Source of the DNA: Corallococcus macrosporus DSM 14697
Lineage (GTDB): Bacteria; Myxococcota; Myxococcia; Myxococcales; Myxococcaceae
Direction: 5' to 3'
Length of the DNA: 64,000 bases
Assembly: GCF_002305895.1 (NCBI RefSeq)
Contig: NZ_CP022203.1
Coordinates: 4,132,501 to 4,196,500, forward strand
In this document: positions 1 to 64,000 of the stretch, one piece after another
How the letters are laid out: each line of letters opens with the position of its first letter
Position numbering within the stretch: the first letter of the stretch is position 1
Position numbers and translations under genes: made by a program
The notes under the pieces: model-generated
Databases searched by the model: none
The model's input: the letters and a program-made list of their open reading frames with translations, nothing else
What the model was told of the DNA's origin: nothing

Positions 1-1361
1 ACGTTGAGCGGCACGCCGGCCACCACCACCACCGGCGTCCCCGGCGTGCAGATCTTCTCCTTCCGGCACAGCTCACGCACCTGCGTGAGCATGGCGTCCG
101 TGGTGGAGACGCGCCCCACCTGCAGGCCCGTGACGCCCCAGTAGAGCGCCATGCGGTTCACCGCCGTCTCGCTCGGGGTGAGGGCGACGATGCGCGCGTG
201 GGGGCGGAACTCGGAGATGAGGCGCGCGGTGTGGCCGCTCTCCGTGTACGCGACGATGGTGCCGATGTTGAGCTGCGTCGCCGCCGCCACGGCCGCCGCG
301 GCCACGCCGGTGCCCAAGTCCTCCGAGCGCTCGAAGGGGGAGTGGTGCTGGTGCTTCACCACGCCGCGCTCCGTCTCCTCCACGATGCACGCCATGGTGG
401 ACGCCGCCTCGACGGGGTACTTCCCCGCGGCCGTCTCGCCCGACAGCATGACGGCGTCCGCGCCGTCGAGGATGGCGTTGGCCACGTCGCTGACCTCCGC
501 GCGGGTGGGGCGCGCGTTGGCCACCATGCTCTCCAGCATCTCCGTGGCGACGATGACGAGCCCGCCCTGGCGGTTCACCGCGCTCACCATGTGCTTCTGG
601 ATGGCGGGCAGGCGCTCCAGCGGCATCTCCACGCCCAGGTCGCCGCGCGCCACCATGATGCCGTCCGCCACCGCGGCGATCTCCTCCACGCGCTCCACCG
701 CCTGGGGCTTCTCGATCTTCGCGATGAGCGGCGTCTTCAGCTTCGCCACGTGCGCGCGGGCCTTCTTGACGTCCTCCGGCGTTCGGACGAAGGACAGCGC
801 CACGTAGTCCACGCCCACCTCCTGGCCGAAGGCCAGGTCCGCCGCGTCCTTGCGCGTAATCGTGGGCACCGACATGGGCGAGCCGGGCAGGTTGAGGCCC
901 TTGTGGTCCTTCAGCACGCCGCCCACCTCCACCCGGCACCGCACGTCCTGTCCGTGGACGCGCAGCACCCGCAGTCGCACGCGCCCGTCATCCAGGAGGA
1001 TTTCGTGGCCCTTGGCCACGTCCTTCACCAGCGTCTTGATGGGCGTGGGGATGATGCCTTCCTGGCCCAGGACGTTGCGCGTCGTCACCGTGACGACCTG
1101 GCCCTGCTTCACCAGGAGCTGGCCGTCCTCGAAGCGGCCCAGGCGGATCTTCGGCCCCTGGATGTCCTGGAGGATGGCCACCGGCGTGCCCAGGCGCTTC
1201 GCGACCTTGCGGATGGTCTCCACCCGCCGGCGGTGCTCCTCGTGCGTACCGTGCGAGAAGTTCAGCCGCGCCATGTTCATGCCCGCGCGGATGAGCCCTT
1301 CGATGACCTCCGGGGTGTCCGACGCGGGCCCCAGGGTGCAGATGATTTTCGCCTTGCGCAT
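1..1361 (-). CDS. pyk: Pyruvate kinase, 3' end cut by window edge
   Basis: Catalyses phosphoenolpyruvate + ADP to pyruvate + ATP, the last step of glycolysis, in the cytoplasm. The reading frame is open from the ATG at 1361 to the window edge, giving about 453 residues against a usual 470-480, so only the C-terminal tail is missing. Visible motifs: the N-terminal KIICTLGPAS, the substrate-loop RLNFSHG near residue 32, the active-site lysine in IAKIEKPQ (about 213-220) and the metal-binding MVARGDLGVE (about 236-245). An in-frame ATG at 1373 would add four residues; the shorter start matches the family better. It is transcribed alone and away from the promoter-like sequence at 1396. Family identity is certain; the exact start is not. 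Confidence 0.96.
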   Translation of the reverse strand, partial: MRKAKIICTLGPASDTPEVIEGLIRAGMNMARLNFSHGTHEEHRRRVETIRKVAKRLGTPVAILQDIQGPKIRLGRFEDGQLLVKQGQVVTVTTRNVLGQEGIIPTPIKTLVKDVAKGHEILLDDGRVRLRVLRVHGQDVRCRVEVGGVLKDHKGLNLPGSPMSVPTITRKDAADLAFGQEVGVDYVALSFVRTPEDVKKARAHVAKLKTPLIAKIEKPQAVERVEEIAAVADGIMVARGDLGVEMPLERLPAIQKHMVSAVNRQGGLVIVATEMLESMVANARPTRAEVSDVANAILDGADAVMLSGETAAGKYPVEAASTMACIVEETERGVVKHQHHSPFERSEDLGTGVAAAAVAAATQLNIGTIVAYTESGHTARLISEFRPHARIVALTPSETAVNRMALYWGVTGLQVGRVSTTDAMLTQVRELCRKEKICTPGTPVVVVAGVPLN

Positions 1362-1395
1362 AGGGCCGCGCATCCTAGGCGCCCGGGTGCCCGGC

Positions 1396-1424
1396 TTGAC
1401 AGCCTCGCGCCCACGGGACTAACT
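1396..1424 (+). promoter_or_regulatory. Orphan sigma70-type promoter facing an empty strand
   Basis: A perfect -35 TTGACA (1396-1401) is followed after 17 bases by CTAACT (1419-1424). This is almost the same as the promoter-like pair at 43654-43682 (TTGACA, 17 bases, CTAGCT). It points to the plus strand, where the next 1.4 kb carry no plus-strand gene. A transcript starting near 1431 would meet the hairpin at 1486-1527, giving an RNA of about 100 bases. Whether it fires is inferred from sequence only. Confidence 0.45.
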
Positions 1425-1485
1425 CTTTGCCCGGCGCGGCGCCCTCACGGGCCTCGCGGCGCCTCCGCGCTCTCATGGGCAGAGA

Positions 1486-1527
1486 GAGAAAGCCCGGCAT
1501 CCCTGGGAGGGGGGGCCGGGCTTTCTC
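1486..1527. terminator. Perfect 13-bp hairpin terminator
   Basis: The arms GAGAAAGCCCGGC (1486-1498) and GCCGGGCTTTCTC (1515-1527) are exact reverse complements around a 16-base loop. On the minus strand the stem is followed by a pyrimidine-rich CTTTCTCTCTCTG stretch, so it best serves the minus-strand gene ending at 1552, 25 bases upstream. It could also stop plus-strand transcription from the promoter at 1396. Confidence 0.8.
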
Positions 1528-1551
1528 GCGTCAGGGGCGGCGCGTCGTGGC

Positions 1552-2316
1552 CTACAGCTCGATCTCCTTGCCCGTGCCTAGCGGCCGCGGCGGCGTCAGC
1601 GGGTGGCCCGGCGGCAGGCCGTCCAGGTCCATGTCGATGGGCGGCTCGCTCGGCGCGCCGGGCGCGGGGAAGCCGGGGGCGTCCAGGGGGCCGCTGCCGC
1701 CCACGCCGGGGCCTTCCTGCTGGAGGCCCTCGATCTCCTCGCGGGTGATGCCGGCCAGCGTCAGCACCTTGCGCGTGACGCGGATGCGGGCATGGCTGGT
1801 GAGCGCCATGGCGATGGAGTCCGACGGCCGGGCATCCAGCGTCATCTTCTTCTTGCCCTGCTCCAGGAAGACGCGGCCGGAGTAGACGTTGTCACGCAGG
1901 TCGTCGATGCGGACCTCCGTCACCTTGGCGCCCAGCTCCGTCACCACGTCATCCAGCAGGTCCTGTGCGAGCGGCTGGGGTGGCTGGCGCTCCGCCAGCC
2001 GGAAGGCGATGGAGATGGCCGAGGCCTCGTCCACGAACACCGGGAGGACGATGCCCTTGTCCTTGGTGGCGAGCACCACGGCGTGGGCCTGGGCCTCCTC
2101 GAGCGGCACGACGTCCTGCACCTCGAGCTCCACGAGCTCCGAGCAGGCCTTGGGGTCGTCCTGGCCTTCGGTGATGCAGGGTTGCCCCTTGGCGTCGCTC
2201 AGGGCGGCGAGCGCCTTCGGGGGTGTGAAGGCGGGAAACAGCAGCAGCCCTCCGAGCGCCAGAAGCACGGCCGAGAGAGGTGCGACGAACAAAGTGGCGC
2301 GGTTGGGCGTTTTCAC
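1552..2316 (-). CDS. Bifunctional nuclease family (DUF151) protein, membrane-anchored or exported
   Basis: 254 residues. The first 38 residues are a short basic start and a long hydrophobic stretch (about 10-30), reading as a signal peptide or membrane anchor. Residues about 62-185 match the bifunctional nuclease/DUF151 domain: VELEVQDVV, a run of hydrophobic strands, and the conserved DARPSDSIAMAL (161-172). The last 60 residues are Pro/Gly rich and probably disordered. Plant members of the family have weak DNase/RNase activity; bacterial roles are poorly known, so I give no function. The start is a GTG. TA-rich sequence (TAGGTTAGAG on the minus strand) lies only a few bases upstream, which would leave almost no leader. 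An export signal on this domain is unusual and worth noting. Confidence 0.85.
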   Translation of the reverse strand: MKTPNRATLFVAPLSAVLLALGGLLLFPAFTPPKALAALSDAKGQPCITEGQDDPKACSELVELEVQDVVPLEEAQAHAVVLATKDKGIVLPVFVDEASAISIAFRLAERQPPQPLAQDLLDDVVTELGAKVTEVRIDDLRDNVYSGRVFLEQGKKKMTLDARPSDSIAMALTSHARIRVTRKVLTLAGITREEIEGLQQEGPGVGGSGPLDAPGFPAPGAPSEPPIDMDLDGLPPGHPLTPPRPLGTGKEIEL

Positions 2317-2422
2317 GCCTCTAACCTACGCACCCGGCCATCTGCCGGGAGGGTTGCGCTCCAGGCCCGGTTACCCCTGCCGAGGCGGGGTGCTCCCCGG
2401 GCTGGAGGGCAGGCGGACAGGC

Positions 2423-2782
2423 TCAGCGACGGTCGTCGTCGTCCTCGTCCTCGTCGTAGTCCTCCTCGTCGTCGACGTCCTCGTCCTCATCCTCGTCGAG
2501 GTCGTCGTCCTCCGAATCGTCCTCGTCGTCTTCCTCGTCGTCGTCGTCGAGCATGTCCTCCAGGTCCTCGGACTCCAACGTCATGGACACGGCGAACCGC
2601 TTGTCGAGCGCGGCGATCTGGGCGCGCATCTCCGTGAGCGCTGCGACGAAGTCCTCCGTGAGGTTGGCGGGCGCCTTGGCGTCGCAATGCGGGCAGACGA
2701 TCTTCTCAGTCCCTTCGATGAGGTCCTGAGCGTCCAGCTCGAAGCTCGCCTCGCACTTCTGGCAGGTGAAGTCGATGCTCAT
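2423..2782 (-). CDS. Zinc-ribbon protein with very long acidic tail
   Basis: 119 residues from the ATG at 2782. Residues 1-40 form a two-CxxC zinc ribbon: CQKC near residue 6 and CPHC near residue 30, spaced as in MJ0042-type or FmdB-like ribbons. A short helical segment follows (about 40-70). From about residue 75 nearly every residue is Asp or Glu to the end (DDR-R at the terminus). Such tails mimic nucleic acid or bind basic proteins, but no function is established here. The earlier in-frame ATG at 2806 is rejected because it lies inside the promoter at 2793-2822. The low-complexity DNA (GTC/CTC repeats on the plus strand, 2424-2560) is the codons of the tail. Confidence 0.8.
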   Translation of the reverse strand: MSIDFTCQKCEASFELDAQDLIEGTEKIVCPHCDAKAPANLTEDFVAALTEMRAQIAALDKRFAVSMTLESEDLEDMLDDDDEEDDEDDSEDDDLDEDEDEDVDDEEDYDEDEDDDDRR

Positions 2783-2792
2783 GGTCGGGCGC

Positions 2793-2822
2793 GGCATACA
2801 AAGCACTCCAACCGGCTGTCAA
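2793..2822 (-). promoter_or_regulatory. Promoter of the zinc-ribbon gene
   Basis: On the minus strand TTGACA (2822-2817) is followed after 18 bases by TATGCC (2798-2793), or after 17 bases by GTATGC. The predicted start of transcription is about 2786, only some four bases before the ATG at 2782. The mRNA would therefore be nearly leaderless. Confidence 0.6.
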
Positions 2823-2841
2823 CGTCCGAGACGTGGGGACA

Positions 2842-2870
2842 TTGGTCAGGGGCCTTGCTTCCGCTAGCGT
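2842..2870 (+). promoter_or_regulatory. Candidate promoter of the acyl-CoA synthetase gene
   Basis: TTGGTC (2842-2847), 17 bases, TAGCGT (2865-2870). The predicted transcription start falls at about 2877, at or next to the ATG at 2878. There is no ribosome-binding site between them, which agrees with a leaderless mRNA. The -10 is weak. Confidence 0.4.
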
Positions 2871-2877
2871 CCCGATT

Positions 2878-4695
2878 ATGGACCTTCCCAAGACGGTGGT
2901 GCACGCGCTCCATGACCGGGCCGCGCGGCAGGAGCAACGCCCGGCCCTGTGGACGCGACGTGGGGGCGCCTATGCGCCCACCTCGTGGTTCGAATACGCG
3001 CAGCGGGTGCGGCGCTTCGCCCTGGGGCTGCACGCGCTGGGCGTGGGCCCAGGCCAGCCCGTGGGCATCCTGAGCTTCAACCGCGAGGAGTGGCACGTCG
3101 CCGACCTGGCGGCCATCGCCATGGGGGGCGTCCCTGTCGGTCTCTACACCACCAGCGCCCCGGAGCAGTTGGAGTACATCCTGGGGCACTGCGAGGCCAC
3201 GCTCCTGGTGGTGGAGAACGAGAAGCACCTGCGCACCGCCCAGGCCCTGCGCGAGCGCCTGCCGAAGCTGCGCCACGTGGTCGTCATGGACGCCCCCACG
3301 GTGCTCCCCGAGGGCGTGCTGCGCTACGCGGACGTCATGGCCCTGGGCACGGGCGCGGACGAGAAGCCCTACTGGGACAGCGTCCACGCCCTGAAGCCGG
3401 AGGCCATGGGCACCCTCATCTACACCTCTGGCACCACGGGGCACCCCAAGGGGGTGATGCTCAGCCACCACAACCTGGTGTGGACGGCGAAGCAGCTCAC
3501 GGACTCGGTGACGTTCGGCCGGCCCGACGCGTCCTCCCTGGTGTCGTATCTGCCGCTGTCGCACATCGCCGAGCAGATCATCTCCCTCCACAGCCCCCTG
3601 CTGAACGGGGTGCAGGTGTACTTCGCGGCGTCGGTGGACACGATGCCGCAGAGCCTGAAGGAGGTGCGCCCCTCGTTCTTCTTCGGCGTGCCGCGTGTGT
3701 GGGAGAAGTTCAAGGCGAAGGCGGAGGAGGGGCTGGCCTCGCAGCCGTCCACGAAGCGCCGGGTGGTGGCCTGGGCGCGGCACGTCGCCTCGGAGCGGCA
3801 TGAGCGGGTGATGCGGCACCAGAGCGTGCCCATGACGCTGGAGGCCCAGTATCAGCTTGCCCGGAAGCTCGTCTTCGCGCCGCTGAAGGAGCGCATCGGC
3901 ATGGACCGGGTGAGCTTCTTCGCCACGGCGGCGGCGCCCATTGGCCGGGAGGTGCTGGCGTTCTTCGCCTCCATTGACATGGTCATCCACGAGGTGTGGG
4001 GCATGACGGAGGTGACGGGCCCCGGCACGGTGAACACGGAGGCCCACACGCGGCTGGGCTCGGTGGGCCGGGCGATGATGGGCGTGGAGCTGCGCATCGC
4101 GGAGGACGGCGAGCTGCTGGTGCGCGGCGGCAACGTCTGCATGGGCTACTACAAGAACCCGGAGGCCACCGCCGAGCTGCTGGCGGACGGGTGGTTGCAC
4201 TCCGGCGACGTGGGCCAGCTCGACGCCGACGGCTACGTTCAAATCACCGGCCGCAAGAAGGACATCATCGTCACCTCCGGCGGGAAGAAGACGTCCCCGT
4301 CCAACATCGAGGAGCTGCTGAAGGCCCTGCCGGGCGTGGGGCAGGCGGTGGTGCTGGGCGAGCGCCGCAACTTCCTGGTGGCCCTGCTGACGCTGGACGC
4401 GGAGAAGGCACGCGCCCTGGCCAGGGCCCAGGGATGGCCGGAGGACGCCGCCACGCTCGCGGAGGAGCCGCGCCTGCGCCAGCTCCTCCAGGAGCGCGTG
4501 GAGCGCGACGTGAACCCGAAGCTGTCCCGCTTCGAGACCATCAAGCGCTTCGCCGTGCTGCCCAGGGACTTCTCCGTGGAGGGCGGCGAGCTGACGCCGA
4601 AGCTGAGCGTGCGCCGCAACGTGGTGGCGGAGAAGTACGCCGACCTCGTGGACTCGCTCTACGAGGAGCCCCAGCACGGCTCGCGCGCGGGCTGA
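2878..4695 (+). CDS. Long-chain acyl-CoA synthetase (AMP-forming)
   Basis: 605 residues, the usual length for bacterial FadD15/ACSL-type enzymes. It activates a fatty acid with ATP to an acyl-adenylate and transfers it to CoA. Motifs: the phosphate loop YTSGTTGHPKG (about 182-192), the acyl/adenylate motif EVWGMTE (about 372-378), GWLHSGD (about 438-444) and the hinge region GRKKDIIVTSGGKK. No membrane segments are seen. The ATG at 2878 is chosen over an upstream GTG at 2833 because the promoter-like sequence ends at 2870 and the family starts with the LPKTV-type N-terminus. It converges with citrate synthase across a shared terminator. The substrate chain length cannot be read from sequence. 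Confidence 0.92.
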   Translation: MDLPKTVVHALHDRAARQEQRPALWTRRGGAYAPTSWFEYAQRVRRFALGLHALGVGPGQPVGILSFNREEWHVADLAAIAMGGVPVGLYTTSAPEQLEYILGHCEATLLVVENEKHLRTAQALRERLPKLRHVVVMDAPTVLPEGVLRYADVMALGTGADEKPYWDSVHALKPEAMGTLIYTSGTTGHPKGVMLSHHNLVWTAKQLTDSVTFGRPDASSLVSYLPLSHIAEQIISLHSPLLNGVQVYFAASVDTMPQSLKEVRPSFFFGVPRVWEKFKAKAEEGLASQPSTKRRVVAWARHVASERHERVMRHQSVPMTLEAQYQLARKLVFAPLKERIGMDRVSFFATAAAPIGREVLAFFASIDMVIHEVWGMTEVTGPGTVNTEAHTRLGSVGRAMMGVELRIAEDGELLVRGGNVCMGYYKNPEATAELLADGWLHSGDVGQLDADGYVQITGRKKDIIVTSGGKKTSPSNIEELLKALPGVGQAVVLGERRNFLVALLTLDAEKARALARAQGWPEDAATLAEEPRLRQLLQERVERDVNPKLSRFETIKRFAVLPRDFSVEGGELTPKLSVRRNVVAEKYADLVDSLYEEPQHGSRAG

Positions 4696-4719
4696 GCGCG
4701 CCGCGGCGGGGAGAAGCGA

Positions 4720-4753
4720 AAGGGGCGGGGAACCTCGCGGTCCCTCGCCCCTT
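4720..4753. terminator. Bidirectional terminator between convergent genes
   Basis: The arms AAGGGGCG (4720-4727) and CGCCCCTT (4746-4753) are exact, with further GGGGA/TCCC pairing inside. It lies between the ends of the acyl-CoA synthetase (4695) and citrate synthase (4798). Confidence 0.6.
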
Positions 4754-4797
4754 CGTGCTCCAGGCCCACGCGCGTGGCGTGGGCTGACTGCCTCGGA

Positions 4798-6099
4798 CTA
4801 CTTGGCGGCGCGCTTGTCCATGGGGACGTAGTCGCGGCGCTTCTGGCCCGTGTACACCTGGCGCGGACGGGCGATCTTCTGCTCGTTGTCCGTGACCATC
4901 TCCTCCCACTGCGCGCACCAGCCCACCGTGCGGGGGATGGCGAAGAGCACCGGGAACATCTCCACCTGGAAGCCCATGGCCTCGTAGATGAGGCCCGAGT
5001 AGAAGTCGACGTTCGGGTACAGCTTCCGCTTCACGAAGTACTCGTCCTCGAGCGCGATGCGCTCCAGCTCGACGGCGATCTCCAGCAGCGGGTTCTTGCC
5101 CGTCACCTCGAAGACCTCGTCGGCCACGCGCTTGATGACCTTGGCGCGCGGGTCGTAGGACTTGTAGACGCGGTGACCGAAGCCCATCAGCTTCTTCTCA
5201 CCCTCGCCGCTCTTCACGGACTTGATGAACTCCGGGATCTTGGAGATGTGGCCGATGTCGCGGAGCATGCGGAGCACCGCCTCGTTGGCGCCGCCGTGCA
5301 GCGGGCCGTAGAGGGCGCCGATGCCCGCGCTGACCGCGGAGTAGGGGTCCACTTCGGACGAGCCCACCGTGCGCACGGACGTGGTGGAGCAGTTCTGCTC
5401 GTGGTCCGCGTGCAGGATGAAGAGGATGTCCAGGGCGCGCTCGAGCACGGGGTGGACCTTGTAGGTCGACGTGCCGATGCGCTTGATCATCGCCAGGAAG
5501 TTGGCGACGTAGGACAGGTCGTTGTCCGGGTAGATGTACGGCAGGCCCATCGTGTGCCGGTAGGAGAACGCGGCGATGGTGGGCATCTTCGCGATGAGCC
5601 GCGTGATCTGGATGCGGCGGCTCAGCGGGTCCTTGATGTTCTTCGCGTCGGGGTAGAAGCTGGACAGCGCGGCCACGGTGGAGCCCAGCATGGACATGGG
5701 GTGCGCGTCGTAGCGGAACCCGTCCATGAAGCTCTTCACGTTCTCGTGCACGTAGGTGTGGTGCGTGACGAGGTGGTTGAACTGCTCCAGCTCCTTCGTC
5801 GTGGGCAGCTCGCCGTTGAGCAGGAGGTAGGCGACCTCGAGGAAGCTCGACTTCTCCGCGAGCTGCTCGATGGGGTAGCCCCGGTACTCGAGGATGCCCT
5901 TGTCGCCATCGATGAAGGTGATGGCGCTCTTACAGTTGGCTGTATTGAGGAACGCCGGATCGTAGCCCATCAACCCAAAGTCATCGTCGCCGGTCTTGAT
6001 CTGGCGGAGAGCATTGGTGCGAATACAGCCGTTCTCGATCGGGACCTCGTAGGTCTTCCCGGTCCGATTGTCGGTGATCGTCAGCGTGTCCTTGGCCAT
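4798..6099 (-). CDS. gltA: Citrate synthase
   Basis: 433 residues, matching the type II hexameric enzyme of Gram-negative bacteria. It condenses oxaloacetate and acetyl-CoA to citrate. Catalytic residues are present: H233 in HADHEQN, H268 in GPLHGGANE, H309 in MGFGHRVYK and D365 in NVDFYSG. The N-terminal beta-strand region about residues 1-60 (ending CKSAITFIDGDKG) is as in E. coli. The start ATG at 6099 follows a C/T-rich leader. The upstream 77 bases hold a TTGAAA-like element and a T-run on the minus strand. It follows aroA on the same strand but is probably transcribed separately. The other TCA genes of the window are 21 kb away. Confidence 0.97.
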   Translation of the reverse strand: MAKDTLTITDNRTGKTYEVPIENGCIRTNALRQIKTGDDDFGLMGYDPAFLNTANCKSAITFIDGDKGILEYRGYPIEQLAEKSSFLEVAYLLLNGELPTTKELEQFNHLVTHHTYVHENVKSFMDGFRYDAHPMSMLGSTVAALSSFYPDAKNIKDPLSRRIQITRLIAKMPTIAAFSYRHTMGLPYIYPDNDLSYVANFLAMIKRIGTSTYKVHPVLERALDILFILHADHEQNCSTTSVRTVGSSEVDPYSAVSAGIGALYGPLHGGANEAVLRMLRDIGHISKIPEFIKSVKSGEGEKKLMGFGHRVYKSYDPRAKVIKRVADEVFEVTGKNPLLEIAVELERIALEDEYFVKRKLYPNVDFYSGLIYEAMGFQVEMFPVLFAIPRTVGWCAQWEEMVTDNEQKIARPRQVYTGQKRRDYVPMDKRAAK

Positions 6100-6176
6100 G
6101 GGGCGGAGATTTCACAGGGCGGAGAGTGCTTTCAACAAAAAAGAACGATAAGTCTGCTGGTCGGACACTGGGGGTC

Positions 6177-7469
6177 TCAGGGGGCATCCGTTATTTGAAC
6201 ACCGGCCCTCGCCAACTGCCGCCAGAACCCCGGAAAGCTCTTCTCCACGCACTCGGGTCCGCTGAGTGTCAGCGGCGTGCCCGACAGGACACACAGCGTC
6301 GCGGCTGTCATCGCGAGGCGGTGGTCGCCCTGGCTGCTCATCTCGAACCCCGAGGGTCGCGTGCGGGGTGGTTCGATCCGCAACCGTTCGCCTTCCAGCG
6401 CCGTGGTGCCGCCATAGGCCTTCACGAGCGTCCGGATGCCCTCCAGCCGGTCGCTCTCCTTCACGCGGAGGATGCCCACCTCCGTGAGCGTGGAGGGCGC
6501 GGGCAGCACGCAGGCGAGCGCCGCCAGCGTGGGCAGCAGGTCCGGACACTCTTCGCCCGAGGCGCGCAGGCCCCCGGCGAGCTCGCCCTCCACCTTCAGC
6601 GTGAAGGGCGCTCCGGTGGGCACCGCGCGCAGGCCCACCTGCTCAATCAACCGGACCATGGCGTCGTCCGGGTGGGCACTGCCCGTGTCCGCGCGGACCA
6701 CGGTGCCGCCCGTCTTCCAGGCCACCAGCAGCAGGTAGCCCAGCGACGACCAGTCCCCGGGTAGCGTGGGGACGGACGGGGGCGCCGTGTACCCAGCCAC
6801 GGTGTAGCTGGACGGCGCTACCTGGATGTCGAAGCCGAAGCGTCGCAGCCACGTCAGCGTCAGCTCCAGGTAGCCCGCGCTGGTGAGCGGCCCGTCAATC
6901 TCCACGCGCCACGGCCGGCGCTCGCGCAGGTGCAGCGCCGCGCAGCCCAGCAGCAGGCTGGAGGCGTACTGGCTGCTCTGGGCGCCGGGCACGCGGAACA
7001 CAGGCGCGACCTTCGACGTGTCGCGCGGCGCGCGCAGCTCCACCGGCCAGGGGGCGCCCTCGGTGAGCGTGAGGCCGCTGGGACCCAGGGCCTCGCGCAG
7101 CGACGTGAAGAGCGGACCGTGGGGCCGCTCGCCCAGGCGCGGCGTGCCGGTGAAGCGCGCCTGCGCGCCGGGCGTCACCGCCGCCTGCGTGACGAGGATG
7201 CGGAAGGGCGCGCCGCCGTCCGCGCAGTCGATGTCGCGCACGGCGTCCGGCGGCAGGCGCAGGGCCTCGACGCCCCGGCGCAGCACACGCACGTCGGCGG
7301 GGAGGTCCTCGTCCGCCTCGGCCTGCACCGAGGGCAGCGGCCATGAGCCGGTGAGGTGACCCAGCACCAGCGCCCGCTGCGCGTCCGACTTGGACACCGG
7401 CGGGGTGAGGGCCGCGGCGTGAAGTCCGGAGGGGTCCACGAGGACGCGGGAGGCCTTCGCCGAGCTCAT
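6177..7469 (-). CDS. aroA: 3-phosphoshikimate 1-carboxyvinyltransferase (EPSP synthase)
   Basis: 430 residues. Joins shikimate-3-phosphate and PEP to EPSP, the sixth step of the shikimate pathway. The PEP/S3P lysine motif PVSKSDAQRAL (about 23-33), LPGDWSSLGYLL, the RVKESDR motif and the C-terminal GDHRLAMT are all present, giving the usual two inverse alpha/beta domains. The ATG at 7469 overlaps the aroB stop in an ATGA (7466-7469), so translation is coupled. It is the last gene of the aro operon. The sequence departs from the classical LPGSKS form at the first motif, so glyphosate class cannot be assigned. Confidence 0.95.
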   Translation of the reverse strand: MSSAKASRVLVDPSGLHAAALTPPVSKSDAQRALVLGHLTGSWPLPSVQAEADEDLPADVRVLRRGVEALRLPPDAVRDIDCADGGAPFRILVTQAAVTPGAQARFTGTPRLGERPHGPLFTSLREALGPSGLTLTEGAPWPVELRAPRDTSKVAPVFRVPGAQSSQYASSLLLGCAALHLRERRPWRVEIDGPLTSAGYLELTLTWLRRFGFDIQVAPSSYTVAGYTAPPSVPTLPGDWSSLGYLLLVAWKTGGTVVRADTGSAHPDDAMVRLIEQVGLRAVPTGAPFTLKVEGELAGGLRASGEECPDLLPTLAALACVLPAPSTLTEVGILRVKESDRLEGIRTLVKAYGGTTALEGERLRIEPPRTRPSGFEMSSQGDHRLAMTAATLCVLSGTPLTLSGPECVEKSFPGFWRQLARAGVQITDAP

Positions 7470-8536
7470 GGGCGCACCCCCTTCGTCCACGCGGGGAGCA
7501 GCGCACGCCACTGCTTCTCCTCCACGTCGCGCACCTCCGAGGTGCCAATGGCCGTCAGCAGCACCATGCGCAGCTCGCCCTTGGCGCCAGCCTTCTTGTC
7601 GGCCGTGAGCAGCGTCAGCACGTCCTTGAGGGGCGCGCGGCGGAGCAGGGCGGCGGCGCGCTCGCGGCCCAGGACGCCCGGTCCGTTGGTCAGCGCGGCC
7701 TCGGCCTCGGCGGCCACGGGCTCCGGTGTCACGCCCAGGTGACGGCCCACGTCCAGGGCCAGCAGCATGCCCAGCCCCACGCCGTCCCCGTGGGACAGCT
7801 TGAAGCGGGACACGCTCTCCAGCACGTGGCCGAAGGTGTGGCCGAAGTTGAGCACCCGGCGCAGCCCCTGATGCTCATACGGGTCCTCCGCGCACACGCG
7901 CTCCTTGAGGGCGCGGGCGTCCTTCACCAGCTTCTCCAGCGCGGGCGGCTTGCGCACGTAGCGGCGGAAGAGCGGCGCGTCGAGGCTGATGACCATCTTC
8001 CAGGCCTCCAGCGCGCCTTCGCGGCGCTGGTCATCGGAGAGGGTGTCGAAGAACTCGGGGCACACCCAGCCTTCGTCCGCGTAGTGGAAGACGCCGGCCG
8101 GGTTCTTCACCACGCGCCCGCGCACCGTCATGTCCACGGCGCCCTTGCCGCCGACGCTGCTGTCCACCGCCGCCAGCAGCGTGGTGGGGACCTGCACCAG
8201 CCGCACGCCGCGCTTGAGGACGTGCGCGGCCACGGTGGAGACGTCACCGATGGTGCCGCCGCCCACCGCCACGAGCGTGCCGGAGCGCGGGAGGGCCAGG
8301 CTGCTGGCCAGCACCTTCTCCAGCGCGGTGAACGTCTTGGCGCTCTCGCCGCCGGTGAGCTGGATGATGGCGCGGGGCTTTCGCGCCTCCAGGGTGGGGA
8401 GGAGGGTGGGGTGGAGCTTCGCGACCGTGCGGTCCACCACGGCGATGCTGCCCTCGGGGAGGTGCTTCGAGAGCCGGGCGAAGGTGCCCCAGCGGTCGGA
8501 AGGCGGACGGTAGGCCCCAGGAGGAAGAGCGCTCAT
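7466..8536 (-). CDS. aroB: 3-dehydroquinate synthase
   Basis: 356 residues. Converts DAHP to 3-dehydroquinate, using NAD and a divalent metal. Motifs: the NAD-binding GGGTIGD, the PTTLLAAVDSSVGGK loop, and the metal ligands in NFGHTFGH plus the later LSHGDGV. The start ATG at 8536 makes an ATGA overlap with the aroC stop; an upstream in-frame ATG would place 32 Arg/Pro-rich residues inside aroC and is rejected. N-terminus is shorter than in E. coli but complete for the family. Confidence 0.96.
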   Translation of the reverse strand: MSALPPGAYRPPSDRWGTFARLSKHLPEGSIAVVDRTVAKLHPTLLPTLEARKPRAIIQLTGGESAKTFTALEKVLASSLALPRSGTLVAVGGGTIGDVSTVAAHVLKRGVRLVQVPTTLLAAVDSSVGGKGAVDMTVRGRVVKNPAGVFHYADEGWVCPEFFDTLSDDQRREGALEAWKMVISLDAPLFRRYVRKPPALEKLVKDARALKERVCAEDPYEHQGLRRVLNFGHTFGHVLESVSRFKLSHGDGVGLGMLLALDVGRHLGVTPEPVAAEAEAALTNGPGVLGRERAAALLRRAPLKDVLTLLTADKKAGAKGELRMVLLTAIGTSEVRDVEEKQWRALLPAWTKGVRP

Positions 8537-9552
8537 AGGGCGTGCGGCCTCGCGTTCATGTGGAGGACGAGGTCGGCGATGACCAGCGACACCATGGCCT
8601 CCAGCACCGGCACGGCGCGGGGCATGATGCACGGGTCGTGACGGCCACCCTTCGCGTGCTCCTGGAGCGTCGCGGGGGGCTTGAAGAAGGTGCGGATCTG
8701 CATCGGCTCACCATTGGCGAGCCCGCCCTGGATGCCGCCGTACGCGTCCTTCACGGCGTGGAACTGGATGCCGGGCTGGCCAATGCGCTCGAGCAGGTCA
8801 GGCGGGCCCCACACGACGCCGGTGACGGCGCCGATGCTGCCCAGGGCCTGCGCGATGCGCGCCTTGAGCTTGCCGAAGATGGGCTCGCCCAGGCCCACGG
8901 GCAGGCCCTCCACGCGCACGTCGATGGCGCCGCCCAGGCTGTCGCCGGCCTCCTTCGCTGTGAGGATGCGCTGGGACATCTCGTCGCGGATGGCGACGTC
9001 CGGGCAGCGCGTGGCGTGGGCGTCCACCTGCGCGCGGGTGAGGCCCGGGGCGGGCACCGCGGCGACGAGGTTGCCCACCTGGGACACGTAGGCCACGGTG
9101 CGGATGGAGGGCAGGTCCCGGGCGAGGTACGCCTCGGCGATGGCGCCGCCGATGACGCGGCAGAGCGTCTCGCGTCCGCTGGTGCGGCCACCGCCGCGGT
9201 GGTCGCGGTGCTTGAACCGGTCGCGCCACACGGCGTCCGCGTGGCCGGGCCGGTCCTGGGCCTTCAGCTTGTCGTAGTCACCCGAGCGCTGGTTGGTGTT
9301 GCGCACGATGGCGGCGATGGGCGTGCCCAGCGTCTTGTCCTCGAAGACGCCGGAGAGGATTTCCACCTGGTCCGGCTCGCTGCGCGCGGTGGTGAGGGTG
9401 GACTGGCCGGGCCGCCGCCGGTCCAGGGCGACTTGAAGCTGCTCCCGCGTCAGGGGCACGCCCGCGGGGCAGCCATCCAGGATGGCGCCGAGCGCGGGCC
9501 CGTGGCTCTCTCCAAACGTCGTCAGGCGAAACAGCTCGCCAAAGGTATTCAT
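8533..9552 (-). CDS. aroC: Chorismate synthase
   Basis: 339 residues. Converts EPSP to chorismate with reduced FMN as cofactor. Begins MNTFGELFRLTTFGESHG, the family signature with the catalytic histidine, and keeps RPGQ (GRRRPGQS region), GGGRTSGRET, and the C-terminal GRHDPC motif. The ATG at 9552 overlaps the upstream stop in ATGA. Supplies chorismate, the substrate of MenF encoded on the other side of the divergent promoter. Confidence 0.97.
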   Translation of the reverse strand: MNTFGELFRLTTFGESHGPALGAILDGCPAGVPLTREQLQVALDRRRPGQSTLTTARSEPDQVEILSGVFEDKTLGTPIAAIVRNTNQRSGDYDKLKAQDRPGHADAVWRDRFKHRDHRGGGRTSGRETLCRVIGGAIAEAYLARDLPSIRTVAYVSQVGNLVAAVPAPGLTRAQVDAHATRCPDVAIRDEMSQRILTAKEAGDSLGGAIDVRVEGLPVGLGEPIFGKLKARIAQALGSIGAVTGVVWGPPDLLERIGQPGIQFHAVKDAYGGIQGGLANGEPMQIRTFFKPPATLQEHAKGGRHDPCIMPRAVPVLEAMVSLVIADLVLHMNARPHAL

Positions 9553-10820
9553 GTCGAGGACTCCCAGAGTTGGCGCTGACGCCGGGCTTGCGCGACGAAC
9601 CACGCCGCACCCAGCAGGACCGGAGTACCGCCGCGGCGGACAATCTCCGCGGCGATGCGCCGGCCCGGGGCGCCGTAGGCGATGACCGCCACACGGGCCC
9701 CTTCGAAGCGCAGGTCATCAGGAGCGGGCACCCTGTCGGGCCACGTCCAGACGCCCGCCCCTGTGAGAGGCGCCCGGATGTCGGCGCGTCGCAAGACGCG
9801 CAAGTCACGGCTCAGCTCCGTCGCCACGGACCGGAGCGCCGACGTGGCGCCTCCGTCTCCCAGCACGAAGACGTCGCGAGCCCCGAGCCGTTCGAGCACC
9901 TTGCGGGCGCCGAACGTGTCGGTGTTGAAGGCTTCCCACCGGTCGCCCCGGCGGACCAGCGTGTTGATGGCGTCCAGCGAGGACCCCGTGTGCTTCGCCA
10001 GCCGCAGCTTGAACGGACTGGTGACGGCGAAGCCCGCGTAGTGGGGCAGCAGCGCGTCCACCACGGCCTCCACGGGCCCGTCCTCCGGCAGGTCGATGCG
10101 GTCGAAGGGCTGCTGGTGGATGCGGGGCGAGCGCGAGTGGGCGATGGACGTCCCCAGGATGCCCAGCCGCAGCGGCGGGTCCACCGTGTACCGGTCCGCG
10201 CCGCGCAGCTCCCGCACGGCGTCGTCCAGCATCCGCTGCCCGGGCGCGGCGACCCAGGCGCCGCCCATGGCGACGTAGTCCAGCACGTTGCGTCGGGCCA
10301 GCAGCGCCCGCGTGGGCAGCGCCACCGCGCCCATGCCCAGCACCGTGACGCGCGTGGCGCCGAAGCGCTCCGCCAGCCGCCGCTGGGTCTCCAGCAGCGT
10401 CACGAGGTGCGCCGGGTCCGTCATGGGCTCCACGTGCTTCACCAGGGCGTCCGCGGGCAGCTCACGCTCCCACAACTGGAGCGCCTCGTCCGTGGAGAGC
10501 TGCCGGCTCGCGTGGTGGGACGCGAGCAGCTTTCCCGGCGGCGCCGCCAGCGAGCCCTGTTGCCCCGACGCGTCCATCAAGTCCCGGTCCACGCGCCAGG
10601 CCGCGGCCACCCAGTGGGCGGGCAGCGGCTCGCCGCGCTCGGAGACCAGCAACGGCAGCACCGCCGCCAGCGCCTCGGGCGAGAGGGCGTCGGGGGCGTG
10701 CAGGTCGGTGCGGATTTCCAGGACGTCTGCGCCCCGGCGCTGTCCGTCGCGCGCGAAGCGGACGGCGTCGTCGCCAGACAGGGTGGGGGGCAGGGTGACG
10801 ACGCGCCGGGCGGGCGTCAC
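9549..10820 (-). CDS. aroDE: AroD-AroE fusion: 3-dehydroquinate dehydratase / shikimate dehydrogenase
   Basis: 423 residues joining two pathway steps. Residues about 1-208 resemble type I dehydroquinate dehydratase: LEIRTDL, the general-base histidine in LLASHHAS, the Schiff-base lysine in VKHVEP and the closing APGQ. Residues about 215-423 resemble shikimate dehydrogenase: GILGTSIAHSRSPRIH (shikimate-binding SxSP), VTSPFK with the catalytic lysine, FNTDTFG with the catalytic aspartate, and a GDGGATSA nucleotide loop. No stop or frameshift separates them. The dehydratase half is compact and lacks some usual helices. The arrangement is known in plants and Chlamydia, where AroD and AroE are also fused. 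It overlaps aroK by four bases. Confidence 0.88.
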   Translation of the reverse strand: MTPARRVVTLPPTLSGDDAVRFARDGQRRGADVLEIRTDLHAPDALSPEALAAVLPLLVSERGEPLPAHWVAAAWRVDRDLMDASGQQGSLAAPPGKLLASHHASRQLSTDEALQLWERELPADALVKHVEPMTDPAHLVTLLETQRRLAERFGATRVTVLGMGAVALPTRALLARRNVLDYVAMGGAWVAAPGQRMLDDAVRELRGADRYTVDPPLRLGILGTSIAHSRSPRIHQQPFDRIDLPEDGPVEAVVDALLPHYAGFAVTSPFKLRLAKHTGSSLDAINTLVRRGDRWEAFNTDTFGARKVLERLGARDVFVLGDGGATSALRSVATELSRDLRVLRRADIRAPLTGAGVWTWPDRVPAPDDLRFEGARVAVIAYGAPGRRIAAEIVRRGGTPVLLGAAWFVAQARRQRQLWESST

Positions 10821-11419
10821 AAGGGCACCTCGGTGGCAAGGCAGCCTCGGAGGAAGTCCTCCAGGGCCACGGTGGGGACGCGGGCGTGCAGCACCTCGCG
10901 CTCATGGAACACGGAGGAGAGTTCTTCTTCGAGCGACACCTCGGCGCGCAGCCGCGGGCGTGTCCGGTCCGTGAGCAGGCGCTCACGGTAGGTGTCGAAG
11001 CTCACGGGGACGACCAGGGTGAAGAGCCCGGTCAGCGCCTCGGGGTGGTGGGACAGGAAGCCGCCTCCCACGGCCACCAGGCCTCCGGGCGGCAGCTCCA
11101 GCAGGGCCTGGCGCTCGGCGGCGCGGAACTCCCGAGGCGCTTCGGCCACCCACCTGCGCAGCGGGCGGCCATGAATGCGTTCGAGGTGCGCATCCAAATC
11201 CAGCCCGGGGCGCGCGAGCATGCGCGCCACCATGGGCAGCAGGCGGGACTTGCCCGCGCTCCGGTGCCCGGCGAGCACCACCGTCTGTCCGGAGACGGGG
11301 CGCTTCGAGGGGCCCGGGCGCGCGACGGCTTCCCTCAGGCCCGGCGCGAGCCGGGGATCCACCGAGGCGAGAATCTGCTCAACGAGGTGCCGCCGCTCCT
11401 CAGCGGACGGTGCCGACAT
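10817..11419 (-). CDS. aroK: Shikimate kinase
   Basis: 200 residues. Phosphorylates shikimate at O3 with ATP. Walker A is GHRSAGKS (about 51-58 from this start), followed by the shikimate-binding aspartate in GLDLDAHLERIHG, the EFRAAERQAL motif, the GGG substrate loop in VAVGGGFLS and the LID arginines in RTRPRL. About 45 extra N-terminal residues precede the P-loop compared with the 170-residue E. coli enzyme. The ATG at 11419 lies inside the 3' end of menG; another ATG at 11449 would lengthen the overlap. Confidence 0.88.
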   Translation of the reverse strand: MSAPSAEERRHLVEQILASVDPRLAPGLREAVARPGPSKRPVSGQTVVLAGHRSAGKSRLLPMVARMLARPGLDLDAHLERIHGRPLRRWVAEAPREFRAAERQALLELPPGGLVAVGGGFLSHHPEALTGLFTLVVPVSFDTYRERLLTDRTRPRLRAEVSLEEELSSVFHEREVLHARVPTVALEDFLRGCLATEVPL

Positions 11420-12089
11420 AGACGTAGGCGGTGCCGAACGTGAGGGCATGCGCGGACTTTGCCGCGTAGGCCCCGGACTGGTCCATCAGCTCCAGGAACT
11501 TGTCGCCGGCCGGGAAGGCGGCGGACGTCGCCGGCAGGTACTGGTACGCGGCGCGGTTGCCCGTCAGCAGACCACCGACGGCGGGCATCACCGTCTTGCT
11601 GTAGAATCGGAACAGCGCGCCGAACGCGCCGTTGGGCTGGCCGAACTCCAGCACGACCACGTGGCCGCCGGGGCGGACCACCCGCGCCATCTCCTTCAGG
11701 CACTTCACGGGGTCATCCACGTTGCGGATGCCGAAGGAGATGGAGGCCACGTCGAAGCTGTCCGTCGCGAAGGGCAGGTCCATCGCGTCGGCCACCTGGA
11801 AGTCCACCTGGAGGCCCGCCTTCTCCGCCTTGGCGGGGGCGCTCTCCAGCATCTCCGGGCAGAAGTCCGTTCCCACCACGCGGCCGGAGGCGCCCACCTT
11901 GCGCTTGAAGGCCAGGGCCAGGTCGCCCGTCCCGGAGGCGCAGTCGAGGACGCGGTCTCCGTCCTTCGCGGTGCTGAGCCGGACGGCCTTGCGGCGCCAC
12001 AGCCGGTGGATGCCGAAGGAGAGGACCTCGTTCGTCACGTCGTACTTCGTGGCGATGGAAGAGAACATCTCACGGACTTCGGTGCTCAT
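11400..12089 (-). CDS. menG: Demethylmenaquinone methyltransferase
   Basis: 229 residues of the UbiE/MenG class. Transfers a methyl group from SAM to demethylmenaquinone, the last step of menaquinone synthesis. SAM motif I reads VLDCASGTGDLAL; the family signatures SISFGIRNVDD and LEFGQPNG follow. An upstream ATG extension of 43 Arg/Pro-rich residues is rejected: the ATG at 12089 makes an ATGA overlap with the aroF stop. It sits inside the shikimate operon rather than with the men genes across the divergent promoter. Since the window encodes menaquinone but no ubiquinone genes, MenG is preferred over UbiE. Confidence 0.93.
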   Translation of the reverse strand: MSTEVREMFSSIATKYDVTNEVLSFGIHRLWRRKAVRLSTAKDGDRVLDCASGTGDLALAFKRKVGASGRVVGTDFCPEMLESAPAKAEKAGLQVDFQVADAMDLPFATDSFDVASISFGIRNVDDPVKCLKEMARVVRPGGHVVVLEFGQPNGAFGALFRFYSKTVMPAVGGLLTGNRAAYQYLPATSAAFPAGDKFLELMDQSGAYAAKSAHALTFGTAYVYVGTVR

Positions 12090-12997
12090 CGCGCCCTCAC
12101 GACCTGGGCCGGGTTTTCCGGCCGCCAAAGGTGTCGGTCCACCGCGTCTAGCACGGCTGGCAGCCGGCGCATCAACGTCTCGAAGCGTTCGGGCGTCAGG
12201 GCCTGGTGCCCATCGCACATGGCCTGCTCGGGCTTCGGGTGGACTTCAATCAACAATCCGTCCGCCCCCGCCGCCGCCGCGGCCAGCGACATGGGGAGGA
12301 TGAGCGCCGGGTCTCCCGTCGCGTGGGACGGGTCGACGATGACGGGCAGGTGGGAGCGCTGCTTCGCCCAGGCCACCGCCGCCAGGTCCAGCGTGTTGCG
12401 CAGCTCCGTTTCGAAGGTGCGGATGCCGCGCTCGCACAACATCACCTGCTCGTTGCCGCCGTCGAGGATGTACTCCGCCGCCAGCAGCCACTCCTGCAGC
12501 GTGGCGGACAGGCCTCGTTTGAGCAGCACGGGCTTGCGCACCTTCCCCAGCGCCCGCAGCAGCGAGTAGTTCTGCATGTTGCGCGCACCCACCTGGAGGA
12601 TGTCCGTGGACGCCTCCATGAGGGGAATCTGCGCGGACTCCATCACCTCGCTGATGATGGGCAGGCCGTGGCGCCGCCCGGCCTCCGCCAGGACGTGCAG
12701 GCCCGGCTCGCCCATGCCCTGGAACGCGTAGGGGCTGGTGCGAGGCTTGAATACGCCACCGCGCAGGACATGGGCGCCCGCCGCCGCCACCACCGAGGCC
12801 GCGTGCTGCACCTGTTCAGCGCCCTCCACCGCGCAGGGCCCGGCCATGACGACGAAGCCGGGACCGCCGACCTCCACCGGCCCCACCCGCACCCGGGTGC
12901 CTTCGGGCCGCTCCGCGCGAAGCACCCGCAGCGCGCCCGGGGCCCGCCCGGACCCGGCTGTTTCGTCTGGCCGCTTGCCTCCCACGGACCCTCCCAT
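12086..12997 (-). CDS. aroF: DAHP synthase (type I-beta, KDO8PS-like)
   Basis: 303 residues. Condenses PEP and erythrose-4-phosphate to DAHP, the entry step of the pathway. It is the compact Bacillus/Thermotoga-like class: GPCAVE, FKPRTSPYAFQG, GARNMQN, LLKRG, CERGIRTFE, DPSHATG and EVHPKPEQAMCDG are all present. No chorismate mutase or ACT domain is fused, although about 30 unassigned residues precede the barrel, so feedback control cannot be inferred. First gene of the aro operon. The ATG at 12997 lies just after a perfect hairpin at 13002-13025 which holds the only AAGGAG-like sequence nearby. Confidence 0.94.
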   Translation of the reverse strand: MGGSVGGKRPDETAGSGRAPGALRVLRAERPEGTRVRVGPVEVGGPGFVVMAGPCAVEGAEQVQHAASVVAAAGAHVLRGGVFKPRTSPYAFQGMGEPGLHVLAEAGRRHGLPIISEVMESAQIPLMEASTDILQVGARNMQNYSLLRALGKVRKPVLLKRGLSATLQEWLLAAEYILDGGNEQVMLCERGIRTFETELRNTLDLAAVAWAKQRSHLPVIVDPSHATGDPALILPMSLAAAAAGADGLLIEVHPKPEQAMCDGHQALTPERFETLMRRLPAVLDAVDRHLWRPENPAQVVRAR

Positions 12998-13001
12998 TCA
13001 T

Positions 13002-13025
13002 GGAGTTCAAGAGGTTTTGAACTCC
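13002..13025. promoter_or_regulatory. Perfect 9-bp inverted repeat at the start of aroF
   Basis: GGAGTTCAA (13002-13010) and TTGAACTCC (13017-13025) are exact reverse complements with a six-base loop. On the minus strand the repeat ends four bases before the aroF ATG. Its first arm carries AAGGAG, the only ribosome-binding-like sequence, so the stem could mask it or bring it close to the start. It also lies just downstream of the candidate promoter at 13034-13061 and could be a repressor site for both divergent operons. Confidence 0.6.
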
Positions 13026-13033
13026 TTGGTGCA

Positions 13034-13061
13034 TGTATAGCCGAGATGGCTTAGAAGACAA
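13034..13061 (-). promoter_or_regulatory. Candidate promoter of the aro operon
   Basis: On the minus strand TTGTCT (13061-13056) precedes TATACA (13039-13034) by 16 bases. Transcription would start near 13027, placing the inverted repeat of 13002-13025 at the extreme 5' end of the mRNA. A weaker plus-strand pair, TTGGTG (13026) with CTTAGA (13050), could drive the men operon from the same 100-base gap. Confidence 0.4.
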
Positions 13062-13101
13062 CCGAAGGTGATTGCGCCGCGATCGCCGATGAGGAACGCT
13101 G

Positions 13102-14415
13102 ATGAAGACGCTCAATCCCGTTGAGAGCCAGCGCTGGGTGGCCGGAATGACGCCCCTGGCGGTGGTGGATCCGCTCGCGGGTGCGGACGTCCTGGGCGTT
13201 CCGACGGTGTATTGGGAGCGCCCGCTGGCCCGGGAAGCGGCGGCGGGGTGGGGCGAGGCGGCGGTGGTGGTGGCGCAGGAGGCCTCCGACATCGCCGGTG
13301 TGCTGGCGTCGCTGGGCCACACGCAGGTGCGCTGGCTGGGTGATGCGCCACCGGAGGCGATGCCGGGCCCCTGGTTCGGAGGCATCCGCTTCGGTGTCCC
13401 GGGCACGGTGGACAGGGCGTGGGCGTCCCACGGGGTGACGCGCTGGACGTTGCCCGAGGTGCTGGTGTTCCGCACGGCGCGCGGCGTGTGCGCGGTGGCG
13501 TTCGCGCAGGAGGGCCGCGGGGGCGAGGACCTGGTGCGCTCGCGGCTGGAGCGCGTCCGTGCCTGCTTCCCGGCGCCGTACCGGCATGCGCGCGGCGAGC
13601 CCGTGGCGCTGGCGTTGAGCGCGTCGCGGCCGGACTTCGAGGCGCGGGTGCGGCGCGCGCTGGACGCGATTGCGTCCGGGCACCTCCAGAAGGTGGTGCT
13701 GGCGCGCCCGCTGGACGCGGAGGGGCCCGCGCCCTTCGACGTGGTGGACGTGCTGGCGCGCCTGCGCGAGCAGAACCCCCGCTGCGCCACCTTCCTGTTC
13801 CGGGCGCCGGATGACACGTGCTTCCTGGGCGCCACGCCGGAGACGCTGTGCCGGGTGGACGGGCAGGTGCTGGAGACGGAGGCCCTGGCGGGATCGGCCG
13901 CGCCCGGCCAGGCGGACGGGCTGCGGGGACACGACAAGGACGTGCGCGAGCACGCGTCGGTGGTGCGCTACCTCGTCGCCGCGTTGAAGCCGCTGGCGGA
14001 GCAGGTGTCGTCGGACGCGGAGCCCGCGCTGCTGACCTTGAAGAACGTGGTGCATCTGCGGACGGGGTTTCGCGCCGAGCTGCGGCCGGGGGTGACGCCC
14101 GCGCAGGTGGTGGCGGCGCTGCATCCCACGCCGGCCGTGGGCGGCACGCCGCGCGAACGCGCGCTGTCGTTCCTGGTGGAGCACGAGGGCCTGGACCGCG
14201 GGTGGTACGCGGGGCCCGTGGGCTGGGTGGGGCCCGGGCGGGCGCACCTGATGGTGGCGCTGCGCTCGGCGCGGGTGAAGGGCGCGAAGGCCCGGCTGTT
14301 CGTCGGCGTGGGGCTGGTGGCTGGCTCCAACGCGGACTCGGAGTGGCGGGAGACGGAGATGAAGAGCCTGGCGATGCTGCGGGCCCTGGGAGGCGGGGAT
14401 GTCGTCCGACGCTAA
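13102..14415 (+). CDS. menF: Isochorismate synthase
   Basis: 437 residues of the chorismate-utilising enzyme family. Isomerises chorismate to isochorismate, the first committed step of menaquinone synthesis. The C-terminal half has the family motifs LQKVVLAR, ETEALAGS, PTPAVGGTPRE and the Mg-binding EGLDRGWYAGPVGW. It lacks the anthranilate or salicylate synthase context, and menD follows directly, so MenF is preferred. GAGGA lies about six bases before the ATG at 13102. First gene of the men operon; its end overlaps menD by 17 bases. Confidence 0.95.
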   Translation: MKTLNPVESQRWVAGMTPLAVVDPLAGADVLGVPTVYWERPLAREAAAGWGEAAVVVAQEASDIAGVLASLGHTQVRWLGDAPPEAMPGPWFGGIRFGVPGTVDRAWASHGVTRWTLPEVLVFRTARGVCAVAFAQEGRGGEDLVRSRLERVRACFPAPYRHARGEPVALALSASRPDFEARVRRALDAIASGHLQKVVLARPLDAEGPAPFDVVDVLARLREQNPRCATFLFRAPDDTCFLGATPETLCRVDGQVLETEALAGSAAPGQADGLRGHDKDVREHASVVRYLVAALKPLAEQVSSDAEPALLTLKNVVHLRTGFRAELRPGVTPAQVVAALHPTPAVGGTPRERALSFLVEHEGLDRGWYAGPVGWVGPGRAHLMVALRSARVKGAKARLFVGVGLVAGSNADSEWRETEMKSLAMLRALGGGDVVRR

Positions 14416-16168
14416 CCTCAACGTGCTGTGGGCACGCGCGTTGCTGGAAGAGCTCGTGCGCGGTGGCGTGCGTCACGCGGTGGTGTGCCCGGGCTCCCGG
14501 TCGTCGCCGCTGGCGCTGGCCTGTGCCGCGACGGAGGGCCTGCGCACCTGGTCCGTCATCGATGAGCGCAGCGCGGGCTTCTTCGCCCTGGGGCTCGCGA
14601 AGCAGTCGCGCGCTCCGGCCGTGGTGGTGGCGACCAGCGGCACCGCGGGCGCGCACTTCTACCCGGCGGTCATCGAGGCCGCGCTGGCGCACGTGCCGCT
14701 GGTGGTCCTGACGGCGGACCGGCCCCTGGAGCTCCAGGGGTGGGGCGCGCCGCAGACGGTGCCACAGGCGCGCTTCTTTGGAGAGCACGCGCGCTTCTTC
14801 GCGGACCTGGGCCTGCCGGAGGCGCACGACGCGGCGTTGATCCACCTGCGCGCCACCGTCGCTCGCGCCGTCGTGAGCGCGTGGCGGGCCCCGCGCGGCG
14901 CCGTGCAGCTCAACGTGCCCTTCCGTGAGCCGCTGGCGCCCATCGCCGAGCCCTTCGCCGAGGCCGCCCTGAGCGCCCTCGCGAAGTCGGGGCGCGCCGG
15001 TGCGCCGCTGACGCGCATCGTCCCGCCGGAGCCGGTGCCGGACGCGGCCATCCTGGACGAGGTGCGCCGCCGGATTGCGGCGACCACCCGCGGCGTCATC
15101 GTCTGTGGCCCACGCGACGAGGCGGACGGCTTCGCGGCGGCCATCAGCGCGCTGTCCCAGGCCACGGGCTACCCGGTGCTGGCGGAGGCCACCTCGCAGG
15201 CCCGCTACGGCGGCGGCCCGCTCACGCTGTCCCATTACGACGCGCTGCTGCGGCACGCGCCCTTCGCGAAGGCGCACCGTCCGGAGCTCGTGCTGCGCTT
15301 TGGCGGCGGCCTCACGCCCAAGGTGCCGCAGCAGTGGCTGGACGGCTCGGGCGCGGACATCGTCCTCTTCAGTGACGGTGGCGCGTTGTTCGACCCGGCG
15401 CACCGCGCGGCCACCGTGGTGGAGGGCTCGGCGGTGGCGGCCTGTGAGGCGCTGTCGCGTGGGCTCGCGCGCGGCGCGGGGCCCTGGGCGCGGAGCTTCC
15501 TTGCCGCGGAGCAGCGGGTGCGCACGGCGTTGGAGGCCGCGTTCGCGGAGCAGCCGGACATGCTGTCCGAGCCGCGCATCGCCCGCGAGGTGGTGGCGGC
15601 CCTGCCCGCGGGCGCGCCGCTCTTCGTGTCCAGCAGCATGCCCATCCGGGACCTGGACGCTTTCGCTCCCGCCGGCGCGGTGCCGCTGCGGGTGCTGGCC
15701 AACCGCGGGGCCAACGGCATCGACGGCATCCTCTCCAGCGCGCTCGGCATGGCGGCGGCGGCGGGGCGTCCCGCGGTGCTGCTCACCGGGGACCTGGCGC
15801 TGCTGCATGACGTGGGCGCCTTCGTGACGGCGTCGCGCGCGCGGGTGCCGCTCACGGTGGTGGCGGTGAACAACGACGGCGGCGGCATCTTCTCGTTCCT
15901 GCCCATCGCGCAGGCCGCGCCTCGGGACGCGTTCGAGACGCTCTTCGGGACGCCGCACGGCGTGGACCTGTCCCACGCGGCGGCGCTGGGCGGCGCGCGG
16001 TTCCACCGGCCGGAGACGCCGTCGGCGCTCCGGGCCGCGGTGCGGGACGGCCTGGAAGGCGGGCTCCACCTGGTGGAGGCGCGGGTGGACCGGAACGCGA
16101 ATGTGGATGAGCACCGGCGGCTGTTCGCTCGAATGGCGGCCTCACTGGGAGATGGACCATGGGCGTGA
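14399..16168 (+). CDS. menD: SEPHCHC synthase
   Basis: 589 residues, thiamine-diphosphate dependent. Joins 2-oxoglutarate-derived succinic semialdehyde to isochorismate. The N-terminal PYR domain shows VCPGSRSSPLALA and the conserved glutamate in VIDERSAGFFALG; the C-terminal PP domain shows GLFxSSMPIRD-type SSSMPIRDLD, ANRGANGIDG and the GDLALLHD...NNDGGGIF metal motif. Length and order are typical. The ATG at 14399 is inside menF, so translation is coupled. Confidence 0.97.
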   Translation: MSSDANLNVLWARALLEELVRGGVRHAVVCPGSRSSPLALACAATEGLRTWSVIDERSAGFFALGLAKQSRAPAVVVATSGTAGAHFYPAVIEAALAHVPLVVLTADRPLELQGWGAPQTVPQARFFGEHARFFADLGLPEAHDAALIHLRATVARAVVSAWRAPRGAVQLNVPFREPLAPIAEPFAEAALSALAKSGRAGAPLTRIVPPEPVPDAAILDEVRRRIAATTRGVIVCGPRDEADGFAAAISALSQATGYPVLAEATSQARYGGGPLTLSHYDALLRHAPFAKAHRPELVLRFGGGLTPKVPQQWLDGSGADIVLFSDGGALFDPAHRAATVVEGSAVAACEALSRGLARGAGPWARSFLAAEQRVRTALEAAFAEQPDMLSEPRIAREVVAALPAGAPLFVSSSMPIRDLDAFAPAGAVPLRVLANRGANGIDGILSSALGMAAAAGRPAVLLTGDLALLHDVGAFVTASRARVPLTVVAVNNDGGGIFSFLPIAQAAPRDAFETLFGTPHGVDLSHAAALGGARFHRPETPSALRAAVRDGLEGGLHLVEARVDRNANVDEHRRLFARMAASLGDGPWA

Positions 16169-17016
16169 AGCTGGCTTACGAGACGTGGGGTGAGGGTTCC
16201 CGTCCGCTCGTGCTGCTGCACGGCTTCACCGGGAGCCGCGGGGCCTTTGACGGGCTGCGTCCGCTCTTGGGCCGTCACGTGCGCGCGGTGGCGGTGGACC
16301 TGCCTGGGCATGGCGCCACGCCGTTGCCGGACCAGCGAGGCCGTGACGGCTTCCTGGAGACGGTCGGCGCGCTGGTGTCGCTGGTGGACTCCCTGGGGCA
16401 GGGGCCGGTGGACCTGCTGGGGTATTCGCAGGGCGCCCGCGTGGCGCTGGCCGCGGCCGTGCGCGCGCCGGACCGCTTCGGCCGGCTCATCATGGAGAGC
16501 GGTTCGCCCGGCCTGCACCGGCGCCAGGAGCGCGCGGCCCGTCGTGAGGCGGACGGCCAGTTGGCGGCCTTCATCCGGACGCGGGGCGTGGATGCGTTCG
16601 TCGACCGCTGGGAGCAGTTGCCGCTGTTCGCTGGCCTGCGCCAGTTGCCCCAGGAGCGCAAGGACGCGCTGCGCGCCATGCGCGGCGCGTGCACGGCGGA
16701 GGGGCTCGCGGGCGCGCTGGAGTGCCTGGGCCTCGGCGTCCAGCCGGACTTCTGGCCGGAGTTGCACGCACAGCGGCTGCCCACGCTGCTGCTGACGGGC
16801 GCGGCGGACGCGAAGTTCACCCAGCTTGCCCGCCGCATGGCCACGGAGCTTCCGGTGGTCTGGCGCCACGCCTTCGAGGGCTGCGGCCACGCGCCCCACC
16901 TGGAGTCGCCCGAGGCCTACGCCCGTGAAGTCCTCGGCTTCCTCCAGACGCCCTGGTACGAGGCGCCGCAGTTCGACAGCCCCCTGGCGGCCGGCGAGGG
17001 AAGGGTGACGTCGTGA
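16159..17016 (+). CDS. menH: SHCHC synthase (alpha/beta hydrolase)
   Basis: 285 residues. Eliminates pyruvate from SEPHCHC to give SHCHC. Alpha/beta hydrolase fold: LLHGFTGSRGAFD oxyanion region, nucleophile serine in GYSQGAR, and the acid/base histidine in GCGHAPH near the C-terminus. Position between menD and menA and a ten-base overlap with menD support MenH rather than a general esterase. The ATG at 16159 is used. Confidence 0.93.
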   Translation: MGVKLAYETWGEGSRPLVLLHGFTGSRGAFDGLRPLLGRHVRAVAVDLPGHGATPLPDQRGRDGFLETVGALVSLVDSLGQGPVDLLGYSQGARVALAAAVRAPDRFGRLIMESGSPGLHRRQERAARREADGQLAAFIRTRGVDAFVDRWEQLPLFAGLRQLPQERKDALRAMRGACTAEGLAGALECLGLGVQPDFWPELHAQRLPTLLLTGAADAKFTQLARRMATELPVVWRHAFEGCGHAPHLESPEAYAREVLGFLQTPWYEAPQFDSPLAAGEGRVTS

Positions 17017-17936
17017 GCACCTCGGTTCCGGCGCCGGGGCCGCTGTCGGTGAAGCCGCGGCCCGGGGTGAAGCACTGGGTGATGGCGGCGCGGCCGAAGA
17101 CGCTGACGGCGGCGCTGGTGCCCGTCGCGGTGGGCACGGGGCTCGCGTTCGGTTCGGGCGTGGGGCGGGTGCTGCCCGCGCTGGCGGCGCTGCTGGGCGC
17201 GGTGCTCATCCAGATTGGCACCAACTTCATCAACGACTACTACGACTTCAAGAAGGGCGCGGACACGCACGAGCGGCTGGGCCCGCGGCGCGTGACGCAG
17301 AGTGGCCTCATCGCGCCGGGCACGGTGCTGGCGGGCGCGGGCGTGTGCTTCGCGCTGGCGACGGCGGTGGGCTTGTATCTGGTGGTGGTGGGCGGCTGGC
17401 CCATCGTCGCCATCGGCCTGGCGTCGCTGCTGTGCGGCTACGCGTACACCGGTGGCCCCTTCCCCCTGGGCTACAACGGCCTGGGGGACGTGTTCGTCTT
17501 CATCTTCTTCGGCCTGGTGGCGGTGACGGGCACGTACTACGTGCAGGCGGGGACGGTGGACCCGGCGGCGTGGTGGGCGGCGGTGCCCGTGGGCGCCAGC
17601 GGCACCATGCTCATCGTCGTCAACAACCTGCGCGACGTGACGACGGACGTGAAGGCCGGCAAGCGCACCCTGGCGGTCCGCTTCGGCACGGGCATGGGGA
17701 AGGCGGAGTACCTCCTGCTGCTGGGGGTGTCGTTCGCCACGCCCTTCGCGATGTATGCGCTGAAGCTGGCCAGCCCGTGGGTCTTCCTGTCCCTGCTGAG
17801 CCTCCCGCTGGCGGTGCCGCCGCTCCAGCGGGTGCTGAAGCAGGACGGCGCGGCGCTGAACCCGGCGCTGGGGTCCACGGCCCGATTCCAGCTCGTGTTC
17901 GGGTTGCTGTTCGCTTTGGGCCTCTACCTGCGATGA
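17013..17936 (+). CDS. menA: 1,4-dihydroxy-2-naphthoate polyprenyltransferase
   Basis: 307 residues, membrane protein of the UbiA superfamily with about eight to nine hydrophobic helices. Attaches the polyprenyl chain to DHNA with loss of CO2. The two Asp-rich prenyl-diphosphate motifs are NDYYDFKKGAD and DVTTDVKAGKRTLAVRFG. It starts with GTG at 17013, overlapping the menH stop in GTGA. The chain length of the quinone cannot be told. Confidence 0.95.
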   Translation: MSTSVPAPGPLSVKPRPGVKHWVMAARPKTLTAALVPVAVGTGLAFGSGVGRVLPALAALLGAVLIQIGTNFINDYYDFKKGADTHERLGPRRVTQSGLIAPGTVLAGAGVCFALATAVGLYLVVVGGWPIVAIGLASLLCGYAYTGGPFPLGYNGLGDVFVFIFFGLVAVTGTYYVQAGTVDPAAWWAAVPVGASGTMLIVVNNLRDVTTDVKAGKRTLAVRFGTGMGKAEYLLLLGVSFATPFAMYALKLASPWVFLSLLSLPLAVPPLQRVLKQDGAALNPALGSTARFQLVFGLLFALGLYLR

Positions 17937-17945
17937 TGTGAGTCC

Positions 17946-19106
17946 ATGCGGATAGCCCAGGTTTCGCTCATTCCCCTCCGGTTGGAGCTGCGCCAGCCAC
18001 TGAAGACGTCCCAGGGGGCGCACGCGGCGCGAGAAGGCTTCCTCGTCCGAGTGGTCGACGAGGAGGGGCGTGAAGGCCTGGGCGAGGCGATGCCCCTGCC
18101 GGCCTTCGGCACCGAGTCGCTCGACGACTGTGGGACGACGCTGAACGCCTGGCTGACGGCGTTGAAGGGCCAGTTCCTCGGGGACTCGGTCCGGGCCATC
18201 GAGGACACCCTGTCTCCGTTTCCGCCCGCCGTGGCGCGCGGTGACGGCGTGCGCATCCGGGCGCGGCAGGTGACGCCCGCGGGGCCCATGCCCGCCGCGG
18301 AGCACGCGCTGGAGCTGGCGCTGCTCGACCTGCTCGCGCAGCGCCAGGGGGTGCCGCTGTGCTGGCTGCTCGCGGAGGAGGCGCGGACGGAGGTGGCGGT
18401 GAACGCGCTGCTGGGCGCCGACACGCCGGAGGCCCTGGCGGAGGAGGCGCGGCGGGCCGTCGCCGAGGGCTTCGGCACGTTGAAGCTGAAGGTCGCGGGC
18501 CGCCCGCTGGACGCCGACGAAGCGCGGGTGAAGGCCGTGCGCGACGCGGTGGGGCCGGACGTGAAGCTCCGCCTGGACGCGAATGGCGGTTGGTCCGAGC
18601 CCGACGCGAAGCGCGCGCTGGACCGCCTGGGGTGGCACGGCCTGGAGCTGGTGGAGCAGCCCACGCCGCCGGACGACCTGGCGGCCCTCTGGCGCGTCCA
18701 GCGCCGCGCGCCCTGCATGGTGGCCGCGGACGAGTCGCTGGCTTCGCCCGATGCGCTGCGGGCCCTGCTCACCGTGGACCCGCTGCTGGGGGGTGGGCCG
18801 GCGGTGGGCGCGGTGGTGCTCAAGCCCATGGTGCTGGGCGGGCTGCTGCCGTGTCTCGTGGTCGCCATGCGCGCGGCGCGGCTGGGCATGCAGGCCTATG
18901 TCACCAGCTCCATGGATGGCGTCGTCGCCCGGGCCGGCGCGGCGCACCTCGCGGCGGCGCTGCCTTCCGGGGCGTTGGCCTCCGGGCTCGCGGTGGGGCG
19001 CTTGTTGGTGAACGAGCCCGAAGCCCACCCGTACATCCCCCAGGGAGGCGTCATCCGCCTGGCGAGCACTCCGGGACTCGGCTTGAGCTCGCGCTCGCTG
19101 GCGTGA
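17946..19106 (+). CDS. menC: o-Succinylbenzoate synthase
   Basis: 386 residues, enolase superfamily. Dehydrates SHCHC to o-succinylbenzoate. The C-terminal barrel carries the KxK base in LKLKV, metal ligands in RLDANGGW, VEQP and AADES, and the second lysine in VLKPMVLGG. An insertion of about 20 residues near residues 95-115 is longer than in E. coli MenC. Starts nine bases after menA stops. Some members also racemise N-acyl amino acids; context makes MenC the better call. Confidence 0.94.
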   Translation: MRIAQVSLIPLRLELRQPLKTSQGAHAAREGFLVRVVDEEGREGLGEAMPLPAFGTESLDDCGTTLNAWLTALKGQFLGDSVRAIEDTLSPFPPAVARGDGVRIRARQVTPAGPMPAAEHALELALLDLLAQRQGVPLCWLLAEEARTEVAVNALLGADTPEALAEEARRAVAEGFGTLKLKVAGRPLDADEARVKAVRDAVGPDVKLRLDANGGWSEPDAKRALDRLGWHGLELVEQPTPPDDLAALWRVQRRAPCMVAADESLASPDALRALLTVDPLLGGGPAVGAVVLKPMVLGGLLPCLVVAMRAARLGMQAYVTSSMDGVVARAGAAHLAAALPSGALASGLAVGRLLVNEPEAHPYIPQGGVIRLASTPGLGLSSRSLA

Positions 19107-19148
19107 GCCGGCGCGCTTGCGAACCCGAAGCCGCCCCGAGGAGACGGA

Positions 19149-20597
19149 ATGCCGGTCCTGACCTGCCCCATTCGCGAAGGCGCTCGTTCCCATCCGGAGG
19201 CGGAGGCCCTGACGTTCGCGGGCCGCTCCTGGTCCTACGGTGCCCTGGACGCGGAGGTCTCCCGGTGGGTGGCCGCGCTCCAGGCCCAGGGCGTCGGCGC
19301 GGGTGAGCGCGTGGCCTCGCTGGCGACGAACCATGTCGCGTCCGTGTGCCTCTTCTGGGCGCTGGGCCGCCTGGGCGCGGTGCTGGCGCCGCTCAACGCC
19401 CGGCTCACCGCGGCGGAGCTGGCGCCCATGGTGGAGGACCTCCAGCCCCGGCTCACGCTGGCGCTGGGCGCGCTGGTGGAGCGGCTCCCCGGGGCGCGCC
19501 CGCTCGAAGCCTTCGCGGACGCCGTGACGTCGCCCGCCTCCACGTGCCTGCCCCTGGACGCGTCCTCGCCCCGGGTGGTGCTCTTCACCAGTGGCACCAC
19601 GGGGCGGCCCAAGGGCGCGGTGCTCACGGAGGGGAACTTCCGGGCCTCGTCGCGCGCGTCCGCGGCCAACCTGGGCGCACCTCCGTCCCCGCGATGGCTG
19701 GGCACGCTGCCCCTCTTCCACGTGGGCGGCCTCGCCATGCTCACCCGGACGGCCTACGCGGGAGGCTGCCTGGTCCTGCACGAACGCTTCGATGCCGAAG
19801 CGGCCAACCGGGCCATCGACGCGGAGGCCGTCTCCCATGCGAGCCTCGTGGCCACCACGCTGGAGCGCGTGCTGGACGCCCGGGGCGACAGGCCCATGCC
19901 CTCGTCCTTTGCCCTGGCGCTGATTGGCGGAGGGCCGGTCCCCGTGCCGCTCCTCGCGCGAGCGAGGGCCGCCGGCCTGCGCGCGCTGCAGACCTACGGC
20001 CTGACGGAGGCCTGCTCCCAGGTCACGACGGAGCGCCCGGACGACGCGGATGGCCGCACCGCCGGCGTGCCGCTGCCCGGCGTCGAGGTGCGAATCGTAG
20101 GCGCTGGGGGCGAGGTCCTCGGTCCGGGGCGCGAAGGCGACGTCGAGGTCCGCGGGCCCACGGTCATGGCCGGCTACTGGCAGCGCCCGGAGGCGAGCCG
20201 CGAGGCCATGCGGGACGGCTGGCTGCGGACCCGGGACGTGGGGGTGCTGGATGCGCGCGGGCGGCTCACCGTGCTGTCCCGCCGCACGGACCTCATCGTC
20301 CGGGGAGGGGAGAACCTCTACCCGGCGGAAATCGAAGCGGTGTTCGTCAATCACCCCGCGGTGCGGGAAGCCGCGGTGGTGGGCTTCCCGGATGGCCGCT
20401 GGGGCGAGGTGCCCGTGGCCTTCCTCGCGCCTCGGCCGGGACGCGAGCGGCCCGGGGATGCGGCGCTGGAGGCGTGGTGCCGCCAGTCGCTGGCGGGCTT
20501 CAAGACGCCCGCGCGCTTCGTCTGGGTGGAGGCGCTGCCCCGAAACGCCATGGGGAAGGTGGAGCGCACCGTCCTGCGACGGCACCCGCTCCACTGA
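19149..20597 (+). CDS. menE: o-Succinylbenzoate-CoA ligase
   Basis: 482 residues of the AMP-forming ligase family. Activates o-succinylbenzoate to its CoA ester. Phosphate loop LFTSGTTGRPKG (about 150), YGLTEAC, GWLRTRDVG and the hinge RTDLIVRGGENLYP with the catalytic lysine in NAMGKVER near the end. Shorter than the fatty-acid ligase at 2878, as usual for MenE. GAGGAGAC precedes the ATG at 19149. Last gene of the men operon: MenB and the DHNA-CoA thioesterase, the next steps, are not in the window. Confidence 0.94.
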   Translation: MPVLTCPIREGARSHPEAEALTFAGRSWSYGALDAEVSRWVAALQAQGVGAGERVASLATNHVASVCLFWALGRLGAVLAPLNARLTAAELAPMVEDLQPRLTLALGALVERLPGARPLEAFADAVTSPASTCLPLDASSPRVVLFTSGTTGRPKGAVLTEGNFRASSRASAANLGAPPSPRWLGTLPLFHVGGLAMLTRTAYAGGCLVLHERFDAEAANRAIDAEAVSHASLVATTLERVLDARGDRPMPSSFALALIGGGPVPVPLLARARAAGLRALQTYGLTEACSQVTTERPDDADGRTAGVPLPGVEVRIVGAGGEVLGPGREGDVEVRGPTVMAGYWQRPEASREAMRDGWLRTRDVGVLDARGRLTVLSRRTDLIVRGGENLYPAEIEAVFVNHPAVREAAVVGFPDGRWGEVPVAFLAPRPGRERPGDAALEAWCRQSLAGFKTPARFVWVEALPRNAMGKVERTVLRRHPLH

Positions 20598-20621
20598 CCC
20601 TCGAGCGCGGGGGGCCCCGGC

Positions 20622-20834
20622 TCAGCTTTCGGAGGTGGGGTGGCCCCAGGGGTTGGTCCGCGGGAACTGCCGCAGGACGGTGCTCAGGCGGCACGTGGCG
20701 GACACGGTGGCACCCGCGCCAGGGCGGCGGGAGGCTTGCGCGCCCCGGTGCTCGAACGCGCCGAGCCGGGCCGCCTGCGTCGCCAATTGCCGTTCGACCT
20801 CCGGGGACCAGCGGGAGAACTCAAGCCATTCCAT
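20622..20834 (-). CDS. Small hypothetical protein (70 residues)
   Basis: A 70-residue frame convergent with menE. Support: a strong ribosome-binding site (GAAGGAG) seven bases before the ATG at 20834, and G/C-rich third positions through the whole frame. It has a Trp/Glu-rich start (MEWLEFSRWSPEVER) and a basic, Ala-rich middle; no signal peptide, membrane segment or known motif is seen. I do not recognise the family. It ends 24 bases from the menE stop. It may be a real small protein or a chance frame in high-GC DNA. Confidence 0.55.
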   Translation of the reverse strand: MEWLEFSRWSPEVERQLATQAARLGAFEHRGAQASRRPGAGATVSATCRLSTVLRQFPRTNPWGHPTSES

Positions 20835-21328
20835 GTGCGTGCTCCTTCGCGCCGCAGTGTTCGGGGGACATCCGACCTCTCCGAGTCGCGAAAATCACGA
20901 CGCCATGCGTTGAAGCCGGCCGCCTGTGGCGATTTCCAGACAAGGACTGCCGTCACAACCCGGGGAGGTGGCCACCATCTTTCAGAGGCCTCCGCGAGGT
21001 GTCGTGTCCTCGCGTGGCTGCCTGCCCCACGGGGAGGTGCCGGCAAATCCTGCGCGGACCCGCGCCAGGTGCCCAATCTTGCGCCGTCCCCCCTCCGCGC
21101 CCCGCCGTCATTGCTGATACGGCTGCAACCTTTCACTCCCAAGGTCAAAACTCAGACATGCAAGGATTTCCGCGCCCGACGTTGAAGAGTTGAAGAGACA
21201 ACGCACGGGGGCGGGTAGGGAATGACGCGGCTTCCGAGGGAAAACGGGACATTCCAGGGTGTAGCTGATTTTGATATCGAAACGATTCAATGGCAGCTCA
21301 GCACGAGTCCTCACAACGGGAGTGAACG
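20835..21328. other. 494-base gap with lower G+C upstream of the monooxygenase
   Basis: No convincing gene on either strand. The right half is markedly AT-richer than its surroundings and is likely the control region of the plus-strand monooxygenase gene. The clearest element is TTTTGATATCGAAA at 21269-21282, a 14-base near-palindrome in which six of seven base pairs match. I see no good -35/-10 pair. Confidence 0.5.
21269..21282. promoter_or_regulatory. Candidate operator upstream of the FAD monooxygenase
   Basis: TTTTGATATCGAAA is symmetric about GATATC at six of seven positions and lies 46 bases before the ATG at 21329, in an AT-rich pocket. The size and position fit a one-component regulator site. 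No regulator gene is adjacent. Confidence 0.3.
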
Positions 21329-22954
21329 ATGGCGCCGGAGTCCGTTGATGTCATCATCGTGGGTTGTGGTCCGGTGGGCGCCATGGCGGCGAACCTCCTG
21401 GGGCAGCAGGGGATTCGGACCCTGGTGGTGGAGCGGGAAGTCACACCCCACGGCCAGTCCCGCGCCATCAGCGTGGACGACGAAGGCCAGCGCATCTTCC
21501 AGTCCGCGGGGCTGGTGGGGGATTCGGGCGCGGGCTTCTACCCGTGCAAGCGGCTCCAGTACCTGGATGACGCGTTGCGCTCGCTGGCGGAGGTGGACTT
21601 CACCCGGCTGGACCGCCCGTTCGGCTACGTGCCGGCGGCCTTCTTCCAGCAGCCGCGCATGGAGTCGGCGCTGCGCGAGGGCCTGAAGCGCTTCCCCCAC
21701 GTGGACCTGTGGCTGGGCCACGAGGTGGAGTCCTTCGTCCAGGACGAGGACGGCGTCACGGCCCGCGTGAAGGAGGTCGCTGGGGAGCGGGCGGTCAACG
21801 TGCGCGCGCGCTTCCTGCTCGCGTGTGACGGCTCGCACAGCTCCATCCGGCGGCGGCTGGGCCTGAAGCTGGATGGGACGACGGCGCTGGAGCACTCGCT
21901 GGCCATCACCGTGAAGACGGCCTCTGCGGAGCCGGACTTCACCAGCTACCTGTGCGGCCCGGTGCGCCGGGGCTTCATCGCGCGCACCGCGCCGGACGAG
22001 ATTCGCTTCGACATCATCCTGGAGCCGGCCGCGGACCTGAAGGCGGCGCGCTCGGACGAAAACGTGCGGCGGCTGATTGGCTACTACCTGGACCCGGCCT
22101 CGGTGGAGCTCGAGTCCGTGAAGATCTTCTCGTACCACAGCCGCATGTCGGAGCAGTGGCGGGTGGGGCGGGTGTTCCTCCTGGGGGACGCGGCGCACCT
22201 GATGCCGCCCTTCCTGGGCCAGGGGCTGTGCGCGGGCCTGCGGGACGCGGCGAACCTGACGTGGAAGCTGGCGCTGGTGCTCGAGGGCGCGGCGGACCCG
22301 TCCCTGCTCGACTCCTACGAGGAGGAGCGGCGCGGCCACGTGTCGGAGGTGATTCGCGGCTCGGACGCCATGGGCCGGGTGATGATGTCGGGCGGACGGG
22401 TGATGGCCCGCGCGCGCAACGCGCTCATCCAGGTGCTCTACCGGCTGCCGGTGGCCGGTGACTTCATCCGCGACTACAAGGTGAAGCCGGAGATGCCCCT
22501 GCGCCGGGGCTTCATGCAGGGCGCCCGGCGGGAGAAGGGCGACGTGCCAGAAGGCTCCTACTTCCCGCAGCCGCGCGTGGAGCGGCCCGACGGGCAGGCG
22601 GCGCTGCTGGATGACTGCCTGGGGGAGGGCTTCGTGGTGCTGACGCGCCCCGGCGCCTCCCAGGAGGCCCAGCGCGAGGCGCGGGCCCTGTCGGACGAGC
22701 TGGGGGCGCGGTGGTGGCGCGTGGCCGCCGCGGACCGCGCGGAGACGGGCGGGCCGGACGCGCTGGTGGACCTGGACGGACGGCTGGGGGCCTGGTTCGC
22801 GCGGTACGCGGCCGACCTCGTGGTGCTCCGGCCGGACCGCTACGTGTTCGGCATCGCGGGAGGCGGCACGCGGGGCCACCTCCTGGGCTCGCTCAAGGGC
22901 CGCGTCCGGCCTCCCTCGCGCCAGAAGGGCGGGGAGGTGCGGCGGGCGGGCTGA
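21329..22954 (+). CDS. FAD-dependent aromatic-ring monooxygenase (MhpA/PheA-like)
   Basis: 541 residues, class A flavoprotein monooxygenase. Rossmann motif VGCGPVGAMAANLLGQQG (about 11-28), the conserved DG motif in LLACDGSHSSIRRRLG, and the second FAD motif VFLLGDAAHLMPPFLGQG with a following NLTWKL helix. About 130 residues after the flavin core resemble the thioredoxin-like C-terminal domain of phenol/3-HPP hydroxylases, without clear cysteines. It hydroxylates an aromatic or quinone-like ring with NAD(P)H and O2; the substrate is unknown. It follows the men operon after a 700-base gap and does not appear co-transcribed. No ring-cleavage genes are nearby, so a catabolic role is not supported. 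Confidence 0.85.
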   Translation: MAPESVDVIIVGCGPVGAMAANLLGQQGIRTLVVEREVTPHGQSRAISVDDEGQRIFQSAGLVGDSGAGFYPCKRLQYLDDALRSLAEVDFTRLDRPFGYVPAAFFQQPRMESALREGLKRFPHVDLWLGHEVESFVQDEDGVTARVKEVAGERAVNVRARFLLACDGSHSSIRRRLGLKLDGTTALEHSLAITVKTASAEPDFTSYLCGPVRRGFIARTAPDEIRFDIILEPAADLKAARSDENVRRLIGYYLDPASVELESVKIFSYHSRMSEQWRVGRVFLLGDAAHLMPPFLGQGLCAGLRDAANLTWKLALVLEGAADPSLLDSYEEERRGHVSEVIRGSDAMGRVMMSGGRVMARARNALIQVLYRLPVAGDFIRDYKVKPEMPLRRGFMQGARREKGDVPEGSYFPQPRVERPDGQAALLDDCLGEGFVVLTRPGASQEAQREARALSDELGARWWRVAAADRAETGGPDALVDLDGRLGAWFARYAADLVVLRPDRYVFGIAGGGTRGHLLGSLKGRVRPPSRQKGGEVRRAG

Positions 22955-22956
22955 AG

Positions 22957-23008
22957 CGCGCGCCACGACAGGCGCCCGGGCCGGGGCGCCTCGTGACGGC
23001 GCGCGGCG
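22957..23008. terminator. Long hairpin terminator between convergent genes
   Basis: Core arms AGGCGCCC (22970-22977) and GGGCGCCT (22984-22991) are exact. Pairing continues outward through CACGA/TCGTG (two-base bulge) and GCGCGCC/GGCGCGC. It separates the monooxygenase end (22954) from the minus-strand gene ending at 23016. Confidence 0.7.
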
Positions 23009-23015
23009 GGGAGGC

Positions 23016-23768
23016 TCAGGCCGCCGCGGCGGACTGGACCAGCTTCCCGGCGCGCTCCACGCAGTCGCCCATGAAGCGCAGGTAGATGTCGAGCGCGCTG
23101 GCGCCCGTCTTGGCGATGATGGGCGCCTTGTCCGGCACCTGGGCGAGGAGCTTGTTGAGCATCACCTCGTTGAGCGCGGTGTGCCCGACGTCAATCTCCG
23201 TGTGCTCCTTGAGGAAGGACATGCCCTGGAGGATCTCCTCGCCACAGACCTTCTTGGCCTGCTCCAGGATCACCGGCCCGAGAATCGTCGACAGGCCCTC
23301 GATTTCGTACTCGATGGCCACCTGGGCGGCGGGCATCTCACCGGTGATGGTGTTCTCGTGGATCTCCCGGTACTCCTTCATGGCCTGCGTGGGCGGCTGC
23401 GCGATGAGCTCCTCGGCGTTCAGCTTGGGGCTGCGGCGCTCGTTCCAGCGGGCCACCAGGTGCTTGGTGTCCTCGACCATCATCAGGTGGTGGCCGGCCT
23501 CGTGCTTGGCGTGGGCGATGAGCTTCTGGCCCACGTCGTCCAGGCCCACCTTGACGGTGGCCTCACCGGCGCGGCGAATCCAGCCGTCCACCGGCTCCGT
23601 CATGTAGACGCCCAGCGAGTTCCAGGTGATGAGGAAGGCCTCGAACAGCGCCGGGTCCGCCTTGTCGTCCAGCAGCGCCTTCAGCCGCGGGTCCGTCTTG
23701 ATGCGCTCACGGGTGGCGGTCAGGTTCGGTGTGTACAGCTCCTCCACGAGTTGCTTGCTCATGTTCAT
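23016..23768 (-). CDS. Heme-oxygenase-like diiron (HDO) redox protein
   Basis: 250 residues, all-helical, of the TenA/heme-oxygenase-like iron-containing redox group. Metal-ligand-like segments appear in the expected order: HAKHEAGHHLMMVED (86-100), EYEIEG (153-158) and HTEIDVGHT (189-197), with Glu/His spacing as in diiron oxygenases or oxidases of this fold. Members include UndA, CADD and SznF-type enzymes; the substrate here is unknown. The ATG at 23768 overlaps the upstream TAA as TAATG, so it is translationally coupled to the PilZ gene; an alternative ATG at 23762 is close. Cytoplasmic, with no signal peptide. Confidence 0.75.
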   Translation of the reverse strand: MNMSKQLVEELYTPNLTATRERIKTDPRLKALLDDKADPALFEAFLITWNSLGVYMTEPVDGWIRRAGEATVKVGLDDVGQKLIAHAKHEAGHHLMMVEDTKHLVARWNERRSPKLNAEELIAQPPTQAMKEYREIHENTITGEMPAAQVAIEYEIEGLSTILGPVILEQAKKVCGEEILQGMSFLKEHTEIDVGHTALNEVMLNKLLAQVPDKAPIIAKTGASALDIYLRFMGDCVERAGKLVQSAAAA

Positions 23769-25918
23769 TACCCCTGGCGAGAGTTGGGAGCGCTTCGGCG
23801 CCCGATGGAGACTTCACTGATGTGTTCGAGATAGTCAGGGATCAGCTTCGCGGAGATGATCCACATGTACGGGTCCGGACCTGCGTGAATCCCGGCTTCC
23901 TGTACGTACTGCCCACCGTCGTCCTCACAGATGTAGTGGAACGAGCGGCGGTGGCGGGCGGCGTACCAGCGGCGTGCCGCATCCACCAGGGCGACGTAGG
24001 TGGACGGCCCCGCGTCGCTCAGGGGGAACAGCCGTGCCATGTCGAGCAGGCTGTAGAGGTTGGTGCCTTGCTGGCCCAGCTCCAGGACGGCGGCGGCCAG
24101 GGCCACGCCGTTGCGGCGCGCGACGAGGACCTCGCGCTCGCGCTCCAGGCCAAAGGTGTTCCACTGTCCCTGCACGGCGCGCATGTCGATGCGGTCGCGC
24201 GTGAAGTCGAGCGCCTCCACGTAGCAGGAGGGGCGCGAGCTGGCGAGGTGGTCCGTCAGCAGCGTCAGCTCGGCGGACGTGGCGGGGCTGATGGTGATGC
24301 CCTCGTGCAGCCGGCCCGTCATCTCGTCCGTGTAGACGTCCATCATGTGGACCTTGCGCGTGAAGCACAGCTCCGGGTTCGCCGCCATGTGGCGCTCGCC
24401 GTAGCGGACGTGCGCGCGCGAGATCCACGGGTTGAGGCCCTCCACGTAGGCCACGGCCCAGCGGAAGTCGGGGTCGCTCTGCGGGTGCTCGAAGCAGCGC
24501 ACGTACAGGTCGTGCATGATGCGGCCCGGCTCCAGCCCCTTGATGGCGGGCTTGCCCGGGCGCTTGGCCACCTGATGCCCCATCCAGGTGTGCCGGTACG
24601 TCTTCATGATGGACAGCGTCGCCTCGGGGCCGCGCTCGGAGGGCCAGACGGCCTGGCAGAAGAGCTGCGGGACCTCCGCGGCGCGCCTGGCCATGTGGCT
24701 GAAGGCTTGCTTCAGCGCGTCGAATTCCTGAGAGGACTTGTTCGCCAGGCTGAAAAAGCCAGACAGCGTGAAGACATCCCAGAGCCCCTCTTCCTGCAGG
24801 TCGCTGGTGCAGGTGTTGGGATTGGTCGTCTGGGAGACGAAGCGCACCCAGCGCGCCTCGTCGGAGGAGTAGGGCGACACGCTCAGGCCGCACAGCACGG
24901 TGCCGTCGGCGCGCGCGCTGGTGACGTAGCGGATTTCACCGCGCAGGCGGATGGCCTGCCCGTCCGCCGTGTGCAGCTCGAGCAGGGGCGGCAGCAGGCC
25001 CGGGAAGAGCAGGTCCTCCGGGCGGCAGCGGATGCACAGGCCGGAGAAGGACAGGTCCACCACCGCGCGCTCCACCTCGCCCAGCTCGCGCCACAGCGGG
25101 TGGTGGAAGGAGACGCGCACGCCGTCCGGCGCGGGCGTGCGGCGGTGCCAGCGGTGACGGATGCGGAAGAGCACGTCGGGCAGCGGCGTGGTGAAGCGCT
25201 GCCCCTCCACCGTCCCCGAGTCCAGGCGCATGCGGTACGCGCTGTTGTGGCCGATGACGTCGATGTCGTAGGGCGCCTCGCCCCAGTCGGACACCGGGTC
25301 CTCCGCGTGCCACTCCAGCTTCTCCGTCTCCGCGTCGTAGCGCTCCAGCACCAGGCGCACCGTGCGGCCCATGCGGCGCAGCACGCCCTTGTTGCCCGCG
25401 GTGCTGATGGCCACGAGGATGGCGCGGATGCGCTCCACCTCGTCGATGGTGTCCTGCACCGGAAGGGCAGACGCGGCGGGCTCCGCCACGCCACGCTTCA
25501 GCGCATCCGCCAGCAGTGCGAGGATTTGACGGCCCTGCTCCAGCGACACGCTCACCAACTGCAGCCCCACCGGGGACAGCGCCGTCTCGGCGTCCGTGCG
25601 GATGAAGGCGCCCCGGATGGGGCCCAGCGTCACGCCGCAGCCGGACAGGTAGACGGGCAGGTTGCGGGACTCGGAGGTGTCCACCTCTCCCTGGGGCATC
25701 ACCCACACCACGGTGGGGCTCAGCCGCGTCACCACGCCAATGGCGTTGTCCGGAGTGCCCACGGAGCAGGTGATGGCGTCCGCGCCCGCCCCGTGCAGGG
25801 AGTAGCCCGAATCGTCCAGCGCCGCCTCGGCGGGCGGAAGCGGAATCACGTTGAACAGCGCGTCACGACTGCGGAACTCGACCGACCGACGGTCGGAGAG
25901 CGGGTTTCCCCCTTCCAT
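23768..25918 (-). CDS. PilZ-domain (c-di-GMP) protein with C-terminal acyltransferase-like domain
   Basis: 716 residues. A PilZ domain lies at about 250-360: RWHRR (256-260) supplies RxxxR and DLSFSG (288-293) supplies DxSxxG, both c-di-GMP contact motifs, preceded by a YcgR-N-like beta region (about 165-250). The first 150 residues hold another beta-rich module. The C-terminal 300 residues look like a GNAT/N-acyl-transferase fold (a REVLVARRNGVALAAAVLE strand-helix near 590 and a YICEDDGG segment near 675), which is inferred from pattern only. The start at 25918 is chosen because the promoter -10 covers the upstream ATG at 26044; AGAAGGGGG precedes 25918. Coupled to the diiron gene below. 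Confidence 0.75.
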   Translation of the reverse strand: MEGGNPLSDRRSVEFRSRDALFNVIPLPPAEAALDDSGYSLHGAGADAITCSVGTPDNAIGVVTRLSPTVVWVMPQGEVDTSESRNLPVYLSGCGVTLGPIRGAFIRTDAETALSPVGLQLVSVSLEQGRQILALLADALKRGVAEPAASALPVQDTIDEVERIRAILVAISTAGNKGVLRRMGRTVRLVLERYDAETEKLEWHAEDPVSDWGEAPYDIDVIGHNSAYRMRLDSGTVEGQRFTTPLPDVLFRIRHRWHRRTPAPDGVRVSFHHPLWRELGEVERAVVDLSFSGLCIRCRPEDLLFPGLLPPLLELHTADGQAIRLRGEIRYVTSARADGTVLCGLSVSPYSSDEARWVRFVSQTTNPNTCTSDLQEEGLWDVFTLSGFFSLANKSSQEFDALKQAFSHMARRAAEVPQLFCQAVWPSERGPEATLSIMKTYRHTWMGHQVAKRPGKPAIKGLEPGRIMHDLYVRCFEHPQSDPDFRWAVAYVEGLNPWISRAHVRYGERHMAANPELCFTRKVHMMDVYTDEMTGRLHEGITISPATSAELTLLTDHLASSRPSCYVEALDFTRDRIDMRAVQGQWNTFGLEREREVLVARRNGVALAAAVLELGQQGTNLYSLLDMARLFPLSDAGPSTYVALVDAARRWYAARHRRSFHYICEDDGGQYVQEAGIHAGPDPYMWIISAKLIPDYLEHISEVSIGRRSAPNSRQG

Positions 25919-26039
25919 GATCAGGCGCCCCCTTCTCCGGTGCTGAGGAACCCCTGATGCAGTCGTCGAAATTGCAAGCACGGTTGTTCCTCCCTGCTCC
26001 AGCGGTGCTGCGTTAGGCGGCGAATCGCTATAGGTCCGC

Positions 26040-26067
26040 ATCATACGGATTTCCGAGGAACAGTCAA
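26040..26067 (-). promoter_or_regulatory. Strong sigma70-type promoter of the PilZ-diiron operon
   Basis: On the minus strand TTGACT (26067-26062), 16 bases, TATGAT (26045-26040): five of six matches in both boxes. Transcription should begin near 26033. The ATG at 26044 overlaps the -10 and so cannot be the translation start. Confidence 0.7.
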
Positions 26068-26285
26068 ATCGGATTTGTGCAGTCAGGCTGTTTTCTGGCT
26101 GGCGGAATTCACGTCCGTGGGTCGGAGGTGACAGCAGCCCACTTCCAAGTCTTACGAAGCGATTCGCCGCGACGGCTCGGACGGCACACTCATACGGCCA
26201 AGATGCTGCGCGGCTGTAATGTCATAAGTCTGGCAGCCTGTGCGTACTTTCTCGTAGTGAAATGGCGTTCGTCAGACCGGCCCGT

Positions 26286-26291
26286 TAGAGT
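26286..26291 (+). promoter_or_regulatory. Possible -10 (TAGAGT) of the ATPase-domain gene
   Basis: TAGAGT is the same hexamer found upstream of murJ (47730) and the S1 gene (49603). Here it lies 33 bases before the ATG at 26324. The matching -35 position (about 26263) has only a weak TGGCGT. Confidence 0.3.
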
Positions 26292-26323
26292 TTCCTCAGT
26301 ACAGCGAGCGGGAGGTGAGAGGG

Positions 26324-26887
26324 ATGAGTGCTGTCGTGAACGCTGTGGAAGGGGCGCGGGCCTCGGAGCAACTCCTGGTCGCCGCGCCGCGCCGCGCCAC
26401 GAGCCTGGCGCTGGTGGATTTGCCTGACGTACTCCGCGTGGATGTGGCGGAGGTCGTCGGCGGTGCGTTGGAACTCCTCTCCGTCACCCGCCGCCTGCGA
26501 GGAGTGCAGGTTTCCCTGGACCTTCCTGAAGAGCCGGTCCCCGCTAATGTCAGCCACCGCCGGCTGCAGCAGGTGTTGCTGCTTCTGCTGGCGCACGCCG
26601 CGGACGCGGCGAACGGGCAGGGCGTGCGCGTGGTGGTGGACGCCGCGGATGATTTCGGAGACGAACCGCCCCGGTTCCAGGTCCAGATCGCGGGGGCCTC
26701 GTTGTCCGCGCGGGAGCTCCAGGCGGTGCTCCTGTCGCCCATGCTGGTGGGGCCGCTGCACCGCAAGCTGGCCCGGGCCCGTGAGCTGACGGAGTCCATG
26801 GGCGGCACGCTGGCGGTGTCCAGCGCCGCGAAGGTCGGCATCACGGTGACGGTGGAGCTGCCCGCGCCGGGAATGTCGAGCTGGTAG
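26324..26887 (+). CDS. Stand-alone histidine-kinase-type ATPase (HATPase) domain protein
   Basis: 187 residues. The order of elements follows a sensor-kinase catalytic domain: a helix resembling DHp remnants (about 30-60), an N-box-like LLLLLAHAADAA (about 85-96) in which the usual Asn of NLLxNA is His, and a G2-like SMGGTLAVSSAAKVGITVTVELP near the end. No phosphoacceptor histidine motif, G1 DxGxG or receiver domain is seen. It may be a degenerate, non-phosphorylating partner or anti-sigma-like protein; this is inference. GGAGG nine bases upstream fixes the ATG at 26324. Monocistronic, followed by its own terminator. Confidence 0.65.
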   Translation: MSAVVNAVEGARASEQLLVAAPRRATSLALVDLPDVLRVDVAEVVGGALELLSVTRRLRGVQVSLDLPEEPVPANVSHRRLQQVLLLLLAHAADAANGQGVRVVVDAADDFGDEPPRFQVQIAGASLSARELQAVLLSPMLVGPLHRKLARARELTESMGGTLAVSSAAKVGITVTVELPAPGMSSW

Positions 26888-26933
26888 CGCGGATGGGCCA
26901 GCGGGCCCGTCCTTGATTCAGGGATGAGGAAGC

Positions 26934-26968
26934 GGAGGGCGGGCCACCGGGGCCTGGCCCTCCTTTTT
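26934..26968 (+). terminator. Intrinsic terminator after the HATPase gene
   Basis: The arms GGAGGGC (26934-26940) and GCCCTCC (26957-26963) are exact, with extra GGCC pairing inside, and are followed at once by TTTTT (26964-26968). Confidence 0.8.
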
Positions 26969-27160
26969 CGTTGATCCAACGGGAATGTCGCGGCGCTGGG
27001 GCATGCGCCCGCGGAGGCGGGCCGTTATTCCGCGCCCGGCCGCTGGCTCCGATAAGTCGTTCCGCGTCAGCCCGTGGCCAAACTCCTTGACGTCGCGGGG
27101 CGGGTTCTCGACTATCCCGCGCCGATTCTTACACGGTCACACCTTCTCAGGAGCACATCC

Positions 27161-29436
<2,276 letters not shown>

Positions 29437-29455
29437 TCGCCGGGCGGTCACGTGC

Positions 29456-29481
29456 GGCCCGCCGGGGAGACCTGGCGGGCC
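29456..29481. terminator. Hairpin after mdh
   Basis: GGCCCGCC (29456-29463) and GGCGGGCC (29474-29481) are perfect 8-base arms around a ten-base loop, 20 bases past the mdh stop. No T-run follows, so it may need Rho or act as an mRNA end protector. Confidence 0.5.
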
Positions 29482-29655
29482 CTGTGCCTGATGCTGTGGA
29501 TGACGCGGGCTAATTGCCCCGGACGCCATCGTTGCAGCGCGTTTTCACCAAGTTAACTAGCCTGTAGAACTCGCACGGGACGTCCGGACCCTGGCGCGCC
29601 ACCTGGCGGGTCGGCTCTGAAGAGCAGTGTCCGGCGTTTGGCAGTCAAGGAGACG

Positions 29656-31536
29656 ATGATGGCAGCAGCAGCGCGGTTCACGGTGGTGGGCGGCGGTCTC
29701 GCCGGGCTGATGACGACGATCAAGCTCGCGGAGGCGGGTCACCAGGTGGATGTGCTCTCGCTCGTCCCGGTGAAGCGTTCCCACTCCGTTTGTGCCCAGG
29801 GCGGCATCAATGGCGCGGTGAACACCAAGGGCGAGGGTGACCATCCGGACATCCACGTGAAGGACACGCTGCGCGGCGGCGACTTCTTGGCGGAGCAGGT
29901 GTCCGTGAAGGGCATGTGCTACGCCGCCCCGGGCATCATCTACCTGTTGGATCGCATGGGCGTGACGTTCAACCGCACGCCGGAAGGGCTGCTGGACTTC
30001 CGCCGCTTCGGCGGCACGCTGCACCACCGCACGGCCTTCGCCGGCGCCACCACCGGCCAGCAGCTCCTCTACGCGCTGGACGAGCAGGTCCGCCGCTACG
30101 AGGCCGAGGGCAAGGTCACCAAGTACGAGTACTGGGAGTGGCTCGGCACGGTGAAGGACGACACCGGGCGCTGCATCGGCAGCGTGGCGGTGGACCTGCG
30201 CACCATGGAGATCCGCACCTTCCCGGCCGAGGCCGTCTGCCTGGCCACGGGTGGCCCGGGCATCGTCTTCGGGCGCTCCACCAACTCCATCATCAACACC
30301 GGCACCGCCGCGGGCCGCGCCTACATGGAGGGCGCGAACTACGCCAACGGCGAGTTCATCCAGGTGCACCCGACGTCTATCCCGGGCGAGGACAAGCTGC
30401 GCCTGATGAGCGAGTCGGTGCGCGGCGAGGGCGGCCGCGTCTGGGTGCCCCGCAAGAAGGGCGACACCCGTCCTCCTCAGCAGATCCCGGAGGCGGAGCG
30501 CTGGTACTTCCTGGAGGAGAAGTACCCCAAGTACAAGAACCTGGTGCCCCGCGACGTGGCCACCCGCGAGATCTTCATGGTCTGCCGCGAGCTGGGCATG
30601 GGCATTGGCGGCCGGGACGGCGTGTACCTGGACGTGACGCACATCCCCGCGCCGGTGCTGGACGCCAAGATCAAGGGCGTCATGGAGATCTACGAGAAGT
30701 TCGTCGGTGACGACCCGCGCAAGGTGCCCATGGTCATCTTCCCGGGCATGCACTACTCCATGGGCGGCCTGTACGTGAACTTCGAGGCCGACCCGAAGAC
30801 GATGACGCCGGCCGAGGGCAGCCCGAAGAACCAGTCCACCACCATCCCCGGCCTCTACGCCGCGGGCGAGGCGGACTACGCCTTCCACGGCGCGAACCGC
30901 CTGGGCGCCAACTCGCTGCTGTCCTGCATCTACTCCGGCATGATCGGCGGCCCGGCCATGGCGTCCTTCGCCAAGAGCCAGACGACCAGCGCGGCGGCCA
31001 TGCCGGAGAAGCACTTCCAGGCGGCGCAGAAGTACTGGCAGGACCGCTTCGCCACGATGATCAAGATGAGCGGCACGGAGAATCCGTACGGGCTCGCCAA
31101 GGAGCTGGGCGACACCATGACGGAGAACTGCACCGTCGTCCGCTACAACGACCGCCTGAAGAAGACGGTGGAGAAGATCCGCGAGCTGAAGGAGCGCTGG
31201 AAGAACGTCAACGTGCTGGACACGGGCAACGTGGCCAACCGCGCGCTGTCGTACACCAACCAGCTCTGGAACATGTTCGAGCTGGGCGAGGTCATCGCCA
31301 CCAGCGCGCTGCTCCGCGACGAGAGCCGCGGCGCGCACTACAAGCCGGACTTCTCGCTGCCCGAGCCGAAGACGAAGGACCCGACGCAGGACCCGGATTG
31401 GATGAGCCTGTGGCGCGCGCGCCACGAGAAGTGGGCCAAGACGACCATCGCGACGTACAGCGAGGCCGGTCCGCAGATCCACTACCAGGACATCCCCACG
31501 CCCGTGCTGGACCCCGAGCCGCGCTGGTACGCCTGA
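29656..31536 (+). CDS. sdhA: Succinate dehydrogenase flavoprotein subunit
   Basis: 626 residues, of the class that partners a single di-heme b558 anchor (Bacillus/Bacteroidetes-like). Oxidises succinate to fumarate at covalent FAD. VVGGGLAGLM is the FAD loop; H43 in KRSHSVCAQGG is the flavin attachment site; HPTSIPGEDKL and the SESVRGEGG arginine region form the active site; GEADYAFHGANRLGANSLLSC is present in part as the FAD-closing motif. AAGGAG precedes ATG ATG at 29656/29659. No cytochrome b gene lies upstream: the 219-base gap is too short. Confidence 0.95.
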   Translation: MMAAAARFTVVGGGLAGLMTTIKLAEAGHQVDVLSLVPVKRSHSVCAQGGINGAVNTKGEGDHPDIHVKDTLRGGDFLAEQVSVKGMCYAAPGIIYLLDRMGVTFNRTPEGLLDFRRFGGTLHHRTAFAGATTGQQLLYALDEQVRRYEAEGKVTKYEYWEWLGTVKDDTGRCIGSVAVDLRTMEIRTFPAEAVCLATGGPGIVFGRSTNSIINTGTAAGRAYMEGANYANGEFIQVHPTSIPGEDKLRLMSESVRGEGGRVWVPRKKGDTRPPQQIPEAERWYFLEEKYPKYKNLVPRDVATREIFMVCRELGMGIGGRDGVYLDVTHIPAPVLDAKIKGVMEIYEKFVGDDPRKVPMVIFPGMHYSMGGLYVNFEADPKTMTPAEGSPKNQSTTIPGLYAAGEADYAFHGANRLGANSLLSCIYSGMIGGPAMASFAKSQTTSAAAMPEKHFQAAQKYWQDRFATMIKMSGTENPYGLAKELGDTMTENCTVVRYNDRLKKTVEKIRELKERWKNVNVLDTGNVANRALSYTNQLWNMFELGEVIATSALLRDESRGAHYKPDFSLPEPKTKDPTQDPDWMSLWRARHEKWAKTTIATYSEAGPQIHYQDIPTPVLDPEPRWYA

Positions 31537-31580
31537 GACGGGAACCACTCAACTGATTTGGAAGTGAAGGGTCGAGCCAC

Positions 31581-32390
31581 ATGGACACTGCACAGGCATC
31601 CGCTGTCACCAACAAGACCGTCACCTTCCGCATCTGGCGGCAGGATGATCCCGCGAAGCCAGGCCACTTCGATGAGTTCAAGCTCCCTTATGTGAAGGGC
31701 GCCAACGTCATCTCGTGCCTGATGGAGATTCAGCGCAACCCCGTCACCGTGGAGGGCAAGAAGGTGGCCCCGGTGATCTGGGACGCCGCCTGCCTCGAGG
31801 AGGTCTGCGGCAGCTGCGCCATGAACATCAACGGCCGCGTGCGCATGGCCTGCTCGGCGCTGATCGACAAGCTGGAGCAGCCGATCACGCTGGAGCCCAT
31901 GAGCAAGTTCCCCGTGGTGCGTGACCTCACGGTGAACCGCGACCGCATGTTCGACGCGCTCAAGCGCATCAAGGGCTGGGTGCCCGTCGACGGGACGCAC
32001 AACCTGGGCCCCGGCCCCCGCCAGTCTCCCGGAGATCAGTCCGTGATGTACGTGCTGTCCACGTGCATCACCTGCGGAAGCTGCCTGGAGGCCTGCCCCC
32101 AGGTGACGCAGGAGAACGACTTCGTGGGCGCCGCGGCCATCAGCCAGGCCCGCCTGTTCAACATGAACCCCACGGGCAAGATGAACGCCGAGGAGCGCGT
32201 GCGCTCGCTCATGGGGCCCGGCGGCGTGCAGGACTGCGGCAAGGCGCAGAACTGCGTGAAGGTCTGCCCGAAGGAGATCCCGCTCGTCACGTCCATCGCG
32301 GTGATGAACCGCGAGGTGACCAAGCTCACCATCAAGGACATCTTCTTCGCCGCCGAGGAGAAGCACGGCCACGGCGGGGGCCCGGGGTAG
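31581..32390 (+). CDS. sdhB: Succinate dehydrogenase iron-sulfur subunit
   Basis: 269 residues. Passes electrons from SdhA to the quinone. The [2Fe-2S] ligands are C71, C76, C79 and C91 (CLEEVCGSC and MAC). The [4Fe-4S]/[3Fe-4S] part has CITCGSCLEACP and CGKAQNCVKVCPKEIPL. It starts 44 bases after sdhA and is the last gene before a strong terminator, so no sdhC or sdhD follows it either. Confidence 0.96.
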   Translation: MDTAQASAVTNKTVTFRIWRQDDPAKPGHFDEFKLPYVKGANVISCLMEIQRNPVTVEGKKVAPVIWDAACLEEVCGSCAMNINGRVRMACSALIDKLEQPITLEPMSKFPVVRDLTVNRDRMFDALKRIKGWVPVDGTHNLGPGPRQSPGDQSVMYVLSTCITCGSCLEACPQVTQENDFVGAAAISQARLFNMNPTGKMNAEERVRSLMGPGGVQDCGKAQNCVKVCPKEIPLVTSIAVMNREVTKLTIKDIFFAAEEKHGHGGGPG

Positions 32391-32431
32391 GGCGCTCGCT
32401 CGAGCGTCCCCGGCGATGTCCGGCTTCGAGC

Positions 32432-32470
32432 GGCCCCGGGCCGGCGTCCCACGAGACGCCGGGCGGGGCC
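32432..32470 (+). terminator. Strong GC hairpin ending the sdhAB transcript
   Basis: CCGGCGTC (32441-32448) pairs with GACGCCGG (32455-32462) around CCACGA, and an outer GGCCCCG (32432-32438) pairs with CGGGGCC (32464-32470): 15 base pairs. A smaller hairpin at 32390-32410 lies just before it. Confidence 0.7.
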
Positions 32471-32547
32471 GTTGCCGTTTGGATGTCCCTGGAGTGTTCC
32501 GCCGTGAAGGCAGCCTCATCTTCGCGGACATCCCTGATTATCTGCCA

Positions 32548-32583
32548 TGACCCCTGTCGGACGATGCAGGTGTACCGGGGTCA
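32548..32583. repeat. Inverted repeat in the sucC leader
   Basis: TGACCCC (32548-32554) and GGGGTCA (32577-32583) are exact 7-base arms around 22 bases, in the 285-base gap before sucC. It may be an operator or an mRNA structure; TTGCAC at 32591 just after it is a weak -35 candidate for sucC. Confidence 0.35.
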
Positions 32584-32675
32584 AACGGTCTTGCACTCCG
32601 TCCTTTTCTGCGCAATGAGGGCCCGGCGCTGACGCCTCTGTTCAGGCTGTCTCCCTCGTCTCCACCGGAGCCTCG

Positions 32676-33836
<1,161 letters not shown>

Positions 33837-33866
33837 TCCCGCGCACTCTTTTCCGGAAAGAACGCC

Positions 33867-34766
<900 letters not shown>

Positions 34767-34799
34767 ACCCCAACGGAAACACCAGAAGGAGCCAGTCAC

Positions 34800-35237
34800 A
34801 TGGCGATTGAGCGTACGCTGTCCATCATCAAGCCGGACGGCCTGGAGAAGGGCGTCATCGGGAAGATCATCAGCCGCTTCGAGGAGAAGGGGCTGAAGCC
34901 GGTCGCCATCCGCCTGCAGCACCTGTCCCAGGCGCAGGCCGAGGGCTTCTACGCGGTCCACAAGTCCCGGCCCTTCTTCAAGGACCTGGTGCAGTTCATG
35001 ATCTCCGGCCCGGTCGTCCTCATGGTGCTGGAGGGTGAGAACGCCGTCCTCGCCAACCGGGACATCATGGGCGCCACCAACCCCGCGCAGGCGGCCGAGG
35101 GCACCATCCGCAAGGACTTCGCCACCAGCATCGACAAGAACACGGTGCACGGCTCCGACAGCCTGGAGAACGCGAAGATCGAGATCGCGTACTTCTTCCG
35201 GGAGACGGAGATCCACTCCTACCCGTACCAGAAGTAG
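34800..35237 (+). CDS. ndk: Nucleoside diphosphate kinase
   Basis: 145 residues. Moves the gamma phosphate from ATP to other NDPs through a phosphohistidine in NTVHGSDS. N-terminal [19 protein letters not shown] and [14 protein letters not shown] are typical. AAGGAG lies nine bases before the ATG. Placed directly after sucCD, it can use or supply the GTP/ATP of the succinyl-CoA synthetase step. Confidence 0.97.
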
Positions 35238-35242
35238 CCGGC

Positions 35243-35260
35243 CGGCCCCCCGCGGGGCCG
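35243..35260. terminator. Short GC hairpin after ndk
   Basis: CGGCCCC (35243-35249) and GGGGCCG (35254-35260) form a perfect 7-bp stem with a four-base loop, five bases past the ndk stop. No T-run. Confidence 0.5.
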
Positions 35261-35433
35261 CCGTTCCAGGCCCGGTGTCCGCGCTCCAGAAGGCGCGGGC
35301 CCGGGCCGCTGTTCTTCCAGGAGAAGCGAGCGGGAGTGTCCACGAGGCGGGCGGGGGAGCAGGGGCTCCTTTGACTTGCCGTGCCCAGGTGTGGGAAGGG
35401 ACGCCCCTGGGCCCTCCGTTAAGCGCTACGACG

Positions 35434-36570
35434 ATGTCAGAGACCTCCGCCACCTTGCTGCCAGTCACCGAGCCGCTGCCGGCTCCCGCGCCCGCCAGGC
35501 TGGTGGACGTGGCCAGCCTGTCGATGGAGGCGCTGGCGCGCTTCGTCACCGAGGAGCTGGGCGAGCGCGCCTTCCGCGCCCCGCAGATCTACCGCTGGCT
35601 GCACCAGCGCGGCGCCACCTCGTTCGACGAGATGACGGACCTGTCCAAGGCGCTGCGCGAGAAGCTCCGGACGAAGGCGGAGATCATCCCCCTGGTGAAG
35701 GACGTGGAGCTGCGCAGCTCCGACGGCACCATCAAGTACCGGTGGAAGACGCGGGACGGGCGCTACATCGAGTCCGTCTACATGCCCACCGAGGACCGCC
35801 GGACGCTGTGCGTGTCCACCCAGGTGGGCTGCGCCATGGCCTGCGGCTTCTGCATGACGGGCACCATGGGGCTCAAGCGCAACCTCACGCCCAGCGAGAT
35901 CGTCGCCCAGGTCCACGCGGTGAACCGCGAGGTCCGCAAGAACGAGGGCCACGAGACGCTGCGCCCGCTCTCCAACCTGGTGTTCATGGGGATGGGGGAG
36001 CCGCTGCACAACTTCGAGAACCTCAAGACGGCGCTCGCCATCCTCCAGTCCCAGGACGGGCCGAACTTCAGCCACCGGCACATCACCGTCTCCACCGTGG
36101 GCCTGGTGCCGATGATTGAGCGCTTCGGCAAGGAGACGGACGTCAAGCTGGCCATCTCCCTCAACGCCAGCACCGACGAGCAGCGCAGCAAGACGATGCC
36201 CGTCAACCGGAAGTGGAACATCGCGGCCCTGCTGGACGCCTGCCGGAAGTTCCCGCTGCGTCAGGGCCGCCGCATCACCTTCGAGTACGTCCTCATCCAG
36301 GGCTTCAACGACGCGGACGAGGACGCGCACCGGCTCATCGACCTGCTCAAGGGCATCCCGGTGAAGGTGAACCTGATCCCCTACAATGAGAATCCCGGCC
36401 TGGGGTTCCACAGCACCGGCGAGGAGCGGGCGGAGCAGTTCCGCGCCATCCTCGCGGACGGCCATGTCGCCGCCTACATCCGCAGGAACCGGGGCCGGGA
36501 CATCGCCGGCGCCTGCGGGCAGCTCGCCAATACCGGTGAGCAGCAAGCCGGGGCCGAGAGTCCGACATAA
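35434..36570 (+). CDS. rlmN: Dual-specificity RNA methyltransferase RlmN
   Basis: 378 residues, radical SAM enzyme that methylates C2 of A2503 in 23S rRNA and A37 of some tRNAs. Cluster cysteines C133, C137 and C140 (CAMACGFC); C126 in TLCVSTQ and the cysteine in ACGQLA near the end match the accessory and methyl-carrying cysteines. GMGEPL and the final helix are present. About 25 extra Pro/Ala-rich residues precede the fold. The ATG at 35434 is used; longer frames upstream run into the ndk terminator. A TTGACT at 35371 may be its -35, but the -10 is poor. Confidence 0.95.
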   Translation: MSETSATLLPVTEPLPAPAPARLVDVASLSMEALARFVTEELGERAFRAPQIYRWLHQRGATSFDEMTDLSKALREKLRTKAEIIPLVKDVELRSSDGTIKYRWKTRDGRYIESVYMPTEDRRTLCVSTQVGCAMACGFCMTGTMGLKRNLTPSEIVAQVHAVNREVRKNEGHETLRPLSNLVFMGMGEPLHNFENLKTALAILQSQDGPNFSHRHITVSTVGLVPMIERFGKETDVKLAISLNASTDEQRSKTMPVNRKWNIAALLDACRKFPLRQGRRITFEYVLIQGFNDADEDAHRLIDLLKGIPVKVNLIPYNENPGLGFHSTGEERAEQFRAILADGHVAAYIRRNRGRDIAGACGQLANTGEQQAGAESPT

Positions 36571-36584
36571 GGTCCCGAGCTTCC

Positions 36585-36613
36585 TTGACAATCCAGCGGG
36601 AGCGGCGTTAAGA
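36585..36613 (+). promoter_or_regulatory. Promoter of the rpsP-khpA-rimM-trmD operon
   Basis: A perfect -35 TTGACA (36585-36590), 17 bases, TTAAGA (36608-36613) (or TAAGAG after 18). Transcription would begin near 36620, 40 bases before the rpsP ATG. It starts only 15 bases after the rlmN stop. Confidence 0.65.
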
Positions 36614-36660
36614 GCGCCACCCCTTTCCTGAGACGTTTCCTGTTCGTTGGAGAGCATTCA

Positions 36661-36921
36661 ATGGCCGTTGTCCTCCGTCTTGCCCGCGCGGGCGCCAAGA
36701 AGAAGCCGTACTACCACGTGGTCGCCACCGACTCCCGCAACCCCCGGGACGGCAAGTTCATCGAGGCCGTGGGCGCGTACGACCCGAACCTGGAGCCGCC
36801 GAAGGTGGAGTTCAACGAGGAGCGCCTCAACTACTGGCTGAAGACGGGCGCGACGCCGTCCGAGACGGTCGCTGACCTCATCAAGGTCGCCGGCAAGGCC
36901 AAGCCCGCTCCCGCGGTCTGA
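36661..36921 (+). CDS. rpsP: 30S ribosomal protein S16
   Basis: 86 residues. Small-subunit assembly protein. Begins MAVVLRLARAGAKKKPYYHV, the family signature, with the conserved DSRNPRDGKFIEAVGAYDP. TTGGAGAG precedes the ATG. First gene of the conserved S16-KH-RimM-TrmD order. Confidence 0.98.
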   Translation: MAVVLRLARAGAKKKPYYHVVATDSRNPRDGKFIEAVGAYDPNLEPPKVEFNEERLNYWLKTGATPSETVADLIKVAGKAKPAPAV

Positions 36922-36932
36922 GCCACGCTCCG

Positions 36933-37217
36933 GTGGACGTGGAGCAGCTCATCACCTATCTGGCGCGGGCCCTGGTCGACCATCCTGACCAGGTCAGCCT
37001 GCGCATGTCCGAGGCGGAAGGGGCCCGGCTCTTCGAGCTGAAGGTCTCCGCCGAGGACGTCGGCAAGGTCATTGGCCGTGACGGGCGCACCGTGAATGCC
37101 CTCCGGACACTGCTCAACGCCGCCGCCCAGAAGTCCGGGCAGAAGGTCCGCCTGGAGATTCTCGACGACCGGCGCAACGCGGCAAGCGCACCGGCCGCGC
37201 CGGACACCGCGCAGTGA
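36933..37217 (+). CDS. khpA: KH-domain RNA-binding protein
   Basis: 94 residues. A single KH domain with the GxxG-type loop in VGKVIGRDGRTVNALRTLL. In many bacteria KhpA acts with KhpB on RNA. GTG start at 36933, eleven bases after rpsP. The frame's end overlaps rimM in GTGA. The C-terminal 15 residues are Ala/Pro rich. Confidence 0.92.
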   Translation: MDVEQLITYLARALVDHPDQVSLRMSEAEGARLFELKVSAEDVGKVIGRDGRTVNALRTLLNAAAQKSGQKVRLEILDDRRNAASAPAAPDTAQ

Positions 37218-37777
37218 CGGCCAGTCCCTACCTGGAGCTGGGGTACGTCTCGCGTGCCCACGGGCTGCGTGGCGAGGTGGCCATCCGCGCGTTGGATCCG
37301 GCGTCAGAGACGCTCGACACCGTGGACCGCATCTGGGTGCGGACGCGGGCCGGGGTGGAGCGCGAGCTCCGGCTGGAGGCGCTCCGGCCCACGCCCAAGG
37401 AGAACCTCGTGGTCCTCGAGGGCGTGGAGACGCGGAACGACGCGGAGGCGCTCGTGGGCGCCAAGGTGTTCGTCTTCCGCGAGGACCTGGAGCCCCCTGA
37501 AGAGGGGGAGTACTTCCAGGGCGACCTCGTGGGGCTGGAGGCGGTGGACGCCCAGGGGAACGCGCTGGGCCGGGTGGAGGAGATCTGGGCCACCGGCGAG
37601 GTGCCCAACCTGGTCATCCGCGCGGCGGGCCGTGAAGAGCTGGTGGTGCCCTTCGCGGACGAGTTCGTCCCCACGGTGGACCTCGCCGCGCGGCGCATCG
37701 TCATCCACCCGCCCGAGTACATCGAGGCGGGGCGCAAGGGCGCCGAGGCGGGTGGAGGCCCGGAGGACGCGGAATGA
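37214..37777 (+). CDS. rimM: Ribosome maturation factor RimM
   Basis: 187 residues. Binds S19 and aids 30S head maturation. N-terminal [17 protein letters not shown] beta domain, and a C-terminal PRC-barrel with [17 protein letters not shown] and the [16 protein letters not shown] strand pair. GTG start inside the khpA stop; the end overlaps trmD in ATGA. Confidence 0.95.
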
Positions 37778-38517
37778 GCCCACCGTACCCGGTGGAGATC
37801 CTCACGCTGTTCCCCGGCATGGTGTCCGGCTACCTGGGCGCCAGCATCCTCGGAAAGGCCCAGGAGAAGGGCCTGCTGGCCACCACCCTCACCGACATCC
37901 GCGAGTTCGCCGAGGGCAAGCACCGCGTCACCGACGACGCGCCCTATGGCGGCGGCGCCGGCATGGTGATGAAGCCGGAGCCCCTGGTCGCCGCGATTGA
38001 AGCGGCGAAGGCACGGCACCCGGGCGCCCGGGTGCTGCTCATGAGCCCGCGGGGGCCCACCTTCACCCAGGCCACGGCCCGCGAGCTGGTGCGCCACGAG
38101 GCGGGGCTCATCCTCGTGTGTGGCCGCTACGAGGGCGTGGACGAGCGGGTGATGGCGCACCTCGACGGGGAGCTGTCCCTGGGCGACTTCGTCCTCACCG
38201 GCGGCGAGCTGGCCGCCATGACGGTGGTGGACGCCGTGGCGCGGCTGGTGCCCGGGGTGCTGGGCAACGTGGACTCGTCTGTCACGGAGAGCTTCGAGGA
38301 GGGCCTGCTGGAGCATCCCCAGTACACCCGCCCGCCCGTCTTCCGGGGCGCCGAGGTGCCGGCCGTCCTCCAGTCTGGCGACCATGCGCGGATCGCCCGC
38401 TGGCGCCGGTGGAAGGCGTTGGTGCTCACCCAGGAGCGCCGCCCGGACCTGTATGCCCGCCTGGAGTTGTCCAAGGCCGACCAGAAACTTCTGGCCCGGC
38501 GGGAGGAAGAGCTGTAA
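37774..38517 (+). CDS. trmD: tRNA (guanine-N1)-methyltransferase
   Basis: 247 residues. Methylates G37 of tRNAs with SAM using a trefoil knot. [58 protein letters not shown] and the closing TRPPVFRG are present. Complete length. Confidence 0.97.
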
Positions 38518-38552
38518 CCCTGAGCGTTGCTAGCGGGTTGGATCATCAGGGC

Positions 38553-38581
38553 TTGTCCGACACCGCTCTCTCTGTTAGTAC
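38553..38581 (+). promoter_or_regulatory. Candidate separate promoter for rplS
   Basis: TTGTCC (38553-38558), 17 bases, TAGTAC (38576-38581), in the 118-base gap between trmD and rplS. It would give a leader of about 48 bases. rplS may also be read from the rpsP promoter. Confidence 0.4.
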
Positions 38582-38635
38582 GGCCCGCTCTTTCACGCGA
38601 CCATCGCGTCAGTTCAAGTTTTTCCGGAGTTCGTC

Positions 38636-39019
38636 ATGCGCCACGCCGCCATTCAGCACATCGAGGCCAAGTTCCTGCGCCAGGATGTCACCACGTTCAA
38701 CACTGGTGACTCCGTGCGCGTCCATTGGAAGGTCAAGGAGGGCGAGAAGGAGCGCGTGCAGGCGTTCGAGGGCATCGTCATCCGGAAGACGAAGGGCAAC
38801 CACCGCGCCACCTTCACGGTGCGCAAGCTCTCCTTCGGCGTTGGCGTCGAGCGCGTGTTCCCGCTGCACAGCCCACGCTACGAGAAGATCGAGGTCCTGT
38901 CGCGCGGTGCCGTGAACCGCAAGCGCCTGTTCTACCTCCGCGCCCTCAAGGGCAAGGCGGCGCGCGTCGACACCATCGAAGAGCCGAAGCCCGCCAAGAA
39001 GGCCGCCGCGGCCTCCTGA
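38636..39019 (+). CDS. rplS: 50S ribosomal protein L19
   Basis: 127 residues. At the 30S/50S interface. [40 protein letters not shown] in part and [18 protein letters not shown] are typical. The last 15 residues are Lys/Ala rich and extend slightly beyond the family core. CCGGAG precedes the ATG at 38636. Confidence 0.97.
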
Positions 39020-39042
39020 GCGCTTCCCGCGCCTGGGCAGTG

Positions 39043-39076
39043 AAAAGGAGCGTCCAATCCAGGACGCTCCTTTTTT
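39043..39076 (+). terminator. Strong intrinsic terminator after rplS
   Basis: AAAAGGAGCGTCC (39043-39055) and GGACGCTCCTTTT (39062-39074) are perfect arms around AATCCA and run into a T6 tract (39071-39076). The most canonical terminator of the window. Confidence 0.93.
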
Positions 39077-39100
39077 CATTCGCGCTAACATGCGCGGGCC

Positions 39101-41002
39101 ATGCAATTCGCCGAAGTCGCCGTCCAGAACGTCCGCGGTTTCTCCCCCGCGGGGCGCTTTGCCCTCAAGGCGGGATACCTCGTCCTCAAGCCGCCCACGG
39201 CGGAGTCGAGCCCCCTGGCGGGTCTGTCCCTCGCGCTGCTCTTCGCGGATGGGCGCGGCAGTGACGCCAGCTTCGTCGCTCCCGGCGCCAGGTCCGGCAA
39301 GGCGGCGCTGACGTTCATCGGGGTGGATGGGGTGACGTACCGCGTGCTGCGCGAGCTGGGCGGCTCGGGGACGCTGCACCGGATGAATCCCTCCTCGCAG
39401 CAGCCGGAGCTCGTGTCGTCGGACGCGTCGGAGATCAGCCAGTTCCTCCGGGGGCAGGCGGGCCTTCCGCCGCGCACCACCTTCGAGCAGGTGTACTGCC
39501 TCCAGCTGGCGCAGCTCCCGTCGCGCCGCCCCAGGAAGCCGGCCGCCGCGGCGGCGAAGGTGGACCCGAAGACGTCGGGCCGGTACCCGTCGCTGGCGTC
39601 CGCCTCCACCGTGTTGCCCGCGGAGGACATCCCCGCCGCCGAGGCGAAGCTGCGCGCGTTGGAGCAGGAGCTGGCCGCCTCCACGGAGGTGGATGGGCTC
39701 CAGTTCAAGGCTGACGGGGTGGCCTCCCAGCTCTTCGACGCCGAGCAGAAGCTGAAGGGGACCGAGGGGCTCAAGGTGGCCATCGCCGAGGCGGAGGCCG
39801 CCTGGCGCGCGGCGCCGACGCCCGAGTCGCTGGGGCTGCCCCAGGACATCATGAACCGCGTGAAGCGCCACCCGAAGGTGCTTGCCCGGCGCGACGAGGC
39901 CCTGGCGCGCCTCCACGCGGACCGGGAGAACGAGGCGGAGGTGCGCCCCGCCTCGGTGGCGCCGCTGACGCAGAACAAGGGCTTCTGGGCCGGCCTGGGC
40001 GGGGGCGTGTTGTTCCTGGCGCTGGCCGTGGGCCTGGGCTTCGGCGTGGACCGCACCTTCCGCTACCTGGCGCTGCTGGACATCCCCGCGTTCGGCCTGG
40101 CTGCCTTCATGGCGCTTCGCTACGTGGAGGACCTCCAGAAGGCCACGCGGCATGGCAGCAAGGAGAACCGCTTCGACATCCGCGAGAAGAAGATCCTCGA
40201 CGAGTACGAAGCCGAGGCGGCCCCGCTGCGCATGGCGCAGAAGGCGCTCGACGTGGAGGAGCTGGACGGCATCGCTCCGGCCCTGGAGCGCAAGGAGCTG
40301 CTGGGCGCGCGCGTGGCGGAGCTGCAGGACCAACTGCACACCCTGGAGTCGGACCCGGACTACCTCGCGGCCGCCACCCAGGTTCAGGCCTTGAAGGCGG
40401 AGGCGGAGGCGCTCAACGCCGAGCTGACGCAGAAGGGCACGTACGTCCGCGACGTCCGCGAGGTGGAGCGGGAGCTCGGCCGGGTGAAGGAGTCCATCGC
40501 CCTGGCCAAGGCGCCGCCCGCGCCGGCCCCACCCGGGCCGGATGGCTCCGTGCCCGTGGAGCCGCTGGAGGACCCCTCGCCCGTGCTGCTGTCCCAGGCG
40601 GCGGATGTGTTCACCACCGACGTGCTGTCCGTGCAGGGGATGCTCAAGGAGCGGTGCGTCCAGTACCTCACCGCGCTGACGGACCGGCGCTACCAGGGCA
40701 TCGAGTGGGACCGCGAGGGCAAGGCCTTCGCGCTGGTCTCAGGGCGCCGGGTGCCCGTGGGCGAGCTCCCCGCGAAGGACCTGGACCTGTACTACCTGGC
40801 CCTTCGGTTGACGGTGGTGGAGAAGGCGAGCGCCCGGGTGAAGCGCCCCTTCCTGCTGGAGGACGTCTTCACGGGGATGGAGGAGGTGAAGCTGCCCCTC
40901 ATCGCCCGGATGCTGAAGCACCTGGGCACGCTGACGCAGGTGCTCCACGTGACGTCGCACCCGGGCTTCGCGCAGATGTCGGACGGCCCCGTTAACGTCT
41001 GA
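39101..41002 (+). CDS. YhaN/SMC-like membrane protein lacking Walker A
   Basis: 633 residues. Residues 1-15 (VAVQNVRGFSPAG) resemble the first strand of Rad50/YhaN ATPases, but the P-loop is replaced by KPPTAESSPLAGLSLALLF with no GKS/GKT. Coiled coil runs at about 180-290 and 350-470. Between them two membrane helices (about 294-312 and 318-337), as in YhaN-type proteins. The end keeps an ABC-like signature and Walker B: LPAKDLDLYYLALRL, FLLEDVF (about 584-590) and a closing VLHVTSHPGF. So the head seems formed but unable to bind the phosphates of ATP in the usual way. Function unknown. TAACAT at 39086 just before the ATG may make it leaderless. yraN follows 50 bases later. Confidence 0.7.
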   Translation: MQFAEVAVQNVRGFSPAGRFALKAGYLVLKPPTAESSPLAGLSLALLFADGRGSDASFVAPGARSGKAALTFIGVDGVTYRVLRELGGSGTLHRMNPSSQQPELVSSDASEISQFLRGQAGLPPRTTFEQVYCLQLAQLPSRRPRKPAAAAAKVDPKTSGRYPSLASASTVLPAEDIPAAEAKLRALEQELAASTEVDGLQFKADGVASQLFDAEQKLKGTEGLKVAIAEAEAAWRAAPTPESLGLPQDIMNRVKRHPKVLARRDEALARLHADRENEAEVRPASVAPLTQNKGFWAGLGGGVLFLALAVGLGFGVDRTFRYLALLDIPAFGLAAFMALRYVEDLQKATRHGSKENRFDIREKKILDEYEAEAAPLRMAQKALDVEELDGIAPALERKELLGARVAELQDQLHTLESDPDYLAAATQVQALKAEAEALNAELTQKGTYVRDVREVERELGRVKESIALAKAPPAPAPPGPDGSVPVEPLEDPSPVLLSQAADVFTTDVLSVQGMLKERCVQYLTALTDRRYQGIEWDREGKAFALVSGRRVPVGELPAKDLDLYYLALRLTVVEKASARVKRPFLLEDVFTGMEEVKLPLIARMLKHLGTLTQVLHVTSHPGFAQMSDGPVNV

Positions 41003-41052
41003 GGCGACGTGGCGGGTTGCCTCCATCCGGAGGGCCGCCAGGGGAGGGGTGG

Positions 41053-41433
41053 ATGCGAGGGGCGGCGCCGGGTGAGCGGCGGGAAATCGGGAATGCGGCG
41101 GAGGACGCGGCGGTGCGCTTCCTGGAGGCGCAGGGCTGGCGGGTGCGGGATCGCAACTGGACCTGCCGCTTCGGGGAGCTGGACGTGGTCGCCGAGCGTG
41201 GGGACCTGGTGTGCTTCGTGGAGGTGCGGATGCGCTCCACGGCCACCTGGGGAGACCCTTCGCACAGCGTGTCCTTCGCGAAGCAGCGCCGGGTGGTGAA
41301 GGCGGCGCTGCGCTACCTGTTCGCGCATGACCTGCGCGGGCGGATGCTTCGTTTCGATGTGATTTCGGTGGTGGGGCGCGGGGAGCGCGCCACCGTGGAG
41401 CACATCCCTGGCGCCTTCGACGCCGGGATGTGA
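41053..41433 (+). CDS. yraN: UPF0102 family protein YraN
   Basis: 126 residues. Restriction-endonuclease-like fold: EIGNAAEDAAVRFLEAQGW, RNWTCRFGELDVVAERGD and VCFVEVRMR with the acidic/basic residues expected of the PD-(D/E)xK core, then KQRRVVKAALRYL. Biological role is not settled in the family. GGGGAGGGG directly before the ATG at 41053 decides the start over a TTG at 41017. Confidence 0.9.
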   Translation: MRGAAPGERREIGNAAEDAAVRFLEAQGWRVRDRNWTCRFGELDVVAERGDLVCFVEVRMRSTATWGDPSHSVSFAKQRRVVKAALRYLFAHDLRGRMLRFDVISVVGRGERATVEHIPGAFDAGM

Positions 41434-41445
41434 GAGGACGACGCC

Positions 41446-42276
41446 ATGGCTGGAACGCTCTACCTGGTGGCGACGCCCATCGGGAACCTGGGGGACGTCA
41501 CGTCGCGGGCGCTGGAGACGCTGCGCTCGGTGCGCTTCATCGCGTGCGAGGACACGCGGCACTCGCGGGTGCTGCTCGACCACTTCGGGATTGGAGGGAA
41601 GGACCTGGTGAGCCTGCCCGCCTTCGCGGAGGGACAGCGCGCGGGCCGCATCCTGGACCGGATGGGGGAGGGCGAGGACTGCGCGCTCGTCACGGACGCG
41701 GGCAGCCCCGCCATCAGTGACCCGGGAGAGAAGCTGGTGGCCGAGGCGCTGGAGCGCGGCTTCACGGTGGTGCCGGTGCCGGGGCCCACGGCCCTGGTGG
41801 CCGCGCTGAGCGCCTCCGGGCTGCCCACGGGCCGCTTCCACTTCCTGGGCTTCCTCCCGCGAAAGGGCGCCGAGCGCCGGGCCATGCTGGAGGAGGTGGC
41901 GCAGCTCTCGGCCACCCTGGTGCTTTATGAGTCCCCGCGTCGTCTGTCGGAGACGCTGCCGGACTTGCTGGACGCCTGGGGCAACCGGCGGGCCTGCGTG
42001 GCGCGCGAGCTGACGAAGCTGCACGAGGAGTTCGCCCGCGGCACCCTGTCCGAGCTGGCGGAGCGCTACGCGGCGGAGGCGGCGCGAGGCGAGGTGGTGG
42101 TGCTGGTGGAGGGCCGCACCGGAGAGACGCGCTGGTCCGAGGAGGAGCTGCGAAAGGCCCTGGAGGAGGGCCTGTCGCGCGGCGAGAAGCTCAAGGCGCT
42201 GAGCACCGAGCTGGCCCGCCGCGCGGGCTGGGCCGGGCAGGACGTCTACCGGCTGGGCCTGTCGTTGAAGCGATGA
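41446..42276 (+). CDS. rsmI: 16S rRNA 2'-O-methyltransferase RsmI
   Basis: 276 residues. Methylates the ribose of C1402 of 16S rRNA with SAM. LYLVATPIGNLGDVTSRALE, CEDTRHSRVLL, VTDAGSPAISDPG, VPGPTALVAALSASGLP and FLGFLPRK are the family signatures. Starts 12 bases after yraN, a common pairing. Ends at a shared terminator. Confidence 0.96.
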   Translation: MAGTLYLVATPIGNLGDVTSRALETLRSVRFIACEDTRHSRVLLDHFGIGGKDLVSLPAFAEGQRAGRILDRMGEGEDCALVTDAGSPAISDPGEKLVAEALERGFTVVPVPGPTALVAALSASGLPTGRFHFLGFLPRKGAERRAMLEEVAQLSATLVLYESPRRLSETLPDLLDAWGNRRACVARELTKLHEEFARGTLSELAERYAAEAARGEVVVLVEGRTGETRWSEEELRKALEEGLSRGEKLKALSTELARRAGWAGQDVYRLGLSLKR

Positions 42277-42281
42277 GTCCC

Positions 42282-42305
42282 GGGGGCGCCGCCGCCGGCG
42301 CCCCC
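42282..42305. terminator. Bidirectional GC hairpin
   Basis: GGGGGCGCC (42282-42290) and GGCGCCCCC (42297-42305) are perfect arms around GCCGCC, between the convergent ends of rsmI (42276) and the barrel gene (42314). Confidence 0.75.
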
Positions 42306-42313
42306 GTCAGGCG

Positions 42314-43597
42314 CTAGAAGCTGAACGTGGCGCTCAGGTCGAAGCGGAAGGTGGTGCTCTCCATCGCGAGGAAGCGGCGGGACACCAGGTCGTAGCGCCA
42401 GTCGAAGTTGGGGTTCAGCTCGGGCGAGCCAGGCTGCAGGTCCACCTCACCGTTGCCGTCGACATCCTGACCCAGGTCCTCGGCGGTGAGGGCGCGGTTG
42501 GTGTTGTAGAGGAAGGTCCCGGACGCGCGAATCTGGAAGGCCTTCGACGCGTTGGCGGTGATGCCCAGCATGCCGCCCACCTGGAAGTAGTCGTCGGAGG
42601 TGAGCAGCTTGCGCAGGGCGGCGCTCAGCTCGTTGTAGTAGCGGCCACTGCCCACGTAGTTGCCGATGCCCCGCACGTCCAGGGCGAAGCGCTGGGACTT
42701 CGCCGGCCGGTTGAAGGGCACCAACTCCACGCCGAAGAGCATGCCCGCCTGGTGGGGGGCGTTGATGCCCGTCTCCTTGCGGTCCCACGGCCCCGTGTTG
42801 CAGTTGCCCGGCTGGCCCAGGTTGCTCGGGTGGGTGCAGTTGGAATAGGCGCCAGGGCCGCGCACGGGGATGGTGTAGTGGGCCTTGAAGTAGGGCTCCG
42901 CCGCGCCCATGCGGCGCGAGAAGGCCGTGTAGAGCTGGTACTTGTGGACGCGGTCACCGATGTTGCCGCGGCTGTCCGAGTTCGTGGTGTCCGCGGACGG
43001 GTCGCGCAGCTTCGCCGTGGGGGCCTCGTACTCCAGGCCGACAATCCACGTGGGCTTCGTCTCGTCCTTCTCCTGGTTGAAGAAGGCGTACGCCAGGCCA
43101 AAGCGCATGTTGCCCAGGCCGCCGCGGAAGCTCTCCTGCGGCACGTCGAACAGGGCGGAGGGCGGCGCCGTGCCATCCAGGCAGCCGGAGATGACGGAGC
43201 CGTCCGCGTTCACGCAGTTGTTGGTGATGGTGGACGACTCAGGCGACGAGTTGGACGTGAAGTCCCAGCGCTCGTTCTGCGAGAAGACGATGGGCAGGGC
43301 GAAGGAGAACTCCAGGTCCCTGTAGAGGCCGACGGACAGCTCCAGGTTGAGCCGGGCGTCCACGCCCTTGTACCAGAGCTCCGACGCGTCCACGCGGCCA
43401 CCGGGTTGTCCGGTGGGGGCGAGCTGCTCGCGGACGATCTTCGCGCGGTTCTGGGTGCGCTCGAAGCCGACGTCGATGAAGAGGTCGAACGGGTCGTCCT
43501 CCTCGAGCGACGACGCAATCCGGGTGATGTCCGCCGCGCTGGCGGCGAACGGCGCGCCCAGTGTCAGCGCTGCAAGTACGACGCGAAGCCTGTGCAT
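42314..43597 (-). CDS. Probable outer-membrane beta-barrel protein
   Basis: 427 residues. A clear signal peptide ends near ASA-AD (residue 21). The rest has many alternating hydrophobic/aromatic strands, such as LELSVGLYRDLEFSFALPIV and FDVPQESFRGGLGNMRFGLA in part, and ends FRFDLSATFSF: a C-terminal Phe is the usual BAM signal. Four cysteines lie in two loops (about 128-140 and 258-270). I do not recognise a named family; a porin-like or transporter-like barrel is likely. GGAGGTCGG precedes the ATG at 43597. Driven from the promoter at 43654-43682. Confidence 0.75.
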   Translation of the reverse strand: MHRLRVVLAALTLGAPFAASAADITRIASSLEEDDPFDLFIDVGFERTQNRAKIVREQLAPTGQPGGRVDASELWYKGVDARLNLELSVGLYRDLEFSFALPIVFSQNERWDFTSNSSPESSTITNNCVNADGSVISGCLDGTAPPSALFDVPQESFRGGLGNMRFGLAYAFFNQEKDETKPTWIVGLEYEAPTAKLRDPSADTTNSDSRGNIGDRVHKYQLYTAFSRRMGAAEPYFKAHYTIPVRGPGAYSNCTHPSNLGQPGNCNTGPWDRKETGINAPHQAGMLFGVELVPFNRPAKSQRFALDVRGIGNYVGSGRYYNELSAALRKLLTSDDYFQVGGMLGITANASKAFQIRASGTFLYNTNRALTAEDLGQDVDGNGEVDLQPGSPELNPNFDWRYDLVSRRFLAMESTTFRFDLSATFSF

Positions 43598-43653
43598 CCG
43601 ACCTCCGACGACGGCGAAACTTCCGGGCCTTCCGGCAAGCCCGGGGGGCTTCC

Positions 43654-43682
43654 AGCTAGCCGCTCCGTCGAAGGAGTGTCAA
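43654..43682 (-). promoter_or_regulatory. Promoter of the beta-barrel gene
   Basis: On the minus strand TTGACA (43682-43677), 17 bases, CTAGCT (43659-43654). The leader would be about 50 bases. The sequence lies in the 99-base gap before the upstream M23 gene ends. Confidence 0.6.
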
Positions 43683-43696
43683 GAAACGGGTGGCTT

Positions 43697-44734
43697 TTAC
43701 TTGCCGGCGACCACGGCCGCGCTCAGCAGCCCGTCCATGCGGCGCATCTCCGCCTCGAAACCGGGCCGGTGCTGGGAGGCCAGGGAGCGGCGGTACGTCT
43801 TGTGCTGCTCGTAGGGGTCCAGCACCCGGTCATTCTGGGTCATGAGCTGGTAGTGCAGGTGAGGGGCGAAGCTGCGGCCCGTGTTGCCGCTCCGGGCGAT
43901 GACCTGACCCACGGAGAAGCGGGAGCCCGGCTTGACGCTCTTGTCCACCTCATCCAGGTGGAGGAACAGCGCGCGCCGGCCCTTGCCGCCGGACTCCACC
44001 AGCTCGATGCAGTTGCCGTTGCTGCCGAAGTTCCAGTTCTTGCGCTTCACCACGCCGTTGAAGGGGGCCTTGATGGGCGTCCCCACCGGGGTGCGGAAGT
44101 CCACGCCCTTGTGCCGGCGGCCATCCCGGAGCAGGGAGGTCACCTGCTCGTAGTCGTCGATGGGGGAGCGCTCCAGGCGCAGCTCCAGCTCGTCGCCGCT
44201 GGACAGGTAGTAGCGGGCGTTGGGCTCGCCGTCGGGCTGGTAGCGGTACGCGCTGAGCGTCTTGCCCAGCTTGCCGCTGGTGAAGCGCACCGCGTGCACC
44301 AGGGGCTCCTCGTTGACGCGGCGCTCGAAGAGCACCTCCAGCGTGTCGTTGCGGAGGATTTCGCTCGGCACGGCCACCCACCACACCAGCGTGCGCGTCA
44401 CCACCTGCGCCAGGGCCGGGCCCACGTCCGCGCCCGCGGCGCCGACCAGCGCCGTCTCCAGCGGGCCGGTGATGCTCACCGAGACGCGCTCCAGGCCCGC
44501 GGCCTTGACGGGGTCGGTGACGACGGGGGCCGGCGTGGGCGCCGCGGCGACCGCGCCCGCGTCCGGAGCGGCATTGAGCGTCTGCGCCGCGGCCTCTTCC
44601 GTGGCCTGCGCCATCCGCTGCTTCCACCACCACACGCCACCGGCGGCCCCGCCGAGGATGAGTGACACGGCGACCACCGGTCCGAAGGGGCTGCGCTTCG
44701 GAGGGGCACCGAGGGTGGGAAGGTTCGGCCGCAT
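43697..44734 (-). CDS. M23 (LytM) peptidase, membrane-anchored
   Basis: 345 residues. One membrane helix near residues 20-38 (VVAVSLILGGAAGGVWWW), then a Pro/Ala linker, a beta-rich region with LysM/OapA-like strands (about 75-200), and a C-terminal LytM domain. Zinc ligands are intact: HKGVD (HxxxD) and HLHYQ (HxH), with FLHLDE between. It should cut peptidoglycan cross-links in the periplasm. GGGAG precedes the ATG at 44734; a longer Arg-rich frame upstream is rejected. It ends about 100 bases before the barrel gene start. Confidence 0.88.
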   Translation of the reverse strand: MRPNLPTLGAPPKRSPFGPVVAVSLILGGAAGGVWWWKQRMAQATEEAAAQTLNAAPDAGAVAAAPTPAPVVTDPVKAAGLERVSVSITGPLETALVGAAGADVGPALAQVVTRTLVWWVAVPSEILRNDTLEVLFERRVNEEPLVHAVRFTSGKLGKTLSAYRYQPDGEPNARYYLSSGDELELRLERSPIDDYEQVTSLLRDGRRHKGVDFRTPVGTPIKAPFNGVVKRKNWNFGSNGNCIELVESGGKGRRALFLHLDEVDKSVKPGSRFSVGQVIARSGNTGRSFAPHLHYQLMTQNDRVLDPYEQHKTYRRSLASQHRPGFEAEMRRMDGLLSAAVVAGK

Positions 44735-44810
44735 ACAAGCTCCCTGAGTTGGAATGGGTGGGCGGGCCCGGAACCGACGCGCGCGAAGCGGAATTCCGCC
44801 TCGCCGCCGT

Positions 44811-46235
44811 CTATTCGTCCGGGCCGTCTTCCTGCCCGTCTGGGGTGGTGTCGCGCAAGCCAAACTCCTTCATCTTCGTCTGGAGTGACTTGCGGCTGAT
44901 TTGAAGCAGGCGAGCGGCCCGGGTGACGTTGCCACCCGTCTCCTCGAGCTTCTTGACGATGAGGTCCCGCTCGAGCTCGGCGGCCTTCATCCGGACGATG
45001 TCCTTCAGGCCGACTTCACCCGTGGGGACGTCGAGCGAGGCCACCGCGCTGGCCAGGTTGGCGCCCGCCTGGACGCCCGCTCCCTGGCGGACGGGCTCCG
45101 GCAAGTCCCGGGCGGTGATGAGCGGGCCGTCCGCGAAGAGGAGGACGCGCTCGATGAGGTTCTCCAGCTCGCGGATGTTGCCCGGCCACGCGTAGCCCTG
45201 GAGCAGGGCCATGGCGTCCTCGGCGATGCCCTCAATCTTCTTGTTGAGGCGCCGGTTGTACTTCTCCACGAAGTGCCGGGCGAGCATCGGGATGTCGCTG
45301 CGGCGCTCGCGCAGGGCGGGCAGGGAGATGGGGACCACCGCCAGCCGGTAGTAGAGGTCCTTGCGGAAGCGGCCCGCTTCAATCTCCGCCTGGAGGTCGC
45401 GGTTGGTGGCGGCCACGAGGCGCACGTCCACGCGCGTCGTCTTGATGCCGCCCACGCGCTCGAACTCGCCTTCCTGGAGCGCGCGCAGCAGCTTCACCTG
45501 CATCTCCACCGGAATCTCGCCAATCTCGTCCAGGAAGAGGGTGCCCTCGTCGGCCAGCTCGAAGCGGCCGGGCTTGGACGTGACGGCGCCGGTGAAGGCG
45601 CCGCGCTCGTAGCCGAAGAGCTCGCTCTCCAGCAGCGTGTCGGGGATGGCGGCGCAGTTGATCTTGATGAACGGCTTGTCGCGGCGGCTGGAGGCCCCGT
45701 GCAGCGCGGTGGCGATGAGCTCCTTGCCGGTGCCGCTCTCCCCGGTGATGAGCACCGTGGACGGCGTGTCCGCCACCTTGTCGATGATCTTGTAGACCTC
45801 CTGGATGGTCGCCGAGTCACCGATGATGGCCGCGCGCGCCTTCACGTCCGGGCGGACGGAGCGGCGGGCGCTCTCGTTCGTCTTCGCCGCCTTGGCGACC
45901 ACGGAGGACAGCTCCGCCTGGTCGAAGGGCTTGGTGATGTAGTCGAACGCGCCGGCCTTGATGGCGTCCACGGCGGAGTCCACCGTGCCGTGCGCGGTGA
46001 TGATGATGACGGGGACGTCCGGGTTGGCGGCGCGGATGGTGCCGAGCACCTCCATGCCGCCCACCTTGGGCATCACCAGGTCCGTCACCACGATGTCCGC
46101 GCCGTTCTTGTGGAACTCGGCGAGCCCCTGCTCGCCGTTCTCCGCCACGGTGACGTCGAAGCCGTCCCGGCGCAGCATCGCGGCGAGCACCTTGCGGAGG
46201 TTCGCCTCGTCGTCGATGACCAGGACCTTGGCCAT
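44811..46235 (-). CDS. NtrC-family sigma54-dependent response regulator
   Basis: 474 residues. Receiver domain 1-120 with D52 in VVTDLVMP and the K in YITKPF; AAA+ domain about 140-370 with Walker A GESGTGKE (165-172), the sigma54-contact loop GAFTGA (212-217) and Walker B FLDEIGE (234-240); C-terminal Fis-type HTH ([20 protein letters not shown]). It activates sigma54 promoters on phosphorylation. No histidine kinase gene is next to it. It ends 77 bases before the M23 gene and starts 22 bases after encapsulin, so these four genes may be read together. Confidence 0.94.
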
Positions 46236-46256
46236 GGTGGAAGTCGCGGCCGCGGA

Positions 46257-47120
46257 CTACCGGCGGTCCGTGGCCCCAGCGCCCTCCAGGGTGCAGATGG
46301 CGTCCGGGTGCTTGATGCGCAGCAGCAGCGCCTCCAGCACGCGGAACGGGTGGTTCATCCGCGAGGCGCCCAGGTACGCGGCCACCATGTCCATGGACAC
46401 GGCGAGGTCCATGTTCTCCCGGCCGGTGGACACCACCACGCCGGAGTCCCCGCGCAGGCGGTTGGACTGGTAGACGCCGTCCGACGCGAGCTGCTTGATG
46501 GTCTCGATCTCCAGCACGCCCGTCTTCTCGTAGATGCGGTGGAGCTGCGAGTACAGGCGCGGCGACAAGACGACGGCGTAGGGGCCGAAGTGGCCCTGCT
46601 CGTTGAGCTTGCGCGTGGCCTCGACGATGGCCTGGAACCCGCCACCCGCCGCCGACCAGTCACCCAGCGCCACCGTGAGGCGGCCGTTGGCCGTCATCAG
46701 GCCCTCGTAGCCCAGGCGCGCGTCACCGTAGAAGATGAGCTCGTCTTCCTGCTGCGCGCACAGCGCGGCCGCGCCCGCCGCGGCGGACACGTCCAGCGGC
46801 ATGTTGTGCGTGCGCGCGGCCTCGATGTCGCGCCAGTGCAGCAGGAAGTCCTTGTAGATGATGGGGATGGTCTTGAACTTGCGAGCGTCGGTGAAGACCA
46901 TCGCGGTCTCCTGCTCGCCGACGATGTCCACCGCGCCGGGCGACACGCCCTGGAACTCGTCGTAGGGGACCGTCTGCACCCCGGCGCCCAGCGGCCCGTA
47001 GATGTCCAGGATGCGCCGGCCCACCAGCGAGCGCCGGGCCACCTGGATGACAGTCTCGTTCAGACGCGCCCACTCCTCCTCGCGGAGCGGGTTCTCGGCA
47101 TGTCCAAGGAAGTCAGGCAT
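46257..47120 (-). CDS. encA: Encapsulin shell protein
   Basis: 287 residues with the HK97-like fold of family 1 encapsulins. Begins MPDFLGHAENPLREEEWARL, continues with LVGRRILDIYGPLGAG and the E-loop/P-domain segments, and closely follows the M. xanthus EncA sequence as I know it, with a few differences near residues 155-162. That protein builds an icosahedral shell of about 32 nm which stores iron under starvation and oxidative stress. The ATG at 47120 matches that N-terminus; a 16-residue extension is rejected. It lies 44 bases after the cargo gene encB. Confidence 0.95.
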   Translation of the reverse strand: MPDFLGHAENPLREEEWARLNETVIQVARRSLVGRRILDIYGPLGAGVQTVPYDEFQGVSPGAVDIVGEQETAMVFTDARKFKTIPIIYKDFLLHWRDIEAARTHNMPLDVSAAAGAAALCAQQEDELIFYGDARLGYEGLMTANGRLTVALGDWSAAGGGFQAIVEATRKLNEQGHFGPYAVVLSPRLYSQLHRIYEKTGVLEIETIKQLASDGVYQSNRLRGDSGVVVSTGRENMDLAVSMDMVAAYLGASRMNHPFRVLEALLLRIKHPDAICTLEGAGATDRR

Positions 47121-47164
47121 GAAATGGGGCTCCAGGGGCGTCAACGTGGGAAGGGAAGAGGGCT

Positions 47165-47641
47165 TCAACGACCGCTACTGGAACCGCCACCACCGCGGCG
47201 CAGCGAACCCACGGTGAGCGGGTGCGACTCCACGGCGGGCGGCGGCGCGGGCAGGCCGTACACCAGCCGCTGTGGCGGCAGTGAGGTCGGCGGCTCGGAC
47301 GGCAGGCGTCCGTTGCGGCCGTTGATGGAGAAGCCGGGGGCGTCCGGCGCGGGCACGTGGACCGTGGCGGGCGCGGGGGCCTCGGCGGCCTGGAAGTGGC
47401 CCGGGACGAAGGGCTTGTTGAAGTGGTCGTTCTGACCACTGTCCAACATGCGCAGCATGTGGACGGCCTCGGAGACGTGCTCCTTCTCCTCGGCGGCCAG
47501 GTGCTGGAAGAACGCGCGGACCTCCGGGTGGGAGGAGGCGCGGGCGTAGGCCTCGTATTCGTTGATGGTCTCCAACTCGCGTGCCAGTACGAGGCGGATG
47601 CGCGCCACGTCGTCCATGTCGCTGTCGGGAGGGCCGGCCAT
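47165..47641 (-). CDS. encB: Encapsulin cargo, ferritin-like protein
   Basis: 158 residues. A short ferritin-like domain (about 10-62) with ELETINEYEAYA and LAAEEKEHVSEAV supplies the ExxxYE/EExxH iron ligands; as in encapsulated ferritins it must dimerise to complete the four-helix site. A Pro/Ala-rich linker follows, ending in the encapsulin targeting peptide LTVGSLRR (about 143-150). It oxidises and feeds iron inside the shell. Gene order cargo-shell agrees with EncB/EncA. ATG at 47641; a six-residue longer start is possible. Confidence 0.93.
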   Translation of the reverse strand: MAGPPDSDMDDVARIRLVLARELETINEYEAYARASSHPEVRAFFQHLAAEEKEHVSEAVHMLRMLDSGQNDHFNKPFVPGHFQAAEAPAPATVHVPAPDAPGFSINGRNGRLPSEPPTSLPPQRLVYGLPAPPPAVESHPLTVGSLRRGGGGSSSGR

Positions 47642-47650
47642 TGGACCGGA

Positions 47651-47679
47651 ACCTCGCAATCTGGAGGGTTCGGCGTCAA
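47651..47679 (-). promoter_or_regulatory. Candidate promoter of the encBA operon
   Basis: On the minus strand TTGACG (47679-47674), 17 bases, CGAGGT (47656-47651). The -10 is poor; the -35 is good. Transcription would begin a few bases before the encB ATG. Confidence 0.35.
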
Positions 47680-47704
47680 GCGAAACAGCGGGCCGGGGTT
47701 TCGG

Positions 47705-47735
47705 GCTTCATGCCATCCAACGGCCCGCGTAGAGT
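47705..47735 (+). promoter_or_regulatory. Promoter-like element of murJ
   Basis: GCTTC (47705-47709) and TAGAGT (47730-47735), followed by CCGCCG. The same arrangement with the same 25-base offset is found before the S1 gene (49578-49608). The -10 lies 11 bases before the murJ GTG, so the mRNA would be nearly leaderless. Confidence 0.45.
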
Positions 47736-47746
47736 CCGCCGCTCTC

Positions 47747-49444
47747 GTGACCACGTCCTCGCCTGAGTCTCCGCCCCCGCCGGTCGCGCCGGTCACGCCC
47801 CCCCGTCCCGAGCGCTCAGGTGGCGGCGCGGCGCTGGTGGCCGCCGGCATCCTCGCCTCCCGCCTCATGGGCCTGGTGCGCGAGCGCGTCTTCGCCCACT
47901 ACCTGGGCAACGCGGAGGCCGCGGCCGTCTTCAAGGCGGCGCTGCGCATCCCCAACTTCCTCCAGAACCTGTTTGGAGAGGGCGTCCTCTCCGGCTCGTT
48001 CATTCCGGTGTACGCGCAGCTTTTGGGGCGCAAGGACACGGAGACGGCGGACCGGGTCGCGGGCGCGGTCTTCGGCATCCTGTCGCTGGCCACGGCGGTG
48101 GTGGTGGCGCTCGGCATGGTGTTCACCCCGTTCCTGGTGGACGCCATCGCCCCCGGCTTCCAGGGGCAGGAGCGGGTGCTGGCCATCCACCTGGTGCGCA
48201 TCCTCTTCCCGGGCACGGGCATGCTGGTGTTGAGCGCCTGGTGCCTGGGCATCCTCAACAGCCACCGGCGCTTCCTGCTCTCCTACCTGGCGCCCGTCGT
48301 CTGGAACCTGGTCATCATCGTCGCGCTGGTGGCCGCGGGCGGGCGCTACGCCGAAGAGGCGCTGGTGGCGGTGCTGGCCCATGCCGTGGTGCTGGGCAGC
48401 TTCCTCCAGTTCGCGGTGCAGGTGCCTTCCGTCCTGAAGCTGCTCGGCCGCTTCCGCCCGTCGTTGTCGCTGGCGGCGGAGCCCGTGCGGCAGGTGCTGA
48501 GGAACTTCGGGCCGGTGGTGCTGGGCCGCGGCGTCGTCCAGTTCAGCGCGTGGGTGGACACCGCCTTCGCGTCGCTCATCTCCAACCGCGCGTTGTCCTC
48601 CTTGCTCTACGCGCAGACCCTCTACCTCATCCCGGTGAGCCTCTTCGGCATGGCGGTGTCCGCCGCGGAGCTGCCGGAGATGTCGCGCGCCACGGGGGAG
48701 GAGGCGGACGTGGCCGCGAAGCTGCGTCAGCGCATCGACGGGGGGGCCCGCCGCATCTGCTTCTGGGTCGTCCCTTCGGCGGCGGCCTTCCTGTTCCTGG
48801 GGGACATGGTGGCGGCGGCGCTGCTGCAGACAGGCCGCTTCGACGCGGCGGACTCGCGCTACCTCTGGTACCTGCTGATGGGCGCGGCGCTGGGGCTGGT
48901 GGCCTCCACGGTCGGCCGCCTCTACGCCTCCGCCTTCTACGCGCTGAAGGACCCGAAGACGCCGCTGCGCTTCGCGGTGGTGCGCGTGCTGGTGGGCACC
49001 CTGGGCGCCTGGGTGCTCGGCCTGCGGTTGCCGGACTGGCTCGGGCTGCCGCAGCACCTGGGCGCGGTGGGCCTCACGGTGGCCAGTGGACTGGTGGCCT
49101 GGCTGGAGTCGGGGCTGCTGCGCCGCAAGCTGGTGCGGCGGTTGGGGCCCGTCGGTGTGCCGCGGGGGTTGCTGCCTCGGCTGTGGGGCGCGGCGGTGGT
49201 GGCCGGACTGGCGGCGCTGGGCATCAAGTGGGGCCTCACGTCGTTGCTCGGCCCGATGCCCGGCGTGGCGGCGGAGTGGGGGGGGAGCCTGCTGGTGCCG
49301 CCGCGCCTGCACCCCGTCCTGGGCTTCGCGGCGGTGGCGCTGCCGTTCGGTGCCAGCTATTTCGCGGTGACGGCCGCGCTGGGCATCCCCGAGGCCTCAG
49401 CGGTGTTTCGCAAGGTGGGACGGAAGCTGCGTCTGGTGCGCTAA
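47747..49444 (+). CDS. murJ: Lipid II flippase MurJ
   Basis: 565 residues, multi-pass membrane protein of the MviN/MurJ (MOP) group with about 14 hydrophobic helices. Flips lipid-linked peptidoglycan precursor across the inner membrane. ILASRLMGLVRERVFAHYLG near the start contains the conserved arginine-rich loop; FQNLFGEGVLSGSFIPVYA-like LQNLFGEGVLSGSFIPVYAQ is the family signature. About 25 Pro/Ser residues precede helix 1. GTG start at 47747; the longer upstream frame crosses encB and is rejected. Confidence 0.93.
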   Translation: MTTSSPESPPPPVAPVTPPRPERSGGGAALVAAGILASRLMGLVRERVFAHYLGNAEAAAVFKAALRIPNFLQNLFGEGVLSGSFIPVYAQLLGRKDTETADRVAGAVFGILSLATAVVVALGMVFTPFLVDAIAPGFQGQERVLAIHLVRILFPGTGMLVLSAWCLGILNSHRRFLLSYLAPVVWNLVIIVALVAAGGRYAEEALVAVLAHAVVLGSFLQFAVQVPSVLKLLGRFRPSLSLAAEPVRQVLRNFGPVVLGRGVVQFSAWVDTAFASLISNRALSSLLYAQTLYLIPVSLFGMAVSAAELPEMSRATGEEADVAAKLRQRIDGGARRICFWVVPSAAAFLFLGDMVAAALLQTGRFDAADSRYLWYLLMGAALGLVASTVGRLYASAFYALKDPKTPLRFAVVRVLVGTLGAWVLGLRLPDWLGLPQHLGAVGLTVASGLVAWLESGLLRRKLVRRLGPVGVPRGLLPRLWGAAVVAGLAALGIKWGLTSLLGPMPGVAAEWGGSLLVPPRLHPVLGFAAVALPFGASYFAVTAALGIPEASAVFRKVGRKLRLVR

Positions 49445-49577
49445 GTGCCCGGGATTGCTCGGCTCCTTGCCATGCGGCCCCAGCTGATGGGTGTTTCAAC
49501 CAACGGTCCGGGGATGGCCTGACGCGCTGCCTCCGTTATGGACGGAGCGTTGGCTTGAACGGGGTGTGCGTCATCTG

Positions 49578-49608
49578 GCTTCCTCCCCACATGGCGCGCG
49601 TGTAGAGT
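49578..49608 (+). promoter_or_regulatory. Promoter-like element of the S1 gene
   Basis: GCTTC (49578-49582) and TAGAGT (49603-49608), followed by GCGCCGCC. Spacing and flanks match the murJ element at 47705. The leader to the GTG at 49681 would be about 65 bases. Confidence 0.45.
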
Positions 49609-49680
49609 GCGCCGCCTTTTTCACCGGGGCCCGGCTTCTCGGGAAGCCAGGGTCGAATTCGCTTCAGGAAGGTCTCGGCA

Positions 49681-51654
49681 GTGAGCGACGAGAAGAACGG
49701 TTCCAATTCTGGCGGGATGGGTCCCAAGAAGCCGAAGGCCACCTTCGGTGACGTGATGCTCGGCATCCCCTCCGGGGGAGCCCGCGGCGAGGGCGGCGGT
49801 CGGGGTGAACGTGGCGGTGGCCGGGGAGGCGAGCGCGGCGGCAGCGGCCGTGGCGAGCGCGAGGCCCAGCCGCGCCCCCCGGGTGGTGCGCCGCGTGATG
49901 ACCGCGGACCCCGTGGAGGGGGCGAGCGCCGGGGCGGTGGTGAGCGCCGTCCGTCGGGCCCCATGGTCGTCGTGAAGCGGGCGTCGGGGACCATCGAGAC
50001 GCGCGGCCCGGTGGGGGATGCTCCCGCCGAGGCGACCGCGACGGCCGAGGAGACCACCGCCGCCGCCGAGTCCTCCGCCGCGACGCCGGCCCCCGCGCCG
50101 CGCCCGGTGACGCCGACGCCAGCGCCGACCAGCGCGCTGTATGAGGAGGTCCCCGAGTCCCAGTCCTTCGCCGAGATGTTCGAGGCGCAGGCCAAGGACG
50201 GTGGCACCCCCAGCCGCAAGGGCCTGCGCGTGGGCGAGAAGGTCCGCGGCACCATCTTCCAGCTCGGCGCGGACACCGCGTTCGTGTCCGTGGAGGGCGC
50301 GGCCAAGAGCGAGGCGATGATCGAGCTTCGCGAGCTGAAGGACGACGAGGGCATCCTCCGCTTCGGCGTGGGTGACGTCATCGACGCGCACGTGGTGGAG
50401 GTGGGCGCCAAGGGCATCCAGCTCAGCCGCGCGCTGGCCAAGGGCAGCGCCAACCTGGCCCTGCTGGCCGAGGCCCGCGCCTCCGGCATGCCCGTCGAGG
50501 GCCTGGTGCTGAGCGTGAACAAGGGCGGTGTGGAGGTCGCCATCGGTGACATCCGCGCCTTCTGCCCCATCAGCCAATTGGACCTGCGCTACGTGGAGAA
50601 GCCGGACCAGTTCATCGGCGAGAAGCTCCAGTTCCGCGTGAGCGAGGTCCGCGAGCGCAACGTGGTGCTGTCGCGCCGCGCGCTGCTGGAGGACGAGCAG
50701 CGGCAGCTCGCCGCGGAGACGCGGAAGAACCTGGCCCAGGGCAAGATCGTCAAGGGCAAGGTCTCCGGCGTGCGCGACTTCGGCGTGTTCGTGGACCTGG
50801 GCGGCGTGGAGGGGATGATCCCCGTCTCCGAGCTTTCGTACACCCGCGTCGGTCACCCGAGCGACGTGGTGAAGGTCGGTGACGAGGTCGAGGTCGAGAT
50901 CCTCCGCATGGAGGCCGGCCAGCCCAACTCGCCGGACAAGGCCAAGCAGAAGGAGCGCATCACGCTGTCCATGCGCTCGCGCCAGGAGGATCCGTTCCAG
51001 AAGGCGCTGTCCGAAATCAAGGAAGGCGACCGCCTTCAGGGCAAGGTCGTCCGCCTGCAGCAGTTCGGCGCCTTCGTGGAGCTGCGCCCGGGCGTGGACG
51101 GCCTGGTCCACATCTCCGCGCTCAGCGACCGCCGCGTCGCGCACCCGCGCGACGTGGTGAAGGAAGGGGAGCTCATCTGGGTGTCGGTGGAGAAGATCGA
51201 CACGCAGGAGAAGCGCATCGGCCTGCGCCGCATCTCCGAGGAAGAGGCGCAGCGGCCTCCCGAGGAGCGCCCGGCGGCCGCCGCCGAGGCGGCTCCCGCT
51301 CAGTCGGCCGCGCCGCGTCCCAAGGTGGGGCAGGTCGTCATGGGCAAGGTGGACCGCATCGAGCCCTACGGCGTGTTCCTCGCGTTCCCGGGCGGCAAGG
51401 GCCTGCTGCCCGCGAGCGAGACGGGCACCGAGCGTGGCACCGACCTGCGCAAGCACTACTCGCTGGGCCAGGAGGTGAAGGTGGCCATCCTGGACATCGA
51501 CGCGTCCGGGAAGATCCGCCTGTCCGTCACCGCCGCCATCCGCGCGGAGGAGCGGGCCGAGGTCGAGGCCTGGCAGAAGACGCAGCAGCCGCAGGGCGCG
51601 GGCAAGAAGGGCTTCGGCACCTTCGCGGATCTGCTCAACAAGGCGCGCAAGTAG
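49681..51654 (+). CDS. S1-domain RNA-binding protein with RGG-rich N-terminus
   Basis: 657 residues. Residues about 33-95 are a Gly/Arg/Glu low-complexity region with many RGG/GRG repeats, then a Pro/Ala/Thr linker to about 155. At least four S1 domains follow (about 180-255, 265-345, 355-440, 445-525), and a fifth near 550-620; VSGVRDFGVFVDLGGVEGM and LQQFGAFVELRPGVDGLVHI (in part) show the KGxVxxxxxFGxFV pattern. It could be the ribosomal S1 or a second S1-like translation or RNA-decay factor; the RGG start is not typical of S1. AGGAAGG precedes the GTG at 49681. Its end carries a 13-bp hairpin. Confidence 0.85.
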   Translation: MSDEKNGSNSGGMGPKKPKATFGDVMLGIPSGGARGEGGGRGERGGGRGGERGGSGRGEREAQPRPPGGAPRDDRGPRGGGERRGGGERRPSGPMVVVKRASGTIETRGPVGDAPAEATATAEETTAAAESSAATPAPAPRPVTPTPAPTSALYEEVPESQSFAEMFEAQAKDGGTPSRKGLRVGEKVRGTIFQLGADTAFVSVEGAAKSEAMIELRELKDDEGILRFGVGDVIDAHVVEVGAKGIQLSRALAKGSANLALLAEARASGMPVEGLVLSVNKGGVEVAIGDIRAFCPISQLDLRYVEKPDQFIGEKLQFRVSEVRERNVVLSRRALLEDEQRQLAAETRKNLAQGKIVKGKVSGVRDFGVFVDLGGVEGMIPVSELSYTRVGHPSDVVKVGDEVEVEILRMEAGQPNSPDKAKQKERITLSMRSRQEDPFQKALSEIKEGDRLQGKVVRLQQFGAFVELRPGVDGLVHISALSDRRVAHPRDVVKEGELIWVSVEKIDTQEKRIGLRRISEEEAQRPPEERPAAAAEAAPAQSAAPRPKVGQVVMGKVDRIEPYGVFLAFPGGKGLLPASETGTERGTDLRKHYSLGQEVKVAILDIDASGKIRLSVTAAIRAEERAEVEAWQKTQQPQGAGKKGFGTFADLLNKARK

Positions 51655-51662
51655 TTCCCTGG

Positions 51663-51700
51663 CTCCAGCGCTGATTTCGCTGATGTGATCAGCGCTGGAG
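51663..51700 (+). terminator. Perfect 13-bp hairpin after the S1 gene
   Basis: CTCCAGCGCTGAT (51663-51675) and ATCAGCGCTGGAG (51688-51700) are exact arms around 12 bases, nine bases past the stop. No T-run. It separates the S1 gene from the tRNA promoter that starts at 51708. Confidence 0.7.
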
Positions 51701-51707
51701 AAAGGTG

Positions 51708-51736
51708 TTGACGGTACAGGCGAGGGGCGGTACTTA
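51708..51736 (+). promoter_or_regulatory. Promoter of the tandem initiator tRNA genes
   Basis: TTGACG (51708-51713), 17 bases, TACTTA (51731-51736), 20 bases before the first tRNA. The -10 lies within an inverted repeat (AGGCGAGG at 51718-51725 with a CGGTA/TACCG core and CCTCGCCT), which could allow control. Confidence 0.55.
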
Positions 51737-51755
51737 CCGCCTCGCCTCTCTCTGC

Positions 51756-51830
<75 letters not shown>

Positions 51831-51838
51831 TCGTAGCA

Positions 51839-51876
51839 CCTCGAAACCTGATTGGAATGATGATCAGGCTTCGAGG
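51839..51876 (+). repeat. Hairpin in the spacer between the two tRNAs
   Basis: CCTCGAAACCTGAT (51839-51852) pairs with ATCAGGCTTCGAGG (51863-51876) with one mismatch, around ten bases. It occupies most of the 66-base spacer and may guide processing of a common precursor, or be a weak terminator. Confidence 0.6.
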
Positions 51877-51895
51877 CGTTGAACCGAAAACATGA

Positions 51896-51970
<75 letters not shown>

Positions 51971-51975
51971 TCAGG

Positions 51976-52018
51976 TCGGCCCGGTCATTCTTCTGGAATG
52001 GCCGGGCCGATTTCTTTT
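51976..52018 (+). terminator. Intrinsic terminator of the tRNA transcript
   Basis: TCGGCCCGGTCATTC (51976-51990) pairs with GGAATGGCCGGGCCGA (51995-52010) with one wobble, around TTCT, then TTTCTTTT (52011-52018). It starts seven bases after the second tRNA. Confidence 0.9.
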
Positions 52019-52188
52019 GGGCGTCTCGACGCCGCGGGCGCATTCCACCCCGGCCGGACAGCGTCCAGGCGAGCGCCGGGTGTTCGCCAGCGAAGGCGGA
52101 CCCGGCACCACGGTCCATCTTCCTCCTAGGGGATTGCCCCACGGTGATGCGCGCGGCTCTTGCCGCCGACAACGACGAGGAGGAGTCC

Positions 52189-53133
52189 ATGGACACCGAC
52201 ATCACGCATGTCCTGCTGGTGGGAGGAACGGGGCGCTTCGGCGGCAGGCTGGCGTCGGCGCTGCTGGCGCGTCCGGGCATCCACCTGCACGTGTTGGTGC
52301 GTCCGGGCACGCACGGCGACGCGCTGGCGGGCCTGGCGGAGCATGGCGTGACGTGGGTGCGCGGGTCGCTGGATGACATGCGCTCGCTCGACTCGGCGCT
52401 GGAGGGCGTGGACGCGGTCGTCTCCGCGGTGGACGGCGCGCCGGAGGTGCGCGTGGAGGGCCAGCTCCGCTTGCTGGACTCCGCCCGGCGTCATGGCGTC
52501 ATCCGCTTCATCCCGTCCGACTACTCGCTGGACTACGCGGACCCCGAGTCGGGCGGGGCCTTCATGGACGCGCACCGTCAGGTCGCGGACGCGGTGGTGC
52601 GCAGCGGCGTGCCGCACAGCTTCGTGCTGTGCGGCGCGTTCATGGAGACGGCGCTGTCGCCTCGAGCGCAGGTGTTCGACTTCGAGCGGGGTGTCGTCTC
52701 GTACTGGGGCACCGGCGATGAGCCTTTCGACGTCACCTCCATGGCGGACGCCGCGCGATGGGTGGCGGAGGTGGTGGTGGATCCACGCGCCACGGGACGC
52801 CGCCTGGAGTTCGTGGGAGACGTCGCGACGGTGAACGGGGTGGCGGCGCTCTACGAAGAGTTGACCGGTCATGTCCTGCGCCGCGTGTGCAAGGGCGGCG
52901 TGGAGGACCTGCGCCGGCAACTCGCGCGAGTGCGTCCGGAGGGTGTGACTGTTCAACAGCCGTCCGCGTCACTGGCCCTGCTCGCGCAGCTCGCGGGGAA
53001 GGGGCGGTTGCGCGAGCCCGCCAACGCCGAATACCCGCGCCTGCGCCCCGTGTCGGTGCGCGCCTTCCTCCAGTCGCGGTGGATGCTCCCTTCGGCCGCG
53101 TCAGCGGCGTTGCCCCTGGCGTCGCAGCCGTAG
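52189..53133 (+). CDS. NmrA/isoflavone-reductase-like NAD(P)-binding protein
   Basis: 314 residues, atypical short-chain dehydrogenase fold. LLVGGTGRFGGRLASALL is the dinucleotide loop (GxxGxxG), and LVRPG carries the basic residue after strand 2 that favours NADPH. VIRFIPSDYSLDY resembles the isoflavone/phenylcoumaran reductase segment, and a lysine expected there for catalysis is not obvious (MDAHRQVADAV). Acts in the cytoplasm on an unknown substrate, or as a redox sensor. GAGGAGG precedes the ATG at 52189, which rejects the GTG/ATG at 52144-52147. No partner gene. Confidence 0.8.
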   Translation: MDTDITHVLLVGGTGRFGGRLASALLARPGIHLHVLVRPGTHGDALAGLAEHGVTWVRGSLDDMRSLDSALEGVDAVVSAVDGAPEVRVEGQLRLLDSARRHGVIRFIPSDYSLDYADPESGGAFMDAHRQVADAVVRSGVPHSFVLCGAFMETALSPRAQVFDFERGVVSYWGTGDEPFDVTSMADAARWVAEVVVDPRATGRRLEFVGDVATVNGVAALYEELTGHVLRRVCKGGVEDLRRQLARVRPEGVTVQQPSASLALLAQLAGKGRLREPANAEYPRLRPVSVRAFLQSRWMLPSAASAALPLASQP

Positions 53134-53769
53134 CCTCCTGTCAGGAGCCGCGCCATTCGTGCGGGGTGGCGGGGGAGAATCACCGGGGCACGGCCACGTC
53201 AGCGGCGCGGGCTCGGGTCGCACACCCGCGGCGCGCAGTCTGACGCGGGTGCGCATGGGCCATCACAGCAGCGCGGATGCCCCCACGGGCAGCCCTGTGT
53301 CGCGGTGGGTGCGCCTCCCCTGGGCGAGGTGCGCCGCGTCATGCACACTGGATCCTCTTCACCAGGGCTGTCGCGCGTCTGTGACTCAGGTGTCGTTCTA
53401 CCCGGGTCAGCGGCGTCCTGGGGCTTCGCTGACGGGGCGCTCGCGGTGCCCTGTCAGCCCATGGAAGTGGCCAGAATCCCTCATACGAGCAGTCCGGAAG
53501 CGGCGATGCGGCCCAAACGGGTTGTCATTCTTTCGGCGCCCGCGCTGCAACCTGCCGTAACTACGGAATTCTGCGCTCCTTTGGAAAAAAAGCGGATGTC
53601 GCCTTTTAACTTACATCAGTTCGGGCACTAATCTCTCGACCAGGTGACAATCTGTCACTTGGTCGCCTTCCATCCGTGACTGGGAGTTTCGGCGATGGGG
53701 CCGGAACGTTCGACCCAGGCTGTAAGGCAGGCGGCCACCCCCGCCGTCGTAAAAATGGAGCATCCCCAC
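53134..53769. other. 636-base intergenic control region
   Basis: No supported gene; plus-strand frames such as 53305-53631 lack a ribosome-binding site and any recognisable motif. From about 53560 the sequence turns AT-rich (A7 at 53585, TTTTAACTTACATC near 53614), typical of a promoter for the secreted protease that follows. It contains the dyad at 53638-53664. Confidence 0.55.
53638..53664. promoter_or_regulatory. 27-base dyad operator upstream of the M36 protease
   Basis: GACCAGGTGACA (53638-53649) and TGTCACTTGGTC (53653-53664) are 12-base arms with one mismatch, separated by ATC. It lies about 105 bases before the protease start, just after an AT-rich tract. The size and symmetry fit a dimeric DNA-binding regulator. 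Confidence 0.55.
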
Positions 53770-56700
53770 GTGAGAAGGTTGGTTGCCACGCTGTCCGGGC
53801 TCGCCCTGGTACTGTCCGGTACCAGTTCCGTCGCCCGGACGTTGCCGAACTACGATGCACTCCAGGACGCGAAGCCTGCGGGCCGTGCCGCCGCGGGCTT
53901 CAAGCCGGTCAACAGCAGCCTGAAGGGGGCGCGGGTCGCCCACAGGGACGCGCTGACCGATTCCCCGACGTTCATCTGGACGTACCCGACCGCGGAGCAG
54001 ACGAAGGCCCGCGCCGAGTACGCGAAGATGTCGCCCGCCAAGGCGGCGCTGGCGCAGATTTCTGCCCATGCCACGCTCTACGGTCTGGCCTCCTTCGAGG
54101 CCGCGGGCGCGAAGGTCACCAACGTCAGCACCAACACGCAGGGCGTGAAGGTCGTGACGCTGGCCCAGGAGTCCTCGGGTATCGAGGTCTTCCGCCAGTC
54201 CCTGAAGGTGCTGCTGAACAAGCACAACCAGGTGGTTGCCATCTCCGGCAGCCTCTCCAAGCACGCTTCGGTGGAGATCCCCCGGAGCAAGGCCAAGGCG
54301 CGCTTCACGCTGCCCGCGACCGAGGCGATCGCCGCGGCGTACAAGGACCTCACGGGCGCCGCGCTTGACCGCAGCCTGCTCACCCGCGTGAACAGCGCGC
54401 AGAAGGGCGACAAGTACTCGCACTTCACGCTCGCCAGCTACGCGCGTCCGCTCGAGGAGGGGTTTGTCATCCCCGCCCGCGCGAAGCAGGTCTACTTCCC
54501 GCTGCCCGGCAAGCTGGTCCCCGCGTACTACGTGGAGATCAACACGGGCCGCGCGAACAGCGTGGACTCGGACTACTTCGCGTACGTCATCTCCGCCACC
54601 GACGGTCAGTTGCTGATGCGCAACGACCTGAAGGCGCACGCGGAGTTCACCTACCGCGTGTTCTCCGACACGACGCCGCCGTACACCCCGCACGACGGTC
54701 CGATCGGCAGCGGTGGTACGCCGCACCCGACCGGCATGCCGGACGGCTATCAGTCGCCGTACGTCCCGGCGAACCTGATCACCCTCGAGAGCCTCCCGTT
54801 CAGCCAGAACGATCCCTGGCTGCCGGACGGCGCGACGGAGACCATTGGTAACAACGTGGACGCGTACGCGGACCTCACCGAGCCGGACTACTACAACACC
54901 GGCGACCTCCGCGCTTCCGTCACGGCTCCGGGCGTCTTCGACCGGGCCATTGACTTCACCATCCAGCCGGACGCGAACAACGAGCAGATCGCCGCTGCGA
55001 CGACGAGCCTGTTCTTCCTGAACAACTGGCTCCACGACTGGTACTACGACGCCGGCTTCGACGAGGCCTCCGGCAACGCCCAGCAGGACAACTTCGGGCG
55101 TGGCGGCGTCGCGGGTGACCGTCTGCAGGCGCAGGCGCAGGACTACAGCGGCACCGACAACGCCAACATGCTCACGCCGGCGGACGGTGCGTCGCCGCGC
55201 ATGCAGATGTACCTGTTCTCCGGCGCGCGCAACTCGCGCCTGACGGTGAACGCTCCGGCGGAGATCGCGGGTGACTACCAGGGTGGCGTCTCCTCCACCT
55301 TCGGTCCCCAGACGTTCGACGTCACCGGCAACGTGGTGGCGGCGCTCGACGAGGCCAACACCACGGGCCCGACGGACCGTGACGGCTGCACCGCGCTGAC
55401 CAACGCGACCGAGGTCGCCGGCAACATCGCGGTCATTGACCGTGGCAGCTGCGACTTCACCATCAAGGTGCTCAACGCGCAGAGCGCTGGCGCCATCGGC
55501 GTCATCATCCACGACAACGCGGCCGGTCCGACGATCGACATGGGCGGCACGCCCACGTCGCCGATCACCATCCCCGCGCTCCGCGTGAACCTGGATGACG
55601 GCAACGTGCTGCGCGGCGCCATCCCGGGCCTCAACGTCACGCTGTGGCGCGGTCCGACCATGTGGATCGACGGCACCATCGACAACGCCATCGTGGCCCA
55701 CGAGTGGGGTCACTACATCAGCAACCGCCTCATCGCGAACTCGTCCGGTCTGGTGAACAACCAGGGCCGCGCGATGGGCGAGGGCTGGGGTGACTTCACC
55801 GCCCTGCTGATGATGGTTCGCGCCGAGGACATCAACGTCCCGTCCAACGCGAACTGGAACGGCGCCTACGCCGCCGCGGGCTACGCCACGCGCGCGGACG
55901 CGAACTCCGAGTTCTACGGCATCCGCCGTGGCACCTACTCCTCGGACCAGACCAAGAACGCGCTGTCGTTCCGTCACATCATGGACGGCGTGGCGCTGCC
56001 CACGGGCGTGCCGTTCAACGGCAACACCGGTCTGCCGAACTCGCAGGTCCACAACTCCGGCGAGATCTGGGCGACGATGCTGTGGGAGTGCTACACGTCG
56101 CTGCTCCGCGCGCATCCCTTCCAGGAGGCGCAGGAGCGCATGAAGAGCTACCTGGTCAACGGGTACAAGCTCACGCCGGCGGCCCCCACCTACATCGAGG
56201 CGCGTGACGCCGTCATCGCGGCGGCCTACGCCAACGATCCGGCGGACGCCGAGCGCTTCTGGCACGCCTTCGCCAAGCGCGGCGCCGGCGTCGGTGCCAT
56301 CGCTCCGGACCGCTACTCCACGAACCACGCGGGCGTGGTGGAGAGCTTCGAGGTCGGCTCCGCCATCCAGATCGCGTCCGTCCAGTTCTTCGACGACGTC
56401 GCGGATGGCTCGTGCGACTTCGACGGCATCCTGGACAACGGTGAGACGGGCCGCATCGAGGTCACCGTCCGCAACGCGGGCGCGCTGCCCGCGTCCGCCT
56501 CCAGCGTCAACCTGTCCTCTGCCTTCTCGGGTCTCGAGTTCGGCAACGGCGGCGCGGCGAGCTTCCCGGTCATCCCGGTGCAGGGCCAGGCCACGGTCTC
56601 CATCCCGGTCACGCTCACGGGCGCGACGGGTCTGCAGGACGTGACCATCGACGTCGCGGCGCGCGACGAGGACCAGGCGATCGAGGGCGACGTCACCGAC

Positions 56701-59145
56701 AGCCTCATCCTCACCACGCACTTCGACGAGCGTCCGAACTCCACGAACATCGAGGACGTTCAGATCACCCCGGAGAAGCTGCCCTGGACCACCGAGTACG
56801 ACGAGAACCTGACCCCGGCCGTGTTCAGCGTGGTCACGTTCGAGGACGGCAACCGCACGTTCTACGCGGAGAACACCGCTTCCTTCGCGGACGTCCGCCT
56901 CATCTCGCCTGAGCTGCACGTCAGCGAGACCGAGCCCTTCGTGATCAACTTCATGCACGCCTGGGACTTCGAGGACGACTACGACGGCGCCACGGTCGAA
57001 ATCTCCGAGGACGGCGGCGAGACCTGGGTGGACATCGGTGATCCGATCCACAACGCGGTGCTCGAGGACTACCCGGGCAACGACAACCCGCTGGCTGGCA
57101 AGCCCGCGCTGTCCAGCTACAACCCGGAGTTCCCGGGCATGCTGCCCGCGACCATCGACCTGGGCACGACCTACGCCGGCAAGACGGTGCAGGTCCGCTT
57201 CCGCGTCGGTACGGACATGAGCTTCGGCTACACGGGCTGGCTGCTGGATGACCTGGAGTTCAACGGCATTACGAACCTCCCGTTCACCTCCATCGCGGCT
57301 GAGGATGGCGTGTGCTCCGCGCCGAACCAGGCCCCCACCGCGGACGCCGGCGCCGACGTGTCCACCACGTCCGCCAGCAACGTGAGCCTCTCCGGCTCGG
57401 CCACCGATCCCGAGGGCGACACCCTGACGTACTCCTGGGCGCAGACGTCCGGCCCCGCGGTCACCCTCACGGGTGCCGACACCCTGACGCCGACGTTCGT
57501 GGCGCCGACGGTGACCGAGGCCACCACCCTGGTGTTCGAGCTGACCGTCTCCGACGGCGAGGCCACGGCCACCGACTCCGTCACCGTGACGGTGAACCCG
57601 GGCGCGCCGACCAACTCGCCGCCCACCGTGAACGCCGGCATCGACGGCACGGTCGCTGAGCGCGCTGAGTACACGCTGAGCGGCTCCGCCAGCGACGCGG
57701 ACGGCGACGCCCTCACGTACCTGTGGACCCAGGTCTCCGGTACGCCGGTCGCGGTGCGTGACTACACGACGCCGACGGCGACGTTCATCGCGCCCGAGGT
57801 CACCCTGGATGCGCCGCTGGTCTTCCGTCTGACGGTCTCCGACGGCATCGCCAGCGTGAACGACACGGTCACCGTGACGGTCACCAACGTGAACCGCGCG
57901 CCGATCGTCTCCGACACGTCCGTGGCCTTCGCCTCGGGCACTGTCACGGTGTCGGCCTCGGCCATCGATCCGGATGGTGATGCGGTCAGCTACACCTGGG
58001 AGCAGTCGGGCGGCTCGACGGTTGCCATCAACGGCGCCGACACGTCCTCCATCACGTTCGGCGTGCCTGCGGCGGGCTCCTACGAGTTCACCGTGACGGC
58101 GACGGACGGCGCGGCCTCTGCCTCCAAGGCGGTGGCGGTGATGGTCGTCCCGGGCATCCCTGACCCGGTGAACACGCCTCCGACCGTGAACGCGGGTCTC
58201 GATGCCACGGCGAACGCCGGCGACGTCGTGACGCTGAGCGGCTCCGCGAGCGACGCCGAGGGCAACGCCCTGACGTACCAGTGGCAGCAGATCGGTGGTG
58301 CGTCGGTGACCCTGACGGGCGCTGACACCCTGACGCCGTCGTTCACGGCGCCGAGCACGATCGAAGGCACCACGCTCGGCTTCATCCTGACGGTCAGCGA
58401 TGGCACGTCGTCCACCAGCGACGCGGTGCAGGTCGTCGTGGCGGCGGATCCGGGTGCCAACCCGGGTAACACCGCTCCGGAAGTCGACGCGGGCGAGTCT
58501 GCCATCGTCGAGGCCGGTGCCACCGTGACCCTCAACGGCACGGCGACCGACGCCGAAGGCGATGCGCTGCTCGTCGTCTGGACGCAGATCAGCGGTCCGG
58601 AAGTGGCCCTGTCGGATGTCAACTCGCTGACGCCGACGTTCACCGCGCCGGCCGCTGGCGAGCTGGCCTTCCTCCTGACGGTCTCCGACGGTACGGCGAC
58701 CACCGTGGATACGACGGTCGTCCGCGTCGCCACCACGCCCGAGGAGCCCGAGGAGAACGTCGCTCCGGTGGCCTCCGCTCGCGCGGTGGTCTCCGCCAAC
58801 CAGACGTCGGCCACGCTCGACGGCTCGGCTTCCAGCGACGCCAACGGTGATGCGCTGACGTACGTCTGGACGCAGGTCTCCGGTCCCTCCGCGACCATCA
58901 ACGGCGCGGACCAGGCGGTCGCGGTCGTGAACCTGCCTGACACCGACAACCAGACGGCGACGTTCTCGTTCCGCCTCACGGTGACGGACGAGGCGGGCCT
59001 CGATCACAGCACCACCGTGCAGTTCACCGCCCGCAACGGCGGTGGCGACGACGGTGGTGGCTGCTCCGCGACGGGCGCGGGCGCTCCGGCCGGCATGCTC
59101 GGCCTGGCGCTGCTCGGCCTGCTGCGCCGCCGTCGTCAGAACTGA
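53770..59145 (+). CDS. Secreted M36 (fungalysin) metalloprotease with PA, Ig-like repeats and MYXO-CTERM
   Basis: 1791 residues. Signal peptide (RRLVATLSGLALVLSG, cut near SVA), an FTP-type propeptide (about 40-280), an M36 catalytic region with NNWLHDWYYDAGFDEASGNA, a PA domain inserted at about 500-635, then zinc motif HEWGH (644-648) and the third ligand E671 in GEGWGDF. Two beta domains follow (about 860-1175), then six PKD/REJ-like repeats of 80-95 residues (APTADAGADV, SPPTVNAGID, ...) and a Cys-Gly-hydrophobic-RRRR tail of the MYXO-CTERM kind, which anchors or sorts the protein to the surface. GTG at 53770 is preferred (GGAG nine bases upstream); an ATG at 53755 is the alternative. Confidence 0.92.
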   Translation: MRRLVATLSGLALVLSGTSSVARTLPNYDALQDAKPAGRAAAGFKPVNSSLKGARVAHRDALTDSPTFIWTYPTAEQTKARAEYAKMSPAKAALAQISAHATLYGLASFEAAGAKVTNVSTNTQGVKVVTLAQESSGIEVFRQSLKVLLNKHNQVVAISGSLSKHASVEIPRSKAKARFTLPATEAIAAAYKDLTGAALDRSLLTRVNSAQKGDKYSHFTLASYARPLEEGFVIPARAKQVYFPLPGKLVPAYYVEINTGRANSVDSDYFAYVISATDGQLLMRNDLKAHAEFTYRVFSDTTPPYTPHDGPIGSGGTPHPTGMPDGYQSPYVPANLITLESLPFSQNDPWLPDGATETIGNNVDAYADLTEPDYYNTGDLRASVTAPGVFDRAIDFTIQPDANNEQIAAATTSLFFLNNWLHDWYYDAGFDEASGNAQQDNFGRGGVAGDRLQAQAQDYSGTDNANMLTPADGASPRMQMYLFSGARNSRLTVNAPAEIAGDYQGGVSSTFGPQTFDVTGNVVAALDEANTTGPTDRDGCTALTNATEVAGNIAVIDRGSCDFTIKVLNAQSAGAIGVIIHDNAAGPTIDMGGTPTSPITIPALRVNLDDGNVLRGAIPGLNVTLWRGPTMWIDGTIDNAIVAHEWGHYISNRLIANSSGLVNNQGRAMGEGWGDFTALLMMVRAEDINVPSNANWNGAYAAAGYATRADANSEFYGIRRGTYSSDQTKNALSFRHIMDGVALPTGVPFNGNTGLPNSQVHNSGEIWATMLWECYTSLLRAHPFQEAQERMKSYLVNGYKLTPAAPTYIEARDAVIAAAYANDPADAERFWHAFAKRGAGVGAIAPDRYSTNHAGVVESFEVGSAIQIASVQFFDDVADGSCDFDGILDNGETGRIEVTVRNAGALPASASSVNLSSAFSGLEFGNGGAASFPVIPVQGQATVSIPVTLTGATGLQDVTIDVAARDEDQAIEGDVTDSLILTTHFDERPNSTNIEDVQITPEKLPWTTEYDENLTPAVFSVVTFEDGNRTFYAENTASFADVRLISPELHVSETEPFVINFMHAWDFEDDYDGATVEISEDGGETWVDIGDPIHNAVLEDYPGNDNPLAGKPALSSYNPEFPGMLPATIDLGTTYAGKTVQVRFRVGTDMSFGYTGWLLDDLEFNGITNLPFTSIAAEDGVCSAPNQAPTADAGADVSTTSASNVSLSGSATDPEGDTLTYSWAQTSGPAVTLTGADTLTPTFVAPTVTEATTLVFELTVSDGEATATDSVTVTVNPGAPTNSPPTVNAGIDGTVAERAEYTLSGSASDADGDALTYLWTQVSGTPVAVRDYTTPTATFIAPEVTLDAPLVFRLTVSDGIASVNDTVTVTVTNVNRAPIVSDTSVAFASGTVTVSASAIDPDGDAVSYTWEQSGGSTVAINGADTSSITFGVPAAGSYEFTVTATDGAASASKAVAVMVVPGIPDPVNTPPTVNAGLDATANAGDVVTLSGSASDAEGNALTYQWQQIGGASVTLTGADTLTPSFTAPSTIEGTTLGFILTVSDGTSSTSDAVQVVVAADPGANPGNTAPEVDAGESAIVEAGATVTLNGTATDAEGDALLVVWTQISGPEVALSDVNSLTPTFTAPAAGELAFLLTVSDGTATTVDTTVVRVATTPEEPEENVAPVASARAVVSANQTSATLDGSASSDANGDALTYVWTQVSGPSATINGADQAVAVVNLPDTDNQTATFSFRLTVTDEAGLDHSTTVQFTARNGGGDDGGGCSATGAGAPAGMLGLALLGLLRRRRQN
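57330..59020 (+). repeat. Six tandem PKD/Ig-like coding repeats
   Basis: Each unit is about 270-285 bases and encodes a start like APxVxAG, a middle LSGSAxDxxGDxLTYxW and an end FxLTVSDG. Several share near-identical DNA such as ACCCTGACGCC blocks at 57481 and 58327. Such repeats can recombine and change the number of stalk domains. Confidence 0.8.
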
Positions 59146-59156
59146 GACGCGCGGGT

Positions 59157-59184
59157 CCTCCTCCCGCCTTCGGGTGGGGGGAGG
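59157..59184 (+). terminator. UUCG-loop hairpin after the protease
   Basis: CCTCCTCCCGCC (59157-59168) and GGTGGGGGGAGG (59173-59184) pair over 12 bases with two G-U wobbles around a TTCG tetraloop, 11 bases past the stop. Confidence 0.75.
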
Positions 59185-59251
59185 CCTCCGTGGGGCCCGG
59201 ATGACGTGACGGTCCGGGCGTCGCGGAACGCCGACGAAGCTTGAAGCTCCT

Positions 59252-59287
59252 GACGGCCGGCTCCCTGACTCCAGGGGGCCGGCCGTC
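59252..59287. terminator. Second long hairpin in the gap before the amidase
   Basis: GACGGCCGGC (59252-59261) with GCCGGCCGTC (59278-59287) and inner CCCTG/CAGGG: 16 pairs including one wobble, loop of four. Probably a backup terminator; it lies 150 bases before the amidase start. Confidence 0.65.
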
Positions 59288-59436
59288 GACTTTGGTGCGC
59301 CCAGCATGGGCGTGGGTTGGAGGTGAAAGTCCTCCGGGCGAGCTGGTGGGAGGCCATATCGGCCCGCCAACCCGACGAAGCCCCACCCGGGTTGCGACCC
59401 TTCGCGCACCGCCGCTGTGCTGTAGTGCGGCCCATC

Positions 59437-61116
59437 ATGAAGAAACCCGCTGCCCCGTCCGGCTCCCAAGGGGGCCTCAGCCGCCGAGCCCTCCTGGGCG
59501 GCACCGCCGCCGCCACCGCGCTCGCCTCGCTGGACGTCTCCGCCCGAGCGGCGCCCGCGCCCACCCGGCCCTTCGAGCTGGCCGAGGCCACCGTCGCGGA
59601 GCTCCAGGCCGCCATGCAGTCGGGCGAGCACACCGCACGGGGCCTCGCGGAGCGTTACCTGGCGCGCATCGCGGACCTGGACGCGCGGGAGCACCTGCCG
59701 CTGCGCTCGGTCATCGAGCTGAACCCGGACGCGCTGGCGACGGCCGCCGCGCTGGACCGGGAGCGCCGCGAGAAGGGCGCGCGGGGCCCGCTGCATGGCA
59801 TCCCCGTGCTCATCAAGGACAACATCGCCACCGCGGACCGGATGCAGACGACGGGGGGCTCGCTGGCGTTGGTGGGCGCGCGGCCGCCGCGGGACGCCTT
59901 CATCGTGGAGCGGCTGCGGGCGGCGGGCGCGGTCATCCTGGGCAAGACGAACCTGAGCGAGTGGGCCAACTTCCGCTCCACGCGGTCGGCCAGTGGCTGG
60001 AGCGCCAGGGGCGGCCAGACGCGCAACCCCTATGCGCTGGACCGGACGCCCTCGGGCTCCAGCTCCGGCTCCGGCACGGCCACCGCCGCCAACCTCTGCG
60101 CGGTGTCGGTGGGGACGGAGACGGACGGCTCCATCGTGTCGCCCTCGGCGGCCAGCGCGCTGGTGGGGCTCAAGCCGACGGTGGGCCTGGTGAGCCGCTC
60201 CGGCATCATCCCCATCTCCCACAGCCAGGACACCGCCGGCCCCATGGCGCGCACGGTGGCGGACGCCGCGGCCCTGCTGAGCGTGCTCGCGGGGGTGGAC
60301 CCGGCGGACGCGGCGACGGCGGCGAGCAAGGGCAAGGCGCACGCGGACTACACCCGGTTCCTCGACCCGGACGGCTTGAAGGGCGCGCGCATCGGCGTCC
60401 CCCGCGAGCGCTTCTTCGGCTACCACCCGGCCACCGACGCACGGGTGGAGGAGGCCCTGGCCCTGATGAAGTCCCGGGGCGCCATCCTCGTGGACCCCGC
60501 GCCGATTCCCTCGGCGGCGCGGCTCGATGCCCCCGAGCTGGAGGTCCTCCTCTACGAGTTCAAGGCGGGGCTGGAGGCCTACCTCGCCACGCTGCCGGAG
60601 GGGACGGCGCCGCGCACGCTCGCGGCGCTCATCCGCTATAACGAAGCCCACGCGGACGCGGAGCTGCCGTACTTCGGGCAGGAAATCCTCCACATGGCCC
60701 AGGCGAAGGGCCCGCTGACAGACAAGGCCTACCTCAAGGCGCTCCAGGCCTGCCGGCGGCTGTCGCGCGCCCAGGGGTTGGACGCGGTGATGAAGCAGCA
60801 CAAGCTGGATGCGCTGGTGGCGCCCACGCAGGCGCCCGCGGGCCTCATCGACCCCATCAACGGGGACCACTGGCTGGGCAGCAGCTCCACGCCCGCGGCG
60901 GTGTCGGGCTACCCCTCCATCACCGTGCCCGCGGGCTTCGTCCACGGCCTGCCCGTGGGCCTGTCCTTCATGGGCCGGGCCTGGAGCGAGCCCGTGCTGC
61001 TGAAGCTGGCCTACGCCTACGAGCAGGCGTCGAAGCACCGCCGCCCACCCACCTTCGCGCAGACGGCGGACCTGCGCGGACGGGCCGGCGCCACGAGCCG
61101 GCCCGCGACGCCCTGA
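59437..61116 (+). CDS. Tat-exported amidase (amidase signature family)
   Basis: 559 residues. The N-terminus has a twin-arginine signal, LSRRALLGG (14-22) followed by a hydrophobic stretch ending near ARA-AP. The amidase signature enzyme follows: K127 in VLIKDNIAT, the Gly/Ser-rich SGSSSGSG (about 206-213) with the cis-serine, and the nucleophile serine in GTETDGSI. It hydrolyses amide bonds in the periplasm; the substrate is unknown and tRNA amidation (GatA) is excluded by export. The ATG at 59437 is chosen; TGTAGTGC lies just upstream, suggesting a short leader. Confidence 0.9.
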   Translation: MKKPAAPSGSQGGLSRRALLGGTAAATALASLDVSARAAPAPTRPFELAEATVAELQAAMQSGEHTARGLAERYLARIADLDAREHLPLRSVIELNPDALATAAALDRERREKGARGPLHGIPVLIKDNIATADRMQTTGGSLALVGARPPRDAFIVERLRAAGAVILGKTNLSEWANFRSTRSASGWSARGGQTRNPYALDRTPSGSSSGSGTATAANLCAVSVGTETDGSIVSPSAASALVGLKPTVGLVSRSGIIPISHSQDTAGPMARTVADAAALLSVLAGVDPADAATAASKGKAHADYTRFLDPDGLKGARIGVPRERFFGYHPATDARVEEALALMKSRGAILVDPAPIPSAARLDAPELEVLLYEFKAGLEAYLATLPEGTAPRTLAALIRYNEAHADAELPYFGQEILHMAQAKGPLTDKAYLKALQACRRLSRAQGLDAVMKQHKLDALVAPTQAPAGLIDPINGDHWLGSSSTPAAVSGYPSITVPAGFVHGLPVGLSFMGRAWSEPVLLKLAYAYEQASKHRRPPTFAQTADLRGRAGATSRPATP

Positions 61117-61117
61117 C

Positions 61118-61495
61118 TCAGGGCGCCGGTGACGTCCCCCAGGGGGTGGTGGCCTGGAGCACGGCTTCCTGGAGCGCCTCCGTGCGCAGGTGCGCGATGC
61201 GCTGGTACTCCGGGTCCGCCACCATCTTCAGGAAGGCCGCGCGGCTGGGATAGCGGACCAGCAGCACCGCGTCCCACGTCTGTCCGGGCTCGGCCACCAG
61301 CGCGGTGGCGCCGTCCCCCGCGTAGAGCGGCTGGGCGTCCACCTTCTGGAGCAAGGGCATCACCGCGCTCGCGTAGGCCTCGTAGGACGCGCGGCCGCCT
61401 TCCTTGAACCGCACCAGGTTCAGGATGACCACGGGGCCACCCGGGTCCTCCTGGATGAAGCGCTCCACGTCGGCACTCTGGGGATCGACGGCCAC
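61118..61495 (-). CDS. DUF1330 family protein
   Basis: 125 residues. Single dimeric alpha-beta-barrel domain: VVILNLVRFKEGGRASYEAYA near residues 22-42, then DAVLLVRYPSRAAFLKMVADPEYQ (in part). This NGN-like fold is found in small monooxygenases, but no activity is known for DUF1330. GAGGAGACAC precedes the ATG at 61495. It ends one base from the amidase stop (61116), convergent with no space for a terminator. Confidence 0.85.
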   Translation of the reverse strand: MAVDPQSADVERFIQEDPGGPVVILNLVRFKEGGRASYEAYASAVMPLLQKVDAQPLYAGDGATALVAEPGQTWDAVLLVRYPSRAAFLKMVADPEYQRIAHLRTEALQEAVLQATTPWGTSPAP

Positions 61496-61522
61496 GGTGT
61501 CTCCTCGGTTCAGGTTGAAAGC

Positions 61523-62248
61523 CTATTCCAACGTGCCGGCGGAGCCGCCGCCGGGGCGCTCACGTTGGTGGTCGAGATACGCGCCGAAGCCCGCCTTGGA
61601 CTGGATGCGGAAGGCGGGGATGCGCGTGAGCGCCTCGGGGGAAAAGACGTACTGCTCACACACGAGGCTGGCGCGGCTCGCGCCGTCCAGGCTCCCGGTG
61701 AAGGGGCGCACCTCGTGCTGGAGGTCGCCCCGGAAGTGCACCAGCAGGCCCTCGCGGGGGCGAATCTCACCCACGGGAGCGTCCTGGCGCAGCAGGCGCA
61801 ACTCGCCGCCCCGGGCGCGTTCGGGCACCTGGAGATACAGCACGCTCACATGTCGGGGCGTGGCGTCGGGCACGCCGCTGGGGTCCTGGAGTGTCGCATC
61901 GATGTGTCGCCCCACGCCGCGTCCCGCCTCCAGCAACAAGAGGTTCAGATAGAAGGCGTTGGGGACGGGCCGCTCCCGCCGCGCGCCCCAGAGCCGCTCG
62001 TGCCACGGCAAGAGCCCCCGGGCGCTGACGGGGTCCAGCACGCGGGCCAGATAGGGCACCAGGAACGGGAAGCGGGCCTCCAGCGTGGCCCGGCCCTCGT
62101 GCGTGAAGATGAAGGCGAAGCCCCGGCTGGCCTGGAACGACCCCATCAAGGGGCTGCGGGCCACGAAGCGCGAGCCGAGCAGGGCGTCCCTCAGCGCATG
62201 CAGCTCGGTGCGGGGGAGGGCCTTTTGATGGGTGGTGTAAGCGCGCAC
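61523..62248 (-). CDS. 2-Oxoglutarate/Fe(II)-dependent oxygenase
   Basis: 241 residues, double-stranded beta-helix. The iron triad is H115-x-D117 in GRHIDATL and H178 in LQHEVRPF; R192 in SRASLVCEQY would bind 2-oxoglutarate. NAFYLNLLLLEAG before the HxD is typical of prolyl-hydroxylase-like members. The substrate is unknown. Divergent from the methyltransferase; it may be in one transcript with the DUF1330 gene, 27 bases downstream. Confidence 0.82.
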   Translation of the reverse strand: MRAYTTHQKALPRTELHALRDALLGSRFVARSPLMGSFQASRGFAFIFTHEGRATLEARFPFLVPYLARVLDPVSARGLLPWHERLWGARRERPVPNAFYLNLLLLEAGRGVGRHIDATLQDPSGVPDATPRHVSVLYLQVPERARGGELRLLRQDAPVGEIRPREGLLVHFRGDLQHEVRPFTGSLDGASRASLVCEQYVFSPEALTRIPAFRIQSKAGFGAYLDHQRERPGGGSAGTLE

Positions 62249-62352
62249 AGAGGCTTGGACTTCCCGACGAATAAGAGAACCGTAGCAGTTTTACAGCCTA
62301 CCTTATAGGTTGCAGCCTTGCCGTGGCTTCACAACACCTTGGAGACGGACAC

Positions 62353-63396
62353 ATGAGCCAGCAACCTCGAGCCTCTCACGCGCCTCCGCCGCCCGCCGCC
62401 TTGCAGATGACGCAAATGGTCTATGGCTTCTGGGTTTCCCGGTGCCTCCAAATCATGGCGGAGCTGGGGCTCGCCGACATCATTGGGGATGTGCCCAAGA
62501 CGGTCGAGGAGCTCGCCGACGCCAGCGGCACGCATGCCCCGACGCTGCGGCGGATGTTGCGTCTGCTCAGCGGGCTGGGCGTGCTCGTGAAGGATGAAGC
62601 CACGCAGCGCTGGGCCCTCACGGAGCTGGGCGGAATGCTCCGCAAGGACAACCCGGGCTCCGTGTATGGCTCGCTCATGGCGCATGGCCATCTGCTGTCA
62701 TGGCAGGCCTGGGGGGACCTGGCCACCGCCTTGAAGACGGGCAAGCCCACGGTGGAGAAGTTCATGGGCGACACGTTCTTCAACTACATGACGACGCACC
62801 CCGACGTCGCCGCCATCTTCAATGGCAGCATGGCCGCGTATCAGACGATGAACGCGCCGGCGGTGGTGAACGCGTATGACTTTTCCTCCGCGCGCACCGT
62901 CGTCGACGTGGGCGGCGGTACCGGCATGTTGCTGGCGCACATCCTGGGCGCCAACCCTGGCGTGCGCGGCACCATCTTCGAGATGCCTCACGTCGCCGTG
63001 GAGGCCCGTGAGCGGCTCGCCCAGCGGGGCTTGTCGGGGCGCTGCGACGTGGTTGACGGAGACTTCTTCGCGCGCATCACCCCGGAGGGCCACGACGTCT
63101 ACATCCTGTCGCAGATCCTCCATGACTGGGATGACGAGCAGAGCCTGCGCATCCTCCAGAACATCCGCGCGGCGATGCGCCCCGACTCGCGGCTGCTCAT
63201 CGTGGAGACGGTGCTGCCGGGTGACAACGTGCAGCACTTCGGCAACCTCTATGACATGGCCATGCTGGTGCTCGTGGGCGGCCGCGAGCGCACGGGCCCG
63301 GAGTACACGGCGCTGCTGGAGAAGGCGGGGCTGAGGCTGTCCAACGTCTTCCCGACGGCGATGCCGCCCAGCGTCGTCGAAGCCGTGGTGGCCTGA
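62353..63396 (+). CDS. SAM-dependent O-methyltransferase (plant-OMT-like)
   Basis: 347 residues. An N-terminal winged-helix dimerisation region (about 10-100) and a Rossmann SAM domain with VVDVGGGTGMLLAHIL (about 180), the EMPHVAVEARERL segment and the catalytic ILHDWDDEQ with the histidine base of acetylserotonin-type OMTs. It methylates a hydroxyl on a small aromatic or polyketide-like compound; the substrate is unknown. GGAG nine bases before the ATG at 62353. TATAGG at 62304 may be the -10. Confidence 0.88.
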   Translation: MSQQPRASHAPPPPAALQMTQMVYGFWVSRCLQIMAELGLADIIGDVPKTVEELADASGTHAPTLRRMLRLLSGLGVLVKDEATQRWALTELGGMLRKDNPGSVYGSLMAHGHLLSWQAWGDLATALKTGKPTVEKFMGDTFFNYMTTHPDVAAIFNGSMAAYQTMNAPAVVNAYDFSSARTVVDVGGGTGMLLAHILGANPGVRGTIFEMPHVAVEARERLAQRGLSGRCDVVDGDFFARITPEGHDVYILSQILHDWDDEQSLRILQNIRAAMRPDSRLLIVETVLPGDNVQHFGNLYDMAMLVLVGGRERTGPEYTALLEKAGLRLSNVFPTAMPPSVVEAVVA

Positions 63397-63418
63397 GCCA
63401 ACGCCGCGGGGCGGGGGC

Positions 63419-64000
63419 TCAGTGCCGCGCCCGCCTCCGGCGCCGCCGGGACGTGTCGAGCATGTCGAGCAGGGCCTTCTCCGAACAGTGAAGGCTCCCG
63501 CTCCGTGTCTCCGCCAGCTCGTCCACGGAGTCGAACCAGGTGTCCACCACCTGCCCGCGCTCGAACATCGCGAGCACGGAGGGGTAGATATACGAGGAGC
63601 GCGCCACCGCGGGGGTGTTGCCCAGGTGCTCGGCGGCCTCCTTCACGGCGGCCACCATCGTCTTCTTGAGCACCGTCTGCTTCACCGGGCCGCCGGGGGC
63701 CTTGGCCCGCTCGCGCGCCCGGGCCAGCGCGCAGGCGCAGATGAGGGTGCCGGCCCAGGTGCGGAAGTCCTTGGCGCTGAACTGGTCGCCCATGACCTCC
63801 TGGATGTACTCGTTGATGTGGCGGCGCCGCACGTCCACCACGAAGCCGTCATCCAGCACGAACTTGAAGACGTCGCGCCCGGGCACCTTCAAGAGGCGCC
63901 GCACCAGCGTGGCCACCCGCCGGTCGCGGAGCTGCCTCCGCTGCTGCTTGCCGCTCTTGCCAGGGAAGTCGAAGTGCACCGTGTCCCCGGCCACGCGCAC
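63419..64000 (-). CDS. DNA topoisomerase IB, 5' part beyond window
   Basis: 193 residues of the C-terminal half of a bacterial/poxvirus-like type IB topoisomerase. It relaxes supercoils through a 3'-phosphotyrosine. The basic QLRDRRVATLVRRL, FRTWAGT with the catalytic arginine, and the nucleophile tyrosine in NTPAVARSSYIYP are all present; the tail is Arg-rich (SRRRRRRARH). The apparent ATG at 64000 is an internal codon: the family needs about 150 more N-terminal residues. It converges with the methyltransferase. Confidence 0.92.
   Translation of the reverse strand: MRVAGDTVHFDFPGKSGKQQRRQLRDRRVATLVRRLLKVPGRDVFKFVLDDGFVVDVRRRHINEYIQEVMGDQFSAKDFRTWAGTLICACALARARERAKAPGGPVKQTVLKKTMVAAVKEAAEHLGNTPAVARSSYIYPSVLAMFERGQVVDTWFDSVDELAETRSGSLHCSEKALLDMLDTSRRRRRRARH

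Follow-up and report, generated by a model that had tools for sequence, protein, structure and literature searches.

The window (the whole 64,000-nucleotide stretch of DNA analyzed here) corresponds to positions 4132501-4196500 of an 8.97-Mb myxobacterial genome. Two adjacent minus-strand genes within it encode a PilZ-acyltransferase protein and a heme-oxygenase-like dimetal (HDO) protein; the neighboring genes are a FAD monooxygenase gene, convergent with the pair, and a small conserved gene that lies upstream of icd. The features of the locus, in window coordinates, are as follows.

26040..26067, minus strand: promoter-like TTGACT-16-TATGAT (consensus matched at 10 of 12 positions; chance expectation for the region, 0.2 sites)
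23768..25981, minus strand: PilZ-acyltransferase gene (probable GTG start, 737 aa; conserved ggagg; pair conserved)
24812..25462, minus strand: predicted YcgR_N plus PilZ c-di-GMP receptor module (residues 153-369 in the 716-aa numbering; model mb7063ed0b3a2 plus motifs)
23843..24649, minus strand: predicted tandem GNAT acyltransferase region (residues about 424-692; Foldseek and VIA matches)
23766..23770, minus strand: TAATG stop/start overlap of the acyltransferase and HDO genes (sequence)
23016..23768, minus strand: HDO protein gene (250 aa; model, Foldseek, and conserved ligands)

Both open reading frames lie where the initial annotation placed them, and the TAATG coupling that it described is present, with the end of the acyltransferase gene at 23768 overlapping the HDO start. 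The 716-residue acyltransferase frame also exists as described, but its start at ATG 25918 is probably wrong. Judged from an alignment of 10 genomes, GTG 25981 (737 aa) is more likely, because the ggagg before this codon is kept and the codons from 25981 to 25918 stay in frame through indels. The longest form, from ATG 26044 (758 aa), would start within the -10 box. The strong promoter that had been proposed to drive both genes is probably the listed TTGACT/TATGAT site, whose -35 region, TTTGACTGTT, is identical in 10 of 10 aligned genomes.

Predicted folds and ligand residues

PDB sequence searches with single proteins and with profiles gave weak or chance matches only, so fold comparison was needed. 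The HDO model, built from a 34-sequence alignment, is all helical, with a pLDDT of 94.3. Foldseek matched it to 3dde (5.8e-6), UndA (7.4e-4), and CADD (9.2e-4), and the VIA Z scores were 23.2 for 3dde, 20.1 for CADD, and 19.5 for UndA; the best structural match, 3dde, is itself an uncharacterized protein. Among the 34 HDO sequences, which range from myxobacteria to cyanobacteria and actinobacteria, five residues (E90, H93, E155, H189, and D193) never vary, and H196 hardly does. The H189-x3-D193-x2-H196 segment aligns with the CADD ligands H174/D178/H181, and the ExxH motif (E90, H93) corresponds to MboA E86/H89. The third carboxylate is E155 or E153, with a weak HMM alignment putting CADD E142 two residues further on. 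E90, H93, E155, H189, D193, and H196 are thus plausible candidates for a 3-His/3-carboxylate metal set, the commonest HDO ligand motif according to a 2026 review (PMC13108848). The initial annotation, which had called the protein an HDO and had considered that its metal ligands might be missing from a structural model, agrees with these matches and with the retention of a plausible dimetal set. The fold and the ligand pattern are shared with the HDO superfamily (UndA, CADD, MboA, and HrmI; PMC13108848), from which this protein differs in being <20% identical to every solved member in structure comparison and in belonging to a clade of its own marked by GNAT partners.

The acyltransferase model has a pLDDT of 75.7. 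The RxxxR and DxSxxG motifs are intact, as first annotated: R256xxxR260 and D288xS290xxG293 (716-aa numbering) are nearly invariant in first-copy proteins (25-sequence alignment). Pfam PilZ scores are borderline (cut-off, 22.5 bits; 19.8 bits for the protein in its given form and 22.4-22.8 bits in a whole-genome search). We nevertheless assign a PilZ domain because residues 153-369 superpose on MrkH (5kec; VIA Z, 14.7), YcgR (5y6f; 13.8), and PP4397 (3kyf; 13.4), with rmsd values of 6-7 A across both domains and 2.3-3.2 A (Z, 13) for single domains. The fold model settles these residues as a complete predicted YcgR_N plus PilZ module of the YcgR type. From the motifs and this fold, we infer c-di-GMP control of the protein.

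The acyltransferase-like C terminus of the initial annotation was modeled as a tandem GNAT. Foldseek matched the predicted region to VipF (6e-6) and to a clavulanate tandem GNAT (1.5e-5), and the VIA Z scores were 12.1 for VipF, 11.4 for 3tt2, and 9-10 for FemX/MprF. Its first GNAT half is modeled poorly (pLDDT <50 at residues 415-467), and in an alignment read by eye the canonical Q/RxxGxG/A acyl-CoA motif is not evident at the expected strand-helix turn (FPLSDAGPST, 631-640). As a candidate for a second PilZ domain, such as PixB of Myxococcus xanthus has, the model shows a further domain at N-terminal residues 39-141, rich in strands and ending in a helix; Pfam and PDB sequence searches with this segment gave no match.

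Inheritance of the pair and the partners of HDO in other phyla

Among 147 genomes of the class, HDO was found in 59 and the acyltransferase in 67. The initial annotation had made its proposal conditional on the gene pair being conserved, and conservation is strict: an acyltransferase gene or its remnant lies directly upstream in 41 of 41 named Cystobacterineae HDO loci. The upstream gene is intact in 39 of these, the exceptions being frameshift-split (L095) and truncated (L099). The locus is syntenic across 22 Myxococcus, Pyxidicoccus, Corallococcus, and Citreicoccus loci, and the pair also occurs in another Myxococcota family (L153). HDO and acyltransferase distances are correlated (r = 0.92), a value reached in 0 of 2000 permutations. 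The pair has been duplicated as a unit. The source genome holds a second one with an ATGA overlap (L035:8545-10424), in which the acyltransferase has no PilZ part, and in the second-copy pairs L035, L043, L047, L097, and L101 all or most of the PilZ part is gone while both enzymes are kept. A third paralogue (L036:7037-9157) is a PilZ-acyltransferase without HDO and is present even in HDO-less genomes; it is compatible with either a regulatory or a biosynthetic view of the pair. A search of plasmids for HDO relatives found none.

Scanning 84,980 species with the HDO alignment, we recovered the same HDO clade (about 38-46% identity) in seven other groups. A GNAT gene lies upstream of the HDO gene in Nostoc and Symploca, and a FeeM-type GNAT lies downstream of it in Acidimicrobiia (E values of 2e-18, 8e-21, and 2.5e-12). 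Acetyltransf_5-type neighbors accompany HDO in an acidobacterium, a Pseudonocardia, and another cyanobacterium, and in Rhodoblastus and the alphaproteobacterium UBA7314 HDO and GNAT are fused in a single chain. GNATs make up roughly one gene in a hundred. Given this frequency and the number of lineages, chance adjacency is not credible. In Myxococcota the c-di-GMP receptor has been added to this partnership, and some second copies have lost it again.

The Nostoc genes form a five-gene run of DAHP synthase, Phe ammonia-lyase (Anabaena type), CoA ligase, GNAT, and HDO, with tyrosinase or O-methyltransferase genes nearby; the Symploca HDO gene has genes for a Trp-halogenase-like flavoenzyme and a DAHP synthase downstream of it. 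This Phe-ammonia-lyase/CoA-ligase/GNAT/HDO cluster of Nostoc and Symploca closely resembles a natural-product cluster. Other cyanobacteria have a more distant HDO subfamily, which sits in a different, GNAT-less cluster (ThiF, a tryptophanase-like lyase, GST, and a PP-loop amidotransferase), so the GNAT partnership marks the clade rather than the whole HDO family.

The FeeM and Acetyltransf_5 (OlsB-like) families that neighbor or are fused to HDO in other phyla are N-acyl amino acid synthase families, to which the myxobacterial tandem GNAT has no detectable sequence relation. When its profile was compared with profiles of the Nostoc, FeeM-type, and Acetyltransf_5-type GNATs, no relation emerged, and the tandem GNAT profile had no match in seven genomes carrying distant HDO loci. 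We therefore dropped the idea that the tandem GNAT is a homologue of the other phyla's GNATs, and the parallel between them is one of fold and class of function. In Nannocystis, the gene downstream of HDO resembled a GNAT on visual inspection but had no family match and was not counted.

Proposed role and alternatives

On balance, it is somewhat probable that the pair is a two-enzyme unit making an acylated, oxidized small molecule (or lipid), with an acyltransferase switched by c-di-GMP. This proposal is built on the predicted folds, the ligand pattern, the c-di-GMP motifs, the gene coupling, co-inheritance, and the cross-phylum GNAT partnership. As we picture catalysis, reaction order, substrate, and gating, the tandem GNAT would take an acyl group from a thioester, or perhaps from an aminoacyl-tRNA, and transfer it to an amine or amino acid. 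The acylated product would next be oxidized with O2 at an Fe2 or Mn/Fe center of the HDO protein, in a reaction such as decarboxylation, desaturation, or C-C cleavage. The fused YcgR-type module may bind c-di-GMP and thereby switch the acyltransferase, and with it the pathway, between active and inactive according to cell state. A biosynthetic pair combining acyl transfer with oxidation is favored because the HDO clade stands beside or fused to unrelated GNATs and because of the Nostoc/Symploca cluster.

Several observations were counted against a biosynthetic role. The myxobacterial loci hold no substrate gene accompanying the pair. The tandem GNAT has no obvious Q/RxxGxG/A motif, a poorly modeled first half, and no detectable sequence kinship with the GNATs of other phyla; its remote homologue PixB regulates motility and development, and the distant cyanobacterial HDO subfamily is clustered without a GNAT.

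PixB (MXAN_2604) of M. xanthus has a PilZ-PilZ-GNAT architecture, binds c-di-GMP, and regulates motility and development (Kuzmich 2021, PMC8316039). We assigned it to L126:2497-5094 by position and architecture, so the acyltransferase gene described here is not PixB itself. The two proteins are remote homologues (hhalign probability, 97.4; E value, 1e-11 over 430 columns; HMM E value, 3e-11). Each has a PilZ part followed by a GNAT acyltransferase, and PixB is a c-di-GMP effector in the same bacterial group. They differ in that PixB has a receiver-like N terminus, as seen in its translation, lacks the Ser of the second motif (PMC8316039), and has no HDO gene coupled to it in L126.

The main rival to the biosynthetic proposal follows from this likeness. 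The acyltransferase might modify a protein in response to c-di-GMP and thereby control motility or development, with HDO as a metabolic or oxygen-sensing accessory, possibly the acylation target. The homology with PixB over PilZ plus acyltransferase and the paralogue L036:7037-9157, which keeps both of these parts with no HDO, speak for such a regulator. We nevertheless consider it unlikely and prefer the biosynthetic pair, because HDO has GNAT partners, fused ones included, in phyla where this PilZ family is absent. The duplication of the pair as a unit also argues against a regulator, as does the activity of characterized HDOs, which act on fatty or amino acids, mostly in small-molecule synthesis (PMC13108848).

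Alternatively, the pair could be biosynthetic while its PilZ part is no cellular c-di-GMP switch but a scaffold or dimerization module, or one that has lost binding. The second-copy pairs that kept both enzymes after losing all or most of PilZ fit this idea, as do the borderline Pfam scores. It seems quite unlikely, because RxxxR and DxSxxG are near-invariant in first-copy proteins, the whole modeled YcgR_N-PilZ arrangement matches c-di-GMP-bound structures, and the homologue PixB binds c-di-GMP. It is highly improbable that HDO is a metal-free TenA/PqqC-like protein with no oxidase activity, its coupling incidental: the model superposes on heme oxygenases and well on TenA (Z, 18-19), as expected for the fold, and the Pfam Haem_oxygenas_2 score is under the cut-off, but few positions are better conserved across phyla than those of the metal ligands, the top structural neighbors are 3dde, CADD, and UndA, and HDO and the acyltransferase are strictly paired and covary.

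The c-di-GMP-controlled biosynthetic pair suggested by the initial annotation thus fares unevenly. Its biosynthetic part gains from the GNAT partners and fusions in other phyla and from the cyanobacterial cluster, whereas c-di-GMP control is suggested by motifs and fold, with PilZ gone in some second copies. More tentatively, HDO and GNAT could form a general cross-phylum partnership that acylates and then oxidizes an amine or amino acid by new HDO chemistry, with the myxobacterial fusion gating a secreted signal or lipid by lifestyle; we regard this as possible, though somewhat doubtful.

Relation to known systems and the Myxococcus xanthus locus

HfsK of Caulobacter crescentus, a FemX-like tandem GNAT under direct c-di-GMP control, offers a second likeness; it differs in having no PilZ module for its c-di-GMP binding and no HDO, and its presumed substrate is holdfast polysaccharide (PMC5362036). 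Given PixB and HfsK, c-di-GMP control of GNATs is not new. The initial annotation knew of no such c-di-GMP-controlled biosynthetic pair in the literature. The PilZ-GNAT fusion itself is already known from PixB; what is new is its coupling to HDO. We found no paper linking HDO to a GNAT or PilZ protein in the open-access literature, to which the search was confined, subscription papers lying outside it.

Reactions are known for no more than about a dozen HDOs, and those described recently have continued to bring surprising chemistry (PMC13108848). The clade described here carries a built-in substrate clue in its GNAT partner and in the cyanobacterial Phe-ammonia-lyase/CoA-ligase cluster with its tailoring genes. 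If the proposal is true, the myxobacterial pair would connect c-di-GMP to a metabolic product directly, at the protein level, in predatory bacteria that form fruiting bodies.

In M. xanthus, icd is MXAN_3537 (PMC2875238), so the orthologues of the pair should be near MXAN_3534-3536; in the open-access literature we found no paper mentioning MXAN_3532-3536. The published list of 24 M. xanthus PilZ gene deletions has no tag between 2902 and 3585 (PMC8316039), and the acyltransferase gene and its stand-alone paralogue are therefore apparently outside that series. M. xanthus allows deletion of the locus, which makes the role of the pair directly testable there. In Myxococcus and Corallococcus, the convergent FAD monooxygenase gene and the men/TCA genes around the locus are syntenic. 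These genes are missing around the Archangium and second-copy pairs, and we regard them as mere neighbors rather than parts of the system.

Neighbors of the window's pair and a probable PixB

In all Myxococcus and Corallococcus loci, the pair of genes for the heme-oxygenase-like dimetal (HDO) protein and the PilZ-acyltransferase is adjoined by a flavoenzyme gene, which is missing around the Archangium pairs and the paralogous second-copy pairs.

Window 21329-22954, convergent to the pair: aromatic-hydroxylase-type FAD monooxygenase (PF01494, E 3e-68)

Elsewhere in the Corallococcus macrosporus DSM 14697 genome, L126:2497-5094 probably encodes PixB; its receiver-like N-terminus is followed by PilZ and GNAT parts, and a hybrid histidine kinase gene lies downstream.

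Decayed second copies in myxobacteria

L049:5723-6481, L051, and L053:6320-7084: second pair with ligand-poor HDO, in one myxobacterial genus

Most metal-ligand residues are gone from this HDO, probably a pseudoenzyme retained beside its intact acyltransferase partner. In Corallococcus sp. CA053C, the acyltransferase partner is reduced to its last 56 codons (L099:7828-7995) and the second-copy HDO is intact. In a close relative with a 9.3-Mb genome, a fragment of ∼47 residues is all that persists of the second-copy HDO (G118:C1:7824141-7824281).

HDO clusters in other phyla

L154:1825-8017, also L155 and L156: second, more distant cyanobacterial HDO subfamily
L111:2482-8732, also L105, L106, L108, L109, and L113: Nostoc/Symploca HDO cluster

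The conserved cluster of the distant subfamily lacks a GNAT and holds MAPEG, ThiF/E1-like, and tryptophanase/Tyr-phenol-lyase-like enzymes, GST, and a WbuX-like PP-loop amidotransferase. The Nostoc/Symploca gene order (DAHP synthase, Anabaena-type Phe ammonia-lyase, CoA ligase, GNAT, HDO) is joined by tyrosinase (L105 and L108), an O-methyltransferase (L109), or a Trp-halogenase-like flavoenzyme (L106). This cluster likely encodes a phenylpropanoid-amide pathway and is likely a natural context for the Anabaena-type Phe ammonia-lyase family.

In an Acidimicrobiia MAG (L112:7977-11289), genes for HDO and a FeeM-type GNAT precede a same-strand GAF-GGDEF-EAL gene, possibly an independent c-di-GMP link; this arrangement was observed at a single locus. 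HDO and GNAT are fused in one chain in Rhodoblastus (L119:7908-9413) and alphaproteobacterium UBA7314 (L117:7959-9377), and the Rhodoblastus fusion gene lies directly 3' of a MacB/FtsX-type ABC exporter gene pair.
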